DNA from: Rhodoflexus caldus
GTDB taxonomy: Bacteria > Bacteroidota > Bacteroidia > Cytophagales > Thermoflexibacteraceae
Direction of reading: 5' to 3'
Length of the DNA stretch: 64,000 nt
NCBI RefSeq assembly: GCF_021206925.1
Contig: NZ_JAJPRF010000005.1
Coordinates: 124,001 to 188,000, forward strand
Shown: piece by piece, positions 1 through 64,000 of the stretch
How the letters are laid out: the number at the start of each line of letters is the position of its first letter
Position numbering within the stretch: position 1 is the stretch's first letter
Notes under the pieces: model-generated
Told to the model about the DNA's origin: nothing
Seen by the model: the letters and a program-made list of their open reading frames with translations, nothing else
Databases searched by the model: none
Translations under genes and position numbers: made by a program

Positions 1-760
1 GTGCCAAAAGTCGCAGAAAAACGCCCAGATGTTCTTGCTTGGGAATTATTTTTTCAATGCCCATGCTGGCAATGTGTACATCGGCAATGTGTGCGCCCAT
101 ATCGGCATTGCCCTCGTTGGTGCAAACCACAAAACCGCCTGTTTCGGCAATGGCAAAATTTACGCCCGTTAGTGCTACTTTATTTTGCAGAAATATCTCC
201 CGCAGATGCTGTCGGGCGGCTTCGGTGAGGTATTTGGGGTCGCTTGCACCTTTTTCAGTGCCTAATTTTTCATGGAACAACTCCCCTATTTCCTCTTTTT
301 TCATGTGGATGGCAGGCAGTACAATGTGGCTCGGCGGCTGATTGGCAAACTGCACCACGCGCTCGCCAAGGTCTGTATCAACCACCTCAATGCCGTTTTC
401 TACCAAAAATTGATTCAGGTGGCACTCTTCGGTGAGCATGGACTTGCTTTTTGCCATGCGCCTGACGCCTTTTGCCTGCAAAATGCCAAGCACAATGCGG
501 TTGTGTTCGGCGGCATCTTTCGCCCAATGTACGCGTATACCGTTGCGTGTGGCGTTCTCCTCAAAAGCAATCAAATATTCATCTAAGTTGGCCAACACAT
601 TCGCTTTGATTTGCGAAGCCCATTCGCGGAGTTGCTCCCACTCGGGTACTGCCTTAACGGCCAAGTCTCGTTTGTTGCGGACAAACCAGAGCGTTTCATC
701 GTGCCAGTTAGTCCGTGGCACATCCTGATTGAATTTGGCTGCTTCAAGGGCATGGTTCAT
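1..760 (-). CDS. lutB: LutB-like lactate utilisation iron-sulfur protein, 5' part (runs off left edge)
   Basis: The first 253 codons are present; the rest lies outside the left edge. The translation starts MNHALEAAKFNQDV and runs through WHDETLWFVRNKRD, a run of Glu/Arg-rich helices, then KDAAEHNRIVLGIL, AKSKSMLTEECHLN, GERVVQFANQPPSHIVLPAI and ALTGVNFAIAETGGFVVCTNEGN. These are the landmark blocks of the LUD domain of LutB/YkgF, the ferredoxin-like subunit that with LutA and LutC oxidises L-lactate to pyruvate. Full-length family members run to roughly 460-480 residues, with two 4Fe-4S motifs after the LUD domain; those would be off the window. I chose the ATG at 760 because the family begins about there. 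The frame stays open for some codons upstream without a better start. LutA or LutC would be expected further left. Confidence 0.88.
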   Translation of the reverse strand, partial: MNHALEAAKFNQDVPRTNWHDETLWFVRNKRDLAVKAVPEWEQLREWASQIKANVLANLDEYLIAFEENATRNGIRVHWAKDAAEHNRIVLGILQAKGVRRMAKSKSMLTEECHLNQFLVENGIEVVDTDLGERVVQFANQPPSHIVLPAIHMKKEEIGELFHEKLGTEKGASDPKYLTEAARQHLREIFLQNKVALTGVNFAIAETGGFVVCTNEGNADMGAHIADVHIASMGIEKIIPKQEHLGVFLRLLA

Positions 761-821
761 ATCGGCAGAAGAATTAAACCAACTGCAAATTAACCCGAAA
801 ACAGGAATTCTAAAGGAAATA

Positions 822-863
822 AAAGCACAATCCCGACAGGCGTTTGTAAACCTACCGGGATTG
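822..863 (-). terminator. Candidate intrinsic terminator after the Spy-like gene
   Basis: Inverted repeat with arms at 828-840 and 851-863: CAATCCCG and AGG pair with CCT and CGGGATTG around a 2-nt internal mismatch. The loop is 10 nt. On the minus strand the stem is followed by a modest T-rich run. It lies just past the stop of the gene at 894-1352, so it probably ends that transcript before the lutB-like gene. Confidence 0.5.
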
Positions 864-893
864 TTCATTCAAATGGCCAAAAATCCGGACTGC

Positions 894-1352
894 TTATCTG
901 AAATCTTCCAAGTCGTCCATCTCCTCATCGGCTGCCCCACCCTGATTGCGACCTCTGCCGCCGTGTTTGCCGCCGCGCTTGTGCATCCTGTCTTTCATCT
1001 GCTCTTTGCGCTTGGCCTGAAATTGTTCAAACTTCGCATGTTGCTCGGCGTTCAGGATTCCTTTCATAGATGCATTGAAGTTCTGTTGAATAGCACGGGC
1101 TTTGTTCATGCGCTCCTGACGGTCGGCGGCTGCTTGTGCACGCAGTTCGTCTGCAGCCCTCACACGCTCTTGCAGGGCTGCTCTTACCTGTTCCTGTTGC
1201 TTATTATCTAACTGTAATTCGGCCGTAAGTTTCTTCACTTGTGCTTCTACGCGCTGTTCCGGTGTCATTTTTTTTCCCTGACCGCGGCGACCTTGCGCCT
1301 GTACTTGCAGCCCCATCAATAAAAGCAGGGCAATCAATCCAAAAATTCTCAT
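894..1352 (-). CDS. Small periplasmic Spy/DUF4890-like protein
   Basis: Encodes 152 residues. The N-terminus MRIFGLIALLLLMGLQVQAQ is a good Sec signal peptide, which is why I start at 1352 rather than at the upstream ATG at 1397, which would bury the signal. The mature protein is a single charged helical region: MTPEQRVEAQVKKLTAELQL, then LDNKQQEQVRAAL, then an Ala/Arg/Gln-rich helix with ILNAEQHAKFEQF. This 'EQR..L...L.L...Q...' pattern is what Spy/CpxP-like and DUF4890 periplasmic proteins show. The tail is basic and Gly/His-rich (RMHKRGGKHGGRGRN) and then acidic (DEEMDDLEDF), suggesting metal or polyanion binding. A chaperone or stress role is inferred from the fold only. Convincing as an exported helical protein; exact function unknown. 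Confidence 0.75.
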   Translation of the reverse strand: MRIFGLIALLLLMGLQVQAQGRRGQGKKMTPEQRVEAQVKKLTAELQLDNKQQEQVRAALQERVRAADELRAQAAADRQERMNKARAIQQNFNASMKGILNAEQHAKFEQFQAKRKEQMKDRMHKRGGKHGGRGRNQGGAADEEMDDLEDFR

Positions 1353-1419
1353 AATCGTGTTATTGTTTAAAAGTTTGTCAGTAAGACAAGATAGCAAACA
1401 CAGGGTTTAATGTCAATTC

Positions 1420-2157
1420 CTATTCCTGCCAAATTTCCCACGCTTTTTCAGCTTGACGGTAGAGCATTTCCAAGCCGTTTTTGACTTGTGCCCCCTGTTG
1501 GCTGCCCCGCTTCATAAATTCGGTTTCTTCGGGGTTGTAAACCAAATCGTGCAGATAATGTGAAGCGGTCAGTTGCTCGTAGGGCAGCGGCGGGAACTCA
1601 TGCACGTTCGGATACATGCCCAGCGGCGTTGTATTGACAATCAGCCGATAAGCATCCAACCCCAGCAGCGGCAACTCGTCGTAGCTGATGCAGTTATGGC
1701 CTACAGGAGTCCGCGAAACAAAGGTGTATTCCATGCCCATGTCTTCCATTACGGCCTGCACCGCTTTGGAAGCGCCGCCCGTTCCCAGAATCAATGCATC
1801 AAACATGTGCCCTTCGGGAACGAAACGCTGCAAAGAATATCTAAAACCCTCATAGTCAGAATTATAACCCGCCAAACTACCATCTGTACAAACTTTAATC
1901 ACATTCACCGCACCTATTTGAGCCGCCTTAGGGTCTATGTAATCCAACAATGGCATCACATCCAATTTGTAGGGAATCGTTACGTTCAATCCTTTGATAT
2001 GCGGATTATTTTTAATCAGCATCCGCAAGCCATCGGCAGAAGGCAGTTCATACAACTCATAAACAGCATCAATTTGCTCACGCTCAAATTTTTCGGTAAA
2101 AAATTTTTTAGAAAACGAATGAGAAAGTTTCCTTCCGATAAGTCCGTAGCCTTGCAT
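1420..2157 (-). CDS. aroE: Shikimate dehydrogenase
   Basis: Encodes 245 residues, the normal size for Bacteroidota AroE. It reduces 3-dehydroshikimate to shikimate with NADPH in aromatic amino acid synthesis. Visible: the N-terminal substrate-binding block YGLIGRKLSHSFSKKFF (the S-x-S pair binds shikimate), the catalytic-Lys region GLNVTIPYKLDVMPLLD, NTDGS/GYNSDYEGF, the NADP-binding glycine loop LGTGGASKAV, and NTTPLGMYPN. The reading frame stays open far upstream, but that stretch has no relation to AroE, so I place the start at ATG 2157. A TAnnTTTG promoter box lies 32 bp upstream. The next minus-strand gene (Spy-like) is unrelated and probably transcribed separately. Confidence 0.96.
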   Translation of the reverse strand: MQGYGLIGRKLSHSFSKKFFTEKFEREQIDAVYELYELPSADGLRMLIKNNPHIKGLNVTIPYKLDVMPLLDYIDPKAAQIGAVNVIKVCTDGSLAGYNSDYEGFRYSLQRFVPEGHMFDALILGTGGASKAVQAVMEDMGMEYTFVSRTPVGHNCISYDELPLLGLDAYRLIVNTTPLGMYPNVHEFPPLPYEQLTASHYLHDLVYNPEETEFMKRGSQQGAQVKNGLEMLYRQAEKAWEIWQE

Positions 2158-2188
2158 CTCTAACAATTGGTTTAATGGCAATCCATAC

Positions 2189-2196
2189 CAAAGGTA
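2189..2196 (-). promoter_or_regulatory. Bacteroidota -7 promoter box for aroE
   Basis: Reads TACCTTTG on the minus strand, a perfect fit to TAnnTTTG, 32 bp upstream of the aroE ATG. No clear -33 TTTG box is present. Confidence 0.55.
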
Positions 2197-2272
2197 GCTA
2201 AAAAAATTTCGCCGATGCTGTAACTTGTCGCTGCCGTGGGGAGTTATGGGGCAAAGTGAATGTGTGAGTGAA

Positions 2273-2280
2273 TAAATTTG
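2273..2280 (+). promoter_or_regulatory. Bacteroidota -7 promoter box for the DUF4837 gene
   Basis: Reads TAAATTTG on the plus strand, a perfect match to TAnnTTTG, 33 bp before the ATG at 2314. The expected leader is about 25 nt. The -33 region is not obvious. Confidence 0.5.
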
Positions 2281-2313
2281 TTTTACGATTGGAATTTTTG
2301 AACAATAAATAAC

Positions 2314-3408
2314 ATGATGACATTGCGACAACTCATAGGAGTGGCAGTAGTAAGTATGCTCGGATGGGCATGTGGCAGCAGCGAAGGAGGCAGCCCGAAT
2401 ACATCTAACCTGCCGGCAGCACGCGGCAAAACGGGTGAAATTATTGTGGTAATGGATACCGCTCAGTGGAGCGGCGAAGTAGGAGAAGCCCTTCGCAGCG
2501 TCTATTCTGCCGAGCTTCCGGGTACGCTCCGCGGCGAACGCATGTTTTCGCTTCGCAAGGCACACGCCACCCAACTCAATAACGTATTGAAACAACACAA
2601 AAACTTGGTTTTTGTAGTTTCACTTGAACGCAACTCTCCTGCCTCGCAACGGGTGAAGTCCTTCTTCCCGCCCGAGGGTTTGCAACAAATCGCACAAGAC
2701 AGCAGCCTGTTCTATCAGGTAGTACCCAATCAGTTTGCAGTCGGCCAAATGGTGGTGTTTTTATTTGGTCAAACCGATAAACAATTGGCCAACCATTTGC
2801 GCGTCAATCGGCGCAAATTGCAGGATATTTTTGCAGAAACTGAACGCAAACGCATTACGCAAGGGCTTTCCAAAGTACGCGCCAAAGACAATTTGGAAGA
2901 AAAAATTGCTAAAACCCACAACATACAACTCCTGTTGCCACGGGGCTTTGAGTTTGTCAAAGAAGAAATCAGCCCCGACAAGAAAAGCGGCTTCCTCTGG
3001 GTGCGAATGCCCGATGCAGAAGTGGACAAAAGCCTGATATTGGCATACAAACCGTATGAATCGGAAAAGCAGTTCTCTAACGACAGCCTGATTGCATGGC
3101 GCAACAGTTTAGGCAAAGCCCATCTGTACGGCGACCCCGAAAAGCCCGAAACTTACATGATTACTGAACCGCTGGAACCTCCTACCCTACGGGAAAGCAC
3201 CGTAAACAACAACTACGCCAAGGAAATGCGCGGCCTGTGGCGCACCAATAATGCCGTTATGGGCGGCTCGTTTCTGAGCTACAGTTTCGCCGATGCCAAA
3301 ACAGGCAGGATATACTACTACGAGGGTTTCGCCTATGCTCCATCGCGCAACAGTAAACGCGAAATCATCCGCGAACTGGAAGCTATTTTGCGAGCAGCCA
3401 AGTATTAA
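2314..3408 (+). CDS. DUF4837 family probable lipoprotein
   Basis: Encodes 364 residues. The N-terminus has a short hydrophobic segment ending GWACGSSEGG, a plausible though non-canonical lipobox (Trp at -2), so the mature protein is probably lipid-anchored at Cys20 or thereabouts. The body matches my memory of DUF4837, a Bacteroidota-specific family: GKTGEIIVVMDTAQWSG near the start, LFGQTDKQLANHLRVNRRKL in the middle, the LLPRGFEFVKEE and FLWVRMPDAEVDKSLI segments, and the C-terminal RGLWRTNNAVMGGSFLSY and GRIYYYEGFAYAP blocks. The function of the family is unknown. Two start codons in tandem (2314 and 2317) are both usable. Convergent with the TonB receptor gene; divergent from aroE. Confidence 0.85.
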   Translation: MMTLRQLIGVAVVSMLGWACGSSEGGSPNTSNLPAARGKTGEIIVVMDTAQWSGEVGEALRSVYSAELPGTLRGERMFSLRKAHATQLNNVLKQHKNLVFVVSLERNSPASQRVKSFFPPEGLQQIAQDSSLFYQVVPNQFAVGQMVVFLFGQTDKQLANHLRVNRRKLQDIFAETERKRITQGLSKVRAKDNLEEKIAKTHNIQLLLPRGFEFVKEEISPDKKSGFLWVRMPDAEVDKSLILAYKPYESEKQFSNDSLIAWRNSLGKAHLYGDPEKPETYMITEPLEPPTLRESTVNNNYAKEMRGLWRTNNAVMGGSFLSYSFADAKTGRIYYYEGFAYAPSRNSKREIIRELEAILRAAKY

Positions 3409-3412
3409 AATG

Positions 3413-3447
3413 CGGATTTCGGATTTCGGATTGCGGATTGCGAATTT
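3413..3447. repeat. Heptamer tandem repeat (CGGATTT/CGGATTG)x5
   Basis: Five consecutive 7-bp units starting at 3413, 3420, 3427, 3434 and 3441: CGGATTT, CGGATTT, CGGATTG, CGGATTG, CGAATTT. They sit directly after the stop codon of the DUF4837 gene. No coding or regulatory role is apparent. Confidence 0.85.
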
Positions 3448-3503
3448 TTTTTAAAAACACATCGTCCGCAGAGGTTGCTCGATAGTATGGCGGCTTATCA
3501 CGG

Positions 3504-3545
3504 CAAAAAATAGAGAGTCATTCCGGCTTCCGGAATGACTCTCTT
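3504..3545 (-). terminator. Intrinsic terminator of the TonB receptor gene
   Basis: A perfect 15-bp stem (3512-3526 with 3530-3544, arms AGAGAGTCATTCCGG / CCGGAATGACTCTCT) with a 3-nt loop. On the minus strand it is followed by T-A-T6. It lies 23 bp past the stop of the receptor gene. Confidence 0.85.
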
Positions 3546-3567
3546 AGCATTAATAACCAATTGCTAA

Positions 3568-6483
3568 TCAAAAGTTGTAGGTAACTGATAACGTAATCTG
3601 ACGACCCAGAATCGGACGTGCCCACACAGGGAAATTAGCAGCATTCAATGCCGTAATATCGGAGTTAGAAAGCACCGTTCCGGCAGGGGTGCGGATACCG
3701 CCAACAGCAAGGTCTTCGGCAGTAGAACCGAACGCACCATAGCCGCTGAAGTTCAGGATACCCGTGCTGTTCAGCAGGTTGCTGCCTTGCAAGGCAAAGT
3801 TGAAGCGGTTGATGTCTGCCATGATACCCGCACTCAATACGCCGTAGGCAGGCAGTTCAATCGTATTGCGGCGGTTGCCGTAGCGCTTGCCGAAATAGCG
3901 GTAGTTCAAATAAGGGGTAAATTTGCCGACTTTGTACGAAGGCGTAACGTCAAACATTACGGAAGGAAGAAAGTCCACACGCTTACCTGAAAAATCTTCA
4001 TTAAAGAAGTTGGCCGGGTTGGTACTGCGTGCCGTGTTCTGATAAGTCAGGCGGGCAAAGCGCGGGTCTTGCAGCGTAGAAGACAGGCGCACGTTAAACT
4101 TCTGTACGGGCTGCCAAATGGTTTCTATTTCTACACCCATTGTGCGGGTAGCGTTGAAGGTCGGGTCGGTGAAGAAACTGTTAGCTCCCTGCGTAATGAA
4201 TAATTGCAGCAATACGTTGTCCTGATAGCTGTAAAAGCCCGTAATGGTAGCCGAAACTTTCTGCGAGGTGATTTTGTAACCGACTTCCGCCTGCGTGATG
4301 GTTTCAATCACGCCACGCTGAATAGGTACATTTACGAAGTTGTTGGCGTAGTAGTCCAGTTCAGGGGCTTTGTTGCCGCGTGAGAAGCGCACATAAGTCG
4401 CCGATTTATCGCTGATTTTGTAGTTGATACCCAGCGAGCCTGAAAAATAGTTGTAGGTTTCGTTCCAATTGTAAGTAACACCGTTGTAGAGGCGTGTGCC
4501 CAAATCGTAAGAAGTGAGCGGGTTACGGTCTAATCCGCCGAGTGCTGCCAAACCGGGCAGACCTGCCGTTACGGTGCTGCCGCCGCGCCAGCCTTCCTTC
4601 GTGCCGCTGTGATTTACCGACTCAAAACGCAAGCCCAAATCAATGTTCAACTTGTCATTCACTTTCCATAAATCGTTGGCAAAGAAGGCGTTGATATTAG
4701 ACTTCATATCGGTAACGGTGTATGCCAAACCGCTCCAAAGCAAAAAGCCGTTGGGGTCGGTTGCCTGTACGGTCTGCCCTGCAAACGGGAAAGTGATGCG
4801 CACGGGGCGTCCATCAAACGAAGCAGCGATACCGTCCACAAACCAGCGGGTTTGCATCGATGTGCGCCCTGTGTACCAACCCAAGGTCAGGTTGTGTTTG
4901 CCTGCCTGCTTGTTGAGCCTTACGATGCCCTGCACATCGCCGATTTGGTTATTCATGTTCAGCGGCGCGGTGGCAAACAGGTAGCGCCCGAGCCTGTTAG
5001 GCGTGTTGGGGTCTAACTGTCCGTTGATAACGCGGGCAAGCACTTCGCCCGTACGGGCATCAAAGTAGGTCGGCGATAAAAATCCCGGAATCGGTGAGCC
5101 GATAGCAGGATAAGCACCTGCGCCAAACTGCCCGTAGCCCGGGTCGGCGGCGCTTGGCACAACCGACATGGTTACGTTACCCTGATATTGCAGGTAGTTT
5201 TGGTCAAAGTCGCTAACTTTGGCGGCAAGGCTAAGCCCCCAATTGTTGCCCAAATCGTAGTCAAAGTTAGCACCGAAGGCAAACGACTTGTTAGCAATGC
5301 CTTTGGACGCATCAAAAGTACGGGTAGGCAATTGGTCAAACGGAATTTCGGGACGAAAACGCGAAGCATCGGGGATGGTCGTCCGCAGATTCAGGAACGT
5401 AGTAGAGTTGATAATGTCAAAGCCGCCGTAGCCACTCTTCATATCGGCGGTGAGCGGAATTTCTTTGAAGAAAGTATTGCGGTCGTTCAAGTACTTGCCG
5501 TAGAGGCGGAACTGCCCGCGGGCAAAGTTCTTGCTGATGTTGGCTTTGAACTGTCCGCCTTGATTGGCGTTGAAATCCATCGTGCGTGCACCTTCGTCAA
5601 TGCGGTAGAAACCGCCTACGTGGTATGACCAGCCGTTGGCAATGGGTCCGCCTACTTCCAAGTCGGCGCGATAGAGCATCTTGCCGTTGTTGTGGATGCC
5701 TGTTTGCAAGCGCGCCGAGCCTGCGGTTTTCAATCCGCCCGTTTTGGAAATAAAGTTGAAAATACCGCCGGGGGCGTTAGCTACGGCAATAGACGCGCTG
5801 CCGCCGCGGATGCCTTCCATACGGGCAACGGTCAAATCGTTGCGGTGGAACATGTCAATCACGGCAAAGCCGAGCTGCGAAGCCATCACAGGCAAGCCTT
5901 CTTCCTGTAAAGAAACATACTGAAAACCAATGTTTTGGTTACCCACAGGGGTAACGCCGCGGGTAATGACGCGGTTGCCGACTTCGCCCGCCGAGTTATC
6001 TACCCATACGCCCGGAACGGCTTGCAACAGGTCGCCCGTACCGCGCGGGGCGCGCATGTCCATCAGTTTGGGGCTGAGCGTCGTAATGGCAACGCTGGAT
6101 TCCAATTTGGTGCGTTCGTCAAAAGCACCCGTTACTACTACTTCGTCCAGCGAAAGCAAGTCTTCTTCGGTGCTGATGCTAACCGTTACGGGCGAGCTGC
6201 CTACTTCTACCTCTTGGCGAACGGTTTTGTAACCGATAAACGACATAACAAGGATGTATTTGCCCGGTGCAACGCCCACAATGGTAAATTTGCCCGAAGC
6301 ATCGGTAAGTGCGCCTTTGGTAGTGCCTTGCAGCGACACGTTAGCACCAATCACCGCATTACCCGATTTGTCTTTGACTTCGCCCGAAATATTCTGCTGA
6401 GCGTAGGCCATAGTTGCCGTTACCAGAAGCAGTATGAGCAACATTAAAATTCTGCGTAGTGTATGGTTGTTTTTCATTTTCAT
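3568..6483 (-). CDS. TonB-dependent outer-membrane receptor with carboxypeptidase-regulatory-like N-domain
   Basis: Encodes 971 residues. A Sec signal peptide ends at ATMAYAQQ (about residue 29). Residues ~30-115 form a CarboxypepD_reg-like Ig fold (SGEVKDKSGNAVIGANVSLQGT, GKFTIVGVAPGKYILVMSFI). LSLDEVVVTGAFDERTKLES leads into the plug, with GVWVDNSAGEVGNRVITRG and the EGIRGGSASIAVANAPGG block (~220-245). The rest is a long beta-barrel ending in the aromatic strand QITLSVTYNF. It imports a ligand across the outer membrane using TonB energy. The plug wording (QEEGLPVMASQLGFAVIDMFH) resembles siderophore/iron-type receptors more than SusC proteins, and no SusD partner is adjacent. It follows the TetR gene on the same strand by 64 bp, so the two may be cotranscribed. 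Ligand unknown. Confidence 0.93.
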   Translation of the reverse strand: MKMKNNHTLRRILMLLILLLVTATMAYAQQNISGEVKDKSGNAVIGANVSLQGTTKGALTDASGKFTIVGVAPGKYILVMSFIGYKTVRQEVEVGSSPVTVSISTEEDLLSLDEVVVTGAFDERTKLESSVAITTLSPKLMDMRAPRGTGDLLQAVPGVWVDNSAGEVGNRVITRGVTPVGNQNIGFQYVSLQEEGLPVMASQLGFAVIDMFHRNDLTVARMEGIRGGSASIAVANAPGGIFNFISKTGGLKTAGSARLQTGIHNNGKMLYRADLEVGGPIANGWSYHVGGFYRIDEGARTMDFNANQGGQFKANISKNFARGQFRLYGKYLNDRNTFFKEIPLTADMKSGYGGFDIINSTTFLNLRTTIPDASRFRPEIPFDQLPTRTFDASKGIANKSFAFGANFDYDLGNNWGLSLAAKVSDFDQNYLQYQGNVTMSVVPSAADPGYGQFGAGAYPAIGSPIPGFLSPTYFDARTGEVLARVINGQLDPNTPNRLGRYLFATAPLNMNNQIGDVQGIVRLNKQAGKHNLTLGWYTGRTSMQTRWFVDGIAASFDGRPVRITFPFAGQTVQATDPNGFLLWSGLAYTVTDMKSNINAFFANDLWKVNDKLNIDLGLRFESVNHSGTKEGWRGGSTVTAGLPGLAALGGLDRNPLTSYDLGTRLYNGVTYNWNETYNYFSGSLGINYKISDKSATYVRFSRGNKAPELDYYANNFVNVPIQRGVIETITQAEVGYKITSQKVSATITGFYSYQDNVLLQLFITQGANSFFTDPTFNATRTMGVEIETIWQPVQKFNVRLSSTLQDPRFARLTYQNTARSTNPANFFNEDFSGKRVDFLPSVMFDVTPSYKVGKFTPYLNYRYFGKRYGNRRNTIELPAYGVLSAGIMADINRFNFALQGSNLLNSTGILNFSGYGAFGSTAEDLAVGGIRTPAGTVLSNSDITALNAANFPVWARPILGRQITLSVTYNF

Positions 6484-6547
6484 CTTTAAAGCATTTGATT
6501 AAGTGATTGTTGAATAAGTTGTATTGCTTGCAATAAAAGGGTAGTGT

Positions 6548-7225
6548 TTACGGCGTAGAGAGAATATGGTCGGCAATGTGGAACAGGTATGCCTGCCAGC
6601 TGTCAGGATTCACATGGTAAATGGTCGTGTCTTGGTCGCCCATGCTGATATTGAGTTTTACATAACCGATGATGATTGCCCAAAGCGTTACATAAATCAT
6701 TTGCGGCTTTTGCGTATTTCGGATGCTGCCATCCTGTATGCCTTCTTTGATAATGCTAATCACCATGGATACAGGTTGATTATGAATGGCTTTGATTTTT
6801 CGGTAATAATGACTTTCGCGGATTGTTTCTGTATTGAGCACCCCCTGCTCGCCCTCTTTTTGCTGGCGAATGGAAAGCCGTATGCCGGACATGTAATTCA
6901 GAATAGCCTCATGGTAATAGAAATGCTTTTTGCTAAACTCGGTATAAGCCTGCATAACAGCCAGTACTTTTTCCTTACCCGTTTTGTCTTGCATGGAAGA
7001 GAGTATTTTCTGATAGGTGCTGATAATCAGCTCAAAAGCCTTGTAAGTAATTGCCATTAACAAATCTTCTTTGCTGCTGAAATAAAAGTACAACAAGCCT
7101 TTGCTCAGTCCTGCTTTGGCAGCTACTTCCTCCATCTTGGCATTATGGAAGCCTTTACTGAAAAACACTTCCTCCGCCGCACGGATGATAGCTTGCTCTT
7201 TTTCCTGTCGTTCCAATACGCCCAT
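6548..7225 (-). CDS. TetR/AcrR family transcriptional regulator
   Basis: Encodes 225 residues. The N-terminal helix-turn-helix is clear: AIIRAAEEVFFSKGFHNAKM then EEVAAKAGLSKGLLYFYFSSKEDLL (~12-55). The C-terminal ligand-binding half is helical and not assignable. TetR proteins repress until an inducer binds. A palindrome TTGACTTTCGGTCAA lies 32 bp upstream of the start and could be its own operator. The TonB receptor gene starts 64 bp downstream with no terminator visible between, so the regulator probably controls itself and the receptor together. Neighbours do not indicate the inducer. Confidence 0.92.
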   Translation of the reverse strand: MGVLERQEKEQAIIRAAEEVFFSKGFHNAKMEEVAAKAGLSKGLLYFYFSSKEDLLMAITYKAFELIISTYQKILSSMQDKTGKEKVLAVMQAYTEFSKKHFYYHEAILNYMSGIRLSIRQQKEGEQGVLNTETIRESHYYRKIKAIHNQPVSMVISIIKEGIQDGSIRNTQKPQMIYVTLWAIIIGYVKLNISMGDQDTTIYHVNPDSWQAYLFHIADHILSTP

Positions 7226-7256
7226 GCCTGTATAACTTGACCAAGAGTTAAGTTGT

Positions 7257-7271
7257 TTGACTTTCGGTCAA
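7257..7271. promoter_or_regulatory. Palindromic candidate TetR operator
   Basis: TTGACTTTCGGTCAA: 5-bp perfect arms TTGAC/GTCAA around a 5-nt centre, 32 bp upstream of the TetR start. A related half-site TTGACC lies at 7237-7245 (CTTGACC), so there may be two adjacent sites. Assignment to this regulator is inference from position and symmetry. Confidence 0.5.
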
Positions 7272-7379
7272 ATTATATCTTTTTCAAATGAACACCAAAT
7301 CATTAGGGAAATTTCATTTTGCGGTTTTTCCTGTAAGTAAACGGCTTTTTTTTATATTACAGGACTACCAACCTGTTCA

Positions 7380-8267
7380 ATGACTATGATAGCGTATGTA
7401 CGTTGTTTACTTTTTACTGTTTTTTGCTTGGGTTTGTACTGTTCCAACCTTGCAAATGCGCAGGTAAAAAAAGGAACACCTGCCAAATCCAACACCCAAA
7501 AACCGGCCAATGACGATACCGAAGCATGTATTCAGGTACTGAAAGATTTTGCCCAAGCCTATTCCGGCATTTCAGAGCATCGCAACCGCGATAAAGTGCT
7601 TGCTTTTTTCACCCCCAATCTTGCTACGGAAATAACTACCATCAATATTAAAGGCAACGTGCAAAATCGTTCCAGCGACTATCGGCAGTTTGCACAATAT
7701 CTCGACGGGTTAATTAACACCCGCACATTAAAAATTCGTTATTCGGTTGATAAAATATTGCACACTGTCGTCAAAGGAAATTTCGGCGTAGTAGTTTATG
7801 AAACCTCTTATGAAATCCTGCGCGACGGCGAATCGCTCATTAAAGGTACGGAAGTAAACACCGCTAACCTGATTAAGGCCAACAACCGCTGGTTGATTAG
7901 CTACTACAACATCTACGATATTGCCGCCAATGTGCAGCGGGGCAGTTGTCAATGCGAAATATTCAAAGGAGATGACAACAAGTATGTAACCCGCACCAGC
8001 TATCCGAGCGGCACGCGCTACGAAGTAACCATGGATAACTTCACCATCGGATTTAACGATAAAGTCGGTGGTCGGCTGATTTGTGTCAGGGACTTGTTTT
8101 TTGTTTGGAAGCGCACCGGCAATATTGTCCAACTCTCTATGGAAGGCAAACAACTGAAAGAAACAGGTGAGGAATTGGGCGTTACCGATGACGACCAAGA
8201 GATGCTGCTCACCATACTTCGCACCGTATTATTTGCCGATAATTGTTTGTCTGTAAGAAAACGCTAA
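7380..8267 (+). CDS. Secreted protein of unknown function with NTF2-like region and C-x-C-E motif (paralogue 1)
   Basis: Encodes 295 residues. A signal peptide ends near NLANAQ (~28). Residues ~48-185 look like a SnoaL/NTF2-type alpha+beta cone: ACIQVLKDFAQAYSGI, VLAFFTPNLATEITTI, then strands GVVVYETSYEIL and LIKANNRWLISYYNIYD. A C-terminal half follows with GSCQCEIF, YVTRTSYPSGTRYEV and DNFTIGF. The next gene has the same architecture with LCTCELY, IASRLIYPEGESM and LDYFSF at matching places, so the two are diverged tandem paralogues. They are 7 bp apart and probably cotranscribed. I do not recognise the family by name. A two-component system follows 70 bp after the second copy; a sensing or envelope role is speculation. 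Confidence 0.8.
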   Translation: MTMIAYVRCLLFTVFCLGLYCSNLANAQVKKGTPAKSNTQKPANDDTEACIQVLKDFAQAYSGISEHRNRDKVLAFFTPNLATEITTINIKGNVQNRSSDYRQFAQYLDGLINTRTLKIRYSVDKILHTVVKGNFGVVVYETSYEILRDGESLIKGTEVNTANLIKANNRWLISYYNIYDIAANVQRGSCQCEIFKGDDNKYVTRTSYPSGTRYEVTMDNFTIGFNDKVGGRLICVRDLFFVWKRTGNIVQLSMEGKQLKETGEELGVTDDDQEMLLTILRTVLFADNCLSVRKR

Positions 8268-8274
8268 GCACAAC

Positions 8275-9072
8275 ATGAAAAATATCCGCACCTACATCTA
8301 CTGGCTGGCAGGCATGGTTGTATTGCTGACAGGCCGCTCGGGATATGCTCAGGAAGCCCCCCTGAGCCTGAAAGACTTCTTTATACGCTATGCACAGGTG
8401 CGAAGCCAAATGCACCAGATTGGCGCTGAGGCAATGCTCTCCGAGTTCTTTGACCCACGCATGACAGGCGCACGGGCTGACTACGACATCAATAACCAGT
8501 TGAAAATCACAAAGCTGGACTATAAAAGCACACAGGAACGCTATTTGAGCGAGTTGGAAAGCGGCATTATCACGCAGATAAAGCCTGTTAAAATTCTCCA
8601 TGAATCCGTGAAGGACAATAAAGGGCTGCTAACAGCCATTAACGAACAAAGTAAGATTAAAGACGGGCAGGTATTGGAAAAACACACCGTCATTTACACC
8701 ATGCTGCTGCTGCCTGATGAACAACGCAAGTGGAAAATTTACAACTATACGGCCACTTATCTGATTGATGAAAAAAACAAAGGCCTTTGCACCTGCGAGC
8801 TGTACAACAGTTCCAATGGCAACATTGCCAGCCGCCTAATATACCCCGAGGGCGAGTCCATGACAACGGCGTTGGACTATTTCAGTTTTAACAGCGCTAC
8901 CAAAACCATTACCGCCAGCAATGGCCAGAGCTATTATTGGGACGGAAGCACGGTAAGCACACCCGACAAAAAGCACCAGTTAGGGGCTGCCAAAACGGCC
9001 AAAGATGCCATCACGCTCATTATTTTAAAAGACCTTTACAGCAAGTTCTGCACCGAAATCAGGTTAAAATAA
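8275..9072 (+). CDS. Secreted protein of unknown function, C-x-C-E family (paralogue 2)
   Basis: Encodes 265 residues. The signal peptide ends at RSGYAQEA (~26). The same layout as the preceding protein follows: an N-terminal helix-rich NTF2-like part (LSLKDFFIRYAQVRSQM, MLSEFFDPRMTG), strands VLEKHTVIYTMLLL and WKIYNYTATYLID, then the shared KGLCTCELYNSS motif, RLIYPEG and YFSFNS, and a C-terminal helix ILKDLYSKFCTEIRLK that aligns with ILRTVLFADNCLSVRKR of the neighbour. Each protein thus has the C-x-C pair plus a late Cys, which could form a disulfide or bind metal in the periplasm. Start 7 bp after the stop of paralogue 1 implies one transcript. Confidence 0.8.
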   Translation: MKNIRTYIYWLAGMVVLLTGRSGYAQEAPLSLKDFFIRYAQVRSQMHQIGAEAMLSEFFDPRMTGARADYDINNQLKITKLDYKSTQERYLSELESGIITQIKPVKILHESVKDNKGLLTAINEQSKIKDGQVLEKHTVIYTMLLLPDEQRKWKIYNYTATYLIDEKNKGLCTCELYNSSNGNIASRLIYPEGESMTTALDYFSFNSATKTITASNGQSYYWDGSTVSTPDKKHQLGAAKTAKDAITLIILKDLYSKFCTEIRLK

Positions 9073-9143
9073 TCGGCTTGTTAAACTATGTTAAGCAGTG
9101 AAGCCGCAACACCGGTTTCACGTTAATATTGTATTCCCAAGCC

Positions 9144-10769
9144 ATGAGTAAAAAACAACTTCGCTATATCATCGCCTTTATGTCCGGGGCAACGCTCGGG
9201 CTTATCATGCTCCAATTTTATTGGATGAAAGAAGATTTTGAATTGAATGCCGTTCAGTTCAAAAGCAAAGTCATAACTGCGATGGAAAACGTAGTGCGCA
9301 CGTTAGAGCGCCGCGAGGTATTGGCGGCAATGGCCAAGCATAAAGAACTGATGGCGCAGCGCGATGCACTGGTGGCGCAGATTCTTGACCAAATTAACAC
9401 ACAAACGCCCAAAAACAACCAGTCCTCTTCGTGGGAACAATCAAACATACAGTTGTATGACTCACATTCGCAAACATGGTTAAATTATTCACAGGAGCAA
9501 TATTCCATCGGCAATCATTTGCGGAACGGCAGCGCCATAGGGCATGAGTGGAACAGAACTTCCATGCGCATTGGCGATTCGGCCGTGTACCTGCGGCAGT
9601 TGCAGCAGCAACGCGTGCTGGAAAACTTGGAAGCGCTTGAAATGGTTTGGAGCATTATCAACAACCGCCAAAACTTCAACCGCCCCCTTTCCGAGCGCCT
9701 CAACGTTAAACTGCTCGACTCGCTGCTGTCGCACGAAATACGCGACAAAAACATTGAGTTACCCTATCAGTTTGGCGTGTTGGTAAAAGATACGGCCAAT
9801 GCCTATCAGTTTGTGTACACCAACGTTAAGGATGAAAAGGCAAATCTGGAATTGTTGCGCAACGGATTGGTTATCAGGCTTTTTCCTAATGACGACATCT
9901 CACCTGCCAGTTTTCTGTACGTCTATTTCCCCGATAAATACAAGGCTATTTTCATGGAGATGATTGCCGTGCTGTTGTCTTCCGCTGTTTTTAATACCAT
10001 CATTATTGCCTGTTTTGCATTTGCCATTTCTACCATCATCCGACAGAAAAAACTCTCGGAGGTAACTCGTGATTTCATCAACAATATGACGCACGAGTTC
10101 AAAACCCCTATTTCTACCATTTCGCTGGCCTGTCAGGCTTTGCAAGAACCTGCCATGCGCGCCAATACCCGCATTTTAGACCGCTATCTGGGGATTATCA
10201 AAGATGAAAACAATCGGTTAGGGCATCAGGTAGAAAAAGTGCTGCAAATAGCCTCCTTGGAAAAAGGCGATTTTAAGTTAAAAATAGAGCCTGTGGATGT
10301 GCATCGGTTGCTCCAAAAAGCAGGCGAAAACATGAAGTTGAGCATAGAGTCCCAAGGCGGGCAACTTTCTCAACAATTGGAAGCCACCAAAACCATTGTG
10401 CAGGCAGACAAAGTGCATCTGACTAATATTTTTTACAATCTGTTAGACAATGCCATCAAATATTCACCCGAGCGTCCGGAAATTGCCATCACTACCGAAG
10501 ACGGACGCAGCGGAATCATTATTTCCATTGCCGACAAAGGTGTAGGGATTTCCAAAGATGTTATCAATCGGATTTTTGATAAGTTTTACCGCGTGCCTAC
10601 CGGCAACATACACAACGTGAAAGGCTTCGGGCTTGGCCTGAGCTACGTAAAAACGATGATAGATGCTCATCACGGGCAAATTACCGTACAAAGCGAACCC
10701 GGACAAGGCAGCATATTTACCATATTCTTACCATATCAGCATGAACCTCAACAAAATCTTATTGGTTGA
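9144..10769 (+). CDS. Sensor histidine kinase
   Basis: Encodes 541 residues from ATG 9144 (an upstream TTG in frame is less likely). TM1 is ~7-27 (IIAFMSGATLGLIMLQFYW). A periplasmic sensor region runs to ~275 and matches nothing I can name. TM2 is ~276-302. The phospho-acceptor helix is FINNMTHEFKTPISTISL with His at residue 317. The HATPase domain has the N box YNLLDNAIKYS, D-box ADKGVGIS, F-box FDKFYR and G2 box GFGLGLSYV. It autophosphorylates on His317 and passes phosphate to the response regulator whose gene overlaps its 3' end by 29 bp. The H-box wording FINNMTHEFKTPI is typical of Bacteroidota RprX-like kinases. The signal is unknown; the paired secreted proteins upstream are candidates for the same pathway. 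Confidence 0.95.
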   Translation: MSKKQLRYIIAFMSGATLGLIMLQFYWMKEDFELNAVQFKSKVITAMENVVRTLERREVLAAMAKHKELMAQRDALVAQILDQINTQTPKNNQSSSWEQSNIQLYDSHSQTWLNYSQEQYSIGNHLRNGSAIGHEWNRTSMRIGDSAVYLRQLQQQRVLENLEALEMVWSIINNRQNFNRPLSERLNVKLLDSLLSHEIRDKNIELPYQFGVLVKDTANAYQFVYTNVKDEKANLELLRNGLVIRLFPNDDISPASFLYVYFPDKYKAIFMEMIAVLLSSAVFNTIIIACFAFAISTIIRQKKLSEVTRDFINNMTHEFKTPISTISLACQALQEPAMRANTRILDRYLGIIKDENNRLGHQVEKVLQIASLEKGDFKLKIEPVDVHRLLQKAGENMKLSIESQGGQLSQQLEATKTIVQADKVHLTNIFYNLLDNAIKYSPERPEIAITTEDGRSGIIISIADKGVGISKDVINRIFDKFYRVPTGNIHNVKGFGLGLSYVKTMIDAHHGQITVQSEPGQGSIFTIFLPYQHEPQQNLIG

Positions 10770-11430
10770 AGATGACCCCAATCTCGGCCAGATTCTGAAA
10801 GACTATTTGGAAGTAAAGGGCTTTGAACCGACGCTATACCGCGATGGCAGAAGCGCCCTGCGTGCATTCAAAAGCGAAGTGTTTCAACTTTGCATTTTTG
10901 ATGTCATGATGCCGATTATGGATGGCTTCACACTGGCCGAAGAGGTGCGAAAAATAGAAAAAGATGTACCCATCATATTCCTGACGGCCAAATCCATGAA
11001 GGAAGACACCATCAGAGGGTTTCAGATAGGTGCTGACGACTATATCACCAAGCCGTTCAGCATGGAAGAACTGTTGCTGCGTATCAATGCCGTCATGCGT
11101 CGTTCGGTTAAAGCAGCTCCGCCCGCGGCAGGCACTTACCAAATCGGAAATTTTACCTACGACACCAAGTTGCATACCCTCACGGGCATGGGCGAAGAGA
11201 TAAAACTGACTTCCAAAGAAGCGGAATTGCTGGAAATGCTCTGCCAATATAAAAATCAGGTATTGGAGCGGTCTAAAGCACTGCGCCAAATTTGGGGCGA
11301 CGATAATTATTTCAACTCCCGCAGCATGGACGTTTACATCACCAAACTGCGCAAATACCTGAAAGCCGACGAGCGCATCCAGATTATGAACATCCACGGC
11401 ACAGGCTACAAACTGTTAGTGCCGGAGTAG
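10741..11430 (+). CDS. OmpR/RprY-like response regulator
   Basis: Encodes 229 residues. The receiver domain (~5-118) shows LVEDDPNLG (acidic pair), CIFDVMMPIMDGF with the phospho-acceptor Asp54, IIFLTAKS and DDYITKPFSMEEL (Lys of the active site). The winged-helix Trans_reg_C domain (~130-228) shows IKLTSKEAELLEMLCQY, VLERSKALRQIWGDDNYF, SRSMDVYITKLRKYL and IMNIHGTGYKLLV. The start ATG 10741 lies inside the kinase gene (29-bp overlap), indicating translational coupling and a dedicated pair. The frame is open further upstream within the kinase gene, but the family start is here. Targets unknown. Confidence 0.96.
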   Translation: MNLNKILLVEDDPNLGQILKDYLEVKGFEPTLYRDGRSALRAFKSEVFQLCIFDVMMPIMDGFTLAEEVRKIEKDVPIIFLTAKSMKEDTIRGFQIGADDYITKPFSMEELLLRINAVMRRSVKAAPPAAGTYQIGNFTYDTKLHTLTGMGEEIKLTSKEAELLEMLCQYKNQVLERSKALRQIWGDDNYFNSRSMDVYITKLRKYLKADERIQIMNIHGTGYKLLVPE

Positions 11431-11433
11431 GCG

Positions 11434-12390
11434 CTACAACGCCACTAATTCAATAATTTCGCCGAGAGGCGCTGTGAACACTACTGCTTCGGGGGCTTCT
11501 TTGTTGCGGATAGGCAAGCCCACTCGGCTGATGATTTCATAGCCCGCTGCCGCGATTTTTTGTGCTGCTTGTTCCAAATCGGGTGATTGCCAGCAGGCAG
11601 AAGCTACACCCGTTTTTTCAAACGAACAGGGGAAAGTTTGGTAGTCATAGGTAGGATTGTGAGGTGCGTAAACGTGTTGTTCCATGCCTATGCGATGCGT
11701 GCCGTGCCCCATCAGGAGCATATCAAAGCCCATATCGGGAGGCCCTGCCATAATTTTGGCTGCAAGCGGCTGTTTCAGCGGCAGGTCGTTCACGGGCGAA
11801 ATGCCCAGTACAGGCTGCCAAAATTGCTCTATCGGGCTGCGGTCTTTCATGGAAATCACCACGTTGGCAGGCGAATTAATGCCCTCCACGGCAGACTCTT
11901 TCAACAGCGACACACCTCCTTTGCGGCGGACAATCTGTGTAACAAAGATTTGTTCGCCCGAAGGGCCGATAAACGCCGCACTCTTCATCACCACCATACC
12001 CAGCGGTTCGGGGCCTTCGGCATCAAACTCTGCCGGTTCGGAAACCGCACCAAATCGGTGGCGCAATACGCGGTAGTAGGCGCTGTCTATATCCGGTGTG
12101 CCTGCTTCAATTACAGCCATGCCTAAGTCCCATGGGCGGGCACCCAAGCGATTGGGCGACGCTTCGGTAAGTGAGGTCTCCAACAGGCGCACAAGCGAGC
12201 CTTCCGCGTGCCCCAATAGCGCATAGCGTCCCAAGTGTTGGCCAAAAATTTGCCGTTGCACGGCATTGAGCACACCTTCCTGCCGTATTTGATAGCCAAG
12301 TGCCTGCACATAGAATCGCATACTTTGCGCCCAGCAATTGGTAACAACACTGACAGCCTGCAATGAACCCGTTAAAAGAGCCTGTTCCAT
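11434..12390 (-). CDS. VOC (glyoxalase/bleomycin-resistance/dioxygenase fold) family protein, duplicated domain
   Basis: Encodes 318 residues built as two vicinal-oxygen-chelate repeats. N-terminal: LQAVSVVTNCWAQSMRFYVQALGYQ, FGQHLGRYALLGHAEGSLVRLLE, DLGMAVIEAGT. C-terminal: NVVISMKDRSPIEQFWQPVLGISP, MLLMGHGTHRIGMEQH, GVASACWQSPDLEQAAQKIAAAGYEI and a terminal EIIELV. Such proteins bind a metal and act as dioxygenases, lyases or isomerases, or just bind ligands. The canonical final Glu (EIIEL) is present, but I cannot identify the substrate. It is convergent with the response regulator gene (3 bp between stops) and divergent from the DksA-like gene. Confidence 0.8.
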   Translation of the reverse strand: MEQALLTGSLQAVSVVTNCWAQSMRFYVQALGYQIRQEGVLNAVQRQIFGQHLGRYALLGHAEGSLVRLLETSLTEASPNRLGARPWDLGMAVIEAGTPDIDSAYYRVLRHRFGAVSEPAEFDAEGPEPLGMVVMKSAAFIGPSGEQIFVTQIVRRKGGVSLLKESAVEGINSPANVVISMKDRSPIEQFWQPVLGISPVNDLPLKQPLAAKIMAGPPDMGFDMLLMGHGTHRIGMEQHVYAPHNPTYDYQTFPCSFEKTGVASACWQSPDLEQAAQKIAAAGYEIISRVGLPIRNKEAPEAVVFTAPLGEIIELVAL

Positions 12391-12540
12391 AATCGCATTT
12401 TTTTTGATATGCCCAAATGTAAATAGTTTTTACCTTGCTGCAAGGGGGGTAACTTTTAACGGTTTTTTTGCGTAAAAATACTTGCAATAATCCGAATGCA
12501 GTCGCTTTACTCTCTATTGCTTCTTTCGGAAAGATTCATT

Positions 12541-12548
12541 TAATTTTG
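12541..12548 (+). promoter_or_regulatory. Bacteroidota -7 promoter box for the DksA-like gene
   Basis: TAATTTTG, a perfect match to TAnnTTTG, 27 bp upstream of ATG 12576. It supports that ATG rather than the earlier in-frame ATG at 12468, which would lie upstream of the transcript. Confidence 0.6.
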
Positions 12549-12575
12549 CGTCAAAAAAATATCGGGCTAAACCAT

Positions 12576-12959
12576 ATGAAATCGGAAGAAAAACTTCGTT
12601 ACTCTGAGTCGGAACTGAAAGAGTTTGAGGAGTTGATAATGAGCAAGTTGCAGAAATCGCGCGAGGAACTGCAACACTTAAAAGACTCCATCACACGCAA
12701 AAACACAGGAAGCGACGATAACATAAGCAGCCTGAAGTCTTTGGAAGACGGAGCCGATGCCCTTGAAAAAGAACAATTGAACCAATTAGCTGCCCGTACA
12801 CAAAAATACATTACCCAGCTTGAAAATGCGCTGGTTCGTATCAAAAACGGCACTTATGGCATTTGTATTGACACGGGCAAGTTAATTCCCAAAGAACGTC
12901 TCAGAGCCGTTCCACACACGCAGCAAACCATTGAGGCAAAACTGAATAAATCGCGGTAA
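12576..12959 (+). CDS. TraR/DksA-like protein with degenerate zinc finger
   Basis: Encodes 127 residues. The N-terminal two-thirds is a coiled coil (SELKEFEELIMSKLQKSREE ... EKEQLNQLAARTQKYITQLE) and the C-terminus keeps the DksA signature frame (ALVRIKNGTYGICIDTGKLIPKERLRAVPH). Of the four zinc cysteines only one (YGIC) remains; the terminal C-x-x-C is replaced by QTIEAK. This loss is usual in Bacteroidota members of the family. DksA proteins enter the RNA polymerase secondary channel to modulate initiation; whether this version does is inference. Start chosen from the promoter box 27 bp upstream. In Bacteroidota such genes often precede lspA, but here scpB follows. Confidence 0.88.
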   Translation: MKSEEKLRYSESELKEFEELIMSKLQKSREELQHLKDSITRKNTGSDDNISSLKSLEDGADALEKEQLNQLAARTQKYITQLENALVRIKNGTYGICIDTGKLIPKERLRAVPHTQQTIEAKLNKSR

Positions 12960-12982
12960 TCATTTCATCTGATACTATCACA

Positions 12983-13020
12983 AAACCCTAAAGGTATGCA
13001 CCGCCTTTAGGGTTTTCCGT
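12983..13020 (+). terminator. Hairpin terminator after the DksA-like gene, or scpB leader hairpin
   Basis: A 12-bp perfect stem (12983-12994 with 13004-13015; arms AAACCCTAAAGG / CCTTTAGGGTTT), 9-nt loop, then TCC. It begins 23 bp after the stop and ends only 12 bp before the first scpB ATG, so it either terminates with scpB being transcribed from an unseen promoter, or acts as a leader hairpin for scpB. Confidence 0.65.
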
Positions 13021-13027
13021 TGCAGCC

Positions 13028-13606
13028 ATGTCCGCACCCTCCGTATTTTTAATGAACCACATTGAGGCCATGATTTTCTGTGCGCCTGCCCCTGTTCGTG
13101 CCGATGAACTACGGCAGTGCCTCAACGAAATGCTGGCAACCGAAATACCCGCAGAAGACGTACAGGCAGCATTAGATGCGCTCCAAAACCGATATGACCG
13201 CGATGACACCGCCCTCCAACTGGTACGCGCGGCAGGCGGGTATCAATTGCTCACCAAACCTGCCTATAAGCAAAGCGTGGGGCTTTTGCTGAAAAACACG
13301 TCCAAAAAGCGATTGTCGCAGGCTGCTCTGGAAACGCTTGCCATCATTGCCTACAAACAGCCCGTTACCAAAGCGCAGATTGAACAAATCAGAGGCGTGG
13401 CGTGCGATTATGCCCTGCAAAAATTATTAGAAAAAGAATTGATAGAAATCAGGGGAAAATCTGACGGCCCCGGGCGGCCTTTGCTGTACGGCACAAGCCC
13501 TGCCTTCATGCAGTATTTTAACTTGAACGACTTAAAAGACCTGCCGCAACCCAAAGACTTGCCGCAGGAAGAGAATCAAAATTTATTGCCTCCCGAAACC
13601 GAATAA
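13028..13606 (+). CDS. scpB: Segregation and condensation protein B
   Basis: Encodes 192 residues. ScpB is the winged-helix kleisin-associated subunit of the SMC-ScpAB condensin that compacts and segregates the chromosome. Diagnostic stretches: IEAMIFCAPAPVRADEL near the N-terminus, AGGYQLLTKPAYKQSV, KRLSQAALETLAIIAYKQPVT and QIEQIRGVACDYALQKLLEK, then the LIEIRGKSDGPGRPLLYGTS wing. The C-terminal ~35 residues are polar and repetitive (DLPQPKDLPQEE). The ATG at 13052 (MNHIEAMIF) is an alternative start and would leave more room after the upstream hairpin. scpA is not adjacent. Confidence 0.94.
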   Translation: MSAPSVFLMNHIEAMIFCAPAPVRADELRQCLNEMLATEIPAEDVQAALDALQNRYDRDDTALQLVRAAGGYQLLTKPAYKQSVGLLLKNTSKKRLSQAALETLAIIAYKQPVTKAQIEQIRGVACDYALQKLLEKELIEIRGKSDGPGRPLLYGTSPAFMQYFNLNDLKDLPQPKDLPQEENQNLLPPETE

Positions 13607-13631
13607 AGGGGGAAATCCGATAGAATAGCTG

Positions 13632-13639
13632 TATCTTTG
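13632..13639 (+). promoter_or_regulatory. Bacteroidota -7 promoter box for the pseudouridine synthase gene
   Basis: TATCTTTG, a perfect TAnnTTTG match followed by C, 90 bp upstream of ATG 13729. The leader would be about 83 nt. Confidence 0.5.
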
Positions 13640-13728
13640 CAACCAAATTGATTTATTTTTTCGGCCTGTCGTGAGATAGACCGTAAAGTTACCAATCACA
13701 TTTCTCTTATTTGCAATCAGTCATTTTT

Positions 13729-15075
13729 ATGAACAAGAAACCAGCGAAGCCCGGAAAGTCAGGCTTCAAGCAGGACAAAGGTCGTGCGCAAAGCGGTAAG
13801 AAGCCTTTCCGAAATGCATCATCGGGCGATAAAAACAAAGGCACTTTCAATGCGAAGCCATCTCTTCGCAAACAATTTGAAAGCAACAACAGCGGCGGCA
13901 ACTTCCGCAGAGAAGGCGGCAACAGCGAGCGCCCTGTATTCCGCAAACGCTTTGACAACGACAGCAACAACGGCGGCGGTAACTTCCGCAGAGAAGGCGG
14001 CAACAGCGAGCGCCCTGTATTCCGCAAACGCTTTGACAACGACAGCAACAACGGCGGCGGTAACTTCCGCAGAGAAGGCGGCAACAGCGAGCGCCCCGCA
14101 TTCCGCAAACGCTTTGACAACGACAGCAACAACGGCGGCGGTAACTTCCGCAGAGAAGGCGGCAACCAAAACAAGGGTGGTTACTACTGGTGGAAAGATA
14201 TTCCCGAGGGCTACGAGCGCAACTCAAAAAGCACCTCACCGCGCCGCAAAACCCAAAAAAACCCGCGTACACCCGACTACGACATGTCTAAAATCAAGGG
14301 CATAGGAGAGTCCAAAGGCATCAAATTAAATCCGGGTGAAGGTATTCGCCTGAACCGATTCATTGCCAATGCCGGTATTTCTTCACGCAGAGAGGCCGAC
14401 AAGATTATTGAAAGCGGGCGAGTGTCGGTCAATGGCAAAGTCATTACCGAAATGGGGTATCGCGTAAAGCCTTCCGACCGTGTAGAATTGGACGGCGAAA
14501 TACTGAAACGCGAGCGCTTGGTCTATGTACTGTTGAATAAACCCAAAGACTACATCACAACAACAGATGACCCTCAGGAGCGCAAAACCGTTATGGAATT
14601 GGTAGAAGATGCCTGTGAGGAGCGCATCTATCCGGTAGGGCGTTTAGACCGCAATACAACCGGCTTGCTATTGCTGACTAACGATGGCGCACTGGCTGAA
14701 AAATTGTCGCATCCATCTAATCAGGTAAAGAAAAACTACCAGTTGGAGCTAAATAAGCCATTGGAAGAAAGCCATTTTGACCAAATCATGAATGGGATTG
14801 AGTTAGAAGACGGCTTTATCAAACCGGATAAACTGTCCTACATGACCGACGACCGCATGATTCTTTCCATTGACATTCACAGCGGCAAAAACCGCATCGT
14901 AAGACGCATTTTTGAACATTTCGGGTATGAAGTTGTGCGTTTGGATAGAGCAACCTACGCAGGACTAACCAAAAAAGGACTGCCGCGCGGCCAATGGCGT
15001 TATTTGACTCAACAGGAAGTCATTCGTCTGAAATTTTTTACAGGCAAGAGCAAGAAAACAACTTCGGAAGACTAA
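13729..15075 (+). CDS. rluB: 23S rRNA pseudouridine synthase, RluB/RsuA family, with repeat-rich basic N-terminus
   Basis: Encodes 448 residues. Residues ~1-185 are a disordered, Arg/Asn/Gly-rich extension (NKKPAKPGKSGFKQDKG...) that contains three near-identical 27-residue repeats and part of a fourth. Then come an S4 RNA-binding domain (IRLNRFIANAGISSRREADK, GRVSVNGKVI) and the catalytic domain: YVLLNKPKDYITTTDDPQER, YPVGRLDRNTTGLLLLTNDG with the catalytic Asp in GRLDR, KNYQLELN, and SIDIHSGKNRIVRRIFEHFGYEV. It converts a uridine in 23S rRNA to pseudouridine; the exact site is inferred from the RluB/RsuA family. The N-terminal extension resembles those found in many Bacteroidota RluB proteins but its repeats are unusually identical at DNA level. 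An in-frame TTG at 13711 is less likely as start. Confidence 0.94.
   Translation: MNKKPAKPGKSGFKQDKGRAQSGKKPFRNASSGDKNKGTFNAKPSLRKQFESNNSGGNFRREGGNSERPVFRKRFDNDSNNGGGNFRREGGNSERPVFRKRFDNDSNNGGGNFRREGGNSERPAFRKRFDNDSNNGGGNFRREGGNQNKGGYYWWKDIPEGYERNSKSTSPRRKTQKNPRTPDYDMSKIKGIGESKGIKLNPGEGIRLNRFIANAGISSRREADKIIESGRVSVNGKVITEMGYRVKPSDRVELDGEILKRERLVYVLLNKPKDYITTTDDPQERKTVMELVEDACEERIYPVGRLDRNTTGLLLLTNDGALAEKLSHPSNQVKKNYQLELNKPLEESHFDQIMNGIELEDGFIKPDKLSYMTDDRMILSIDIHSGKNRIVRRIFEHFGYEVVRLDRATYAGLTKKGLPRGQWRYLTQQEVIRLKFFTGKSKKTTSED
13900..14167 (+). repeat. 81-bp coding tandem repeat (3.3 copies)
   Basis: Unit starts at 13900, 13981, 14062 and 14143; the last copy is partial. Each unit encodes 27 residues beginning NFRREGGNSERP and ending NDSNNGGG. 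The copies differ by very few bases, for example Val to Ala in the third, which suggests recent expansion or gene conversion. Confidence 0.97.
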
Positions 15076-15086
15076 AACCAAGCATC

Positions 15087-15117
15087 AAAAAAACCGCTTC
15101 GCAAGAGCGGTTTTTTT
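15087..15117. terminator. Bidirectional intrinsic terminator
   Basis: A 12-bp stem, AAAAAAACCGCT (15087-15098) with AGCGGTTTTTTT (15106-15117), and a 7-nt loop. It sits between the convergent pseudouridine synthase and SpoIIE-phosphatase genes and has a U-tract on both strands. Confidence 0.92.
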
Positions 15118-15121
15118 GATT

Positions 15122-16600
15122 TTAAAGTTTAACGCCAACTACGAGCATATCGTCCAATTGCTTTTCGTGGCTTTGCTTTTGCCACTCTTCAATGAAGGTA
15201 TGGAGTTGCTGCTTTTGCATATCAACAGGCAACCGATGAATAATGCCAAGCAACTCCGTAAAGTTTTTAGAACCGAGTTTGCGCTTATGTTCACCGCCAA
15301 TCTGGTCGCGGTAGCCATCGGTAAAAGCATAGGCAAATACTTTGTCGGTCAGCGGCTCCGTATATTCATGGAATGTTTCCCGCGAGTTGCTCCCGCCGAT
15401 GCTCATTTTATCGCCTTTCAGGGTTTTGCATTTGCCGTTGCTGTCAAATAACACAAGATTTTGTTTGGCACCCGCAAACGAAAGCGTATTGGCAGTCGGG
15501 TCAATTACTACTACGCTGATGTCCATGCCATCCCGATTGCCTGTGGTTTCCTGTTTCAGCGCATTATAAATTTTGACTCTCAAACTGTTCAAAATTTGGG
15601 CAGGCGCAGTCGTCTGATTCATTTTGATAATCTCATAGACAAAGTTGATGCCTATCAGACTCATAAATGCGCCCGGCACACCATGCCCTGTACAGTCGCC
15701 AACTATCAGGATTTTCTTTTCACCTATTTGCGTTGCCCAGAAAAAATCGCCGCTGACAACATCGCGGGGTTTGTAGAAAACAAAATATTCGGGAAAAATC
15801 TCCCGCAGTCGCTCCTCATCGGGTAAAAGTGCTTCCTGTATGCGCTGGGCATACTGTATGCTTGATTTGATATTGAAGTTTTGCTTTTGCAGCAGTTGAT
15901 TGACTTTGGAAAGTTGTTCGTTGCTGGCGTGCAGTTCTTCGGCTGTTTGTTTAATTTCTTCCGTATAGGCATCATTGCGCTCAATCGTAACCAAAAGTTC
16001 CTGCTGCTGCTCATCCAGAATTTTGGCATAAAGCGCATCTTTAACGGTTTGCTTGTACAGCATGTACGCCCATGTTCCCGAAATACCCGATACAGCTGCC
16101 GCTAAAATACCGTGAAAGATAAAAGCGGTCAAACTCATGTAGTCAAGTTGCGTGAAATAGATTTGTTTGAACCCCGTATATTGCAAATAGGCAAAAGTGG
16201 CGTGGTGAATCACAACTATGGTAATCAACGGAATCTGTAAGCGCCAGTTCCGATAAATAATCAGCACGGTAGCACTGATAAAAACCCAGAAGTGCATCTC
16301 AAACAGGCCGTGCATCTGGTAAATAAACTGGGCTGCAAAAATGGCAGATATGGCACTCAGTACGTACTGATATAACGAAGACTGCGGCAGCAACCATTTT
16401 GCCGCGTAGTACAAGCCCAAACAACTCCCTCCTACTACTACGGCAATCAGCCACGTGTCGTAAAAAGGTGCTATGGCAAGCCCAAACAGAAACTTGACTG
16501 CCAACAGGTAATTGACAATCGTGTCCGATTTTTTGTTGAGATTGCTGAAAACAGCCTTTATTTCCTGCTTGGAAAGTTTAGTAGGGTCAATGGTATTCAT
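15122..16600 (-). CDS. Membrane-bound SpoIIE-type PP2C serine phosphatase
   Basis: Encodes 492 residues. Six or so hydrophobic helices fill residues ~25-185. A coiled coil follows (~190-245, ILDEQQQELLVTIERNDAYTEE, ELHASNEQLSKVNQLLQKQN), then the linker SIQYAQRIQEALLPDEERL that marks this Cytophagales group. The SpoIIE phosphatase domain has FVFYKPRDVVSGDFFW, the metal-binding ILIVGDCTGHGVPGAFMSLIG, MDISVVVID, and AYAFTDGYRDQIGG. It dephosphorylates Ser/Thr proteins, usually anti-sigma antagonists, in response to a signal sensed at the membrane. No partner-switch genes are adjacent. The gene upstream is 26 bp away on the same strand. Confidence 0.92.
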   Translation of the reverse strand: MNTIDPTKLSKQEIKAVFSNLNKKSDTIVNYLLAVKFLFGLAIAPFYDTWLIAVVVGGSCLGLYYAAKWLLPQSSLYQYVLSAISAIFAAQFIYQMHGLFEMHFWVFISATVLIIYRNWRLQIPLITIVVIHHATFAYLQYTGFKQIYFTQLDYMSLTAFIFHGILAAAVSGISGTWAYMLYKQTVKDALYAKILDEQQQELLVTIERNDAYTEEIKQTAEELHASNEQLSKVNQLLQKQNFNIKSSIQYAQRIQEALLPDEERLREIFPEYFVFYKPRDVVSGDFFWATQIGEKKILIVGDCTGHGVPGAFMSLIGINFVYEIIKMNQTTAPAQILNSLRVKIYNALKQETTGNRDGMDISVVVIDPTANTLSFAGAKQNLVLFDSNGKCKTLKGDKMSIGGSNSRETFHEYTEPLTDKVFAYAFTDGYRDQIGGEHKRKLGSKNFTELLGIIHRLPVDMQKQQLHTFIEEWQKQSHEKQLDDMLVVGVKL

Positions 16601-16626
16601 TCAGTGTAGTATAACAGGGTTATGAG

Positions 16627-17247
16627 TTATTGTGCTGCTTCATCCCATTCAATGGCACAACCATAGGAAATGGTAGCTAATGAATCAAACGCAGGAAGCG
16701 GTTTTCCGGTTATGAGGCTGTATAAAGCCTGCTCTACATAGTTAGTTGCTTGGTCGGTACAGTAGCGGGAACGGTTGTAATTTCCCCTGAAATAGAGTGT
16801 ATTATCTGCCCGAATAATAGCAGCCTGAGGCGTGGAATAGACCCCGCAGGCTCGTGCTAAGGCTTCATTTTTATCATGAATAACGGTGATGCCATCGGGC
16901 AAATAGCCTTTGGCCTTTTCAAGGTCTTGCGCATCGGGCGTTACGGCAAAGAAATCTACCTGCTGCCCAAATGCGCGATACAAGGTGTTGAAATGCTGCA
17001 AATTAAACCTTGAACAAGGACAGGAAGGGCTGAAAAAGTGCAAGAGTATGGGCTTGCGATGCCGTTGCGGTTGCAAACTGCTGTTGTTAAAGGCAATCAA
17101 CTGCCCCGGAGATACAACTTTGTAGTTGCTTGGAACAGGCGTAGGAAGCAAATACTGCACCTCTTGCTGCCAGAAAGTCCAAGCTATGAGCAACAGCAAG
17201 GATACACTGACAGCTACCCATGCTAAAAATCGTAAAACTTGTTTCAT
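16627..17247 (-). CDS. Membrane-anchored redoxin-like protein (thioredoxin fold)
   Basis: Encodes 206 residues. One N-terminal TM (~7-27) anchors it. A thioredoxin fold follows with PILLHFFSPSCPCSRFNLQHF: the redox motif is C-P-C rather than C-x-x-C. VDFFAVTPDAQDLE, GITVIHDKNEALARACGVYSTPQAAII (cis-Pro) and RGNYNRSRYCTDQATNYVEQAL complete it. The end, TGKPLPAFDSL..SYGCAIEW, is like the tails of AhpC/TSA-type redoxins. I recall similar proteins under DUF6436. It probably acts in the periplasm as a disulfide or peroxide-handling enzyme. It ends 26 bp upstream of the phosphatase gene, so they may share a transcript. Confidence 0.75.
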   Translation of the reverse strand: MKQVLRFLAWVAVSVSLLLLIAWTFWQQEVQYLLPTPVPSNYKVVSPGQLIAFNNSSLQPQRHRKPILLHFFSPSCPCSRFNLQHFNTLYRAFGQQVDFFAVTPDAQDLEKAKGYLPDGITVIHDKNEALARACGVYSTPQAAIIRADNTLYFRGNYNRSRYCTDQATNYVEQALYSLITGKPLPAFDSLATISYGCAIEWDEAAQ

Positions 17248-17513
17248 TGTAGATTATACATTCAAAGCCGGTTGTATCGGTACTCTCTAAGGAAAACACT
17301 TACAGTAGTTTTTGACTGTTTGATGTGTGATGTGCATAGTTTAGAAGAGAGAGGGAGATAAGCCAACTGTTGAAGTTGTCATGCTTTTTAAACTTATTCA
17401 GCCTGCTAATTGTTCTGCCATAAGTACGTCAATTAGGAAGCAAAAATAACACCAAAGCAACTTAGTTGGCAGTCGGTTTTTTATCAAATACTTTCAGCGA
17501 TTATCTAACTACT

Positions 17514-17729
17514 ATGCAACAACCACCTCGCTGGAAAATGGCAGTGCTCATTTGGATAGCCATTTATCCCACGCTTACTTTTTTATTGTTTCTGATAGGC
17601 GATTACATCAATCAAATTTCTTTTTTACCCTTTCGCACGCTGGTACTGACACTGATTATTGTGCCGCTGATGGTTTTTGTACTTTTACCTACGTTAAGCA
17701 AGCTGCTGCGCCGATGGCTGCACGGTTAA
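17514..17729 (+). CDS. Small two-helix membrane protein
   Basis: Encodes 71 residues from ATG 17514 (a TTG 48 bp upstream is in frame but unlikely). MQQPPRWKMAVLIWIAIYP leads into TM1 (~10-29), FLPFRTLVLTLIIVPLMVFVLLP forms TM2 (~38-58), and the tail is basic (LLRRWLHG). The sequence resembles, from memory, the membrane segment found at the end of COG3224 (antibiotic biosynthesis monooxygenase superfamily) proteins, here as a stand-alone gene. Function unknown. Bounded by a 266-bp spacer upstream in which I see nothing. Confidence 0.65.
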   Translation: MQQPPRWKMAVLIWIAIYPTLTFLLFLIGDYINQISFLPFRTLVLTLIIVPLMVFVLLPTLSKLLRRWLHG

Positions 17730-17769
17730 TTTGACTACCGTATCATTTTTTTATATTTTCACCCAAAAA

Positions 17770-18183
17770 ATGATACGGTTCTTATTTATTTTTCTACTGC
17801 TGTCCATATAAGATACATGGGCGGCTACTCATACGCCTGCCTGCATCACCGCTTCATCCGAAAATTTGTATGGCAGCCACGTGCAACCTGTCAAGCCGAT
17901 TGCAGTAAAAAAACGTGAAAAGAGGAAAATGCACCGGGCAAATACAGGCAGCCTAATAGCGACTGCTGCATTTATCGAAATCGCTGTCATTGGCATTGCG
18001 GATAAGCCTGTGTTGGCTGCGGCTGCCGGAATTTTTTTGGTAACTGCCTTTGTGCTTGGCATTGTCGGCGTGATGAATTCCGGTCGCAAAAAGGATAAAT
18101 CGGGACGAGGGTGGGAGCTCGCAGGCATCATCCTTGGCGCATTGGTTATTCTTTTTGAACTTGCCGAACTCATTCTTGATTGA
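17770..18183 (+). pseudogene. Small membrane protein gene with an in-frame stop inside its signal peptide
   Basis: From ATG 17770 the frame reads MIRFLFIFLLLSI, then TAA at 17809-17811, then DTWAATHTPACITASSENLYGSH and onward without interruption. Read through, this is a Sec signal peptide, a short linker, a basic patch (KKREKRKMHRANTGS), two or three hydrophobic helices (TAAFIEIAVIGIA, LAAAAGIFLVTAFVLGIVGV, LAGIILGALVILFELAELIL) and a stop. Bacteroidota have many exported small proteins of this shape (signal, KKxKRK, then a DUF4190-like pair of helices). Either a nonsense mutation has killed the gene, or translation restarts at TTG 17866 or ATG 17929 to give a protein without signal. A sequencing error is also possible. 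Confidence 0.6.
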
Positions 18184-18295
18184 ATGGGGCAATCAAGCAA
18201 ACTGAAACGCACAGTGCGCAGATATGTCGGAATTCGGATGAGGGATTTCAGATGTAAATACAAGGGTAAATCCATGCCATGCGCCAACCTCTCGG

Positions 18296-19573
18296 TCAAT
18301 TAGCGTTCCCGTAATAAATCCCGACATTGAGGCCTATCCATTGCAGCGATGTATTATTCACATCTTGCAATAAATCGCCTAATGGCAGGTTCAAATGAGG
18401 CTCTACCTGTAAAGTAGCCCCTTTCAGCGGCATGCGCACACCTCCTCCCAAGTAGATGGTTCGGAAAGGCTGCACAGAATTTTCTACCGATTGTCTGGGG
18501 TTTTGTACCCTACCCAAAAAAGTATTTTGGGCTACTGTTTCAACGTGCGTTCCATTAACAGCCAAATAGCTGACGCCGCCGGCATTGAAAAATATTTTTT
18601 TACCTATGAAATATTTGATTGTCAGAGGCACTTGCACAAGATTGAGCCTAATGCGCGAATATTCGGTTTCATCGGCATAAACGGGTACTAATTGCTGCGT
18701 ACCAATGGGGTCGCGTTGCAAACTGTTGAATACGCGAAAGCGCTTTTCGGGCGTTTTGTAGGTAGTTTGCACAAATTGAATGCTTGTTGAAACGGCTACC
18801 TTCTTTTGGAGAAACCACTCCACACCCGCACCTACACCATAAAATGCTGCATGATTGTTCACGGTTTTGCCGTCAGTAATGCCCGAAAGAATCTGAATGC
18901 CCGGCTGAACTTTTATCACCGTTCCCGTTTGCGGAGTTGCTAAATCATTTACGGGCAGATGAGCAACAGCAAGTATGGGAAATTGCCAAGAGAAACTATC
19001 GGCTAAGGTCAGTGGCAGCAAATCAACTTGGGCAAGCATCACAGGTTCAGCCGTTGAAGGCAGCAATTGCCGTTGTTCCGACTGCAAATTTTTCTGCGGG
19101 ATTGATTTTGAGGCAGTTATGATTGGTGTTGATTCCACAGACAGCGTTCTACCCGATGCTCCGTTTTTTTGCCGAGCTACGGATGGTGTATGTTTGGCCA
19201 AAGGCATTGTTTTTTGAGCTACCTCAGCATTCGGTTGCAAAGTGTTATCGGGAACGGCGGCAGAGGCGGTATTTTCCTCCGCACTTTGCGGCCGATTATC
19301 TTGCGGAACTGTTTGTGCAGAAACAATTTCCGTGGAAGCCGTTGGCGGCAACATGCGCCAGTAGTACACAGCAGACAGCCCTACGGCTGCAATCAGTACG
19401 GCTGCCGCAATACGCAAGGCAGGGTGCTGCCACAGCGTTGCCATGCGTGCAGGCGATTTGTGCAGGTGATTCCTGTTAAACTGTTCCCATGCCCCCTGCT
19501 CGTAGGCAACGGGATAATTTTCCAGACTTTCGCGGAATTTTTGGGCTAATTTATCGTCAAAATTATTTTCCAT
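18296..19573 (-). CDS. Probable anti-sigma/outer-membrane beta-barrel fusion protein
   Basis: Encodes 425 residues. The N-terminus (FDDKLAQKFRESLENYPVAYEQGAWEQF) is the cytoplasmic anti-sigma-like helix found beside ECF genes in Bacteroidota. One TM is at ~53-70 (ALRIAAAVLIAAVGLSAVYYW). A Ser/Ala/Gln-rich linker runs to ~190. The C-terminal ~220 residues have alternating beta strands (AFYGVGAGVEWFLQKKVAVSTSIQFVQ, LTIKYFIGKKIFFNAGGVSYLAV, TIYLGGGVRMPLKGATLQVEPHLNLPLGD, GLNVGIYYG), like OMP_b-brl_2. Its start overlaps the end of the ECF sigma gene by 11 bp, so it is coupled to that gene and most likely controls it. How a barrel-like domain is housed after an inner-membrane TM is unclear; the strands may instead form a periplasmic domain. 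Confidence 0.75.
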   Translation of the reverse strand: MENNFDDKLAQKFRESLENYPVAYEQGAWEQFNRNHLHKSPARMATLWQHPALRIAAAVLIAAVGLSAVYYWRMLPPTASTEIVSAQTVPQDNRPQSAEENTASAAVPDNTLQPNAEVAQKTMPLAKHTPSVARQKNGASGRTLSVESTPIITASKSIPQKNLQSEQRQLLPSTAEPVMLAQVDLLPLTLADSFSWQFPILAVAHLPVNDLATPQTGTVIKVQPGIQILSGITDGKTVNNHAAFYGVGAGVEWFLQKKVAVSTSIQFVQTTYKTPEKRFRVFNSLQRDPIGTQQLVPVYADETEYSRIRLNLVQVPLTIKYFIGKKIFFNAGGVSYLAVNGTHVETVAQNTFLGRVQNPRQSVENSVQPFRTIYLGGGVRMPLKGATLQVEPHLNLPLGDLLQDVNNTSLQWIGLNVGIYYGNAN

Positions 19574-20147
19574 GCTGCTTGTCGGAAATCATTTGCCTTA
19601 ACTTCATTTTTGCACGTGCCAAATGCGATTTGGAAGTTCCAACAGGAATTTCCAGCATTGCTCCGATTTCTTCGTGTGAGAACCCTTCAATTTCAAAAAG
19701 GTTGAAAACTGCCCGTTGTGCAGCGGAAAGGCTTTGTACCATTCGCATAATATCTTCTGCCGAAAGTTGCTGTAATACCCCTTCGTCAGGCGCTTCTATG
19801 TTGGTTTGCTGAATATCGGTCTGTCGCAGCTCGCGCTTGTTCTTGCGCAGCCTGTCCAATGCCGTATTAACTACGATGCGGCGAATCCATGCCTTCAGCG
19901 AACGTTGCTGGTCGTGACGGTTCAGGTGTTGAAATACTTTAACAAAACTGTCGTTGGTAATTTCTTTGGCTTCTTCCGAATGGTTGGAATAGCGCAGGGC
20001 AATACTCATCACATACCCGTAAAACCGCTTGTAAAACAACTCATGCGCGCCTCGTTTATCGGCTAAACAGTCGCGAATGAGTTGTATCTCGGCATTATCG
20101 GGTTGGTTGGTGTCTTTTATTTCCGCTGTCTGAACCGGATAAGTCAT
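19563..20147 (-). CDS. ECF RNA polymerase sigma-70 factor
   Basis: Encodes 194 residues. Region 2: ELFYKRFYGYVMSIALRYSNHSEEAKEITNDSFVKVFQHL (~36-76) with KAWIRRIVVNTALDRLRKNKRE. Region 4: LPSAQRAVFNLFEIEGFSHEEIGAMLEIPVGTSKSHLARAKMKLRQMI (wording LSAAQRAVFNLF). It directs polymerase to a regulon that cannot be read from here. The 11-bp overlap with the following gene, a probable anti-sigma membrane protein, makes this a paired cell-surface signalling unit. Confidence 0.95.
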   Translation of the reverse strand: MTYPVQTAEIKDTNQPDNAEIQLIRDCLADKRGAHELFYKRFYGYVMSIALRYSNHSEEAKEITNDSFVKVFQHLNRHDQQRSLKAWIRRIVVNTALDRLRKNKRELRQTDIQQTNIEAPDEGVLQQLSAEDIMRMVQSLSAAQRAVFNLFEIEGFSHEEIGAMLEIPVGTSKSHLARAKMKLRQMISDKQHGK

Positions 20148-20311
20148 GTTAAGTTTGTATGCTGAAAACTAAACTTGTTTTTCATACGGTTTTGCTGCAA
20201 TTAAGTTTGACGATAAAATAATTTGAAACTGCGCCTGCGCTCCAATGACATAAAATCACAATCGGTTTGCAAAGAAAATTCCGAGCAAGTCATTGAAAAT
20301 CAAAAGACTCC

Positions 20312-20341
20312 ACTTGACAGGTTATAGAAAACCCGTCAAGT
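20312..20341. repeat. Dispersed palindrome, copy 1
   Basis: Arms ACTTGACAGGTT (20312-20323) and AACCCGTCAAGT (20330-20341) match at 11 of 12 positions with a 6-nt loop. It is a diverged member of the AAACCTGAC...GTCAGGTTT family seen four more times in the window. It lies in the 204-bp gap between a lipoprotein gene and the sigma gene. Confidence 0.7.
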
Positions 20342-20351
20342 TGGCACATCA

Positions 20352-21002
20352 TTAGTTAGCTGATGCTTTTTCAATGCATATAATTTTGGCAACCTTGCCG
20401 ATTGTCGGAATGCGTGTGCCACAAGGAATAATACCGTCTTCTATGGTATAAGCAAACCGTATGCGCTCGCCATCTTCCAGTGTAACATTAAGGTGTGAAA
20501 TATCGGCAAGCAGCCGTTCGCCATTATTCAAAACAAATTCTAAGCAGCCATCTACCGGGCGCTTGTCGCTAACAGTGGCTTCTGTGTTGGCACATGCCGT
20601 CTCCGTCAGGCAAGTCAGTTTGACAGGGGTTGCTTTTTCTACTTTTTCATCGTAAAGCATACAGCGAAACAGGTCGTTGTAGCGGTTGTCGCGTCTGACT
20701 TTTTTGTAACCGATTACATAGCGTTTGCCGGGCGTTACCTGTACAGGGGCAAAAGTCGGGAACATCTCCCATGGTTGCAGGTATTCTCCTGCGTCGGTGA
20801 GGAAATAGACATTGCCAAAAGCGCCATAGCCCGCACAGGACATCCGCACGGCCGTAACAGTAATGCCGCAAGGGACTTCTTTGTCCTTCTGATTGTCGCA
20901 ATCTTGCAGTACATCTTCTTGGAGCGGATAGTTACAACCTGCCATAGTAAGGCTCAGCATTGCTATAACGGCAAGGCTGAAAAGTTTAAGTGTTTGATAC
21001 AT
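20352..21002 (-). CDS. Lipoprotein of unknown function
   Basis: Encodes 216 residues from ATG 21002. MYQTLKLFSLAVIAMLSLTMAGC is a lipoprotein signal with lipobox M-A-G-C; the upstream ATG at 21062 would place it internally and is rejected. The mature part has eight or nine cysteines (CNYPLQEDVLQDC, VPCGITVTAVRMSC, FRCML, KLTCLTETAC, DGCLEF, IPCGTRIPT, KIICIE), suggesting several disulfides. The C-terminus is mostly beta (VNLTLEDGERIRFAYTIEDGIIP-like). I do not recognise the family. Confidence 0.75.
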   Translation of the reverse strand: MYQTLKLFSLAVIAMLSLTMAGCNYPLQEDVLQDCDNQKDKEVPCGITVTAVRMSCAGYGAFGNVYFLTDAGEYLQPWEMFPTFAPVQVTPGKRYVIGYKKVRRDNRYNDLFRCMLYDEKVEKATPVKLTCLTETACANTEATVSDKRPVDGCLEFVLNNGERLLADISHLNVTLEDGERIRFAYTIEDGIIPCGTRIPTIGKVAKIICIEKASAN

Positions 21003-21070
21003 GACGATTAAAAATTTGTTGGTTTCGTTCCCGATACGCAACCTGTTTGGCAGGCGTTGCAACTGTCAAT

Positions 21071-21101
21071 AAAAAATCCGAGCAGAAACTGCCCGGATTT
21101 T
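21071..21101 (-). terminator. Intrinsic terminator of the T9SS cargo gene
   Basis: Inverted repeat AAAATCCG-a-GCAG / CTGC-c-CGGATTTT with a 3-nt AAA loop and one mismatch, followed on the minus strand by a T6 run. It lies 40 bp past the stop of the gene at 21141. Confidence 0.85.
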
Positions 21102-21140
21102 CTTGCTTAGAATTGATGAGGCTCAATTATTATCTTGCGG

Positions 21141-24100
21141 CTATTGAATGACTACCTTTTCAAGGTATTCATCAGTGCCTACTTTTATCTTGAACAGATA
21201 CATACCCTGAGGCAGTTGCTGGCGGAATTGGATGCGGTATTCGTTGGCATTGCTTTTTTCCATGGCAGCATCCATCGGGCGACCTGCCAAATCGAAGCAT
21301 ACGACGGACACAGGCGCATCGGCTCTTTCTACGCGCAAATACAGGTGGTTTTGCGAAGTAGGATTAGGGAACAGGGTTGCACCGTTGGCCATGTTGATGT
21401 CTTTGAAGTAAACCACGACTATTTTAGAGAACGTAACCGTACCGTCTTTGTCAATTTGTTTCAGGCGATAATAGTTAGCGCCGTAGTGTGGTTCTTGGTC
21501 AAATACTTCATAGTTGCGGGTGGTGAAACTGTCGCCGCTTTCGCCAAAAATAGCTGAAAATGTGGTAAAGTTGATACCGTCGCGGCTTTTCTGTACTTCA
21601 AAACCGGCATTGTTTCTTTCGGACAATGTAGTCCAGAAGATACGGGTTTCTTTTTCGCCGCTGCGTTCTGCACCAAATCGGCTGATTTCTACGGGAAGCA
21701 GGTTGAGGTTGTCAAAAATAGCACCACCCAAACCTGATGCTTCGGCACAGAAATAGGCATTGCCTTGCAAAGCACAGTCGGAATTGTTGCTGTTGCGGCT
21801 GCTGACACCGCCGTTGTTGTAAATGGTCATCACGGGGGGCAATGGTCTTGTCAGGCGCACCAAGCCACCGCCGCCGCCGCCGCCATTGCCGTGGCAACTG
21901 GCAAATTCTACGTCGCCGCCTTTACCGCCCGAAGCATATACGCGAATATTGGTGTTGTAGGTAGGGCCGCTCATGAACACGCTGCCGCCTGCGCCGCCGC
22001 CACCGCTGGAGTCGCCACCCGCACCTGCCAGTACAGACTGACCATTTGCCATGATGGAATAGCCATTGCCGACAAATGTATTGCCCATAATCAGTACGAT
22101 GCCGCCGCCGTTGCCACCGGGCGTAGCGGTATCGTTGTTTTGCTGACCGCCACCGCCGCCGCCGCCTAAGAACAGGCGATAGGCAGAATAATCAAGGGCC
22201 TGACCGCCTTTGCCGCCATTGTTGGAGGTAGTGGCGTTATTAGGATTATCGGCACATCCGTTGTCTGTTGCATTACCGGTACAGTTCCACTGCCTGCCAC
22301 CATCGGCACCTGCACCAAAGTTGCTACCGCCGCCACCGCCGGAGTTGTGTGGATTACCGCCGCCGCCGCCATTGGTCAGTTTGGAACGCCCGCGGTTAAA
22401 AGTAGTTTCTGCAATACCTTCTCCTTTTCCGCCCCACTGTGCATTATTGGTAGCCCATGTGCCATCGCGGCAATCGCCATTGGAGGTGCTGACTGCTCCA
22501 CCACGGAAGCCCATTCCTGAAACATCTATATCGGAGTTTAGCGTAAGCGTACCTGTTACCCACAGCGCCAGTACTCCACCTGTATCACCATCCCACGGCT
22601 GTGCAGTAAGAGGAGCAACAACCGTTACATCGGTATAACTGGGTACACGTATTATCTGCACCCTACCTGCGGGGTCAAAAATATTGGTAGTAGCTGCCAA
22701 TATATTAATAGTGGTAGCATTAGGCACGGTGCTAATCGTAGCAAATTCGTACCTGCCTGCACTATTGTAAGCCGTAATCGTTCCAAAGTTAGGATTGGTA
22801 GCCGGTGCAGTGGCATCTATGGTTGCACCCTTCATCTGCATAATCAGTACGCGGTCGCCGGGGTTGAATCCTGCACTGCTATTAACCGTAAAACTTGTAC
22901 GGGCTCCATTGATGGCTGTTACCCGAGCATAACGATTCACGATGCCGCCAATTTGCCCGGCAGGTAAACTACCGGTAAATATGCGCAGGTTACGCAGGGT
23001 AATATAGCTCTGGTTGGGGTTATTGATGCCGTGAACGTTATTATTGCTGTTGCTGGCGTCAAATACAAATTTGATATTATTGATAGCTTGCCCGCTGTTT
23101 GCCATGGCTAAGTCGTTGACAAATTGCGTATTACCTATCCATACGTCCACCAGATTGTTACCAACGGTTTGCGAACTGCCATCAGGGGCAGTGTAGGTTT
23201 GCGCTGTACCGGAGCGGTTTACTACCCACGTCAGGGTTTGTGTACCGGACTGGTTGGCGCTGGTAGTAGATGTACCATCCGGATGGGTAATAGAAAACTG
23301 GTTTCCGTTTACCAGATTGAATCGCAGGCGCGCCGTAGGTGCATGACGGGTCAGGTTTGCACCAAAACCATTACCTATCATCAACTCGGCTGCGTTAGTC
23401 GTATTTCCAATGGTGCGCGTACTGATTTCCGCTTGAATAATCACAAATGTTGGGGCAGTGGTAAAGTTGGTAGACTTAACGGCAAACACTCCGGAAGGAG
23501 GAGATGAACCTGTCGGGCCGCGCATAAAAGTAAATTCGCGGGAGGAACTGCTGAAAGTAAAGGTGTTGTTGTTATTGGAAAGAACAGGGTCGCCGGTGGC
23601 CTGTACCACATCAAATTGTCCGGTATAGTAATCCATGGTATTAAACCCTGCTACTGCATCATTTCTGGCCGTAGAAGTATAATCATATCGTGCATTGCGT
23701 CCGATAGATGAGCGGGTTACTTTGAGCGTACCTGTACCCGCTACTACAAAACGAGCATCATAAATTGTCAATACACCATCTACACGCAACTCGCCGGCAG
23801 GTGTCGTCATCGTCTTTGCATTTACCGCACCATTGGTACCATTAAAGAGGCCTAAATTGTAATAGTTTACGGCTCTTACATTTTGAGGCCCCGCGGCACG
23901 TATGTAATTAACTGCACTCAAGAAGTAATTCACATCAAACACGCCCGTGTTCATGGGCTGGGTCGCATTGGCGTACTCTAATGTGCCGCCTGCCTCTTTA
24001 GTATCGGGCGTTCCAAAGGGGCCGAAAGCGGGATGATGCCTGTACCATCGGTCTTGCCGCCAAGTAGAAGCCGCATTGACACCATCCAGCGTACCTGTAA

Positions 24101-24665
24101 TGCGTACCAATGCCTGACTATTGACTATTGCACCTGCCCCGATGACTACATTGTTACCAAAATTCATGAACGTGCGGCTAAACAGGTTTTGGCTCGTAGC
24201 AAAAGTAGCTGCACCGGCATTGAAAGCCGTGGCGGTGGGGCCTGCGATTGAGATAATCCCCCCTTCAAATACCATGTTAGCAGCAGTCGTTACGGCTGTG
24301 CTTGTCCATGAGGCCAAAGAGTCCACACGAACCATGCCTTTAAAGTTGGTAATACCGCCGTCGTTATTGTCCACAAAACTTGCAGAACTTGAAATGCGCG
24401 TATTGCCATTAACGGTGAAGTTGTTGCCTTGTACTGTTAAGGTACGACCGGCATTGACCGTCAGATTGTTACAGGCAGCCGCAACATTGACCGTACAGTT
24501 GGCATTGATAATGACATTATCCGTTGCAGTTGGTACTCCCGCAGGAGTCCAGTTGGCTGCCACGCTCCAATTACCTGCCGTAGTGAAGGTTTTTTGCGCC
24601 CATAACATCGGCGCAAACAAGCATCCAAGGGTTAAAAATAAGATGTGAAGTAAAAGTGGCCTCAT
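21141..24665 (-). CDS. Large secreted glycine-rich protein with T9SS C-terminal sorting domain
   Basis: Encodes 1,174 residues. A signal peptide MRPLLLHILFLTLGCLFAPMLWAQ fixes the start at 24665. The N-terminal region (WSVAANWTPAGVPTATDNV, ANCTVNVAAACNNLTVNAGR, LTVQGNNFTVNG) is a beta-helix-like pattern common in Bacteroidota surface proteins. A middle region (~620-700) has NRYARVTAINGARTSFTVN and PGDRVLIMQMKGATIDA. Residues ~770-960 are strongly glycine-rich (GGGGGNPHNSGGGGGSNFG, GGKGGQAL, FLGGGGGGGQQN, SGGGGAGGSVFMSG). The C-terminal ~80 residues are a type A T9SS domain: LFPNPTSQNHLYLRVE, VVCFDLAGRPMD, LPQGMYLFKIKVGTDEYLEKVVIQ. Preceding it is a FnIII-like segment (FGAERSGEKETRIFWTT, NNAGFEVQKSRDG). 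Exported through the T9SS and probably attached to or released from the surface. Adhesin is a guess. Confidence 0.92.
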   Translation of the reverse strand: MRPLLLHILFLTLGCLFAPMLWAQKTFTTAGNWSVAANWTPAGVPTATDNVIINANCTVNVAAACNNLTVNAGRTLTVQGNNFTVNGNTRISSSASFVDNNDGGITNFKGMVRVDSLASWTSTAVTTAANMVFEGGIISIAGPTATAFNAGAATFATSQNLFSRTFMNFGNNVVIGAGAIVNSQALVRITGTLDGVNAASTWRQDRWYRHHPAFGPFGTPDTKEAGGTLEYANATQPMNTGVFDVNYFLSAVNYIRAAGPQNVRAVNYYNLGLFNGTNGAVNAKTMTTPAGELRVDGVLTIYDARFVVAGTGTLKVTRSSIGRNARYDYTSTARNDAVAGFNTMDYYTGQFDVVQATGDPVLSNNNNTFTFSSSSREFTFMRGPTGSSPPSGVFAVKSTNFTTAPTFVIIQAEISTRTIGNTTNAAELMIGNGFGANLTRHAPTARLRFNLVNGNQFSITHPDGTSTTSANQSGTQTLTWVVNRSGTAQTYTAPDGSSQTVGNNLVDVWIGNTQFVNDLAMANSGQAINNIKFVFDASNSNNNVHGINNPNQSYITLRNLRIFTGSLPAGQIGGIVNRYARVTAINGARTSFTVNSSAGFNPGDRVLIMQMKGATIDATAPATNPNFGTITAYNSAGRYEFATISTVPNATTINILAATTNIFDPAGRVQIIRVPSYTDVTVVAPLTAQPWDGDTGGVLALWVTGTLTLNSDIDVSGMGFRGGAVSTSNGDCRDGTWATNNAQWGGKGEGIAETTFNRGRSKLTNGGGGGNPHNSGGGGGSNFGAGADGGRQWNCTGNATDNGCADNPNNATTSNNGGKGGQALDYSAYRLFLGGGGGGGQQNNDTATPGGNGGGIVLIMGNTFVGNGYSIMANGQSVLAGAGGDSSGGGGAGGSVFMSGPTYNTNIRVYASGGKGGDVEFASCHGNGGGGGGGLVRLTRPLPPVMTIYNNGGVSSRNSNNSDCALQGNAYFCAEASGLGGAIFDNLNLLPVEISRFGAERSGEKETRIFWTTLSERNNAGFEVQKSRDGINFTTFSAIFGESGDSFTTRNYEVFDQEPHYGANYYRLKQIDKDGTVTFSKIVVVYFKDINMANGATLFPNPTSQNHLYLRVERADAPVSVVCFDLAGRPMDAAMEKSNANEYRIQFRQQLPQGMYLFKIKVGTDEYLEKVVIQ

Positions 24666-25051
24666 AATCAAGCAAGATTTATATGCGATATAACGCAAAT
24701 CATGTTCTATTGTATCATTCCAAGAGGCCACGCGTGCATAAAATCATGTAACATTCATAGGCATTAATAAAAAAATAAGACACACTGAAAACGTATTGCG
24801 CATCCTTTCACCAAGGCGCAATTGATTAAAAACCTTATTTGTAAATGATTGGAGAAAATTGAATGCTGTAATAGGCAAGTTTATGAAATATGCGCTTATA
24901 AATTGCTTGCGTAATTTTTACAGGCACATTTTAATAAAAACATACAAACAATTGTCCATCTGACACATGTTAATTATGAGCAGCGATTAAAGCGCAGCAC
25001 CCTGTTTACTGATATTTAACAGAGTAAAAATTGTACTTTATCAAGACAAGT
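24666..25051. other. 386-bp intergenic region
   Basis: AT-rich gap between the start of the T9SS cargo gene and the end of the DUF4199 gene (both minus strand). It must hold the cargo promoter, but I see no TAnnTTTG box at a sensible distance. A 7-bp inverted repeat ATTGCGC/GCGCAAT (24795-24801 and 24816-24822) is the only structure noted. No coding ORF. Confidence 0.6.
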
Positions 25052-25591
25052 TCATTGGGTCGGTGGCTGTTTCACCGGCGGCGTTTTCTTAAAAAACACC
25101 CCTAAAGCCATACCAATGACCAAGCCGATAGCAGCCGTTTTAATCCACTCGTCTAAGGCAATATCGGAGGCTGTGATATTATTTACCGCTTGCAGATTGC
25201 TTTCATATACTGCTTTGCCAAACTGCTCTACCATAACAGCCTGATTGCTTGTCATCCATTGGGTTAGATTGGCCTTATGCGCGGTCAGCATATCGGGCAT
25301 GATGTAGGCCAGCAATGTATATACAAGTACGGCATAAAAAGCGGCGGCAAATACGGCGGTTAATGCCCCCAGAAACACCCCTTGCCAACCGTGCAACCAG
25401 CCTTCCATGTGTTTCATGCGGAAATACCACAGACCGCCCATCAGTACCATGGCATACAGCGGCATAAACATGAGTTTATACTGCCCGAAAGGATTTAACC
25501 CAAAAGCGTATAACAGTATCAAAAACAGGCAGATAACCAAGGCAGCAACAATACCTGTCAGCAATGCCGTTTGAAGAAGTTTTTGTTTCAT
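25052..25591 (-). CDS. DUF4199 family membrane protein
   Basis: Encodes 179 residues from ATG 25591. Four hydrophobic helices: ~8-30 (ALLTGIVAALVICLFLILLYAFG), ~42-58 (LMFMPLYAMVLMGGLWYF), ~70-95 (GWQGVFLGALTAVFAAAFYAVLVYTLL) and ~150-170 (AAIGLVIGMALGVFF). FRMKHMEGWLHGWQGVFLG is the family's most recognisable stretch (a DUF4199 landmark in Bacteroidota). Function unknown. The start is 49 bp from the divergent lgt start. The frame is open upstream into lgt sequence but only as an antisense shadow. Confidence 0.85.
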   Translation of the reverse strand: MKQKLLQTALLTGIVAALVICLFLILLYAFGLNPFGQYKLMFMPLYAMVLMGGLWYFRMKHMEGWLHGWQGVFLGALTAVFAAAFYAVLVYTLLAYIMPDMLTAHKANLTQWMTSNQAVMVEQFGKAVYESNLQAVNNITASDIALDEWIKTAAIGLVIGMALGVFFKKTPPVKQPPTQ

Positions 25592-25627
25592 GTGCAAAAC
25601 TACATATTCTTTTGGGTTTGGTTTTTC

Positions 25628-25635
25628 TATCTTTG
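25628..25635 (+). promoter_or_regulatory. Bacteroidota -7 promoter box for lgt
   Basis: TATCTTTG, a perfect TAnnTTTG match, ending only 5 bp before the lgt ATG at 25641. If it is used, transcription starts at or next to the start codon, giving a leaderless mRNA. Confidence 0.55.
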
Positions 25636-25640
25636 CCCGT

Positions 25641-26450
25641 ATGGAATTACTTGCATCGCTTGCATTTATTGACTGGAATGCAGACCCTGAGATTTTTTCA
25701 CTGGGGCCGTTTACTGTCCGTTGGTACGGACTTTTGTTTGCGCTGGGCTTTTTTGTAGGCCAATTTATCATGGCGCGCATCTATAAACTGGAAGGTAAAC
25801 CCGAAGCCGACCTTGAAATGCTCATGCTCTACATGATTGTTTCTACGGTGGTAGGCGCACGACTGGGGCACTGTCTGTTTTACCAGCCCGACTACTACCT
25901 TGCCCACCCGATAGATATCCTCAAAGTATGGGAAGGCGGGCTTGCCAGCCACGGAGCAACCATCGGCATATTGCTTGGCCTGTGGCTCTATACCCGCAAG
26001 CGCCCCGACCAACCGTATATGTGGCTGCTCGACCGCATCGTGATTGTAGTAGCCCTCGGCGGCGGATTCATTCGCTTAGGCAACCTGATGAACTCAGAAA
26101 TTATCGGCAGCCCGACCGATGTGCCTTGGGCTTTTATCTTCCACAAAGTAGATGAAGTACCGCGCCATCCGGCACAACTTTATGAGGCTATTTCCTGCTT
26201 CTTACTGTTTGCTGCACTCTATTACAGTTATAATCAAACCAAAGAAAAAACACCAACGGGCAGGCTGTTCGGACTGTTCGTATGGGTACTTTTCAGCCTG
26301 CGCATTGTGTACGAATTTTTCAAAGAGAACCAAGTACCGTTTGAAGATACACTGCCACTGAATATGGGGCAAATACTCAGCATCCCGCTTGTACTGATTG
26401 GATTGTGGATTTACATCCGTTCTTTCCAGTCCAAGCCTACTACTGCCTGA
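25641..26450 (+). CDS. lgt: Prolipoprotein diacylglyceryl transferase
   Basis: Encodes 269 residues. Lgt moves diacylglycerol from phosphatidylglycerol onto the lipobox Cys of prolipoproteins in the inner membrane. Landmarks: SLGPFTVRWYGLLFALGFFVG, VGARLGHCLFYQPDYYLAHP (the H of the catalytic region), VWEGGLASHGATIGILLGLW, the Lgt signature GGGFIRLGNLMNSEIIGSPT, and EVPRHPAQLYEA. Seven TM helices are evident. Size is usual. I start at ATG 25641, the only Met at the family N-terminus; it follows a promoter box by 5 bp. It serves the several lipoproteins predicted in the window. Confidence 0.97.
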   Translation: MELLASLAFIDWNADPEIFSLGPFTVRWYGLLFALGFFVGQFIMARIYKLEGKPEADLEMLMLYMIVSTVVGARLGHCLFYQPDYYLAHPIDILKVWEGGLASHGATIGILLGLWLYTRKRPDQPYMWLLDRIVIVVALGGGFIRLGNLMNSEIIGSPTDVPWAFIFHKVDEVPRHPAQLYEAISCFLLFAALYYSYNQTKEKTPTGRLFGLFVWVLFSLRIVYEFFKENQVPFEDTLPLNMGQILSIPLVLIGLWIYIRSFQSKPTTA

Positions 26451-26503
26451 AATTGGCAAAACATTTGAACCTTAATTTTCACCAAACTTACTCTATCGTG
26501 AAC

Positions 26504-27088
26504 ATGAATCGTCTGATTAAAACCTTTTCAATCCTGACTTTCCTATTGGTCGCTGCCTTGTATGCACAGGCTCAATCCGTCAATATTACGCCGGAGCGCA
26601 AACGTGCCATAGACTCGCTGGCATTGGAAAAAGTACGCGACCTGAGCAAATACATCAGCATTATTGGCGATAAAGCCACATCAATGACAGAATCGCAGCG
26701 CGTAATTGAGCGCACAATGGAACTGTTTATGGAAGGTGCGCAAATGGGCGTGTCTTCGTTAAACCGCAAAGGGGTGCGGTATTATCCCGTACAAAAATAC
26801 TTGGAACGCTTGCGTGCACTGAACTATCAACGCGTAAATATTGAGTGGTATAACATTCAGTATATCAGCGACTTGGTACAACAACCCGATGGCAGATTCG
26901 TAGGCGTTATCACCATCTATCAACGATTTGAAGGTGTAATGGAAGACGGTATGCGCTATGTGGACGTAACCAAAAAAGATATTACCGTTTACGTGGAGCG
27001 CAAGCAACAGCAAATCGGTGGCCGCCTGATAGGCTTCTGGGATGTTCTTCTGGGCGACATCAAGGTTACTGAAACCAAGCGCGGTTAA
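26504..27088 (+). CDS. Secreted protein of unknown function
   Basis: Encodes 194 residues from ATG 26504. The signal peptide ends at LYAQAQS (~24). The mature part is mixed: a helical N-half (ERKRAIDSLALEKVRDLSKYISII, TESQRVIERTMELFMEGAQM), then strands INTIEWYNIQYISDLV-type, RFVGVITIYQRFEGV and DITVYVERK. LGDIKVTETKRG ends it. This resembles the small NTF2-like/DUF periplasmic proteins seen in Cytophagales, but I cannot name the family. Its stop overlaps the start of the next gene in TAATG, so the two are translationally coupled. Confidence 0.75.
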   Translation: MNRLIKTFSILTFLLVAALYAQAQSVNITPERKRAIDSLALEKVRDLSKYISIIGDKATSMTESQRVIERTMELFMEGAQMGVSSLNRKGVRYYPVQKYLERLRALNYQRVNIEWYNIQYISDLVQQPDGRFVGVITIYQRFEGVMEDGMRYVDVTKKDITVYVERKQQQIGGRLIGFWDVLLGDIKVTETKRG

Positions 27089-27927
27089 TGATTACCCGTT
27101 TTGCGTTAATTTGCCTTATCGGGCTGATATTTGCCGGCAGCAATAGCCTCTATGCACAGAAAATTGCTGTCGGCGATATTACGGACTTGTACGCCGCCAC
27201 CAAGCAGTTGTCGCAGTTTATCAAGCGTTTTAACAACGAAGAAGACCGCCAAGGGGTGGCCTACGACCCCAAAAGCAAGCTGTACCGCGAGCCTGAACAG
27301 CGCAAACAATACCTGAAATTGCTGTTTGATGAGCAAAGTATAGCCATTCCGCAAAGCCTCCGCACAAGTTTTATTGCCGATGTTACCCGAAACGAACACC
27401 CCGTATTCCTTGATTTTTTTGCAGGCGAATGGTTTGCAGAAGTGAAAGTAGCGGTCAGCTACAACGGAAAAGAGGAAGAGGCCGTTTTGTTCATGGAATT
27501 GGAAAAAGCCGGACAAGGCTACAAATGGGTGATAGACCGGGTGTACTTTCGCCCCTATGCTCCGTACATCAGGCACACAACCAAAAACCCTAACAACTTT
27601 CTCCATCCACAAAGCCATGAGTTGGGTTTTATGAACCTGAACAGAGTTTTTGAGTCGCCCGCAACAGCCGAGGATTACACGTCCAAAGACTACCATCCGC
27701 CCGAACATCTGGATATTTTCATGTACGATTTGCGGCGCGGAGTCATCAAGTTCATTACCGTTAATGACACCCGCTTCCATTTTTTCCAAATCAAAGGCTG
27801 GTATTTTGAGGTGGCCAATTTCAACCGTCCGGGGCTAAACAGCGGCTGGCTGATTAACAATCTGGTACAATTGCCGCCCGAACAAAAAAATGTGATGCTG
27901 AATTACATTTACCGCGAAAACCGATAG
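27088..27927 (+). CDS. Secreted protein of unknown function, coupled to the preceding gene
   Basis: Encodes 279 residues. The signal peptide ends at NSLYAQKI (~24). Pattern: IAVGDITDLYAATKQLSQFIKRF, RQYLKLLFDEQSIAIPQSLR, VFLDFFAGEWFAEVKVAVSYNGK, KWVIDRVYFRPYAPYI, HPQSHELGFMNLNRVFESP, and TRFHFFQIKGWYFEVANFNRPG near the end. The Phe/Tyr-rich strands and helical N-half again suggest an alpha+beta exported domain. Not recognised. It begins 1 nt inside the stop of the gene before and ends 9 bp before menA; the three may form one operon. Confidence 0.75.
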   Translation: MITRFALICLIGLIFAGSNSLYAQKIAVGDITDLYAATKQLSQFIKRFNNEEDRQGVAYDPKSKLYREPEQRKQYLKLLFDEQSIAIPQSLRTSFIADVTRNEHPVFLDFFAGEWFAEVKVAVSYNGKEEEAVLFMELEKAGQGYKWVIDRVYFRPYAPYIRHTTKNPNNFLHPQSHELGFMNLNRVFESPATAEDYTSKDYHPPEHLDIFMYDLRRGVIKFITVNDTRFHFFQIKGWYFEVANFNRPGLNSGWLINNLVQLPPEQKNVMLNYIYRENR

Positions 27928-27936
27928 TTTCGCATC

Positions 27937-28848
27937 ATGAGTACATCGGTTAAGGCATGGATTAGTGCATTTCGCCTGCGCACGTTGCCACTGGCACTGG
28001 CAAGCATTTTTTTGGGCAGTTGGCTTGCGGCAGCAGACAATGGCTTTCGCTGGGAAATATTAGGCTTGTGCGCACTCACGACTATTTTGTTGCAAATCCT
28101 TTCCAATTTGGCCAACGACTATGGCGACTCCATCCACGGTGCGGATTTGGTAAAAGAGCGCCAAGGCCCCTCGCGCGCGGTGCAGTCGGGCAAAATCAGC
28201 CTCGCCGACATGAAACTCGGCATGATAATTTGCGGTGTGCTGGCTTTTATTTCGGGTTTAACATTGCTTTACGTAGCCTTTGGCGACTTGCAACAGGCTT
28301 TCTGGATTTTTCTGCTGTTGGGGCTTGCCGCCATTGCAGCGGCTGTAACCTATACTGCCGGAGCAAAACCCTACGGCTATGCCGGCTTGGGTGATATTTC
28401 CGTACTGATTTTCTTCGGCTGGGTGGGCGTAATAGGCACTTACTACCTACACACCCTGCAATTCAATGCAATTTTGTTGCTGCCGGCTACGGCCTGCGGT
28501 CTGCTGGCAACAGCTGTGCTGAACATCAATAACATCCGCGACATAGCATCTGATACCAAAGCGGGCAAACGCTCCATTCCTGTGCGGCTGGGTGCAGACC
28601 GTGCCGTACTCTACCACTGGTTGCTGCTCTTCGGCGCAGTAGGCTGTGCGCTCATCTATGCCATCCTGCTCGGCAAAGGCTTCTATCCGTTGCTGTTTCT
28701 TGGGGCTGTGCCTGCGCTTGTGCGCAATGGTTTGGCAGTCAGTCAGTTGCGCAGAAACCCTGCTATTGATGCGTACCTGAAACAGATGGCACTCAGCACG
28801 CTGCTGTTTGTAACGATGCTGGGCATTGGGGTTTATCTGGCGGGGTAG
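27937..28848 (+). CDS. menA: 1,4-dihydroxy-2-naphthoate octaprenyltransferase
   Basis: Encodes 303 residues. MenA prenylates and decarboxylates DHNA to demethylmenaquinone in the inner membrane, the step that makes the quinone lipophilic. The first Asp-rich motif is NDYGDSIHGAD (NDxxDxxxGxD form) followed by ERQGPSRAVQSGKIS; the second is NNIRDIASDTKAGKRSIPVRLG. Eight or nine TM helices. The N-terminal WISAFRLRTLPLALASIFLG is diagnostic. It starts 9 bp after a gene of unknown function. Confidence 0.97.
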   Translation: MSTSVKAWISAFRLRTLPLALASIFLGSWLAAADNGFRWEILGLCALTTILLQILSNLANDYGDSIHGADLVKERQGPSRAVQSGKISLADMKLGMIICGVLAFISGLTLLYVAFGDLQQAFWIFLLLGLAAIAAAVTYTAGAKPYGYAGLGDISVLIFFGWVGVIGTYYLHTLQFNAILLLPATACGLLATAVLNINNIRDIASDTKAGKRSIPVRLGADRAVLYHWLLLFGAVGCALIYAILLGKGFYPLLFLGAVPALVRNGLAVSQLRRNPAIDAYLKQMALSTLLFVTMLGIGVYLAG

Positions 28849-28860
28849 CTTCGCTTTACG

Positions 28861-30093
28861 CTAAATCTTTTTCAAACAATCCTGTATCCATTGCTGCACC
28901 ATTTGCAGCGCTTCGCCGGTGAGGTTAGGCAGTTTTTCAGGCGGATATTGTCGGTATTTTTCTAGAATGACCGATTGGACATGTTGTCTTTCCGGCTCAA
29001 TCAGTGCACGCCGTTTGCGGTAATCAACGTTAATGTGTCTTTGCAACTCTTCTGCCTGCCACCACAGCGACCCATCGGGTGCGGCAGCGGGTGTCAGCAA
29101 ATGTTCGGGCACTTGTGCGCCAAAGAAAAAAGGAATAAAAACAGATACACAAGGATTAGAAGTGCCTGTCAGCCATACAGTTGGCGACTTATCTGTACTG
29201 ATTTCCGCAACCATGCTGCCAGTAGTGCGGCTGGGATTGAGCAAACCTGTGGCGTGCATACAAATATCTGCCGTTGTTGCTTTGGAAGGTTTAAACTGTG
29301 GATGCGGCAGATGATGCGTGGCCAAAAAATCAAAGCAGTGCGCTGCCGTAATCTGCCCTTGATGCGTTGCAAGTAATCCTGTTGTACACGCCTGACGCAC
29401 TTTGCCCCTGCCAACCGTTGTATAAAGCCAATCACTGAAAGCGCGGCTGAAATCAAACGGCTGCCTGCCGTTCCACCAACCTTTGGCACGCGCAAAAGAG
29501 GCTGCCTGTTCACTTACCACATCAGCATCAGCCCCTATGCTCAGGCGGTTGGAAATGGTATGATACGCGCGAACTTGACCATACGCCCAGTGCCTGTCAG
29601 CGGTTTCCAGCACATAGGCTTCGCGGGCATCGGCAATCAGGAAGCTGTTGTGGTAATAAAACGACCGATTGCGATAGCCTCCGCAGGCATCCTGCCCGTA
29701 TGTTTCCAACAGGTTAATGATGCAATGCAATGCTTCCCGCGCTGTTTTGGTTCGCTCCAATGCCAGCCGCAACATATCCATCCCCGTTAATCCCGTATTT
29801 TGTTTTTTGATTTTGACCCGTGTAAATACCGCCTCGTTGCCAATGGCTACTCCCCATTCATTCACGCCCATTTCTGCACCCCACATCTGAAACGGTCGGG
29901 AAAGAATACAGGCATAGGTTTCCGCTGCCTGCGGAATACCAATAAAGGTTGTTTGGCAGGTTTTACTCTGCCATGTTTGGCGTGGCAATAGGGTAATTGC
30001 CTGTGCCTCATCGGGTTCACGGTCGGAGTTTTTGGCCAAAACAGTGCTGCCGTTGGCAGTAACCGCAGGCAGCGCAACAAGGGTATCGCACAT
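28861..30093 (-). CDS. Secernin-like C69 family peptidase
   Basis: Encodes 410 residues. The start MCDTLVALPAV puts Cys at position 2, the N-terminal nucleophile of C69 (Ntn-hydrolase) dipeptidases and secernins after Met removal. Other landmarks: GSTVLAKNSDREPDEAQ (the family's KNSDR block), FQMWGAEMGVNEWGVAIGNEAVFT, FLIADAREAYVLETADRHWA, and ISNRLSIGADADVVS. It lacks a signal peptide, so it is cytoplasmic. Substrate unknown; dipeptides by family. Convergent with menA (12 bp between stops). Confidence 0.9.
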   Translation of the reverse strand: MCDTLVALPAVTANGSTVLAKNSDREPDEAQAITLLPRQTWQSKTCQTTFIGIPQAAETYACILSRPFQMWGAEMGVNEWGVAIGNEAVFTRVKIKKQNTGLTGMDMLRLALERTKTAREALHCIINLLETYGQDACGGYRNRSFYYHNSFLIADAREAYVLETADRHWAYGQVRAYHTISNRLSIGADADVVSEQAASFARAKGWWNGRQPFDFSRAFSDWLYTTVGRGKVRQACTTGLLATHQGQITAAHCFDFLATHHLPHPQFKPSKATTADICMHATGLLNPSRTTGSMVAEISTDKSPTVWLTGTSNPCVSVFIPFFFGAQVPEHLLTPAAAPDGSLWWQAEELQRHINVDYRKRRALIEPERQHVQSVILEKYRQYPPEKLPNLTGEALQMVQQWIQDCLKKI

Positions 30094-30392
30094 AATGAGG
30101 CATAATAAGAAAAATCAGCGAATTATCCGATGATATCTGCAATCATCAGCATTCTCAAACATTCAGATATAAATCCTCATTGTCGGGAATGCAGCACAAA
30201 AACTTGGCATAAGCAGTTAAGCAGATTAGAGCGCATAATTTCCAATCATTACCACAAGGGCACAGACCACAAGGGCACAGAACACAACAATTTTGTGTAT
30301 TTGTTTTTTGTGGTGAAATAAAGACCAAAGATGTCGTTCGCTTTAAATTGCACAACTACATAACTAACCTTAAAACGATATAAATTCGCTGT
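30094..30392. other. 299-bp divergent intergenic region
   Basis: Divergent gap between the secernin-like and PLP-homeostasis genes. It contains two exact tandem copies of ACCACAAGGGCACAG (30251-30265 and 30266-30280) and a near-promoter TAAATTCG (30381-30388; one mismatch to TAnnTTTG) just before ATG 30393. No gene seen. Confidence 0.7.
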
Positions 30393-31040
30393 ATGATTCG
30401 CACAGAAGTTATTCATCAGGTTTTAGAAGATTTAAAACCCTATCATGCCACGCTGGTAGCCGTTACCAAAACGCGCCCACAGGAAGATTTGCAAGCCCTC
30501 TACGATTTCGGGTTGCGTATTTTTGGTGAAAACCGAGTGCAAGAAATGGTGCCTAAACACGAGGCACTGCCTGCCGATATTCAGTGGCACCTCATCGGGC
30601 ATTTGCAAAGCAACAAGGTGAAATACATTGCGCCGTTTGTGGAGTTGATTCATTCGGTGGACAGTTTCAAACTATTGCAGGAAATTAACAAACAAGCAGC
30701 CAAGCACAACCGCACCATCGCCTGCCTGTTGCAAATGCACATTGCACAGGAAGAAACCAAATTCGGGTTAGACGAACGTGAACTGTTTGCCATGCTGGAA
30801 TCGCCCGAACTACTGGAACTGGAAAATATCCGTATTGCAGGGCTGATGGGTATGGCTTCCAACACCGACGATATGGCACAAGTACGCCGCGAGTTTGCAG
30901 GTCTACGCGAAACTTTTGAAAAATTGCGTTCTTGGCTGCCCGATATACAGGTGCTGTCTATGGGCATGAGCAATGACTACCGCATTGCACTGGAAGAGGG
31001 CAGCAATATGGTGCGCATCGGCAGCAAATTGTTTGCATAA
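30393..31040 (+). CDS. yggS: YggS/PROSC family pyridoxal-phosphate homeostasis protein
   Basis: Encodes 215 residues, a single TIM barrel. The PLP-binding Lys is in VAVTKTRPQED (the usual V-x-K-T). Others: GLRIFGENRVQEMVPKH, WHLIGHLQSNKVKYI, HSVDSFKLLQEINKQA, ACLLQMHIAQEETKFGL, AGLMGMAS, and the phosphate-binding LSMGMSNDYRIALEEGSNMVRIGS. It binds PLP and buffers the free pool but has no known catalytic reaction. Slightly shorter than E. coli YggS (about 234), as usual in this phylum. Confidence 0.95.
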   Translation: MIRTEVIHQVLEDLKPYHATLVAVTKTRPQEDLQALYDFGLRIFGENRVQEMVPKHEALPADIQWHLIGHLQSNKVKYIAPFVELIHSVDSFKLLQEINKQAAKHNRTIACLLQMHIAQEETKFGLDERELFAMLESPELLELENIRIAGLMGMASNTDDMAQVRREFAGLRETFEKLRSWLPDIQVLSMGMSNDYRIALEEGSNMVRIGSKLFA

Positions 31041-31247
31041 AGCAGTCGGCTAAGTAAGTGAACAGTTTAAAATGACCTTTCAAATTTACCACAAAGCCCG
31101 CTGAGTATTACGCCAATAGCACCGAGTGTTTTTATGATGAATCTGTTCTTTGTGTACACTGCAATTAAAACTTTGCGCACTCCGCGGTAAAAAAAACGCG
31201 TTAATCTGCTCACCTGCTTAAATGAGGGTTTTGCACATAACAACCCA

Positions 31248-31664
31248 TCAGAGCACCACCAGTTTCACATCTATGTTGCCGCGGGTAGCTTTGGAATACG
31301 GACAGGTTGCATGGGCTTTATCTACAATTTCCTCGGCTTCTGCTTTACTCAAATGAGGCAAGGAAACATGAATCTCAGCCCCTAAGCCAAAGCCTCCTTC
31401 AATCTCATTACCAATGTGGACTTTAACGGTAACAGTAGCGTCTGCCATGTTTTTACCCTTGCCGGCAGCTTGCAAAGCACCGCCAAAGCAAGCAGCATAA
31501 GCGGCGGCAAATAATTGCTCGGGGTTGGTATAATTTCCTTTGGGGCCGCCCAAAGCTACGGGTTGGCGTACTTCAAGGTCTAAAACGCCGTCGTCGGATT
31601 TTACGTTTCCGGTGCGTGCACCTACGTTGGTTACCGATGCTGTGTAGTGTATTTTGTTGAGCAT
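31248..31664 (-). CDS. ohr: Organic hydroperoxide resistance protein (Ohr/OsmC)
   Basis: Encodes 138 residues. Ohr is a dimeric thiol peroxidase that reduces organic hydroperoxides. Both redox cysteines are visible: AAYAACFGGALQAA and ATCPYSKATRGNIDVKL. The Arg of the active site lies in TASVTNVGARTGNV and the Glu in TNPEQLFAAAYA. Start LNKIHYTASV is typical. No MarR-type regulator (OhrR) is adjacent. A ~207-bp gap separates it from the convergent yggS gene; it contains AT-rich, low-information sequence. Confidence 0.96.
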   Translation of the reverse strand: MLNKIHYTASVTNVGARTGNVKSDDGVLDLEVRQPVALGGPKGNYTNPEQLFAAAYAACFGGALQAAGKGKNMADATVTVKVHIGNEIEGGFGLGAEIHVSLPHLSKAEAEEIVDKAHATCPYSKATRGNIDVKLVVL

Positions 31665-31715
31665 ATTTGTTGCGGTTGAGCTTATCGTAAATGTAACAAT
31701 TATCTCTCAATTTCA

Positions 31716-32525
31716 CTACGCTTCGGGCACCGGAGGAATACCTGTTCCTTCCGGCACTTGTTCTATCAGTCGCGCGATTTCTTCTCTGATTTGCTCAACG
31801 GTATAACTGTCATCAAATACGATGGGCGGCTTAAACCGAACGGAAAGGGTTGTGCCACGTTTTTTGAGCTTCAATCCCTTTTTATCAAATGCCCGACGGA
31901 ATCCGTTCAGCACTACCGGTACTACTATGGGTTTAAAGTCTTTGATAATGTGTGCCGTTCCTTTGCGCACAGGTGCATAGGGTTTTGTAGTGCCCTGCGG
32001 GAAGTTAATTACCCAGCCGTATTCCAATGCTTTTTTGATTTTTTCGGGCGCTTGCCTATCCGGGGCACGCTGTATGTCTTCGCCTTTGCTGCGCCATGAG
32101 CGGCGAACGGTTACGGCTCCGGCATAGGTGAAAACCTTTGGCAAAAATCCGCTTTCAAGCATGGTTTCTTCGGCAGCCACGTAAAAACTTTTTACTCTTG
32201 GCAGAAAAAAGTATATAGGAAAGCGAATAGAATCTTTCATCCGCCATTTGACGCTGCAAAAAATGTGGTACAACGCAATCACATCGGCATAGTATGTCTG
32301 GTGATTGGATATGAAAAGGACGTTCTTGTCGGGCAAATCCATCAGATATTCCGTTCCTTCTATCTTCAATTTGTTGATAATGTTCATGCGTGCATACGTA
32401 CCTACTGCGAAAACGCTCAGCAGCGCACGTTTCAAAATCAGCCAGTTGCCGAAGGGGTCGCGCCGAAGAAACTTCAGCCGCGGCAACTTTACTTTTTTAG
32501 GATTCAGTATGCGAAGAGCCATCAC
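31716..32525 (-). CDS. 1-acylglycerol-3-phosphate O-acyltransferase (PlsC-like)
   Basis: Encodes 269 residues. The acyltransferase blocks are present but altered: motif I is VLFISNHQTYYADVIAL, with five residues between His and Asp (H-x5-D) rather than the usual H-x4-D; motif III is INFPQGTTKPYAPVRKGTAH, where most enzymes have FPEGTR. IVVPVVLNGF corresponds to motif IV. I recall the same SNHQTYxADV form in other Bacteroidota proteins annotated as PlsC, so it is a subfamily trait, not decay. It would acylate lysophosphatidate or a related lysolipid at the membrane. No TM is strongly predicted beyond a hydrophobic stretch ~32-45. Confidence 0.82.
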   Translation of the reverse strand: MMALRILNPKKVKLPRLKFLRRDPFGNWLILKRALLSVFAVGTYARMNIINKLKIEGTEYLMDLPDKNVLFISNHQTYYADVIALYHIFCSVKWRMKDSIRFPIYFFLPRVKSFYVAAEETMLESGFLPKVFTYAGAVTVRRSWRSKGEDIQRAPDRQAPEKIKKALEYGWVINFPQGTTKPYAPVRKGTAHIIKDFKPIVVPVVLNGFRRAFDKKGLKLKKRGTTLSVRFKPPIVFDDSYTVEQIREEIARLIEQVPEGTGIPPVPEA

Positions 32526-32622
32526 AAATGCAGTTTAATTTTGTTGCGTTAAGGTTATGCCGTCATGAAAGATTTAACCTAATCTTCATCTACGCATAAT
32601 TACAAAAAAAGCAGCTAATTCG

Positions 32623-33279
32623 CTATTCGCTGATAAAGGAAATGATGTCGGCAGGCATTTCATGTCCGCCTTCAAAATTAACTACCTGCGGACGCAAGCC
32701 AATACTTTCCAAAGCATGAAAATGTTTTTCGGCTTCACCTTCGGGAATCAGCTCATCGCGGTTGCCGTACACAAAAAACAATTCACGCGAGGGAATAGGT
32801 GTTTCGTGTACGTTTGACAGCACATCGGCGGGCATTTCTCCTGCCCACATAATCAGGCGATTATAGGGCACTTTGCTGTGTGCCAGCCAACGGCAAAGCG
32901 TGGCGCACCCTTGCGAAAAGCCCAACATGTACACCTTCGGTACATGTTGGAAATGCGGTTTGGCCGATTCCAGCGCATATACTGCCTGCAAATAGTGCAT
33001 ATTGTTGGCTATATCGTTCAGGCGGTCTTCACGGGTCATCCAAACTGCCCCTACCCTGCCCTCAAAGCCTTTCAGGTAGTGCTTGGAAAGCCCCTGCGGT
33101 GCTATGATGTAGTTGGTGGCAGAGTCTAAATGAGCAAATTTTCGGACAAAATAGGCGGCCAATTGCCCGTAGCCGTGCATAACCCACCAGATTTTCTCTG
33201 TCTGTGCCGAAAGTGTGCCCCACGTGTAGTAGCGGGCATTAAAATTGAAAACGGCATTGTGTTGTGCAATGTCTTCCAT
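32623..33279 (-). CDS. Alpha/beta-hydrolase esterase (phospholipase/carboxylesterase-like)
   Basis: Encodes 218 residues. Catalytic triad candidates: the nucleophile Ser in YMLGFSQGCATLCRW (G-x-S-x-G), Asp in FVYGNRDELIPEGEAEKHF, and His in VNFEGGHEMPADI. WWVMHGYGQLAAYFVRKF near the N-terminus forms the oxyanion hole region. No signal peptide. The start is 4 bp after the pgi stop, so the two are cotranscribed. Substrate unknown. Confidence 0.87.
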   Translation of the reverse strand: MEDIAQHNAVFNFNARYYTWGTLSAQTEKIWWVMHGYGQLAAYFVRKFAHLDSATNYIIAPQGLSKHYLKGFEGRVGAVWMTREDRLNDIANNMHYLQAVYALESAKPHFQHVPKVYMLGFSQGCATLCRWLAHSKVPYNRLIMWAGEMPADVLSNVHETPIPSRELFFVYGNRDELIPEGEAEKHFHALESIGLRPQVVNFEGGHEMPADIISFISE

Positions 33280-33283
33280 CGGC

Positions 33284-34633
33284 TTACAAACGCTCGCGCA
33301 GGGTTTTAGCCAACTCCTCGTAACCTGCTTTGCCTAACAAGGCAAACATATTGACCTTATAAGCCTCTACCCCGGGCTGGTCAAACGGATTGACACCCAG
33401 AATATAGCCGCTGATGGCACAGGCTTTTTCAAAGAAGTAGAACAACTGCCCGATATAGTACTCGCTGATGGTCGGAATTTCAATGACCAAATTAGGGACG
33501 TTGCCTTCTATGTGGGCAAGCAAGGTGCCTTTTTCAGCCATTTTATTAACGGTGTGCATGTCTTTCCCTGCCAAATAGTTGAGTTTATCCAAATCCTCGG
33601 CATCGGTCGGGATGATAACCTGACGGCGGGTTTTGGCAACGGAAATAACGGTTTCAAACAGGTTGCGCTCCCCGTCCTGAATCAGTTGCCCCATGGAGTG
33701 CAGGTCGGTTGTGAAGCCGACACCAACAGGCAATATTGCTTTCAGGTCTTTGCCTTCGCTTTCGCCGTAGAGTTGTTTCCACCACTCCACAAGGTATTGC
33801 AGGCGCGGGTGATAAGTTGCCAAAATTTCAATGTTTTTGCCGCGGCGATAGAGTGCATTGCGCACGGCCGCATACAGCGAAACGGGGTTTTGGTTCATAT
33901 CGCTGTATTTTTGGGAATGTAATTCCATGTCGCGTGCGCCGGCCATCAGTTGGCGGATGTCAAAACCTGCCACGGCAATCGGCAGCAGCCCTACGGGGGT
34001 AAGCACCGAAAAGCGCCCCCCTACATCGGGCGGGATGGAGAAGGTTTGGTAGCCTTCCTGTGTCGCCATTTTGCGCAGTGCCCCCGACTCAGGGTCAGTA
34101 ACGGCAATGATGCGCTCGCGTGCGCCTTCCTTGCCGTAGCGTTTTTCCAAATCCTGTTTCAGTAGGCGGAAGGCAATGGCAGGCTCGGTAGTTGTTCCCG
34201 ACTTAGAAATTACGGCTACTGCATAGCTTTTATCTGCCAAAATATCCATCAGGTCGGCGTGGTAGTCGGCGCAAATATTCTGCCCGGCAAAAATTACCAG
34301 CGGGGCTTTGCGCTGCTCCTTGCTCAATAACGGGCTGAAATGGTGTGAAAGGGCATCAATCACTGCTTTGGCACCCAGATAAGAACCGCCTATGCCTACT
34401 ACAACAAAAATATCGGCGATTTCCTGCATACGGCGGGCGGCAGCCTCTATTTCGCTAAGCAAATCCTCGCTTGTGCTGCTCGGCAGATTGACCCATCCCA
34501 AAAAATCGCTGCCTTTACCTGTTCGGTTGCGCAAGGCTTCGTGGTGTTGGTCTATTTCTGCCTGATAGCGGGAAATATCTTTATAGAGCAAAAACTCTAA
34601 GGTTTTGCTGATGTCAATTTTCAGTGGTTCCAT
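33284..34633 (-). CDS. pgi: Glucose-6-phosphate isomerase
   Basis: Encodes 449 residues, the short bacterial class. It interconverts glucose-6-phosphate and fructose-6-phosphate. Landmarks: VVVGIGGSYLGAKAVIDAL, VISKSGTTTEPAIAFRLL (phosphate-binding SGTT), IAVTDPESGALRKMATQEGY, PPDVGGRFSVLTPVGLLPIAVAG (PGI signature 1, GGRFS), LPVGVGFTTDLHSMGQLIQDG (catalytic His in the second signature region) and the C-terminal GVNPFDQPGVEAYKVN (Lys). The gene continues into an esterase gene 4 bp downstream. Confidence 0.98.
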   Translation of the reverse strand: MEPLKIDISKTLEFLLYKDISRYQAEIDQHHEALRNRTGKGSDFLGWVNLPSSTSEDLLSEIEAAARRMQEIADIFVVVGIGGSYLGAKAVIDALSHHFSPLLSKEQRKAPLVIFAGQNICADYHADLMDILADKSYAVAVISKSGTTTEPAIAFRLLKQDLEKRYGKEGARERIIAVTDPESGALRKMATQEGYQTFSIPPDVGGRFSVLTPVGLLPIAVAGFDIRQLMAGARDMELHSQKYSDMNQNPVSLYAAVRNALYRRGKNIEILATYHPRLQYLVEWWKQLYGESEGKDLKAILPVGVGFTTDLHSMGQLIQDGERNLFETVISVAKTRRQVIIPTDAEDLDKLNYLAGKDMHTVNKMAEKGTLLAHIEGNVPNLVIEIPTISEYYIGQLFYFFEKACAISGYILGVNPFDQPGVEAYKVNMFALLGKAGYEELAKTLRERL

Positions 34634-34695
34634 TTCTTTGCGTTCAGTGTGCGCGGCAAAGATAAAATTTTCGTCCTAACTAAATCGGACGCGCA

Positions 34696-35436
34696 TCAAT
34701 ACTGCACCTGAATTTCGCCTAAAAAGAAATTGCCGCGTACCTGTACAATACAAGGCGATTCGTTAGAAAGAGGCGCAGGTTTTCCCGTGAGCCTGTCTAA
34801 CCAACTGCGGCGTTTATCCTTCACCTGAAACTCGCTCAACACAAGTTGAACAGCCCTTTGGATGGTGGGGACAGGCGGTAATAATATTTTCACGGCACTC
34901 AGCCCGCCCGTAATGACAATATCTAAGTGTTTACCTGCTATTGCTTCGTTGCGAAGGTCTATTGTCGTTTCGCTGAAATAGCTTTCAATGTGTATTCTGA
35001 ATTGATTGCCAACGACTTGTGCAGTACGGAAATCAATTTTCTGCGTACCGAAAAGGGCGGTGCATTTCACGGGGCGCTCGTCCAGCACCGCTATTTCCTG
35101 CTTGTCATTGTTGAAAATGGTTTGCAGCATGCCGTTAGGCATCTGTGAGGAATTGGCAGGATAATCATAGGGCGTTTCCTGCACAAACTGCGGTTGCTGC
35201 TGTGCGGGCGGAAAAATTTTATGCCGAATAGCCTTCGGAAAATCGGAAAGCACAGGCTCTAAATCCTCAATACATTCGGCTTTCATGGCCTCCTGTAAAC
35301 GCCTTTCGTATTCTCGCTCATCCAGATTTTGTTCGGCAAAGGCAGTTTGCAGTGCCTGAATGACTTCTTCCATTTTTTTGGGAAGCCCGTAAATGGTTTT
35401 AGTGGCTGTCGGCGTGTGTGAAGCAGGTCGGCTCAT
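34696..35436 (-). CDS. DUF1707/LiaF-like cytoplasmic protein
   Basis: Encodes 246 residues from ATG 35436. The N-terminal ~80 residues look like the DUF1707/SHOCT-type helical hairpin (LDEREYERRLQEAMKAECIEDLEPVLSDF). The C-terminal half (KCTALFGTQKIDFRTAQV, ESYFSETTIDLRNEAI, LDIVITGGLSAVKILLPP, FFLGEIQVQY) has the short repeated strands of the LiaF/YvqF C-terminal beta-helix, in which ~12-residue turns stack. No TM, unlike LiaF. Possibly a sensor of envelope stress; this is family inference and weak. It is the first gene of a minus-strand group with pgi, but a 62-bp gap separates them. Confidence 0.7.
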   Translation of the reverse strand: MSRPASHTPTATKTIYGLPKKMEEVIQALQTAFAEQNLDEREYERRLQEAMKAECIEDLEPVLSDFPKAIRHKIFPPAQQQPQFVQETPYDYPANSSQMPNGMLQTIFNNDKQEIAVLDERPVKCTALFGTQKIDFRTAQVVGNQFRIHIESYFSETTIDLRNEAIAGKHLDIVITGGLSAVKILLPPVPTIQRAVQLVLSEFQVKDKRRSWLDRLTGKPAPLSNESPCIVQVRGNFFLGEIQVQY

Positions 35437-35506
35437 TTGACATGATGGTAACGGATTAAACAATCATACGCCAAAGCTGCCTTTTGGGTTTTGCTGCGCA
35501 AGATGC

Positions 35507-35540
35507 AAAAAAAGTAAGGGCGAATTTTTCCGCCCTTACT
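35507..35540 (-). terminator. Hairpin with T-run on the minus strand
   Basis: Arms AGTAAGGGCG (35513-35522) and CGCCCTTACT (35531-35540), perfect 10 bp, loop 8 nt; on the minus strand followed by a T-run. It sits about 75 bp upstream of the minus-strand gene starting at 35436, so it could block incoming antisense transcription or act as an attenuator for that gene. Confidence 0.6.
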
Positions 35541-35562
35541 ATCTGTACCAAGCAAGAACGAC

Positions 35563-35661
35563 ATACAAAAGCGCAAGAGGTTTGCAAAATGCTCGTGTAA
35601 ATTACTGAAAAACAAGCATTTAAACCTGACTTTTTTTAGACCTGTCAGGGTTATGTATAAC
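35563..35661. repeat. ~100-bp dispersed repeat, copy B
   Basis: Begins ATACAAAAGCG and ends GTATAAC, as does copy C at 41455-41557; the two agree along the length with scattered substitutions (shared: GGTTTGCAAAA, GTAA-TTA-TGAAAAACAA, TTAAACCTGAC). It includes an inner hairpin AAATGCT...AGCATTT and the AAACCTGAC palindrome (35622-35652) near the right end. Confidence 0.8.
35622..35652. repeat. Dispersed palindrome, copy 2
   Basis: AAACCTGAC, T-run, then CTGTCAGGGTT: imperfect arms. It forms the right end of repeat copy B. Confidence 0.7.
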
Positions 35662-35829
35662 AGCATTGCCCGATAACAATACAGATTTTACATAGCACTA
35701 ACATTTTCCCACAAAAATGTTAGTGCTGCTTTTTAATCTCCGTCAGCATTTTACAACAACTGAAAGAGTGTTTTAGAAAAAAATTGCAGCAAAAGCGGAA
35801 CGTTTTGTCCTGCGGCGGTATTAAACCAT

Positions 35830-36948
35830 ATGAGAACGGAAAAAAACGCATCTTATTTCAATCAGGAAATCGCACAGGCGATTATTGAACAGATTCGCAG
35901 CACACGGTACAGCATTCGGGCGGCTGTTGCATGGATAACCGACCAGCAATTGGTTGCCGCACTATGTGCAAAAGCAGCGGAAGGAGTTGCCGTAGAAGTC
36001 ATTCTTGCCAACGACCGGGAAAAAAATCAGTACGCTGCCGTTTCGCTCAAAAGCCTGATGCAACAAGGTGCAGAGGTGCACATGGTTGGAACGGATTATG
36101 AGGGTGGCAGATTGATGCACCACAAGTTTTGCGTGATAGACCGCCGCAAAGTGCTGACAGGTTCTTACAATTGGACAAACGGGGCACGCAGCAGTTTCAT
36201 GGAAAATCTGGTCGTTATCAACGACGCAGATACGGCAATTGCCTACGAGCAGGAGTTTCTGCGTATCAAAAAGGGCGCAACGGAAAGCTATGCCGCCACT
36301 GACAGACCTTTTGCATGGCTGTACAGCGCTACACCACAAGTTGGGCAAGGGCAGGAAGTTAAAGTAGAGTGGTTGGTAAAAAATGCCGCCCAAGTGCGTT
36401 TGAACGGCAAGGCGGTAAATCCTGAAGATAGCTGCACATTCACCGCCGAATACCGTCGGGAGTTTGTGCTGGAAGCCGTCGGTAACGGTTACACGGTGCG
36501 CAAAACCTTGTCCGTAGAGTTGTTGCCGCCGCCATCGGTCAGCTTTCAGATTGATAAGCAGGCTATTCTGCAAGGCGAGGTTGTGCGCCTCAAATGGGAA
36601 ACCACAGGTGCGGAAAAGGTATGGCTAACGGGCGAATTAGGGCAGGTAATCGCCCTCAATAGCCACGGCGAGATGGAACTTTCCCCTGTCCACGAAACAC
36701 AGTTCACCCTGACAGCCGTCAACAAGGGCGGACAAACGCAAAGCAACCGCATGGTGCGGGTTTTTAAGCGCGTGGAAATCAGCCATATTCAAGTACCGAT
36801 GCCGCAGGTGCATATTCGCACTGATGTGGGATACGATGTCATTCCGCTGCCTTCGCGCTTCAGCCTTGGTGCCAAAGAATTAGCACACATGTGGCGCGTG
36901 CCTTCCATTCGCCGCCTGTCTGCCATGCTCAAATCATTGACAAAATAA
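35830..36948 (+). CDS. Single-HKD phospholipase-D-like nuclease with two Ig-like C-terminal modules
   Basis: Encodes 372 residues. Residues ~1-150 are a PLD domain with one HKD motif: RLMHHKFCVIDRRKVLTGSYNW, with His97, Lys99 and Asp104 in H-x-K-x4-D spacing, then NGARSSFMENLVVINDADTA. One motif per chain implies a dimer, as in Nuc/Zucchini-type nucleases. AAVAWITDQQLVAAL and EGVAVEVILANDREKN are the usual flanking blocks. Residues ~160-235 and ~235-315 are two similar beta modules (GQGQEVKVEWLVKNAAQVRLNG and ILQGEVVRLKWETTGAEKVWLTG), Ig-like. No signal peptide, so cytoplasmic. It could cut DNA or RNA, or act on lipid. It heads a plus-strand run with a DUF4407 membrane protein 35 bp downstream. 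Confidence 0.88.
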   Translation: MRTEKNASYFNQEIAQAIIEQIRSTRYSIRAAVAWITDQQLVAALCAKAAEGVAVEVILANDREKNQYAAVSLKSLMQQGAEVHMVGTDYEGGRLMHHKFCVIDRRKVLTGSYNWTNGARSSFMENLVVINDADTAIAYEQEFLRIKKGATESYAATDRPFAWLYSATPQVGQGQEVKVEWLVKNAAQVRLNGKAVNPEDSCTFTAEYRREFVLEAVGNGYTVRKTLSVELLPPPSVSFQIDKQAILQGEVVRLKWETTGAEKVWLTGELGQVIALNSHGEMELSPVHETQFTLTAVNKGGQTQSNRMVRVFKRVEISHIQVPMPQVHIRTDVGYDVIPLPSRFSLGAKELAHMWRVPSIRRLSAMLKSLTK

Positions 36949-36983
36949 TCAGAACATAACCCAAATCTAATATCCCCAAAGCC

Positions 36984-38141
36984 ATGAAAAAGTTTCTTTT
37001 ATTTGCCTCAGGTGCTAACCTTGAAATATTAAACCGTCCCGAATGCCGCAGCGATGAAGCGCGTTTTGTAGGTATTGGCGGTGCGGTAGTAGCCACTGCC
37101 TTCTTAGGTTGGCTATCGTCTGCCTATGCGCTGTACAGCATTTTTGAGTCTTACCCCATAGCCATTGCCGTAGGATTTGTGTGGGGTTGTGTGGTTTTCA
37201 ACTTAGACCGCTTTATTGTTTCGGTCATGCGCAAGCGGACGTTTCGTCCTGCCAATGACAGCAGCGCGGCATTAGTTCGGATAGTGCTTGCACTTTTTTT
37301 GGGTTATGTGATTTCTTATCCGTTGAAACTCAAAGTGTTTGAGTCGGAAGTGGCTGCCGAAATGCAGGTAATGGCACAGGAGAAACAGGAAGGCTTCAAA
37401 GGTGCCATCACGGCAAAATACAGAGAGGAACTCAACAGACTGCAAGCCGAAAACGAAAAACAACAGGCTGAAATTGAGCAAGCCGAAGCCAACTACAAAG
37501 AACTGACCCGTATTTATCTGGCAGAAGCCGACGGCAGCGGGGGAACGGGGCGCTACGGTTGCGGACCGGTCTGCCGCGCCAAAAGAGCTGCCGCCGATGC
37601 GGCAGGTGCAGCGTTGCAAAAACTGCGTGCCCAAAATGACCCGAACATTGCTCGGAATCGCGCCCGTATCAATGAAATTATGGCACAGATAGAAAGAGAG
37701 GCAGAAACTTGGGGCAACGGCAACGGCATGGGATACAACGGACTGCTGGCACGCATAGAGGCAATGGAACGTCTTAAACAAAAGGAATCGGCTATCTGGT
37801 GGGCTTCGTGGCTGCTCGTAGCTCTGCTGATGACCATTGAAATCGCCCCCATTCTGATTAAAATGTTTTCGGCAGCCTGTTCTTACGATTTCCTGCTGGA
37901 AATGCACGAAAATCGCCTGTACGACCGTGTTAAATTAGCTATTGACCGTATGTACAACAACTGCCAACGTGAATACCAAATTTTGGTAACAGCCAATCAG
38001 AATATGGTAGAAACCGAACGTAAAGCAAATGAACAATTGAGCAGGATGATTGCGCAAACACAGTTGGAACTTGCACAGGAGCAGTTGCAGGAGTTTAAGC
38101 AAAGCGCTGCTGCTAAGATGATTAGTAACGTAAGGACGTAA
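36984..38141 (+). CDS. DUF4407 family membrane protein
   Basis: Encodes 385 residues. Helices at ~29-50 (VGIGGAVVATAFLGWLSSAYAL), ~58-78 (YPIAIAVGFVWGCVVFNLD), ~95-112 (LVRIVLALFLGYVISYPL) and ~272-293 (WWASWLLVALLMTIEIAPILI) match DUF4407, with the signature VFNLDRFIVSVMRK. Between TM3 and TM4 lies a long coiled coil (AKYREELNRLQAENEKQQAEIEQ ...) and a Gly/Cys patch (GGTGRYGCGPVCRAKRAAAD). A C-terminal coiled coil (~310-380) follows TM4. Function unknown for the family. It starts 35 bp after the PLD gene and could be its membrane partner. Confidence 0.88.
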   Translation: MKKFLLFASGANLEILNRPECRSDEARFVGIGGAVVATAFLGWLSSAYALYSIFESYPIAIAVGFVWGCVVFNLDRFIVSVMRKRTFRPANDSSAALVRIVLALFLGYVISYPLKLKVFESEVAAEMQVMAQEKQEGFKGAITAKYREELNRLQAENEKQQAEIEQAEANYKELTRIYLAEADGSGGTGRYGCGPVCRAKRAAADAAGAALQKLRAQNDPNIARNRARINEIMAQIEREAETWGNGNGMGYNGLLARIEAMERLKQKESAIWWASWLLVALLMTIEIAPILIKMFSAACSYDFLLEMHENRLYDRVKLAIDRMYNNCQREYQILVTANQNMVETERKANEQLSRMIAQTQLELAQEQLQEFKQSAAAKMISNVRT

Positions 38142-38277
38142 TTTTTTTCAATCAAACAGGGAACGTTTGCCGAACGGCGGTATTAAACCACAGGACACCA
38201 ACGCCGAAAGTCCCTCAAAACAGGCAGCGGAAGCCGAAAAGCTGATAGAGTAGGCAGTTTTACAAAAGCCAATCAAA

Positions 38278-38787
38278 ATGTATCAAACACTGAAAATCAA
38301 GTTTTTAATTATAGTCTTGCTATTTGCCGTACAGTCGGTTGCAACCGCGCAGCAAAGTATTACAGTAGTCAAATTGAGTAACGGCGGCAGATATTTGGAA
38401 ACGAAAAAAGGATGGAGCATTACAGAGGCGTATTATGTCGGACCTTCGGGCACAAATGTACTGATACAAAGCATCAAAAAAGCTATTGAGTGGCATGATT
38501 TGAATCGTTCGCACCGGATGTCGTTTACCAAAGAAGTGAACCGTTTCAAAGTGCAAGATAAGTTCTCTTATGAGTTTCACGGGTATATAAGTCAGTTTGC
38601 CAATACGGCAAAGGTTATTTTTAAAGGTTATGCCGACGGCAGCAGCGATTGTATGATTGTGATTGACCAACACGGACATGAAGAAAATTTTATTACAATG
38701 TCCGGACGCAGCAATATGGAAGATTTTCTTAACATCCTGCAAGGCAAATCCGCCCGCCCCGAGATTGACAATATTTTCAGAAATTAG
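38278..38787 (+). CDS. Small secreted protein of unknown function
   Basis: Encodes 169 residues. Signal peptide MYQTLKIKFLIIVLLFAVQSVATAQQ (~25). The mature part is mixed alpha/beta (SITVVKLSNGGRYLETKKGWSITEAYYVGPSG, YEFHGYISQFANTAKVIFKGYAD, DCMIVIDQHGHEENFITMSG). No recognisable family. Lies 21 bp upstream of the caspase-like gene and so is probably cotranscribed with it. A 136-bp stretch before it contains a coding-like remnant (see findings). Confidence 0.7.
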   Translation: MYQTLKIKFLIIVLLFAVQSVATAQQSITVVKLSNGGRYLETKKGWSITEAYYVGPSGTNVLIQSIKKAIEWHDLNRSHRMSFTKEVNRFKVQDKFSYEFHGYISQFANTAKVIFKGYADGSSDCMIVIDQHGHEENFITMSGRSNMEDFLNILQGKSARPEIDNIFRN

Positions 38788-38808
38788 CGTTTAGAATGTA
38801 ACCTGCTC

Positions 38809-41019
38809 ATGATGACGGTTCGTATCCTTTGCCTGCTTGCCCTTTTCGGGATTGTTTTTGTCGGCGCGGCGCAAAAACCTCGCCGCCATGCGCTCATCAT
38901 CGGCATTGACAAGTACAGACCCGAAGACAAGCAATTAGCCGCAAGCGGGCGGGGCTTCGGCGATTTGGACGGGGCGGTAAACGATGCCTTAGCGTTTCAG
39001 ATGTTGCTCAAAGCCCGCTACGGTTTCCGCACCGCCGATATGCAAATCTTGCTCAACGGCGAGGCAACCGCCGAACGCATCCTCAAAGAGTTGCAGGCAG
39101 TTTTGCAGCGCGCCAAAGCGGGCGACCAAGTTATCATTTACTATGCGGGGCACGGTTCGCAGGTGAGCAATCCGCTTTCGCCCGAGCCTGACAAAATGGA
39201 CGAAACCATTGTGCCTGCCGATGCTTGGCGCGGCAACTTAGACGGCAAACTCTACGACATCCGCGACAAGGAAATTGCCCGCATGGTGTATCCCGCCGCA
39301 CAAGCGGGCGTACAGGTTACCGTTATTTTTGACAGTTGCCACAGCGGTTCGGTAACACGCGCCGCAGGGGGCAGCGTGGGCAAAATTCGCAAAGCAGCAC
39401 CTTCGGGCGTGGTGTTGGAAGATGCCTCAGAGTCGCCGCCATTGGAAGCTGCGGGCGTGTTGGTACTCACCGCCGCACAGGATTTTCAGCCTGCACAAGA
39501 GTACTACGATGCCAAAGGCAACCCGCACGGGGCATTCACTTACGCGCTCATGCAAGCCATGCGCGAATCGGGCAGGCGCGAATCGGTACGGGAACTTTTC
39601 CTGCGCACCCGTGCCCGCCTGAAAGCCCTTGGTCTGAAACAAGAACCCGTGCTGCTGGGCAACGAACAGCGCCGCCGACAGCCGCTCATCGCCCCGCAGG
39701 CGACCGAAGGTACGGATGAAGAATCGCCGATTCTGGTAACCGTTGCCGCCAAAACCGATAAGGGCATTGTCATTGAGGGCGGTCCGGTGCTGGGTATTTA
39801 CGAAAACACATTGCTCAAACCCTTTGGCAAACAGCCGTTGAGCCTGTCGGCAGAGCCGCGTTTGCGCGTCAAACAGTTGTTGGGGGGCAATCGCGCGCTT
39901 TGCGAGTTGGAACAAGGCGATGCGCGCCGCATTCAAATCGGCGATGCGTGGGAGGCGGTCAGCCGCACAGTGCCCGAGCGCAGCCGTTTGCGCCTCTGCT
40001 TACCCCTGATTGCCCGAGATGCCGAGCAATTGGCAAAAGAGGCAGCCGACTTTTCCCGACGGGCTGCCCTGTACAACATCCAATTTTCGGAAAGCAGCCA
40101 AGCGCCTTTTGCCGTGCTGTATCGCAACCAAACGTGGCAGTTGCAGGATGCGGCGGGCAACGTGCTTGCGCAAGAGGCAGCCTTAGACCGCCTTACTTTG
40201 GAAGGGGCAGCAGGCAGTGCTGTTTATTGGCTCTTGCCCCTGCCGCAAACCGCAGCGGAAAAGCTGCAAAAAGATGTCAATCAACACGTCATACGATTTG
40301 CCGATGAGCAAACGGCTGACTATGTGTTGGGGGGATTCTATCACAACGGCGAACTTCGCTACGGTTGGTTGCGCCAAGCCGCAGGGGCAGACACAAGCCC
40401 CATGCCGAAGACCTCCGCCCTGATAGGATTGCAAGAAGCCAATTTCAACAAAACGCTGGGCGATTATTTGGTTCAGTTGGCGCGCATCAAAAACCTGTTG
40501 ACCATAGAAAACCCGCCGGAAGATCATCCGTTCCCTTATCGGTTGGTATTGGTTAATGCCCAAACGGGGCAAATCCACCGAAGCGATACGTTGCGTACAG
40601 GGCAAACCTTTGGGCTGCGGCTGCAATTGGATACGGTTGCGGCTGCTTCGTGGAGCGGCAGGCGGTCGTGGGTGTATGTGTTTGTCTTGGACAGCGAAGG
40701 CAACACATCGCTGCTGTATCCGCGCAGCGGCAATGTGGAAAACTTTCTGCCTGCTGCGGACGAACACCCCGAAAGCATTGCTTTGGGTTCGGAGCGGCTG
40801 TTGCGCATCACGCCGCCCTTCGGTGCGGATACTTACATCACCCTGCTGACGCACGAACCGCTGCCCGACCCGTTTTTGCTACAACAAAAAGGCGTACAGA
40901 CACGCGCCGCCGAGCATCCGCTGTCAGATTTGCTGCTGGGCAGTTCCGAAACGCGGTCAGCATCTCTGACTGGCAGTTGGCAAATCCGGCGGCAGGTGTT
41001 TGTAAGTATGGGGCAGTAG
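38809..41019 (+). CDS. Exported caspase-family (C14) protease with C-terminal DUF4384-like region
   Basis: Encodes 736 residues. A signal peptide ends at VFVGAAQ (~22). The caspase p20-like domain starts RHALIIGIDKYRPED, with catalytic His115 in IIYYAGHGSQVS and Cys177 in VTVIFDSCHSGSVTR; the Asp of DLDGAVNDALAF follows the metacaspase pattern. GAFTYALMQAMRESG and PVLLGNEQRRRQPL close the domain (~285). Residues ~290-560 are an unassigned linker. The C-terminal ~180 residues (PYRLVLVNAQTGQIHRSD, SWVYVFVLDSEGNTSLLYPR, NFLPAADEHPESIALGSERLL, TYITLLTHEPLPDP) resemble the DUF4384 domain often fused to bacterial caspases. Being exported, it should act in the periplasm or outside. Two tandem ATG codons start it. 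Confidence 0.92.
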   Translation: MMTVRILCLLALFGIVFVGAAQKPRRHALIIGIDKYRPEDKQLAASGRGFGDLDGAVNDALAFQMLLKARYGFRTADMQILLNGEATAERILKELQAVLQRAKAGDQVIIYYAGHGSQVSNPLSPEPDKMDETIVPADAWRGNLDGKLYDIRDKEIARMVYPAAQAGVQVTVIFDSCHSGSVTRAAGGSVGKIRKAAPSGVVLEDASESPPLEAAGVLVLTAAQDFQPAQEYYDAKGNPHGAFTYALMQAMRESGRRESVRELFLRTRARLKALGLKQEPVLLGNEQRRRQPLIAPQATEGTDEESPILVTVAAKTDKGIVIEGGPVLGIYENTLLKPFGKQPLSLSAEPRLRVKQLLGGNRALCELEQGDARRIQIGDAWEAVSRTVPERSRLRLCLPLIARDAEQLAKEAADFSRRAALYNIQFSESSQAPFAVLYRNQTWQLQDAAGNVLAQEAALDRLTLEGAAGSAVYWLLPLPQTAAEKLQKDVNQHVIRFADEQTADYVLGGFYHNGELRYGWLRQAAGADTSPMPKTSALIGLQEANFNKTLGDYLVQLARIKNLLTIENPPEDHPFPYRLVLVNAQTGQIHRSDTLRTGQTFGLRLQLDTVAAASWSGRRSWVYVFVLDSEGNTSLLYPRSGNVENFLPAADEHPESIALGSERLLRITPPFGADTYITLLTHEPLPDPFLLQQKGVQTRAAEHPLSDLLLGSSETRSASLTGSWQIRRQVFVSMGQ

Positions 41020-41079
41020 TGTGTGTAAAATGAATTACGTCAGGGTTAAAGGACGCAGCGCACTGCATCCTCGATGTTT

Positions 41080-41280
41080 CTATCCCTTCCGCTGCCTTGC
41101 CTTGGCGATGGTCATTTTCAGGTAGCGTTCCGCATCGCGGCGGGCGGTGGCTTTTTCCGATTTGCGTTGCAGGACGGCAAGAATCTGCTCATCGGTTCTG
41201 CCCTGTTCAATCAGAAAACAAGCCAAAGCAAAGTCATATGTGCTGCGGTCGCGACTTTGCCGCTTGCCACCGTCAGTAAA
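41080..41280 (-). pseudogene. C-terminal fragment of a primase/replication-like protein
   Basis: In the minus frame: RQSRDRSTYDFALACFLIEQG, RTDEQILAVLQRKSEKATARRD, AERYLKMTIAKARQRKG, stop. The 'DFALACxLIxxG...EQIxxVL...YLxxTIxKA' pattern resembles the C-terminal helical tail of plasmid/phage primase-helicase proteins, from memory. It has no plausible start of its own and directly abuts the end of the DUF5615 remnant. A truncated remnant of a mobile element is the simplest reading. Confidence 0.45.
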
Positions 41281-41454
41281 TTTCCAATATACCCAATTCC
41301 TCATCTGCCATGAAAGCCGCAATGACTGCTTGTTTTTCTATCAGCATTCGGCAGAGGAAGGCTGTACTTTGATTGCCGGTGCGCAGCAGCAATACCTTAC
41401 CTTGGGCGGATAGCCGTATAGAACGACAAAGTCCTGAAAATCCGCATCATTGGT

Positions 41455-41557
41455 ATACAAAAGCGTAAGTGGTTTGCAAAAATGCTTTTTGTAAGTTATT
41501 GAAAAACAACTACTTAAACCTGACAGGTTTTGAAAACCTTTCAGGTTTGAGTATAAC
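41455..41557. repeat. ~100-bp dispersed repeat, copy C, inserted in a toxin gene
   Basis: ATACAAAAGCG...GTATAAC, 103 bp, homologous to copy B (35563-35661). Includes the palindrome AAACCTGACAGGTTT / AAACCTTTCAGGTTT (41516-41548). The host gene flanks are interrupted exactly at the ends, and the short sequence TATA occurs at both borders, perhaps from a target duplication. Confidence 0.8.
41516..41548. repeat. Dispersed palindrome, copy 3
   Basis: AAACCTGACAGGTTT pairs with AAACCTTTCAGGTTT across a 3-nt loop with one mismatch region. It forms the right end of repeat copy C, which shows that the palindrome is part of a larger mobile unit at least in copies B and C. Confidence 0.8.
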
Positions 41558-41768
41558 AATTGTGAATGCGCCTTTCTTTGCCCATTGCCAAATAGCCAAG
41601 TCTGCGGCACTGTTGCCTAATCCGATGCCGCTCACATGCTTCACCTCTGCATAATGCGCAACTGTCCTCTGGGCCAGAATGTTTTTCAAAGCCAAAGCTT
41701 GCCCGCTCCGGCTTGTTGGGAAAGGCATCAGGCAATAGTAAAAAGCGTATAAAGGCGTGTATAATTAT

Positions 41769-41809
41769 TTGAGGTTTGCTTGTAAATTACTGATTATCAA
41801 ATATTTAAT
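41769..41809. repeat. Decayed third relative of the dispersed repeat
   Basis: Shares GAGGTTTGC, TTGTAAATTACTGA and ATCAAATATTTAA with the left two-thirds of copy B in the same order, after a 9-nt deletion. It lacks the palindromic end. Lies 94 bp before the comEC stop. Confidence 0.5.
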
Positions 41810-41902
41810 TGTTAATTTTGATCAATTGAGTTACTCAATAAAATATTTCGTAATTTTGATAAAAAAATCAGTAAAACTACATCATACAGAAAAGTTGCGT
41901 GA

Positions 41903-44026
41903 TTAATATTGCCATAAAAAAGCGCCGTCCAGCGAAACCGCATGGCAGGGAACACCCAATTCTGCTGCCTCCCGTTTGAGTTGGCGCGCCGTGCGGATGC
42001 TGTTGCTGCCGTCTAACACCACGTGCCGAATCTTGTGCAATTGCTCCTTGGAAATCGTTTGCAAGCTGCGCAAGGCATTATTGGCTATCAGCAATACATC
42101 ACACGGAGGCATAGGGAGCTTACGAACACGCTGCCGTAGGTAAAATACCGTAATGCCGTTTTTTCTGTAAAGAAATCCGCCCGACAATCTGCGCATAGCA
42201 ACAAGCGTATCCGCATTGCCCAGCGTTGCAACAGGCATGTTTTCCCAATTGATGCCTCTTTTGAGCAAAAAATCGGCAAAAGCATAGCGGATTTGCTGCG
42301 GCTGTGCCAACAAACTGCTGTCTGCCTGTAACAGACTTTGCCCCTGCCCTATCCATAAAACAGACGAATGTCGGGCTGTATGAAAAACCGCCAGCAAACG
42401 CTCATTCTCCTGTCGCTGCATCAGCGTAGCAATGCTTATGACAAGTGCACATGTAAAAGCTGCTGCGAGCCAAAATTGCTTTCTGACAACAAAAAATACT
42501 GTGATGGAAATAATTGCACCATAAATAGCCATCAATTCTGCCTGATTGATGTACAATGTTTGGGTTGCCGAAAACGGCAGCGATTCTACCATGAAAGCCA
42601 AATAATTATTCAACCAAGCCAACCATTTGAGCATCCATCCCAACAATTCTGCTAAAAAATTATTCCAAGAAAAAGCCAATACTGCCAGCCCGCCACTCAA
42701 AATAAAAAAAGCTAACGGAATGGCAAACAGATTGGACAGCAGGAAGTAATTGGGAAACTGATGGAAATAGTATATCCCCAGAGGAAAGGTAGCCAATTGC
42801 GCCGCCACCGATACACACGTAATTTGCCAGATTCTATCCGTCAGCCAATAACGGGACTCCCAAAGGCGATAAAAGCGCGGGTAAAAGTACATGATACCGG
42901 CCACAGCGGCATAAGACAACTGAAAACCGACCTGAAACAACATCAGCGGGTCATATGCCAGCAAAATAACGGCAGAGAGCGCCAGCGTATTGAACGAGGA
43001 ATTGCGCCGCCCGAACAGCAACTGCCCTACATTGAGCAGCGAAAACATCAGCGCCGCCCGCATGACCGAAGGAGAAAGCCCTGTAATGAGCGCATAGCTC
43101 CACAGCACAAGCAATACAATACCCGCAAAAGCATATTTACCTTGCGGATGGTTTTGCAATGGCTTCAATACAAAGCTAAGAATGGTGAACAGAATACCCA
43201 CGTGCAGTCCGGAAACTGCCAGCACGTGCATAATACCCGTAGCCGCATAGGCTCGCAGCAATGTCTCATCCAACTCATCTTTCAGGCCGATAATGAGTGC
43301 CGATGCCAGCCCTGCTTCCATAGGGCTGTTCATGGCCTGTTCCAGCGTGTGGTCTGCCCATTTTTGTATGCGCAGCGCTAAACCACGCAGACTGAATGGT
43401 GGCTCATAGGGCAGCAACTGCCATTGACCTGCTTTTACAAAGTGCTGATAAGCAATGCCTTTGTTGCGCATCAGTTGCCTGTAATCAAAACCGTCAGGAT
43501 TTTTAGGCGGCTCAATCGGTTGCGGCGCACCTATAATGAGCAATCGGTTGCCGTAACCTGAAAGCACCGCGTTGGCGCTGTCGGCCTGTACAGAAAGTTG
43601 CACTTTGGCATTGGCAGGCAACCATCCACTGTCGGTTTTTACGCGCACCAACTGCACTGTCAAGTTGCTGTTGCCTTTGGTGTTTGGCTTCACGGGAGAA
43701 ATAATATCTGCCTCATAGGCCTTCACAAGGCTGTCCGGCACGTGTAGGCTCATGCGCTCGCGTGGCTCAACTTGCCACATGCGCAGTGCACCGAAGCTAA
43801 AAAAGGCTATATAAACACTTACCGTCGCCCCTATATAAAACAGGTTGGCTGCACGCGCACGACGCATAACCAACCTGTAACACCATAAATATGCAATAAC
43901 GGCTGTGGCAAAAGTACCGGCATACCATATACCCGCAGGCATATATCGGGCACATATGATGCCTGCAATCACAAGCAATGCCACCCGTAGAAAAGGCAGG
44001 CTTTCCCAGTTGCTTTTAAATACCAT
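41903..44026 (-). CDS. comEC: ComEC/Rec2 family competence DNA-uptake channel
   Basis: Encodes 707 residues. A hydrophobic N-terminus (~14-70, three TM) and DUF4131-like soluble part (~80-215) precede the ComEC competence domain (~230-500): SALIIGLKDELDETLLRAYAATGIMHVLAVSGLHVGILFTIL, ITGLSPSVMRAALMFSLLNVGQLLFGRRNSSFNTLALSAVILLAYDPLMLFQVGFQLSYAAV, with the LAVSGLHVG and PSVMRAA signatures. The C-terminal ~170 residues (RQENERLLAVFHTARHSSVLWIGQG...) are short and lack the beta-lactamase HxHxDH motif of B. subtilis ComEC, as is common in Bacteroidota. Transports single-stranded DNA through the inner membrane. Confidence 0.93.
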   Translation of the reverse strand: MVFKSNWESLPFLRVALLVIAGIICARYMPAGIWYAGTFATAVIAYLWCYRLVMRRARAANLFYIGATVSVYIAFFSFGALRMWQVEPRERMSLHVPDSLVKAYEADIISPVKPNTKGNSNLTVQLVRVKTDSGWLPANAKVQLSVQADSANAVLSGYGNRLLIIGAPQPIEPPKNPDGFDYRQLMRNKGIAYQHFVKAGQWQLLPYEPPFSLRGLALRIQKWADHTLEQAMNSPMEAGLASALIIGLKDELDETLLRAYAATGIMHVLAVSGLHVGILFTILSFVLKPLQNHPQGKYAFAGIVLLVLWSYALITGLSPSVMRAALMFSLLNVGQLLFGRRNSSFNTLALSAVILLAYDPLMLFQVGFQLSYAAVAGIMYFYPRFYRLWESRYWLTDRIWQITCVSVAAQLATFPLGIYYFHQFPNYFLLSNLFAIPLAFFILSGGLAVLAFSWNNFLAELLGWMLKWLAWLNNYLAFMVESLPFSATQTLYINQAELMAIYGAIISITVFFVVRKQFWLAAAFTCALVISIATLMQRQENERLLAVFHTARHSSVLWIGQGQSLLQADSSLLAQPQQIRYAFADFLLKRGINWENMPVATLGNADTLVAMRRLSGGFLYRKNGITVFYLRQRVRKLPMPPCDVLLIANNALRSLQTISKEQLHKIRHVVLDGSNSIRTARQLKREAAELGVPCHAVSLDGAFLWQY

Positions 44027-44074
44027 TCGCCGTGGAGAGTGAATGGCTAAAATTAAGCAATGGTAAAAATATTT

Positions 44075-44764
44075 TTATGCTGTGGCTTCTAAATTTGTCA
44101 TTCGGCCGTTTTCGTCAAATTTGGCAACAATGCTCACATCGTTTTTAAGCGCTGTAACCGTATCGCCGTCTTCGCCGTATTCCAGTCCTTTGGCTACCAA
44201 ATATTGCAGGAATGCACTGCGCTGATTCATCGGGAACAGGTTGCAAATAGCAGGAAAGATATCCGGTATAGCGCCAAGGTCTTCTTTGGTTCTGTTGGGC
44301 ACTCTGGCGTTGTAAACGGTCAGCAACAGTGCAGTATCTCCCAAATCGGCAATGAAATAGCCCGTCGCTTTAAACATTCCCGAAGCTATCAAACCTAATT
44401 TATGCACATCGTTTTCGGTAGCTTGGAAGCCGTGATAACGCAGGAAATCGTTGTTATAACGCTCGCCGTATTCTTTCAACTGTCGAGCATGAGACAGCAC
44501 CGCTTCGGGAAAATTGCCGGCAGGATTTGCCCATGCATACAGCCACGCCTGAGAATCAGGAATGTAGGTACCTATTACTTGGATAGGACATACCAGATTG
44601 CTGCCGAAAATAACATGCGAACCCTCTACGTTAATATGCCATGGCTGATTGCCAATGATTTGATAAAAAGCGGTTTGTTTTTCAAGTGCAATCGCGCCGT
44701 AGCGCTCTATCAGTTCCTGCTCGGTTTGGCAGGGTGCTGTATGCAACGATGTGTTTACTGTCAT
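44075..44764 (-). CDS. DUF6882-like cytoplasmic protein
   Basis: Encodes 229 residues. Features: LIERYGAIALEKQTAFYQII, WHINVEGSHVIFGSNLVCPIQVIGTYIPDSQAWLYAWANPAGNFPEAVLSHARQLKEYGERYN (the WLYAWANP...P..VL..A..L..YG stretch is what I associate with DUF6882), GLIASGMFKATGYFIADLGD and VAKFDENGRMTNLE. No signal peptide or TM. Function unknown. Stands alone between comEC and the ATPase/DUF4276 pair. Confidence 0.7.
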   Translation of the reverse strand: MTVNTSLHTAPCQTEQELIERYGAIALEKQTAFYQIIGNQPWHINVEGSHVIFGSNLVCPIQVIGTYIPDSQAWLYAWANPAGNFPEAVLSHARQLKEYGERYNNDFLRYHGFQATENDVHKLGLIASGMFKATGYFIADLGDTALLLTVYNARVPNRTKEDLGAIPDIFPAICNLFPMNQRSAFLQYLVAKGLEYGEDGDTVTALKNDVSIVAKFDENGRMTNLEATA

Positions 44765-44932
44765 TTTTGTACAAAGTTAATCGCTGCTTTTGGGCAGCAT
44801 CAGACCGCAAAGCTATTGGTTTCTTGCCGATTTCCGCGTTGTTGGCAGCTACATTCTGTCTGCAAGAATCCTCTTCCACCTATTCAGCAGCAAGCGTATT
44901 TTATCGGAGGTTTGCAGTGGGCAAAGAACTCC

Positions 44933-45637
44933 TCAAAGGCCGGCAGTCGCATGAAAACGGAGTTGTTCAATTTGTGATAGCCATTCCCGAAAATGCTGAC
45001 AATATTTTTGGGCTGCTTCCAAATAATCAATACCGGGTAAAATTGCTCCAACCGACACCTTGTTTCCTTCATATTCAGGTATCAATCGGATAATGTGCTT
45101 TGACGGTGCCGTTTCCTTCCCTTCATTCACCAATTCAGGATTGCCCTCATACTGCGCTACAACTGCTTTCAACTGTTCAATTGCATCCCGTTTATCAGGG
45201 TATTCCAACAGCAGTGAATCAGGATTAGCCAGCAGCAGCGATTCAAATTCATGCAATTGGATATAGGGAATAAACTTGCGATAGCCAAGGTCTTGCTTTA
45301 AGGCATTCTCCAAAAAAGCGACTTTTTGGTATGGGTCTGTTATGTGCTGTGCTTGTTGAAATCCGGGAAAATCATCAGAAAGCGCATACAGGTCAAACAT
45401 GGTAGAAAAGTATGGCTCTCCACTTTTTTCCTCTTTTATCCATCGCATTATATCGGCTTTGACGCGTTGATAATCCAACGATCCGCCTCTGAATATTTTA
45501 TGCCGGTTACGGGATGTTTTTACACAACGACTCTCAATAAAAATACCCTTGGGGTTAAAATGTGGATTCAATACCTGCCGACAGAATTCCATTTCGGTTT
45601 GTCCTTCGGCAACGATATTTACGCGAATAACGTTCAT
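44933..45637 (-). CDS. DUF4276 (Toprim-like) protein of an ATPase/nuclease pair
   Basis: Encodes 234 residues from ATG 45637. It begins RVNIVAEGQTEMEFCRQVL: the first acidic residue of a Toprim fold sits in the AEGQTE turn. STMFDLYALSDDFPGF supplies the second acidic cluster. ILYIQLHEFESLLLANPD-type text (YIQLHEFESLLL) is typical of DUF4276. Its start overlaps the stop of the upstream ATPase gene by one base (TGATG), so they are coupled. DUF4276 proteins next to AAA ATPases are widespread and resemble OLD-like and PARIS-like defence pairs, in which the ATPase senses and the Toprim subunit cuts nucleic acid. That role is inference here. Confidence 0.88.
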   Translation of the reverse strand: MNVIRVNIVAEGQTEMEFCRQVLNPHFNPKGIFIESRCVKTSRNRHKIFRGGSLDYQRVKADIMRWIKEEKSGEPYFSTMFDLYALSDDFPGFQQAQHITDPYQKVAFLENALKQDLGYRKFIPYIQLHEFESLLLANPDSLLLEYPDKRDAIEQLKAVVAQYEGNPELVNEGKETAPSKHIIRLIPEYEGNKVSVGAILPGIDYLEAAQKYCQHFREWLSQIEQLRFHATAGL

Positions 45638-46779
45638 CAAGGCTGCCCTCCTATCACGTTTTTCTCCCAAAGCTCGCTAAGGCTGTAATTTCCCAGCCAT
45701 TCGGCTAATTCAACAGCATTTTTCCGATGAAACGTAGTTGCATGTGTTTGGCGATTTTGTTCTACAATAACAATATCGCTGAGTTCAAACTCATCTACCA
45801 ATCGCGGAGATTGTGTGGCTATGATAATTTGCGCATGCACCGAAGCCGCTTTTATCATACCTGCCAAATAGCTGATAGCAGATGGGTGAAGCCCTAATTC
45901 CGGTTCATCTAAAATGATTACTTGGGGTAAAAGCCGGATGGGTTGCAGCAATAAAGCAGCCAGACACATAAATCGCAAGGAACCGTCTGATAACTGATGC
46001 GGGCCGAAAAGATGCTCCTGATAACTACTGTCGCGCCAATTGAGCGCTATGTACTTGTCATTTAAACTGCCGGGGCGCAGGTCAAAATCGCCAAACTGTG
46101 GCATAACTTTTTGCACATAACGTACAACTTTCCGATAGTACGGAAACATTTCAGCATCTTCTTTGAGACGGTAGAGGAAGGCGGCCAAATTGCCTGCGTC
46201 GCTGTACAGATACTGATTATCCTCAATATAGCCTCTTCCTCGCACGCGAGCAGAGGCCGAAGTATCATGAAAATGATACACTTTACAGTTTCTCAGCAAC
46301 CGCAACACGGTTGCGGCTGTTTGCCTGTCAGCCTGTTTAGCATCTTTCCCCGTAGCGATTTGTAAAATATCGGATTCTCTAACGCCCGGATTAAGTGTCA
46401 GGACAAACGGCTTCTCGGAATTATGTTTTTGGTAGCGGATTTGCTCTTCTGCAAAAATCAGAATATCCCCGGCAGCATGGGTAAGTCTGAATAGGTACTC
46501 ATCTTTCGCCTGTTCATCTTCAAAAGTAAGGCAAGCACTGATTTCGCGCGTATGTTTTGTGCCAAAGTAAAGAAATGATTCTGCATATCCTCGCTCGGCA
46601 ATATAGGACTGCAAGGCTCCTGTCATCATGTAGTTCAACATGCTGAAAAAGGAAACTAAGTTGCTTTTGCCTACGCCATTCGCACCCAACAACACCGTTA
46701 TATCGCCAAAATCTATGGTTGCTCCATGCCTGTTGTCAAAAGATTTGTAGCCTTTTAAACTGATAGATTTTAATTTCAT
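45637..46779 (-). CDS. AAA/ABC-type ATPase of the OLD/RloA-like group
   Basis: Encodes 380 residues from ATG 46779 (MKLKSISLKGYKSFD). Walker A TVLLGANGVGKSNLVSFF with Lys38; signature HQLSDGSLRFMCLAALLL; Walker B QVIILDEPELGLHPSAI; D-loop/H-loop QIIIATQSPRLVDEF. This is the AAA_21/SMC-like family. The middle (~80-240) is a coiled-coil-poor insert. It forms a two-gene unit with the DUF4276 gene (1-nt overlap). A TAnnTTTG promoter lies 24 bp upstream and just past the ftsZ terminator, so the module has its own promoter and is probably an accessory insertion at the end of the dcw cluster. Confidence 0.9.
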   Translation of the reverse strand: MKLKSISLKGYKSFDNRHGATIDFGDITVLLGANGVGKSNLVSFFSMLNYMMTGALQSYIAERGYAESFLYFGTKHTREISACLTFEDEQAKDEYLFRLTHAAGDILIFAEEQIRYQKHNSEKPFVLTLNPGVRESDILQIATGKDAKQADRQTAATVLRLLRNCKVYHFHDTSASARVRGRGYIEDNQYLYSDAGNLAAFLYRLKEDAEMFPYYRKVVRYVQKVMPQFGDFDLRPGSLNDKYIALNWRDSSYQEHLFGPHQLSDGSLRFMCLAALLLQPIRLLPQVIILDEPELGLHPSAISYLAGMIKAASVHAQIIIATQSPRLVDEFELSDIVIVEQNRQTHATTFHRKNAVELAEWLGNYSLSELWEKNVIGGQP

Positions 46780-46802
46780 CGCATACTTTCTTTGACTCAA
46801 AA

Positions 46803-46810
46803 CAAACTTA
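46803..46810 (-). promoter_or_regulatory. Bacteroidota -7 promoter box for the ATPase/DUF4276 operon
   Basis: TAAGTTTG on the minus strand, perfect TAnnTTTG, with TTTG of a possible -33 box 16 bp further upstream, within the T-run of the ftsZ terminator. ATG 46779 is 24 bp downstream. Confidence 0.6.
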
Positions 46811-46826
46811 TACATTTTTATCCGCA

Positions 46827-46858
46827 CAAAAAAGCCTGCACTCGGCAGAGGCAGGCTT
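46827..46858 (-). terminator. Intrinsic terminator at the end of the dcw cluster
   Basis: Stem AAGCCTGC (46832-46839) with GCAGGCTT (46851-46858), 11-nt loop, then T6 on the minus strand. 38 bp past the ftsZ stop. Confidence 0.9.
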
Positions 46859-46896
46859 CCGTAAATAAGGGTAAATACAACGCAAAAAACAGTCGC

Positions 46897-48369
46897 TTAG
46901 TCCACGTTATCGTGCAAAAATCGGTTATTGCCGAGCATGTGGTCGCCATCGGTGATGTTCATCCGTGAAACCGGATTGACCGAAGAATGGTCTACATCGT
47001 TGAGTTTAACATTGCGGCGCAGATAAGCCGGTATATCTTTTTTTTCGTTCAATTCCTGATTGCTCAGTTCGTGAATGGATTTGGCGCTTTCCACACGCTG
47101 CAAGCGCGATTTATATTGCTCTTCCAACAGGCGACGACGCAGTTCTTCGTCCGATTCCAACGCCATTGGCGGCGGCAACTCCTCCCCGTCTAAGCGATAA
47201 ACTACTTTTTCGGGAGCTTTGGGCTGTACCGTTTTCATGGGTTTAGGCTGTGGAGCAATCACATCCTCGTCTTTATCAAAGAAATCGGCTTCGTTGTCAA
47301 AAATAAGCGGTACTTTTTTGTTCAATTCCTTGGCAGGATTCTGGATGCGCTTGCTTGTTGCCAAGTCATAAACGGCGCGTTGCTCAGGTTCGTGATGTTC
47401 TTGGAAACCGGTAGCAATAACCGTAACGCTGATGGCTTTGCCTAATGCCTCATCTACTGCCTGTCCGAAGATAATTTCGGCATTTTCGCCGGCCTGCTCC
47501 TGCACGTACTGCGTAATTTCTTCCAACTCCTCGAATTGGAAAGTATCCTCATCGCCCACCATGATGCTGAGCAGAATATATTTTGCCCCGAAAATATCCG
47601 TATCGTTCAGCAGTGGCGAGGTGATGGCTGCCTCTACGGCACGGCGGGCGCGGTTGTCGCCTTCGGCACTTGCAGAACCCATCACGGCAACGCCCGAGTC
47701 TTTCATTACCGTGCGCACGTCTTCAAAGTCCACGTTGATAATCCCCGGCACGGTGATAATTTCGGCAATGGACTTAGCCGCTTTGGTCAGTACGTTATCG
47801 GCCTGATTAAACGCATCGCGCATGGTGGTATTGCCGTAAATCTCGCGCAGTTTGTTGTTCAGAATCACAATAACCGTATCGCAATGCTTGCGCAGTTCGG
47901 CAATGCCTTGCTCAGCGCGGGCTTGCTTGGGCTTGCCCTCAAACTGGAAAGGCGCGGTAACAATGCCAACCGTAAGAATGCCCATTTCCTTGGCAATTTC
48001 AGCAATAACGGGGGCAGCACCCGTACCCGTTCCGCCGCCCATGCCGGCAGTGATAAACACCATTTTGGTGTTACCCGTCAGCATCTTGCGGATTTCTTCT
48101 TTGCTTTCAATGGCAGAATTGCGCCCTTTTTCGGGATTTGCTCCCGCACCCAGTCCAGCGGTCAAGTTAGCGCCCAACTGTACCTTATTGGGTACGGGGC
48201 TGAGTTGCAACGCCTGAATGTCTGTATTGCAAACGTAGAAATCTACGCCGCGAATACCCTGACGATACATGTGGTTTACCGCATTGCTGCCGCCACCGCC
48301 CACACCGATTACCTTAATAATGGAATCGTTATTGGTGAGCATATCAAATTCATATCTGAGTTCTTTCAT
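46897..48369 (-). CDS. ftsZ: Cell division GTPase FtsZ
   Basis: Encodes 490 residues. FtsZ polymerises into the Z-ring. IIKVIGVGGGGSNAVNHMY begins the GTPase domain; the tubulin signature is VFITAGMGGGTGTGAAPVIAEIA (~107-120); NVDFEDVRTVMKDSGVAVMGS and the T7 loop NQADNVLTKAAKSIAEIITVPGIINVDF are clear. After ~330 there is a ~130-residue acidic/Pro-rich linker, then the C-terminal peptide KKDIPAYLRRNVKL that binds FtsA/ZipA-like partners, and a further ~30 residues beyond it. Last gene of the dcw cluster; a strong terminator follows. Confidence 0.99.
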   Translation of the reverse strand: MKELRYEFDMLTNNDSIIKVIGVGGGGSNAVNHMYRQGIRGVDFYVCNTDIQALQLSPVPNKVQLGANLTAGLGAGANPEKGRNSAIESKEEIRKMLTGNTKMVFITAGMGGGTGTGAAPVIAEIAKEMGILTVGIVTAPFQFEGKPKQARAEQGIAELRKHCDTVIVILNNKLREIYGNTTMRDAFNQADNVLTKAAKSIAEIITVPGIINVDFEDVRTVMKDSGVAVMGSASAEGDNRARRAVEAAITSPLLNDTDIFGAKYILLSIMVGDEDTFQFEELEEITQYVQEQAGENAEIIFGQAVDEALGKAISVTVIATGFQEHHEPEQRAVYDLATSKRIQNPAKELNKKVPLIFDNEADFFDKDEDVIAPQPKPMKTVQPKAPEKVVYRLDGEELPPPMALESDEELRRRLLEEQYKSRLQRVESAKSIHELSNQELNEKKDIPAYLRRNVKLNDVDHSSVNPVSRMNITDGDHMLGNNRFLHDNVD

Positions 48370-48401
48370 AGTTGTATGTCGTTTGGTGTGAAAGGCTGGG
48401 A

Positions 48402-49715
48402 TTAATATTTACCGTCATCAAAGTCATCAATCAGTAAGTCTTTGGTTTTCTGAAGGATGTCTCTGAAGAAACTGGAAGCGGAAGGGCGGCTGCTGCCACT
48501 GCCGTAAGAGTAGCCTTCCACACCGCTGATTTTCGGGCTCTTCAGATAGTTGTCTTCGCGCTCGTCTATGGTCATAAAGCCTGCCAGCACCAAACCGACG
48601 GAGGTGGCAAACATCGGGCTTTTTACATTTTCGTGTTTGCTCTTGCCGAGGTGTTCGTTCGGATAGCCGATGCGTGTGTCTAAGCCCGTTTTCAGCGAAA
48701 ACAGTTCGCGGATGCCTTGCAACATGGCGCCGCCGCCTGTCAGCACGATGCCCCCTGCCAACTTGTTGGCATAGCCCGAACGGACAATTTCCAGATAAAC
48801 CATTTCCACGATTTCCTCTACGCGGGCTTCAATAATCCGTGCCAGATTTTTCACCGAAATTTCTTTTGCCGGACGGTCGCGCAGCCCCGGGATAGACACC
48901 ATCACGTTTTCAGGCGTAGCAGCAGGCAGCGAAGAACCAAAGAACACTTTGAGTTGCTCTGCCTGACTTTCCAAAACCGAACAGCCCTGCTTAATGTCGC
49001 TGGTGATAATTTCGCCGCCAAACGGAATGACAGCAGTGTGGCGGATGATGCCGTCGTGGAAAATGGCAATGTCGGTAGTGCCGCCGCCAATGTCCACAAT
49101 GGCAATGCCCGCTTCTTTTTCCTCTTCGCTCAAAACGGCAAGGCTGGATGCCAATGGCTCTAAGATAATGTTTTCAATCTGCAAGCCGGCACGCTCTACG
49201 GCGCGTTTGATGTTTTTCACCGCATTGGTTTGCGCCGTGATGATGTGGAAATCGGCTTCCAACTTCACCCCTGCCATGCCTACGGGGTCTTTGATGTTTT
49301 CCTCGTAATCAACCGTATAGTGTTGCGGCATCACGTGGATAATTTCGCTGCCCGGCGTGGTTACGGTGCGGTACATGTCGTTGGTGAGCCGGTTTACGTC
49401 TTCAATGGTAATCTCATCGTCGTTGCGGCTGCGGGTAATGCTGCCTCGATGCAAGTAGCTGCGGATGTGCTTGCCTGCAATACCCACGTTTACCACGCGG
49501 ATTTCAATACCCGAAGTTTTTTCTGCCTCTGCAATGGCTTCCGTAATGCTGACGGTCGTTTTGCTGATGTTGGATACCACGCCGTCTTTCACGCCTTGCG
49601 ATTCGGCTTTACCCATTCCGATAATTTCCAATTTGCCGAAATTGTCTAAACGACCGACGATGGCGCATATCTTGGTCGTTCCGATATCCAATCCGACGAT
49701 GATTTTGTCGTTCAT
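48402..49715 (-). CDS. ftsA: Cell division actin-like protein FtsA
   Basis: Encodes 437 residues. FtsA tethers FtsZ to the membrane. Visible: phosphate 1 VGLDIGTTKICAIVGRL, the SHS2 1C domain (~85-165, PGSEIIHVMPQHYTVDYEENIKDPVGM), phosphate 2 GIAIVDIGGGTTDIAIFHDG, adenosine motif GGIVLTGGGAMLQGI, and a short C-terminal tail FRDILQKTKDLLIDDFDDGKY that carries the amphipathic membrane-targeting helix. 32 bp upstream of ftsZ. Confidence 0.98.
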   Translation of the reverse strand: MNDKIIVGLDIGTTKICAIVGRLDNFGKLEIIGMGKAESQGVKDGVVSNISKTTVSITEAIAEAEKTSGIEIRVVNVGIAGKHIRSYLHRGSITRSRNDDEITIEDVNRLTNDMYRTVTTPGSEIIHVMPQHYTVDYEENIKDPVGMAGVKLEADFHIITAQTNAVKNIKRAVERAGLQIENIILEPLASSLAVLSEEEKEAGIAIVDIGGGTTDIAIFHDGIIRHTAVIPFGGEIITSDIKQGCSVLESQAEQLKVFFGSSLPAATPENVMVSIPGLRDRPAKEISVKNLARIIEARVEEIVEMVYLEIVRSGYANKLAGGIVLTGGGAMLQGIRELFSLKTGLDTRIGYPNEHLGKSKHENVKSPMFATSVGLVLAGFMTIDEREDNYLKSPKISGVEGYSYGSGSSRPSASSFFRDILQKTKDLLIDDFDDGKY

Positions 49716-49759
49716 AATGGTAGATGTTTATTAATATTTTTCACGCGTTCAATTTTGGG

Positions 49760-50521
49760 TTACTCGCAGACAATTTGGTTGTTGAAGCCCACCTTCACTT
49801 TTCGGTATGCCGTCCAGCCTTTGGCAGGGACAATTTTTTCGTAGAAAAGTGCCAACCGTCGGAATTTCTTCTCCACATCAACGGGTTCGCCAAACTCAAT
49901 CAACTGTTCGCCTACGGTCGGGTAAAAGGTTAAGTGTAAGTCTTTGTCAATATCAATTTGTGCAATTTGTGCTTTCCAGAAAGGGTCTTTATCAATGAAA
50001 TTCAGCACTTCCAGCAGTGCTTTGCCGTAGGGCTGCACCAGCGTATCCAAATTTGAGAGAGAGTCTGTGCCTTCGCCGGTTACAATAGGCACGCGAGCAG
50101 TGAACTTATCCGAAGTAGGAATCATTTTGCCCTCGTCGGAAATGTAGTAACTGCCGCCTTTGTTGCGCATCACGCGGGCAACGGGCTTGCGCTGGGTAAC
50201 GTTGATAACCAGCGTGCCTTTCAGGTCGCGGGAAACCTGACAGTCTTCCACGAAGTTGTATTGCCTGATGCGGTTTTCTAATGCTACCAAGTTGATAGCA
50301 CCCGGTTCGGTTGCCAACGAATCGCCGCGGCGGAAGTCGTTCACAATTGCTTCTATATCGCTTTCGGTGAGCAGTTGCCCTTCTTCGGCATAATTTAGCT
50401 GAATGAGTACCTGCCCGTTGGATACGCGGGCGTAATGCCTGCCCGCAAAGCCGACAGCTGCAAAAATGGCAATGGCTGTCAGTAAAATTTTTGCCCGTTT
50501 TTTGAGTCTGAATCTGCGCAT
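49760..50521 (-). CDS. ftsQ: Cell division protein FtsQ
   Basis: Encodes 253 residues. One TM (~11-30, AKILLTAIAIFAAVGFAGRHY), then a POTRA-like segment (LLTESDIEAIVNDFRRGDSL, NLVALENRIRQYNFVEDCQVSRDLKGTLVINVTQRKPVARV) and the FtsQ domain (SYYISDEGKMIPTSDKFTARVPIVTGEG). It links the divisome in the periplasm. Between murC (3 bp) and ftsA (44 bp) in the canonical order. Confidence 0.95.
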   Translation of the reverse strand: MRRFRLKKRAKILLTAIAIFAAVGFAGRHYARVSNGQVLIQLNYAEEGQLLTESDIEAIVNDFRRGDSLATEPGAINLVALENRIRQYNFVEDCQVSRDLKGTLVINVTQRKPVARVMRNKGGSYYISDEGKMIPTSDKFTARVPIVTGEGTDSLSNLDTLVQPYGKALLEVLNFIDKDPFWKAQIAQIDIDKDLHLTFYPTVGEQLIEFGEPVDVEKKFRRLALFYEKIVPAKGWTAYRKVKVGFNNQIVCE

Positions 50522-50524
50522 CGG

Positions 50525-51922
50525 TCAAACGGTTTTAAGGGTGAATGTCTCTGTTATTTGCGGCACAAATCGGTCAATATCGCCTGCCCCGACCGTTGCC
50601 AGCAAGTCAATATCCAATTGCCGAAGCATCGGCAGCAGTTCCTGTTCGGTTATCAAATGTTTGTCTTGTACGGTGGCACGACGGAAAATCAGTTCCGATG
50701 TTACGCCTTCCATCGGCAGCTCTCGCGCCGGATAAATCGGCAGCAAGATGAGGCGGTCTGCACGGCTCAAACTTTCCGAAAAACCCGCTGCAAAGTCGCG
50801 GGTACGCGAAAACAAATGCGGCTGAAACACGACCGTCAAATGGCGGTTCGGGTAGCGCATTCGCATGGCGGCAATAAACGCATCTATTTCGGTCGGATGG
50901 TGAGCGTAGTCGTCCACATACACCAACTCATCGGTTTCTATGCAAATTTCAAAGCGACGCTTCACGCCTTTGTAAGTTGCCAAAGCCTCGCGAAGGCTTT
51001 CGGGCGCAATTTGTGCCACTTTCCAAGCCAGCGTAAGAGCCGCCAGTGCGTTATTGAGGCTGTGCATTCCCGGAACGGCAAGCACGGCATCTTTCAGCAT
51101 CGTTTTGCCGCGAACCACCCAATCAAAAACGGTGCGCCCGTTCACAACGCGGATATTTTCCGCCCATACGTCCAAACCTGCGGCAGATTGTGCGTCGTAT
51201 CGCCAAACTTCCGCATTTGCAAAGTCGGCTTGGCGCACTTGTGCCAAGCGGTGCAGCAACAGGAACGATTTTACCTGTTTGCCAAAGTCGGTAAAACTTT
51301 CCCGCAATCGGTCGGCTTCGCCGTAGATGTCCAAATGGTCGGCATCGGTAGAGGTGATGACAGCCGCCAAGGGTTGCAGGTGCAGAAACGAACGGTCGTA
51401 TTCGTCGGCTTCTACCACTGCCCAAGCCTGTGCTGCCTCCCCGCGATTGAGCAGGAAATTGGTTTGGTAGTTTTGCGTGATGCCGCCCAAAAACGCCGCG
51501 CAGTCCGTGCCGCTGTGGTGTATCAGGTGCGCCAAAGTGCTGCTTGTGCTGGTTTTTCCGTGCGTTCCCGCTACGGCAAGGCAGCGCATGGCATTGGCAA
51601 TCAGTCCCAATACGGCAGCGCGTTTGCGGCAGTCAAAACCGTTGGCAATCAGGTAGTTCAGCTCGCGATGGTCTTTCGGAACGGCGGGCGTGTAAACCAC
51701 CAAAGTTGCCTTCGGATTTTCAAGGAACGGCGCGGGAATCAGTGCGACATCGTCCGTAAAGTGTATGTCCATGCCTTCGGATTGCAAGGCAGCCGTCAGC
51801 GGGGTAGCGGTGCGGTCATAGCCGGCAACCTCATAGCCGTTGGCTTTGCACCAACGCGCCAAGTTGCTCATCCCGATGCCGCCGATACCGACGAAATACA
51901 CAAAACGAATGTTCGCTAACAC
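50525..51922 (-). CDS. murC: UDP-N-acetylmuramate--L-alanine ligase
   Basis: Encodes 465 residues. It adds L-Ala to UDP-MurNAc. YFVGIGGIGMSNLARWC is the UDP-binding loop; AVAGTHGKTSTSSTLAHLI the ATP loop; VVEADEYDRSFLHLQP and ITSTDADHLDIYG the catalytic acidic and His regions; VDDYAHHPTEIDAFIAAMR the C-terminal DDYAHHP motif. Start is a GTG (51922), 6 bp after murG stop. Confidence 0.98.
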   Translation of the reverse strand: MLANIRFVYFVGIGGIGMSNLARWCKANGYEVAGYDRTATPLTAALQSEGMDIHFTDDVALIPAPFLENPKATLVVYTPAVPKDHRELNYLIANGFDCRKRAAVLGLIANAMRCLAVAGTHGKTSTSSTLAHLIHHSGTDCAAFLGGITQNYQTNFLLNRGEAAQAWAVVEADEYDRSFLHLQPLAAVITSTDADHLDIYGEADRLRESFTDFGKQVKSFLLLHRLAQVRQADFANAEVWRYDAQSAAGLDVWAENIRVVNGRTVFDWVVRGKTMLKDAVLAVPGMHSLNNALAALTLAWKVAQIAPESLREALATYKGVKRRFEICIETDELVYVDDYAHHPTEIDAFIAAMRMRYPNRHLTVVFQPHLFSRTRDFAAGFSESLSRADRLILLPIYPARELPMEGVTSELIFRRATVQDKHLITEQELLPMLRQLDIDLLATVGAGDIDRFVPQITETFTLKTV

Positions 51923-51928
51923 CTTTTT

Positions 51929-53029
51929 TTACGCTTTATCAATTTCACTTACAATTACTTCTGCGATTTGCGCCGCCGCATCGGGTCGGGCAAATGCGCG
52001 AATGGAATTTTTTAATGCCGCCTGTTTGGCTTCATCTGCCAGCAGTTGCATGAGCATATCGCCCAGCAGTGCCTCCGCCTCGCTGTCTTTGACCATCAGT
52101 GCCGCGCCTTTTTCTGCCAAGGCAAGGGCATTTTTGGTCTGATGGTCTTCCGCCACGTTGGGCGAAGGAATCAGGATGCAGGGCTTTTGCGCCACGCAAA
52201 TTTCCGATACCGAAAGCGCGCCCGCACGCGAAACAACCACGTCGGCAAGGGCATAGGCATAGTGCATTTCATACACAAAGTCGCTGATATACAGCCCCTT
52301 TTGCGGCGGAAACAACGCCCGCAGCGCGTCGTAGTAGCCTTTGCCCGTTTGCCAAATGAGCTGATAGCCGCCATCCAACAGCCGAAGGGCTTCTTTCTGT
52401 ATGCAGCGGTTCACGGTGCGTGCGCCAAGGCTTCCGCCAAGCACCAGCACGGTTTTTCTGTCGGCAGCCAGCCCGAAATGCGCCGCCGCCTTTTCGCGCA
52501 AGCCCTCCAAGTGCTGAATATCTTGCCGCACGGGGTTGCCCGTCAGCACGATGCGCTCCTTGGGGAAAAATTTCTCCATGCCCGGATAGGCTACGCAAAT
52601 TTTCCGTGCATACTTTGCCAGCAACTTGTTGGTCAGCCCCGCAAAGGCGTTTTGCTCTTGCAGGAAAATCGGTACGTTGTTCCAAGCCGCTACCTGCCCG
52701 ATAGCCCCGCTGGCATAGCCTCCCACGCCGATAACGGCATCGGGGCGAAACTCGCGCAAGATTCGGCGGGCTTTCCAAAGGCTTGCCGCCAAGCGGAAAG
52801 GGAAAGTCAAATTGGCTTTCCACTGCCCGCGCTGCAAGCCGCGAATCGGCAGCCCGACGATGGTATAGCCTGCCTTCGGCACTTTTTCCATTTCCATTTT
52901 GCCCTCTGCACCCACGAAAAGCAGTTGCAGGTCGGGTATGCGTTGCTGCAAAGCCTGCGCAATGGCAATCGCCGGATAAATATGTCCGCCGGTACCTCCT
53001 CCGCTGATGATGACTTTTTGCAACTGCAT
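51929..53029 (-). CDS. murG: UDP-GlcNAc:undecaprenyl-pyrophosphoryl-MurNAc-pentapeptide GlcNAc transferase
   Basis: Encodes 366 residues from ATG 53029 (a GTG four codons upstream is an alternative). It makes lipid II on the cytoplasmic face. KVIISGGGTGGHIYPAIAIAQAL is the N-terminal G-loop; GVGGYASGAIGQVAAW; LGGSLGARTVNRCIQKEA the second G-loop; VVSRAGALSVSEICVAQKPCILIPSPNVAEDHQTKNALALA the donor-binding GALSVSE/EDHQ motif. Family length. Confidence 0.98.
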   Translation of the reverse strand: MQLQKVIISGGGTGGHIYPAIAIAQALQQRIPDLQLLFVGAEGKMEMEKVPKAGYTIVGLPIRGLQRGQWKANLTFPFRLAASLWKARRILREFRPDAVIGVGGYASGAIGQVAAWNNVPIFLQEQNAFAGLTNKLLAKYARKICVAYPGMEKFFPKERIVLTGNPVRQDIQHLEGLREKAAAHFGLAADRKTVLVLGGSLGARTVNRCIQKEALRLLDGGYQLIWQTGKGYYDALRALFPPQKGLYISDFVYEMHYAYALADVVVSRAGALSVSEICVAQKPCILIPSPNVAEDHQTKNALALAEKGAALMVKDSEAEALLGDMLMQLLADEAKQAALKNSIRAFARPDAAAQIAEVIVSEIDKA

Positions 53030-53073
53030 ATTTTTCAACACTAATTTTTCAATGACAAATAACCAACTCTCCC

Positions 53074-54279
53074 CTATTGAAACCTCAACCTCGCCTGACG
53101 CACTTCCAGCGGTTTAATGGTGCGCACACCACGGCTCACGCTGATAATCACACCGATAGATACGCCCGTGAATAACATGGACGTTCCGCCCATGCTAATC
53201 AGCGGCAACGGCAAGCCCGTAATAGGCACTATACCCACGGCAACACCCATATTGACCAATGCCTGCACGACCAAACTGAAACTCAAACCTGCTGAAAGCA
53301 ATCCTCCGAATGCCAATTCACTGTTGGCAGCCGCCAACATTCCACGATAGAGCAAGGTCAGGTACAGCCCAATGACCACTGCCGCACCGATGAATCCGTA
53401 TTCTTCTACCAAAATGGCAAAAATGAAGTCCGAATAAGGGTGCGGAATGTAGTTGCGCTGGGTGCTTTGCCCGGGTCCCTTGCCGATGAATCCTCCCGTA
53501 GCAATGGCAATATGCGATTGCTCGGCTTGGAAAGGCATATCATCTAAGTTAAAAAATGCCTGAATCCGATTTTTGGCAGTTTCGCCGCGCTGACCGACGG
53601 CTACGGCAAACATACCCGCCAGCAAACCAACGATGAGCAAAGAGGTCAGGTAGCGGGAAGGCACACGCCCGATGAACATCAGCAGCATACAGGTTGCAAA
53701 GAGCAACACCGCCCCCGAAAGGTCGGAAAGCCCGATGAGTCCGCAAATCACGCCGCACCATATTAATATAGGTGTAAAAGCCCGTTGCGTATCGGTGCGC
53801 AGAGCATTTTGACGCTTTGCCAGCATACTTGCCACATTGACAATAAGGGCAAACTTTGCCAAGTCGGAAGGCTGAAAGGTTTGGTTGAAATACGGAATCG
53901 TAATCCAGCGGGTCGCATCGTTGAGCGTAACGCCGTAGCGCCACGTGACCAACAGCAGCGGCACGGAAAGCAGCAGCGCAAACCGCGACAGGCGCGAATA
54001 GACGCGGTAATCTATGCGGCTGCAAAACCACATGGCAATGAAGCCGACCAAAACCAGCAGCGAATGGCGCACCAAGTAGGCTTCCGTATCGCCCTCCATG
54101 CGGCGGAATGCCAGCGTACCCGTCGCGCTGTACACCAGCAGAATGCCGATGACGGAAAGGGCAAAAACCACCCCCCAAAGCACGGGGTCGCCCTGAAAGA
54201 TGTCTTTCAGCTCTATCCTGCGCTGCAAGGCAACGGTTTGACCGCTGTCGTCTGCCGTTTGTTTTGCTGTGTTTTCCAT
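53074..54279 (-). CDS. ftsW: Lipid II polymerase / divisome SEDS protein FtsW
   Basis: Encodes 401 residues, ~10 TM helices. SEDS signature regions: VLWGVVFALSVIGILLVYSATG, TRWITIPYFNQTFQPSDLAKFALIVNVASMLAKRQ (Q-P-S-x-x-x-K), GGFIGKGPGQSTQRNYIPHPYSDFIFAILVEEYGFIGA (HSDFIF-type), and GLPLPLISMGGTSMLFTGVSIGVIISVS. It polymerises septal glycan with FtsI. A palindromic repeat (54301-54334) lies between it and murD. Confidence 0.97.
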   Translation of the reverse strand: MENTAKQTADDSGQTVALQRRIELKDIFQGDPVLWGVVFALSVIGILLVYSATGTLAFRRMEGDTEAYLVRHSLLVLVGFIAMWFCSRIDYRVYSRLSRFALLLSVPLLLVTWRYGVTLNDATRWITIPYFNQTFQPSDLAKFALIVNVASMLAKRQNALRTDTQRAFTPILIWCGVICGLIGLSDLSGAVLLFATCMLLMFIGRVPSRYLTSLLIVGLLAGMFAVAVGQRGETAKNRIQAFFNLDDMPFQAEQSHIAIATGGFIGKGPGQSTQRNYIPHPYSDFIFAILVEEYGFIGAAVVIGLYLTLLYRGMLAAANSELAFGGLLSAGLSFSLVVQALVNMGVAVGIVPITGLPLPLISMGGTSMLFTGVSIGVIISVSRGVRTIKPLEVRQARLRFQ

Positions 54280-54300
54280 ATTTTTTGTTCGTTTATGTCC

Positions 54301-54334
54301 AAACCTGACGTTTTTTTAGAAACCCGTCAGGTTT
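54301..54334. repeat. Dispersed palindrome, copy 4
   Basis: AAACCTGACG (54301-54310) and CGTCAGGTTT (54325-54334), perfect 10-bp arms with a 14-nt T-rich spacer. Fills the short gap between murD stop and ftsW start inside the dcw cluster, so its RNA hairpin must be read through or may attenuate. Confidence 0.85.
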
Positions 54335-54344
54335 ACAAAGCGTG

Positions 54345-55670
54345 TTAAGTCGTTACGGTCTCCCCCAGTTTCCGACAAGCGGCGGCGAATTGCAGCCCTC
54401 TGTCTTCGTAATTTTTGAACAAGTCAAAACTTGCGCAGGCAGGCGAGAGCAGTACCACATCGCCGGGGGCGGCAAAGCGGTAAGCGGCAGCCACTGCCTC
54501 TTCCATGCTGTGCGTATCGGCTATTTGCGGCACAATCGGCGCGAAATAGCGGTATAGCTTGCTGTTATCTGCGCCCATGCACACAAGAGCTTTTACCTTG
54601 CGTTTGACAAGGTCGCGCATCAGGTCATAGTCGTTGCCTTTGTCTTTGCCGCCGGCAATCCATACGATAGGTTCGCGGTAGGCATCCAGTGCGTACATGG
54701 CAGCGTCCACGTTCGTAGCTTTGGAATCGTTGATAAACGTAATTCCTTGATAAACATGTACTTTCTGCAAGCGATGCGGGGCATTGACAAAGCCGGGCAG
54801 TGCTTCCTGAATGGCTTTTGCGCTCACCCCTGCCAACAGAACCGCCTGAATGGCAACCGCCATGTTAATCATGTTGTGGCGACCGACCAAGGGCAGCCGC
54901 TCAAAGGTATAGCCGCCAACGCTGAGCGTGCCGTTACCGAATTGCGCATCGGTAATGGGGTATTGACGGGCGGCGATGCTGCGCTTTGCCAACTCCGATG
55001 CAAGAATCGGGTCTTGGGCAAAATAGACAAAGGCATCTTCCGCCTCCATTTTTTGCAACAGTCGGAATTTAGCCGCCGCGTAGAGTTCCATGCTGTTGTC
55101 GTAGCGGTCTAAATGGTCGGGCGTGATGTTGAGCAACACGGCAATGTTGGGGCGGAAAGTATAGCAATTGTCCAATTGGAAACTGCTGATTTCCAGCACG
55201 TACCAATCAATTTTTCTGCCTTCGGAACGCTCTAATGCCACTTGTCGCGCAAAACTTTCGCCTACGTTGCCTGCCAATGCCACGTTTTGTCCAGTGGCTT
55301 TCATCAGGTAATGGGTGAGCAGCGTGGTAGTGGTTTTGCCGTTTGTACCCGTAATGGCAATGAATCGGGCGGGGGTATAACGCGCCGCAAATTCAATTTC
55401 GGACAGCACAGGGATACCCTTGGCAAGGGCTGCGGCAACTACGGGAACGGCATCGGGGATGCCGGGGCTTTTCACGATTTGGTCGGCTGCCAAGATGCGC
55501 TTTAACGTATGAGTGCCTTCCTCAAAGGCAATGTCGTGTTGTTGCAACTCACGGCGATAGCGTTCGGCAATGGTGCCGCCGTCGGATACGAACACCTCGT
55601 ACCCTAACTGTCGGGCCAGTACTGCCGCTCCGACGCCGCTTTCGGCTGCACCTAACACTGCAATTTTCAT
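54345..55670 (-). CDS. murD: UDP-N-acetylmuramoyl-L-alanine--D-glutamate ligase
   Basis: Encodes 441 residues. Adds D-Glu to UDP-MurNAc-L-Ala. LGAAESGVGAAVLARQLGY is the UDP-MurNAc site; ITGTNGKTTTTLLTHYLM the ATP loop; VLEISSFQLDN and LNITPDHLDRY the metal/His regions; FVNAPHRLQKVHVYQGITFINDSKATN (NDSKATN) and IVWIAGGKDKGNDY in the C-terminal domain; LLSPACASFDLFKNYEDRG ends it. Confidence 0.98.
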   Translation of the reverse strand: MKIAVLGAAESGVGAAVLARQLGYEVFVSDGGTIAERYRRELQQHDIAFEEGTHTLKRILAADQIVKSPGIPDAVPVVAAALAKGIPVLSEIEFAARYTPARFIAITGTNGKTTTTLLTHYLMKATGQNVALAGNVGESFARQVALERSEGRKIDWYVLEISSFQLDNCYTFRPNIAVLLNITPDHLDRYDNSMELYAAAKFRLLQKMEAEDAFVYFAQDPILASELAKRSIAARQYPITDAQFGNGTLSVGGYTFERLPLVGRHNMINMAVAIQAVLLAGVSAKAIQEALPGFVNAPHRLQKVHVYQGITFINDSKATNVDAAMYALDAYREPIVWIAGGKDKGNDYDLMRDLVKRKVKALVCMGADNSKLYRYFAPIVPQIADTHSMEEAVAAAYRFAAPGDVVLLSPACASFDLFKNYEDRGLQFAAACRKLGETVTT

Positions 55671-55674
55671 ATCG

Positions 55675-56892
55675 CTATCTGATTTTCAGACTAATAACCG
55701 TAAACAATGCAAGTAACACTTGAACAATCAGGAAGCGGTTCACGATTTTTACCTCGTGAATGCCCTTCTTTTGGAAATGGTGATGCAGCGGCGACATAAG
55801 GAAAATGCGCCGCCCTTCGCCGTATTTCTTTTTGGTGTATTTAAAATAGGACACCTGAATCATGACCGACAGATTTTCCACCAGAAAAACGCCGCACAGA
55901 ACGGGAATCAACAACTCTTTGCGAATGGCTACGGCGATAACGGAAATCAACGCGCCCAGCATGAGGCTGCCCGTATCGCCCATGAACACCTGCGCGGGGT
56001 AAGAATTGTACCAAAGAAAACCGATGCACGCCCCCACGAAGGCAAGGCAGAAAATAGTCAGCTCGCCCGTATGCGGTATGTACATGATGTTCAGGTACTT
56101 AGCCGTCAGCACGTTGCCCGAAACGTACGCCAGCACAGCCAGCGTAACGCCTATGACGGCGGAAGTTCCCGCTGCCAGCCCGTCCAAGCCGTCGGTAATG
56201 TTGGCCCCGTTGGAAACAGCGGTGATAATGAACGTTACCACGCCTACGTACAACACCCACAGGAAGGCATCGTTAGCTACCGGCCAGATGTCGGCATAAT
56301 CAAACTCGTTGTTTTTGACAAACGGAATGGTGGTTTTGGTGGACTTAACATCCTCAAATTTGCCTTGTCGGGTTGCCAACATGACATTTTCGGTAGTTAC
56401 CTTGTCGTCATAGTCGCGCACGACTACGTACTCGTTGAAGTAGAGCGTTGTGCCTACAATGATGCCCAGCGTAACCTGCCCCACGATTTTGAACCGCCCT
56501 TTGAGTCCTTCTTTGTTTTTGAGAAAAACTTTGATGTAATCGTCGGCAAAGCCAATCAGCCCCGCAAAAACAGTGGTAATGAGCAGCAGCACAATATATA
56601 CGTTGGTCAGACGCGTAAAGAGCAGCACGGGAATCAGAATGGCAGCCAGAATAATCAGCCCGCCCATGGTTGGTGTTCCTTTTTTCTCGGTTTGCCCCTG
56701 CAAGCCCAACTCGCGGATGGTTTCGCCGATTTGCTGACGGCGCAGGTAGTTGATGATGCGTTCACCGAAAGTCATCCCAATCAGCAGCGAAACAACCGCA
56801 GCCATACCTGCCCGGAAAGAAATATACTGGAACAAGCCCGCCCCCGGCAGGTTGAATTGTTCGTCCAGATATTGAAACAGATAGTAGAGCAC
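55675..56892 (-). CDS. mraY: Phospho-N-acetylmuramoyl-pentapeptide transferase
   Basis: Encodes 405 residues, starting with GTG at 56892. Makes lipid I in the inner membrane. ~10 TM helices; landmarks [36 protein letters not shown] (DDxxK), [17 protein letters not shown] (NxxDGLDGLA) and [23 protein letters not shown] ~55-residue hydrophilic insertion ([20 protein letters not shown] ... FDYADIWPV) is typical of Bacteroidota MraY. 4-bp gap to murD. Confidence 0.98.
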
Positions 56893-56900
56893 TTGTCAGC

Positions 56901-58373
56901 TTAGTTTAGGTTCTGTAAATATTCGGCTGCAATTTTTTTATCGTCAAAGGGGTATTTCACGCCCTCAATTTCCTGATAGTCTTCGTGTCCTTTGCCTGCA
57001 ATCAAGATGATGTCGCCTGCTTTTGCTTCGGCAACAGCCGTTGCGATTGCCTGCCTGCGGTCGGTGATGACTTGCACACGGTCGGCGGCATCGGCAGGTA
57101 CGCCCCTTTCCATATCCGCCAGAATTGCCTCGGGCTTTTCAAAGCGCGGATTGTCGGAAGTGAGCACCACTCGGTCGCTGAATTGGCAGGCGATTGCCGC
57201 CATCACAGGGCGTTTGGCTGCATCGCGGTTGCCGCCGCAGCCTACCACGGTGATAATTGCTTCTTTGCCTTGCCCGCGCAGCGACTGAATGGTTTGCAAA
57301 ACGTTTTTCAGTGCATCGGGCGTATGCGCGTAGTCAATAATTGCAGTGGTGCCGTTGGCAGCTACCACGCGGTCAAAGCGCCCTTGCGCACTGTCCAATT
57401 CGCTGAGTATAGTCAACACGGGTTCGGGTTTTTCGCCCAGCAGCACGGCAGCGCCATAGATGCCCAGCAGGTTGTAGGCGTTGAACTCACCGATGAGGCG
57501 GAACCAAACCTGCCTACCGTTGATTTCCATTTGCAACCCGCGAACGGTGTTTGCCAGCACCTTGCCTTTGAAGTCGGCGGGCGAATGCAGGGCAAAGGTA
57601 TAAACGCGGGCGCGCGTATTTTGCACCATCACAGAGCCGCGTTTGTCGTCTTTATTAACCAAAGCAAACGATTCTTTATCCAAGCCGTCAAAAAACATTT
57701 TTTTGGCGCGGATATAAGCATCAAAGGTGCCGTGATAGTCTAAATGGTCGTGGGTAATGTTGGAAAAAATCGCCCCCGTGAAGGTTAGCCCTGCGGTGCG
57801 GTATTGCACCAGCGCGTGAGAACTCACCTCCATAAATGCATGTGTGCAGCCCTCTGCTACCATCTGTGCCAGCAAGGCGTTGAGCGACACGGCATCGGGT
57901 GTGGTATGTGTAGCGGGGATTTCCGTTTCGCCAATCAGGTTGCGAATAGTGGAAATCAGCCCGACTTTATAGCCTAATTTGGTGAAAAGCCGGTGTAAGA
58001 GCGTTACGGTTGTGGTTTTGCCGTTTGTGCCCGTAATGCCCGTGATTTTCAGCTTTTTAGAAGGAAAATCGTAGTAAGCCGCTGCCAATTTGCCAAGTGC
58101 TTCGGCACTGTTGGCTACTTGCACAAGGCAGCAATTGTCAGTTCCCGTTTCAGGGAGGGTTTCGCATACAACAGCCGCTGCACCGCGCTCCATTGCCGTT
58201 GGAATAAAGGCGTGCCCGTCGGATTGTGTGCCTTTTACCGCCACAAAAACATCGCCCGCTGCCACTTTTCGGGAATCAAAAACGATTTGCCCGATAGGAA
58301 CGGCAGCGTTGCCCTGCACTTGCAGGGGCGTAACGGCGGTCAGTATGTCAGCTAATGTTTTAATAGTCGTCAA
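56901..58373 (-). CDS. murE: UDP-MurNAc-L-alanyl-D-glutamate--2,6-diaminopimelate ligase
   Basis: Encodes 490 residues. ITGTNGKTTTVTLLHRLF is the ATP loop; MEVSSHALVQYRTAGLTFTGAIFSNITHDHLDYHGT is the MurE-specific block; TDNPR-type motif is LTSDNPRFEKPEAI, which by family knowledge marks meso-diaminopimelate specificity. C-terminal ILIAGKGHEDYQEI. It follows a palindromic repeat and a small membrane-protein gene. murF is absent from the cluster. Confidence 0.98.
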   Translation of the reverse strand: MTTIKTLADILTAVTPLQVQGNAAVPIGQIVFDSRKVAAGDVFVAVKGTQSDGHAFIPTAMERGAAAVVCETLPETGTDNCCLVQVANSAEALGKLAAAYYDFPSKKLKITGITGTNGKTTTVTLLHRLFTKLGYKVGLISTIRNLIGETEIPATHTTPDAVSLNALLAQMVAEGCTHAFMEVSSHALVQYRTAGLTFTGAIFSNITHDHLDYHGTFDAYIRAKKMFFDGLDKESFALVNKDDKRGSVMVQNTRARVYTFALHSPADFKGKVLANTVRGLQMEINGRQVWFRLIGEFNAYNLLGIYGAAVLLGEKPEPVLTILSELDSAQGRFDRVVAANGTTAIIDYAHTPDALKNVLQTIQSLRGQGKEAIITVVGCGGNRDAAKRPVMAAIACQFSDRVVLTSDNPRFEKPEAILADMERGVPADAADRVQVITDRRQAIATAVAEAKAGDIILIAGKGHEDYQEIEGVKYPFDDKKIAAEYLQNLN

Positions 58374-58413
58374 AAGTTTGTGTATATGTCAATCACCTGA
58401 TTTTTTTGTAACC

Positions 58414-58446
58414 AAACCTGACAGGTTTTCAAAACCCGTCAGGTTT
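58414..58446. repeat. Dispersed palindrome, copy 5
   Basis: AAACCTGACAGGTTT (58414-58428) with AAACCCGTCAGGTTT (58432-58446): 14 of 15 paired, 3-nt loop. Lies between the small membrane-protein gene and murE. Could fold as a terminator-like hairpin but the cluster presumably continues through. Confidence 0.85.
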
Positions 58447-58470
58447 GTTCAGTAAGTTCAAAATATCCTC

Positions 58471-58890
58471 TTACAGCGCGTACTTGCCAATCAGGTACAG
58501 CACCAAGCCCAAGAACAGTGCACCGCCGCCGGCAGGATAACCTCCGCCAATGCCCAGCACGCCCAGAATAATACCCACCAAACCGACAATAATCAGGATG
58601 ATGCCGATAGTAGTCAGCAGGCTGCCAAGGTCATCTACAGGACGCTTTACTTTGCGCATTTTTTCCACCAACTTATCCATTTGCTGTTGTGCTTTCTCAA
58701 TCAGGCGGAACTTGCGCTTGTCGGACTTAGCCTCTGTCAGTGCTTGCGGCTGCATTAATTGTTCAATTTGTGCCTTTGCCGCATTGGCTTCCTCCATTTG
58801 TACATTCATTGCCTTGGGCGCTGTTGCGGCAAAAGCCTGCCCGAGCGATAAGCCCAACCATAAGAGTGTGAAAATGAGTTTCTTTTTCAT
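58471..58890 (-). CDS. Small exported membrane protein inside the dcw cluster
   Basis: Encodes 139 residues from ATG 58890. Signal peptide MKKKLIFTLLWLGLSLGQAFAA (~21), a basic coiled-coil stretch (EEANAAKAQIEQLMQ, KFRLIEKAQQQMDKLVEKMRKV), then two TM helices with a Gly-rich turn (LLTTIGIILIIVGLVGIILGVLGIGGG, GALFLGLVLYLIGKYAL). Bacteroidota have many small proteins of this design; I do not know a function. Its place between ftsI and murE is not part of the canonical dcw order. The ORF's upstream ATG at 58923 would put the signal internally and is rejected. Confidence 0.78.
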   Translation of the reverse strand: MKKKLIFTLLWLGLSLGQAFAATAPKAMNVQMEEANAAKAQIEQLMQPQALTEAKSDKRKFRLIEKAQQQMDKLVEKMRKVKRPVDDLGSLLTTIGIILIIVGLVGIILGVLGIGGGYPAGGGALFLGLVLYLIGKYAL

Positions 58891-58936
58891 TGTTAAATGG
58901 TTTTTGAGTGAAAAATTGACCAATATACCGCAAAAA

Positions 58937-61033
58937 TTAGCCCAGCCGCAGGAGTATTCTTTCTCCTTTGGTAAATTTAGTTCCTGCCAATACAGACTGC
59001 TGTTTTACTTTGCCTTTGCCGGTGAAAAGCACCTTGAATCCTTTATTTTCCAATATATAAACAGCATCCCGCATGGTCATCCCTACAACATTGGGCACTA
59101 CATTCGCTTCCATTTTATGCCCTAACATTTTCAATGTATCGCCCGCGGTGCGCACATACACCCACGGTTCTTTTGTTTGTACTGTTTTTTTGATACCGAA
59201 TTTCTCTGTCAGCAAGTTGAGGTCGGCCTGATACGCTGACTTGGGAACAGGCGGCAATGCGTCTGCTATTTTTGCATTGGGAGTCAGCTCGCGGGTCAGG
59301 CGCTGCGAATATGCAAAGTCGGCAATATCCCGAAACACTGGAGCAGCAGCCGTTCCGCCATAGCCCCCGTCAGGATTATCTACAATGACTATGCAACTGT
59401 ACATGGGGTTTTCGGCAGGGAAATAGCCTACAAAAGAGGTGTAGTGTTGTTCGGTATAAGAGCCGCCCACTACTTTTTCGGAAGTACCTGTTTTACCTGC
59501 CATTTTAAAATAGTCGCTGCGAATGCTTTTGGCCGTGCCGTTTTCTACTACGCCTATCATCAACTCGCGCATCTTGGCCACAGTGTTGGCAGATACAAGC
59601 CTGCTGCCTCTGACACCCGTTTCAAACTCTTTCACTACGTTGTTGCCGTTCAGCACGCGCTTGACGATGTACGGCTTTACCATATAGCCGTCGTTGGCAA
59701 GGGCATTGCAAAAAGTCAGCGTATGCAGCGGCGTTAATTTCAACTCATAACCAATAGACATCCATGGCAACGTAGCGCCGCTCCATGTAGGGTCGCTCGG
59801 ACGTTTTACAAATGGCGCAGGCTCGCCCAGCATCTGAAAATCCAACTTTTGCGTAAGCCCAAACTTGTCTAAATACTCCACAAACTTTTCAGGATTCTTG
59901 CGGAAGTACTTAAAAACCAACTTAGACGTACCAATGTTGGAGGACAGTTCAAATACCTGCTTAACGGTCAGCCGTCCGTGGCCTCCTTTTTTGGTATCCG
60001 TCATAACGGCATCCCCGTAGAATCGGTACGTGCCATCACCTGTTTGAACAGTGTCATCAAGGTTGATATTGGCTTCTTCCAATAGGGCTGCCATCGTAGC
60101 AATTTTAAAGGTTGAACCCGGCTCGGCAAGGCCTGCAACCGCATAGTTATTGTCTTCTACGAACTCCCCTTTTTTGTCTTTGCTCAAATTGACGATAGCC
60201 TTAATAGCGCCCGTTTTAACTTCCATGACTATGACCGAACCAAAATCAGCATTTTTGGCAGCCAGTACTTTTTGCAATGCCTGCTCGGCATGTGCCTGCA
60301 AGTCCACATTGATGGTCGTCTGAATATCTAACCCGTCTTCGGGGCGGATGTAGGAGCCGTCGTTGATAGGTTTCCACTGTTCGGCACCCACTTTTTGGAA
60401 AATCGCCTGCCCATCGCGCCCGGCCAGCACATGCTGAAAACTGAACTCCAAACCGCGCCCGAAAATGTTTCTGCCGCTGTCTTGCTGTACAAAACCGATG
60501 GTACGGCGTGCCAGATTATCAAAAGGACGGAAACGGCGCTCTGTTTTTTCAAAGAAAACGCCGGCCTTTTTACCCATGCTAACCATTGGCCAAACACTGA
60601 TTTCATCTTTCAGTAAGTGGTCAAAAGGTTCTTTGGTCAAAATTTTATAGCGTTTTTTGTCTGCACGTGCTGTTTTGAGCTCCAGCACCCATTGCTCTTT
60701 TGACTTTTCTCCGAATCGCTGTGCCAACAGTGCAGCCAATGTATCTACATACTGGTTGAAGACAGTATCCTTGGGGAAATAGGGGTCAATGGCAAGGCGG
60801 TAGTAGGGCAAATTGGTTGCCAGCAGGCTGCCGTCATCTGCCAGAATGTTGCCTCGGTTGGCTTTAATGGTCTGGAAGGATACGCCGTTTTCACTGGCCT
60901 TTTTCTCCCAAAGTTCGCCCTGCCAAACCTGAATCACCAGAATTTTAAACAGGACGAGGGCGGCAATGCCTACCATACCGTAAAAGGCAAGGCGTACACG
61001 CGACAAAATAGAATTGCGAATGCTTTTGCTCAC
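58937..61033 (-). CDS. ftsI: Septal transpeptidase FtsI (class B PBP) with PASTA domain
   Basis: Encodes 698 residues. One TM (~11-33), PBP dimerisation region (ANRGNILADDGSLLATNLPYYRLAIDP), transpeptidase with S-x-x-K in AEPGSTFKIATMAALL, S-x-N in FELSSNIGTSKL and K-T-G in KMAGKTGTSEKVVGG. The C-terminal ~65 residues are one PASTA domain (VPNVVGMTMRDAVYILENKGFKVLFTGKGKV). It cross-links septal peptidoglycan with FtsW. Confidence 0.97.
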   Translation of the reverse strand: MSKSIRNSILSRVRLAFYGMVGIAALVLFKILVIQVWQGELWEKKASENGVSFQTIKANRGNILADDGSLLATNLPYYRLAIDPYFPKDTVFNQYVDTLAALLAQRFGEKSKEQWVLELKTARADKKRYKILTKEPFDHLLKDEISVWPMVSMGKKAGVFFEKTERRFRPFDNLARRTIGFVQQDSGRNIFGRGLEFSFQHVLAGRDGQAIFQKVGAEQWKPINDGSYIRPEDGLDIQTTINVDLQAHAEQALQKVLAAKNADFGSVIVMEVKTGAIKAIVNLSKDKKGEFVEDNNYAVAGLAEPGSTFKIATMAALLEEANINLDDTVQTGDGTYRFYGDAVMTDTKKGGHGRLTVKQVFELSSNIGTSKLVFKYFRKNPEKFVEYLDKFGLTQKLDFQMLGEPAPFVKRPSDPTWSGATLPWMSIGYELKLTPLHTLTFCNALANDGYMVKPYIVKRVLNGNNVVKEFETGVRGSRLVSANTVAKMRELMIGVVENGTAKSIRSDYFKMAGKTGTSEKVVGGSYTEQHYTSFVGYFPAENPMYSCIVIVDNPDGGYGGTAAAPVFRDIADFAYSQRLTRELTPNAKIADALPPVPKSAYQADLNLLTEKFGIKKTVQTKEPWVYVRTAGDTLKMLGHKMEANVVPNVVGMTMRDAVYILENKGFKVLFTGKGKVKQQSVLAGTKFTKGERILLRLG

Positions 61034-61156
61034 TTTTTCCTGTTTTTAAATGGTACAAAAATTCATCAGGCCTTTGTCAGGTCTTAGTCGGTTTTGGAAC
61101 GTATTTATTTGGTTAATCGGGTTGAAGTAGTACAGCAATAAGGGGTAAATTTATTG

Positions 61157-61507
61157 CTACTTATCAGCCGCCAGTTCATAGGCGGGCTTTTCGTTTTCGG
61201 TCAGTCCCAATTGATTGACCTTTGTTTTAATGATGCTTCGTTTGCTGCCCAAAATAAATTGTGCACGAAGCATGGTATATTCGGTACGTAACTCGGCCAC
61301 CTCTTTGCGTAAGTGATTCAGTGTCCGTACACTTCGGTCGGCATAGTGCAGGTTGGCGATGTAAAGAAGCCCGCACAAGGCGATGAGTAAAAAATAGCCC
61401 ATCCACCCGTTGAAAAGTTTCCCTAATTGCACCGTCTGCACTTGCGCAAACAGGCTACCCTGAGCGCCTTGCTGTTGCCTTTTTGGCCTGTTTACTGCTA
61501 CTGCCAT
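61157..61507 (-). CDS. ftsL: FtsL-like divisome protein
   Basis: Encodes 116 residues: short basic N-tail, one TM (~34-50, WMGYFLLIALCGLLYIANL), then a coiled coil (DRSVRTLNHLRKEVAELRTEYTMLRAQFILGSKRS). Position between rsmH and ftsI and the TM + leucine-zipper layout identify it as FtsL of the Bacteroidota type; sequence similarity alone is weak in this family. A 51-bp gap precedes it and a 123-bp gap follows. Confidence 0.88.
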   Translation of the reverse strand: MAVAVNRPKRQQQGAQGSLFAQVQTVQLGKLFNGWMGYFLLIALCGLLYIANLHYADRSVRTLNHLRKEVAELRTEYTMLRAQFILGSKRSIIKTKVNQLGLTENEKPAYELAADK

Positions 61508-61558
61508 ATGCTAATTTTTTTATTTGTTTATAAAAATGCCGTAAGCATCGTACGCAAA

Positions 61559-62464
61559 CTATATCTTGACTGCGACACGCATTTTCGCACTACGGGCACG
61601 ATTATTCATTTTTATTTCCTCTTCCGAAGGTTCTATTACCTGCCGGTTGAGTGCTTTGAATGGTTTAATATCATTGCCGTAAATATCTTTTTCTACTTCT
61701 CCTTCAAATTTTCCTTTGTTAATAAAATTTTTCACCAACCTGTCTTCCAGCGAATGGTAGGAAAGCACTACAAGCCTGCCACCCGGTTTGAGCAACTCTG
61801 CTGCCTGATGGAGCATGTCGCGCAGCGCCCCCATTTCATCGTTCACTTCAATGCGCAATGCCTGAAAAACCTGCGCGTAATACTTGTACTCCCTGAATCG
61901 GGGGGCAAATTTTTCCAAGACTGCCAGCAAGTCGGCAATGGTTTGAATAGGTTTGCGCGCCCTTGCCGAAACGATGCCTTCTGCCAGTGTTTTGGCGTTG
62001 GTTACTTCGCCATAGCGCCCCAACATTTTATGCAGTGCCGTTGCATCATAATTGGCAATTATATCGGCTGCCGAAACGGGTTGCTCTCTGTCCATTCGCA
62101 TGTCTAGCGGCGCATCAAATCGGATGGAAAAGCCCCGTTCTGCTTCATCAAACTGATGCGAAGAAACACCCAAGTCGGCCAAAATGCCGTCTAATGCCGT
62201 TACGCCATAGACCTTTAAGTAGCGTTTGGCAAAGCGAAAATTGGATTTAATGAAGGTAAAACCTTCAAAGTTGATTTTCGCTGCCTGTTCTGCTGCGTCT
62301 TGGTCTTGGTCAAAAGCGAAAAGCCGCCCTTTGTCAAGTTTTTCAATGATCGCACGGCTGTGGCCGCCGCCGCCAAAAGTAAAGTCTGCATAAGTGCCGT
62401 TCGGGTCGGTAACCAATGCCTCTACGCTTGGTTGCAAAAGCACCGGAATATGGTATTCGCTCAT
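61559..62464 (-). CDS. rsmH: 16S rRNA (cytosine-1402-N4)-methyltransferase
   Basis: Encodes 301 residues. HIPVLLQPSVEALVTDPNGTYADFTFGGGGHSRAII is the SAM-binding start; LFAFDQDQDA; GILADLGVSSHQFDEAERGFSIRFDAPLDMRMD the signature; GGRLVVLSYHSLEDRLVKNFI and NNRARSAKMRVAVKI the end. Its start overlaps the mraZ stop (ATGA, 4 bp). Confidence 0.98.
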   Translation of the reverse strand: MSEYHIPVLLQPSVEALVTDPNGTYADFTFGGGGHSRAIIEKLDKGRLFAFDQDQDAAEQAAKINFEGFTFIKSNFRFAKRYLKVYGVTALDGILADLGVSSHQFDEAERGFSIRFDAPLDMRMDREQPVSAADIIANYDATALHKMLGRYGEVTNAKTLAEGIVSARARKPIQTIADLLAVLEKFAPRFREYKYYAQVFQALRIEVNDEMGALRDMLHQAAELLKPGGRLVVLSYHSLEDRLVKNFINKGKFEGEVEKDIYGNDIKPFKALNRQVIEPSEEEIKMNNRARSAKMRVAVKI

Positions 62465-62916
62465 AAATTGCCCTCCCTACCAAAAACACGCTCTGCCATT
62501 TGCGAAAACTGCTTGGAGTCCTGCACCAGCGCGGCCTCGTATGCATCGGGTTGCCAAATTTCTACGCGATTGCCCGCACCGACTACGATAGCGTCTTTCT
62601 CAATATTGGCATACTTCAGCATTGTACGCGGCACCAAAAAACGCCCTGCCGAATCCAACTCCACTTCGGTATTGCCCCGAAAGAAGTTCCGCTGAAACGT
62701 GCGGTATTCTTCCACAAATTCGTTGAGGGCAATGACCCGCTCGGAAAGTTCTTTCCAGTGAACCAATGAATACAAGATGATGCAAGGCTCGAAACCACGC
62801 GTCAGCACGATGGTTTCTGCCGATTCGGGAGGCAGTGCCGCCTTGATTTTGGCCGGCAAAACCAATCGCCCTTTGGCATCTAACTTACATTCATATTCGC
62901 CACTAAATGCAGGCAT
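62461..62916 (-). CDS. mraZ: Transcriptional regulator MraZ
   Basis: Encodes 151 residues. Two AbrB/SpoVT-like repeats: EYECKLDAKGRLVLPAKIKAAL (DxKGR) and TEVELDSAGRFLVPRTMLKY (DxxGR), plus FEPCIILYSLVHW. MraZ binds upstream of its own operon and represses the dcw cluster. Three direct repeats of AAAGTGG-type sequence, 10 bp apart, lie upstream (62981-63010), fitting this. First gene of the cluster. Confidence 0.97.
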   Translation of the reverse strand: MPAFSGEYECKLDAKGRLVLPAKIKAALPPESAETIVLTRGFEPCIILYSLVHWKELSERVIALNEFVEEYRTFQRNFFRGNTEVELDSAGRFLVPRTMLKYANIEKDAIVVGAGNRVEIWQPDAYEAALVQDSKQFSQMAERVFGREGNL

Positions 62917-62953
62917 CTTTTTGCGCTTAAAGCATTACTTTAACTTTTTAAGA

Positions 62954-62961
62954 CAAAGCTA
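62954..62961 (-). promoter_or_regulatory. Bacteroidota -7 promoter box for mraZ and the dcw operon
   Basis: TAGCTTTG on the minus strand, perfect TAnnTTTG, 37 bp upstream of the mraZ ATG. TTGA, a plausible -33 element, lies 18 bp further upstream and touches the last of the three operator repeats. Confidence 0.65.
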
Positions 62962-62980
62962 AGAATTCATTTTTAAAAAT

Positions 62981-63010
62981 CAACCACAATTTACCACTTT
63001 TTACCACTTT
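62981..63010 (-). promoter_or_regulatory. Candidate MraZ operator: three direct repeats at 10-bp spacing
   Basis: Minus strand, from 63010 down: AAAGTGGTAA, AAAGTGGTAA, ATTGTGGTTG, in phase. The GTGG cores are at 63007-63004, 62997-62994 and 62987-62984. A fourth GTGG (63028-63025) is one 21-bp step further upstream. MraZ in Mollicutes is known to bind three AAAGTG(G/T) repeats separated by 3 nt, the same layout; in E. coli it binds TGGGA repeats 10 bp apart. The site abuts the -33 region, a good place for repression. Confidence 0.7.
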
Positions 63011-63291
63011 TTGCTCTTTTTATCCCACAATGCGCAATTTTAACGCCACTTTTACACTAAAAATGACCTTTTTATTGCCGATGTCTTAATTTTCTTAATT
63101 GCAGAAAACCCAAAAATTAAATATTAAAATACTGATTTACAGTTATTTAAAAACTTACTTTTAAACTTAAACTTTAACTTTTGTATTCGTGGCAATGTAT
63201 TTTTAATTTGTGAGAGCATTTCCCAAAAAACACACCCTTACACAAGTTTTAGAATTGCTACTTGCAGTATAAAGCAGTTGATTTTACAGCT

Positions 63292-64000
63292 ATGATTCGC
63301 CACTCAGGTTTTATGTACTTATTCAGGAAACGTAAGCGCTTTCGGATGATAGCAGGTCTGGTGGTCTTTTCGCTTGCTTTTCTTGTTGCAAAATGGGTAC
63401 AATCTTACACCGACCGACTGCTGGGGCAGGCAATCGTAGCGCTGATTGCACAAGAAACACGGGGCAATTATGGCGTAAGCTATGAGGATTTGCAGTTTGA
63501 GGTATTAAAAAACAGGTTACAACTTAGCGGGCTGGCTATTTTCCCTCATAAGCAGGACACGAGCACCACCGCTAACCGTTACAGGCTTCGTGTCAAATCG
63601 GTTTCATTAGAAACAGAAAGCCTGTGGCAAATCTATTTCACCAAAGAGTTGAAAATTATAGGCTTAACGCTTATCAAACCTGAAATAAAAGTAGAGAACT
63701 TTGCCGACCGCGAACAAAAGGGATTTACTTTTTCCCGCCAAACAGGCAATCTGTACCTGCTCATCAGAAACTATTTGGACAAGTTTCAAATTCGCCACTT
63801 TGCCTTGTATCAGGCTTCGCTTGCTTTTGTGCACCATGGCGCAAACCGCACGTCCGACTACCAACTGCGGCACGTCAATTTCGTATTGCAAAATCTGGTT
63901 ATTGACTCTGCCTCTGCACACAACAAAAAGAAAATTTTCTATGCCGATGGTTTTGACCTGAGCATTGACGGTCAGGAAATTATGCTGCCGGACAGCCTTC
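63292..64000 (+). CDS. AsmA-like large envelope protein, 5' part (runs off right edge)
   Basis: 236 codons from ATG 63292 with no stop in the window. N-terminal basic cytoplasmic tail (YLFRKRKRFR), one TM (~19-37, MIAGLVVFSLAFLVAKWV), then SYTDRLLGQAIVALIAQETRG, YGVSYEDLQFEVLKNRLQLSGLAIFP, YRLRVKSVSLETESLWQIYF, ELKIIGLTLIKPEIKVEN. The 'Y...DL.F.VL..RL.LSGL.I.P' and 'L..I.L..PEI.V' patterns are those of AsmA/DUF748 bridge-like lipid transport proteins. Full length is usually >500 residues. Divergent from the dcw cluster. Confidence 0.7.
   Translation, partial: MIRHSGFMYLFRKRKRFRMIAGLVVFSLAFLVAKWVQSYTDRLLGQAIVALIAQETRGNYGVSYEDLQFEVLKNRLQLSGLAIFPHKQDTSTTANRYRLRVKSVSLETESLWQIYFTKELKIIGLTLIKPEIKVENFADREQKGFTFSRQTGNLYLLIRNYLDKFQIRHFALYQASLAFVHHGANRTSDYQLRHVNFVLQNLVIDSASAHNKKKIFYADGFDLSIDGQEIMLPDSL

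What the first reader, a model, noticed from the sequence alone, without database searches (positions are those of the whole stretch)
35830..41019. Plus-strand block: PLD nuclease, DUF4407 membrane protein, small secreted protein, exported caspase
Seen: four genes on one strand, flanked left by a repeat-bearing intergenic region and right by a gene graveyard. A single-HKD PLD nuclease with two Ig-like modules is followed 35 bp on by a DUF4407 membrane protein, and a small secreted protein precedes a caspase by 21 bp. Known: HKD nucleases and caspases occur in bacterial defence and cell-death systems, and DUF4407 is functionally unassigned. Inferred: at least the PLD/DUF4407 pair may form a membrane-linked nuclease unit, and the caspase pair a separate exported protease unit. 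The caspase's signal peptide argues against a simple intracellular suicide switch. I do not know this combination as a described system.
Basis: partly seen in the sequence, partly recalled or inferred. Interest (0 to 1): 0.6.

Follow-up and report, generated by a model that had tools for sequence, protein, structure and literature searches.

The report
Membrane-paired PLD enzyme beside exported caspase
Two of the four genes, a phospholipase-D-type enzyme with two immunoglobulin-like modules and a membrane protein of unknown function (DUF4407), turn out to be a conserved pair in which the enzyme 'head' is exchanged in relatives for a dead enzyme or a protein kinase, whereas the neighbouring exported caspase is a separate unit that merely lies next door.

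Summary
The four plus-strand genes are real and correctly placed. They are not one system. (1) PLD-Ig-Ig and DUF4407 (35830-38141) are a genuine conserved pair. A profile of full-length PLD-Ig found only four carriers among 376 genomes of the order, and all four have DUF4407 directly downstream on the same strand; a fifth case lies in another order. More widely, many DUF4407 genes (not the solitary ones) follow an Ig-domain gene whose head varies: active PLD, HKD-less PLD (five times beside contractile-injection-system tape-measure and AAA+ genes), a protein kinase with vWA (and mostly PP2C-like) genes (TerY-P-like), or none. Partner type tracks the DUF4407 tree (9 changes against 35 in shuffles). 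I found no description of this module. (2) The exported caspase and the 169-aa secreted protein form a second unit with its own leader, an Rfam DUF805b RNA (38224-38256). Caspase and leader exist without PLD/DUF4407 in a congener; the 169-aa protein is rare and elsewhere not beside a caspase. (3) The block is bracketed by ~100-nt imperfect direct repeats and is absent from its place in the closest congener. Most likely mechanism (inferred): DUF4407 is an inner-membrane sensor/anchor that holds and controls the PLD hydrolase. The window copy lacks a C-terminal tail that its relatives share.

The parts
35830..36948 (+). PLD-Ig-Ig protein, 372 aa: single-HKD PLD domain (6-148), two Ig-like domains (161-231, 236-312), short low-confidence tail
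   Evidence: Pfam PLDc_2 E 3e-25; HHKFCVID at residue 97; AF2 model pLDDT 77; Foldseek best Nuc 1byr E 1e-10, TMt 0.85
36984..38141 (+). DUF4407 membrane protein, 385 aa: about four hydrophobic segments (26-47, 53-81, 92-119, 269-300), long helical hairpin 120-246 with a Gly-rich tip, helical C-terminal tail
   Evidence: PF14362 265.7 bits; hydropathy; AF2 pLDDT 84, all helical; no PDB fold match at E<=0.001
38224..38256 (+). DUF805b RNA (RF02914), part of a ~116-nt conserved leader 38150-38265 ahead of the 169-aa/caspase genes
   Evidence: 44.6 bits, gathering 35.6; 86% identical in congener G007 ahead of its caspase locus
38278..38787 (+). 169-aa protein with signal-like N terminus; no Pfam, NCBIfam or PADLOC family
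38809..41019 (+). Exported C14 caspase (orthocaspase type), 736 aa, HC dyad intact
   Evidence: PF00656 E 4e-29; YYAGHG/DSCHSG; metacaspase matches in PDB
35797..35828 (+). Copy of the 5' half of the caspase leader (GGAACGTTT..GGCGGTATTAAACCA), ending just before the PLD start codon; second copy 38160-38190
   Evidence: only two genome matches at <=1 mismatch to CGGCGGTATTAAACCA; 84% over 32 nt; diverged relatives before other genes
35563..35660 (+). Left ~100-nt direct repeat bracketing the block
   Evidence: 79% to 41455-41556
41455..41556 (+). Right ~100-nt direct repeat bracketing the block
35693..35728 (+). Terminator-like hairpin (15 pairs, then CTTTTT) upstream of the PLD gene
   Evidence: fold z -4.1

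Best explanation
The PLD-Ig protein and DUF4407 work as one membrane-associated two-gene module. Shown: the pair is conserved as neighbours, and the head domain of the Ig partner is exchangeable across relatives while the Ig modules and DUF4407 stay. Inferred: DUF4407 sits in the inner membrane by four helices; its ~60-residue helical hairpin projects into the periplasm and its helical C-terminal tail lies in the cytoplasm; the Ig modules of the cytoplasmic partner dock on DUF4407 and hold the head at the membrane. In this genome the head is an active single-HKD hydrolase of the Nuc/NucT/Zucchini type, expected to act as a homodimer on nucleic acid (possibly on phospholipid). A disturbance of the envelope sensed by DUF4407, such as DNA entry, would release or activate it. 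The caspase and the 169-aa protein are a separate exported unit under an RNA leader.
For: Full-length profile of active PLD-Ig finds exactly G000, G009, G031 and G360 among 376 genomes, all with DUF4407 immediately downstream on the same strand; a fifth, Saprospirales L019, overlaps it. Gaps run from 35 bp to overlaps. Of 76 DUF4407 genes placed on a tree, 38 have an Ig or Ig-like partner upstream: active PLD 5, HKD-less PLD 16, kinase 6, small Ig 11; partner types need 9 changes against 35 in shuffles. Kinase heads lie with vWA and mostly PP2C-like genes. HKD-less PLD heads lie beside CIS_TMP and AAA+ in five loci. Structure: PLD fold, four hydrophobic segments and hairpin in DUF4407.
Against: No interaction, activity or topology was measured, and no complex could be modelled. 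The window PLD protein lacks the ~60-aa C-terminal tail shared by the other four active forms, and its DUF4407 is a long unplaced branch, so this copy may be altered or decaying. Many DUF4407 genes are solitary, so DUF4407 has a role without a partner. Single-HKD enzymes may be phospholipases, so 'nuclease' is not settled. The partner classes 'small Ig' and 'HKD-less' were assigned partly by eye.
Confidence: 0.55

Rival explanations
1. The PLD/DUF4407 pair is specifically an anti-phage (abortive-infection or DNA-entry-blocking) system: a membrane-anchored nuclease that degrades incoming DNA.
For: Accessory distribution (4 of 376 genomes, absent in congeners); neighbours of two relatives are type I restriction-modification genes (L019) and a DNA methylase (L131), of a third a large helicase; TerY-P-like modules related to the kinase form are reported as defence (cited in PMC11090510).
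Against: No defence-system model matches as a unit: only generic PLD hits such as DrmC (37 bits, cut-off 133). Neighbour evidence rests on three loci.
Confidence: 0.3
2. The module is an envelope-physiology device: DUF4407 plus Ig partner is a structural or signalling scaffold at the membrane, and the HKD enzyme trims phospholipid (cardiolipin-hydrolase-like) rather than nucleic acid.
For: Best sequence matches in PDB include mitochondrial cardiolipin hydrolase; the head is dead in the largest paired clade, so a non-catalytic scaffold role exists; HKD-less pairs travel with a secreted protein and a GH18 hydrolase.
Against: The nucleases Nuc and NucT rank higher by fold.
Confidence: 0.25
3. All four genes form one composite system (PLD, membrane sensor, secreted protein, exported caspase).
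For: Same strand; both halves carry the same leader half-element before their first gene; both lie between the same ~100-nt repeats.
Against: In no other genome found are all four together; congener G007 has leader and caspase without PLD/DUF4407; the other four PLD/DUF4407 pairs have no caspase detected nearby.
Confidence: 0.07
4. The window copy of the pair is a decaying relic left between dispersed repeats.
For: Missing conserved C-terminal tail, long DUF4407 branch, adjacent gene fragments and repeats.
Against: Both ORFs are intact, catalytic HKD/GSxN residues are conserved, and GC is ordinary.
Confidence: 0.1

Closest known systems
Single-HKD PLD nucleases Nuc, NucT and MitoPLD/Zucchini
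   Same: Fold (Foldseek Nuc 1byr TMt 0.85) and HxKx4D...GSxN site
   Different: Two Ig-like modules fused C-terminally and a dedicated DUF4407 membrane partner
TerY-P triads (vWA + PP2C + Ser/Thr kinase; background in PMC11090510)
   Same: Relatives of this pair with a kinase head sit in vWA, mostly vWA-PP2C-like, loci, so the DUF4407/Ig part is shared
   Different: The window has no kinase, PP2C or vWA in the block; published TerY-P kinases are described with zinc-ribbon or OB-fold tails, not Ig plus DUF4407
Accessory genes of contractile injection systems in Cytophagales
   Same: HKD-less PLD-Ig + DUF4407 lies right after CIS_TMP and an AAA+ gene in five loci
   Different: Own genome has no CIS_TMP; head active here
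CisA, membrane adaptor of Streptomyces CIS (PMC12237407)
   Same: A membrane protein encoded with a cytoplasmic CIS, a possible parallel for the CIS-linked DUF4407
   Different: CisA is a single-pass protein with an extracytoplasmic substrate-binding-like domain; no relation shown
DISARM DrmC
   Same: PLD-family protein of a defence system; sub-threshold match
   Different: 37.1 bits against a cut-off of 133; no Ig/DUF4407
Prokaryotic orthocaspases (C14)
   Same: Intact HC dyad, p20 domain
   Different: Exported, with a long C-terminal region lacking a clear Pfam domain

Membership tests
DUF4407 (PF14362) | Score above gathering cut-off | tested here: met
   265.7 vs 31.3 bits
Single-HKD PLD hydrolases | One HxKx4D with GSxN downstream and PLD fold | tested here: met
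   HHKFCVIDRRKVLTGSYN; Foldseek 1byr
Single-HKD PLD hydrolases | Homodimeric active site and nuclease or lipase activity | not testable with these tools
   needs biochemistry
DISARM DrmC | NCBIfam equivalog cut-off | tested here: not met
   37.1 vs 133 bits
TerY-P triad | vWA, PP2C and kinase genes together | tested here: not met
   none among the four genes of the block; seen in kinase-type relatives (Pfam vWA + PP2C + kinase in L036; vWA with kinase in L039, L098, L100)
Contractile injection system accessory | Located in a genome with CIS_TMP | tested here: not met
   no CIS_TMP in G000
X-Ig + DUF4407 module (defined here) | Ig-bearing gene directly upstream, same strand | tested here: met
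X-Ig + DUF4407 module (defined here) | Conserved C-terminal tail of the Ig partner | tested here: not met
   window protein ends ~60 aa early
Orthocaspase (C14) | p20 domain with His/Cys dyad | tested here: met
   PF00656 E 4e-29; YYAGHG, DSCHSG
DUF4384 fusion of the caspase | Pfam cut-off | tested here: not met
   17.7 vs 27 bits
DUF805b RNA (RF02914) | Rfam gathering score | tested here: met
   44.6 vs 35.6 bits

The most novel reading that the evidence does not exclude
DUF4407 plus an Ig-module partner is a general, undescribed membrane platform of Bacteroidota on which different heads (nuclease/lipase, dead PLD, protein kinase) are mounted, giving a common envelope-sensing trigger to unrelated outputs, including contractile injection systems and TerY-P-type phosphosignalling.
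Probability: 0.4. Interest if true: 0.78.

Novelty: new variant of a known kind. Interest (0 to 1): 0.6.

Why it matters
DUF4407 is widespread (112 of 390 genomes sampled in the order and 121 of 395 in the phylum score above the family cut-off), also occurs in Lak megaphages, and has no assigned function. Finding that one branch of it is paired with interchangeable Ig-bearing heads gives a testable role (membrane anchor/sensor for a docked effector), links it to contractile injection systems and to TerY-P-like signalling, and offers small two-gene pairs in which docking can be tested directly.

Tried and rejected
Four-gene single system: rejected on synteny. 169-aa + caspase as a conserved pair: rejected (3 of 390 genomes). 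Membership in a catalogued defence system: PADLOC and NCBIfam give only generic hits. Relation of DUF4407 to Csx27 (E 0.002, 18 vs 65 bits): treated as membrane-helix noise. PDB fold relatives of DUF4407: none significant. Spread by viruses or plasmids: no viral-contig or plasmid match; phages only in the Lak group, solitary. Flanking element as an exact target-site duplication: considered because the two leader copies flank the pair, but the copies are only 84% alike and relatives occur before other genes, so a shared leader is more likely. Foreign base composition: none. My first genome search used the wrong Pfam accession (DUF4401) and is disregarded. One Pfam call failed on coordinates.

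Full report
Observation. Pfam gives PLDc_2, DUF4407 and Peptidase_C14; the 169-aa protein has no family. The PLD protein has a single intact HKD and no signal-like segment; the 169-aa protein and the caspase have hydrophobic N termini; the caspase HC motifs are intact. DUF4384 is below its cut-off.

Structure. The PLD-Ig model (12-row alignment, pLDDT 77) has a PLD domain at 6-148, two beta-sandwich modules at 161-231 and 236-312, and a low-confidence tail. Foldseek puts the PLD part closest to Nuc (1byr, E 1e-10, TMt 0.85), NucT and Zucchini. DUF4407 (pLDDT 84) is all helical with hydrophobic segments at 26-47, 53-81, 92-119 and 269-300, a helical hairpin between the last two with a conserved Gly-rich tip (184-194), and a helical tail; no solved fold matches at E<=0.001. 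That the hairpin is periplasmic and the tail cytoplasmic is inferred from the basic loop at 83-89 and four helices.

The pair is conserved. DUF4407 loci from GTDB genomes, from the window's order and from the phylum were read for the gene upstream. A profile of five active PLD-Ig proteins run over 376 genomes of the order gave four full-length matches (525-704 bits; next best 151 bits and only over the PLD domain): G000, G009 (the same contig as Thermoflexibacter ruber L032), G031 and G360. In all four a DUF4407 gene follows directly on the same strand. The fifth case, Saprospirales L019, overlaps its DUF4407 gene. This is far beyond chance for a gene present about once in a third of genomes.

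The head is exchangeable. Upstream of DUF4407 I found: active PLD-Ig (5 loci); a ~415-aa HKD-less PLD-like protein with two Ig modules (16 loci on the tree; alignment); protein kinase-Ig (L036, L039, L098, L100, L104, L152), with vWA genes at L036, L039, L098 and L100 and a Pfam PP2C at L036; the PP2C-like genes of L039 and L100 are judged from sequence only, since Pfam found no match there; and a small Ig-like protein (11 loci, several assigned by eye). HKD-less pairs lie next to CIS_TMP and an AAA+ ATPase in L029, L030/L082, L087, L090 and L095, usually followed by a secreted protein and a GH18 hydrolase. Solitary DUF4407 genes exist in large clades. On a tree of 76 DUF4407 proteins the five partner states need 9 changes against 35 in shuffles; HKD-less PLD pairs are one clade (98*), three of five active pairs are one clade (99*); the window row is a long branch of uncertain place, and near-copies inflate clustering. 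Ig modules also occur in proteins without a DUF4407 neighbour, so the Ig part alone does not define the module.

The caspase is a separate unit. Between DUF4407 and the 169-aa gene lies an Rfam DUF805b RNA (38224-38256). A ~116-nt leader including it is 86% identical in congener G007, where it precedes a secreted 219-aa protein, a further protein and a caspase 64% identical to the window's, with no PLD or DUF4407. The 169-aa protein has homologues in only two other genomes of 390, with no caspase near them. The 5' half of the leader also stands immediately before the PLD start codon and, in diverged form, before other genes of this genome and of a congener, so both units may share a regulatory leader; this is unproven.

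Genomic setting. The closest congener, G008, joins sequence matching the window at 31087 directly to that at 41824, so a 10.7-kb stretch including pgi and the four genes is not at that place there; PLD, DUF4407 and the caspase were not found elsewhere in G008. The four-gene block is bracketed by ~100-nt direct repeats, 79% identical. A strong terminator-like hairpin lies at 35693-35728.

Mechanism. Committed view: DUF4407 is the membrane anchor and sensor, the Ig modules dock, the PLD head is the output. Adjacency and head exchange are shown; docking, topology, trigger and substrate are inferred. Caveat: the window PLD protein lacks the ~60-residue C-terminal tail that the other four active forms share, so the Thermoflexibacter or L019 pair is the better test object.

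Comparison with the known. The three open-access papers that mention DUF4407 do so only in tables of genes or domains. TerY-P triads are described with zinc-ribbon or OB-fold kinase tails (PMC11090510), not with Ig modules and DUF4407. CisA of Streptomyces (PMC12237407) shows that a cytoplasmic CIS can need a membrane adaptor, which is a parallel for the CIS-linked pairs, not a relative.

Limits.

Noticed in passing
window 38224-38256: Rfam DUF805b RNA ahead of the 169-aa/caspase genes; a second above-threshold copy lies in the same genome ahead of another secreted-protein gene (L167 1549-1581), another in congener G007 (L162 1307-1339).
   Followed up: partly
L029, L082, L087, L090, L095: HKD-less PLD-Ig + DUF4407 directly follows CIS tape-measure and AAA+ genes and is mostly followed by a secreted protein and GH18: a possible membrane-anchoring part of these injection systems.
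   Followed up: partly
L036, L039, L098, L100, L152: Kinase-Ig + DUF4407 with vWA and PP2C-like genes in most: TerY-P-like loci with a membrane component.
   Followed up: partly
L080 7977-9236: Lak megaphages (TAG read as Q) encode a solitary DUF4407 protein.
   Followed up: partly
window 35563-35660 and 41455-41556: ~100-nt imperfect direct repeats bracket the four-gene block; a partial copy occurs elsewhere in the genome (L185 5125-5191).
   Followed up: partly
window 31087-41824: Stretch of 10.7 kb including pgi is not at this place in the closest congener (L159).
   Followed up: partly
window 41080-41322, minus strand: 80-aa ORF weakly like a RepB primase C-terminal domain (23.2 bits, cut-off 26.1), in the fragment-rich region right of the block.
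   Followed up: no
window 13879-14166: Near-identical tandem copies with an 81-bp period (96-98% alike).
   Followed up: no
L088, L091, L092, L094, L096, L142, L145: Small Ig-like gene followed by DUF4407 and, in most, a second related membrane protein.
   Followed up: no
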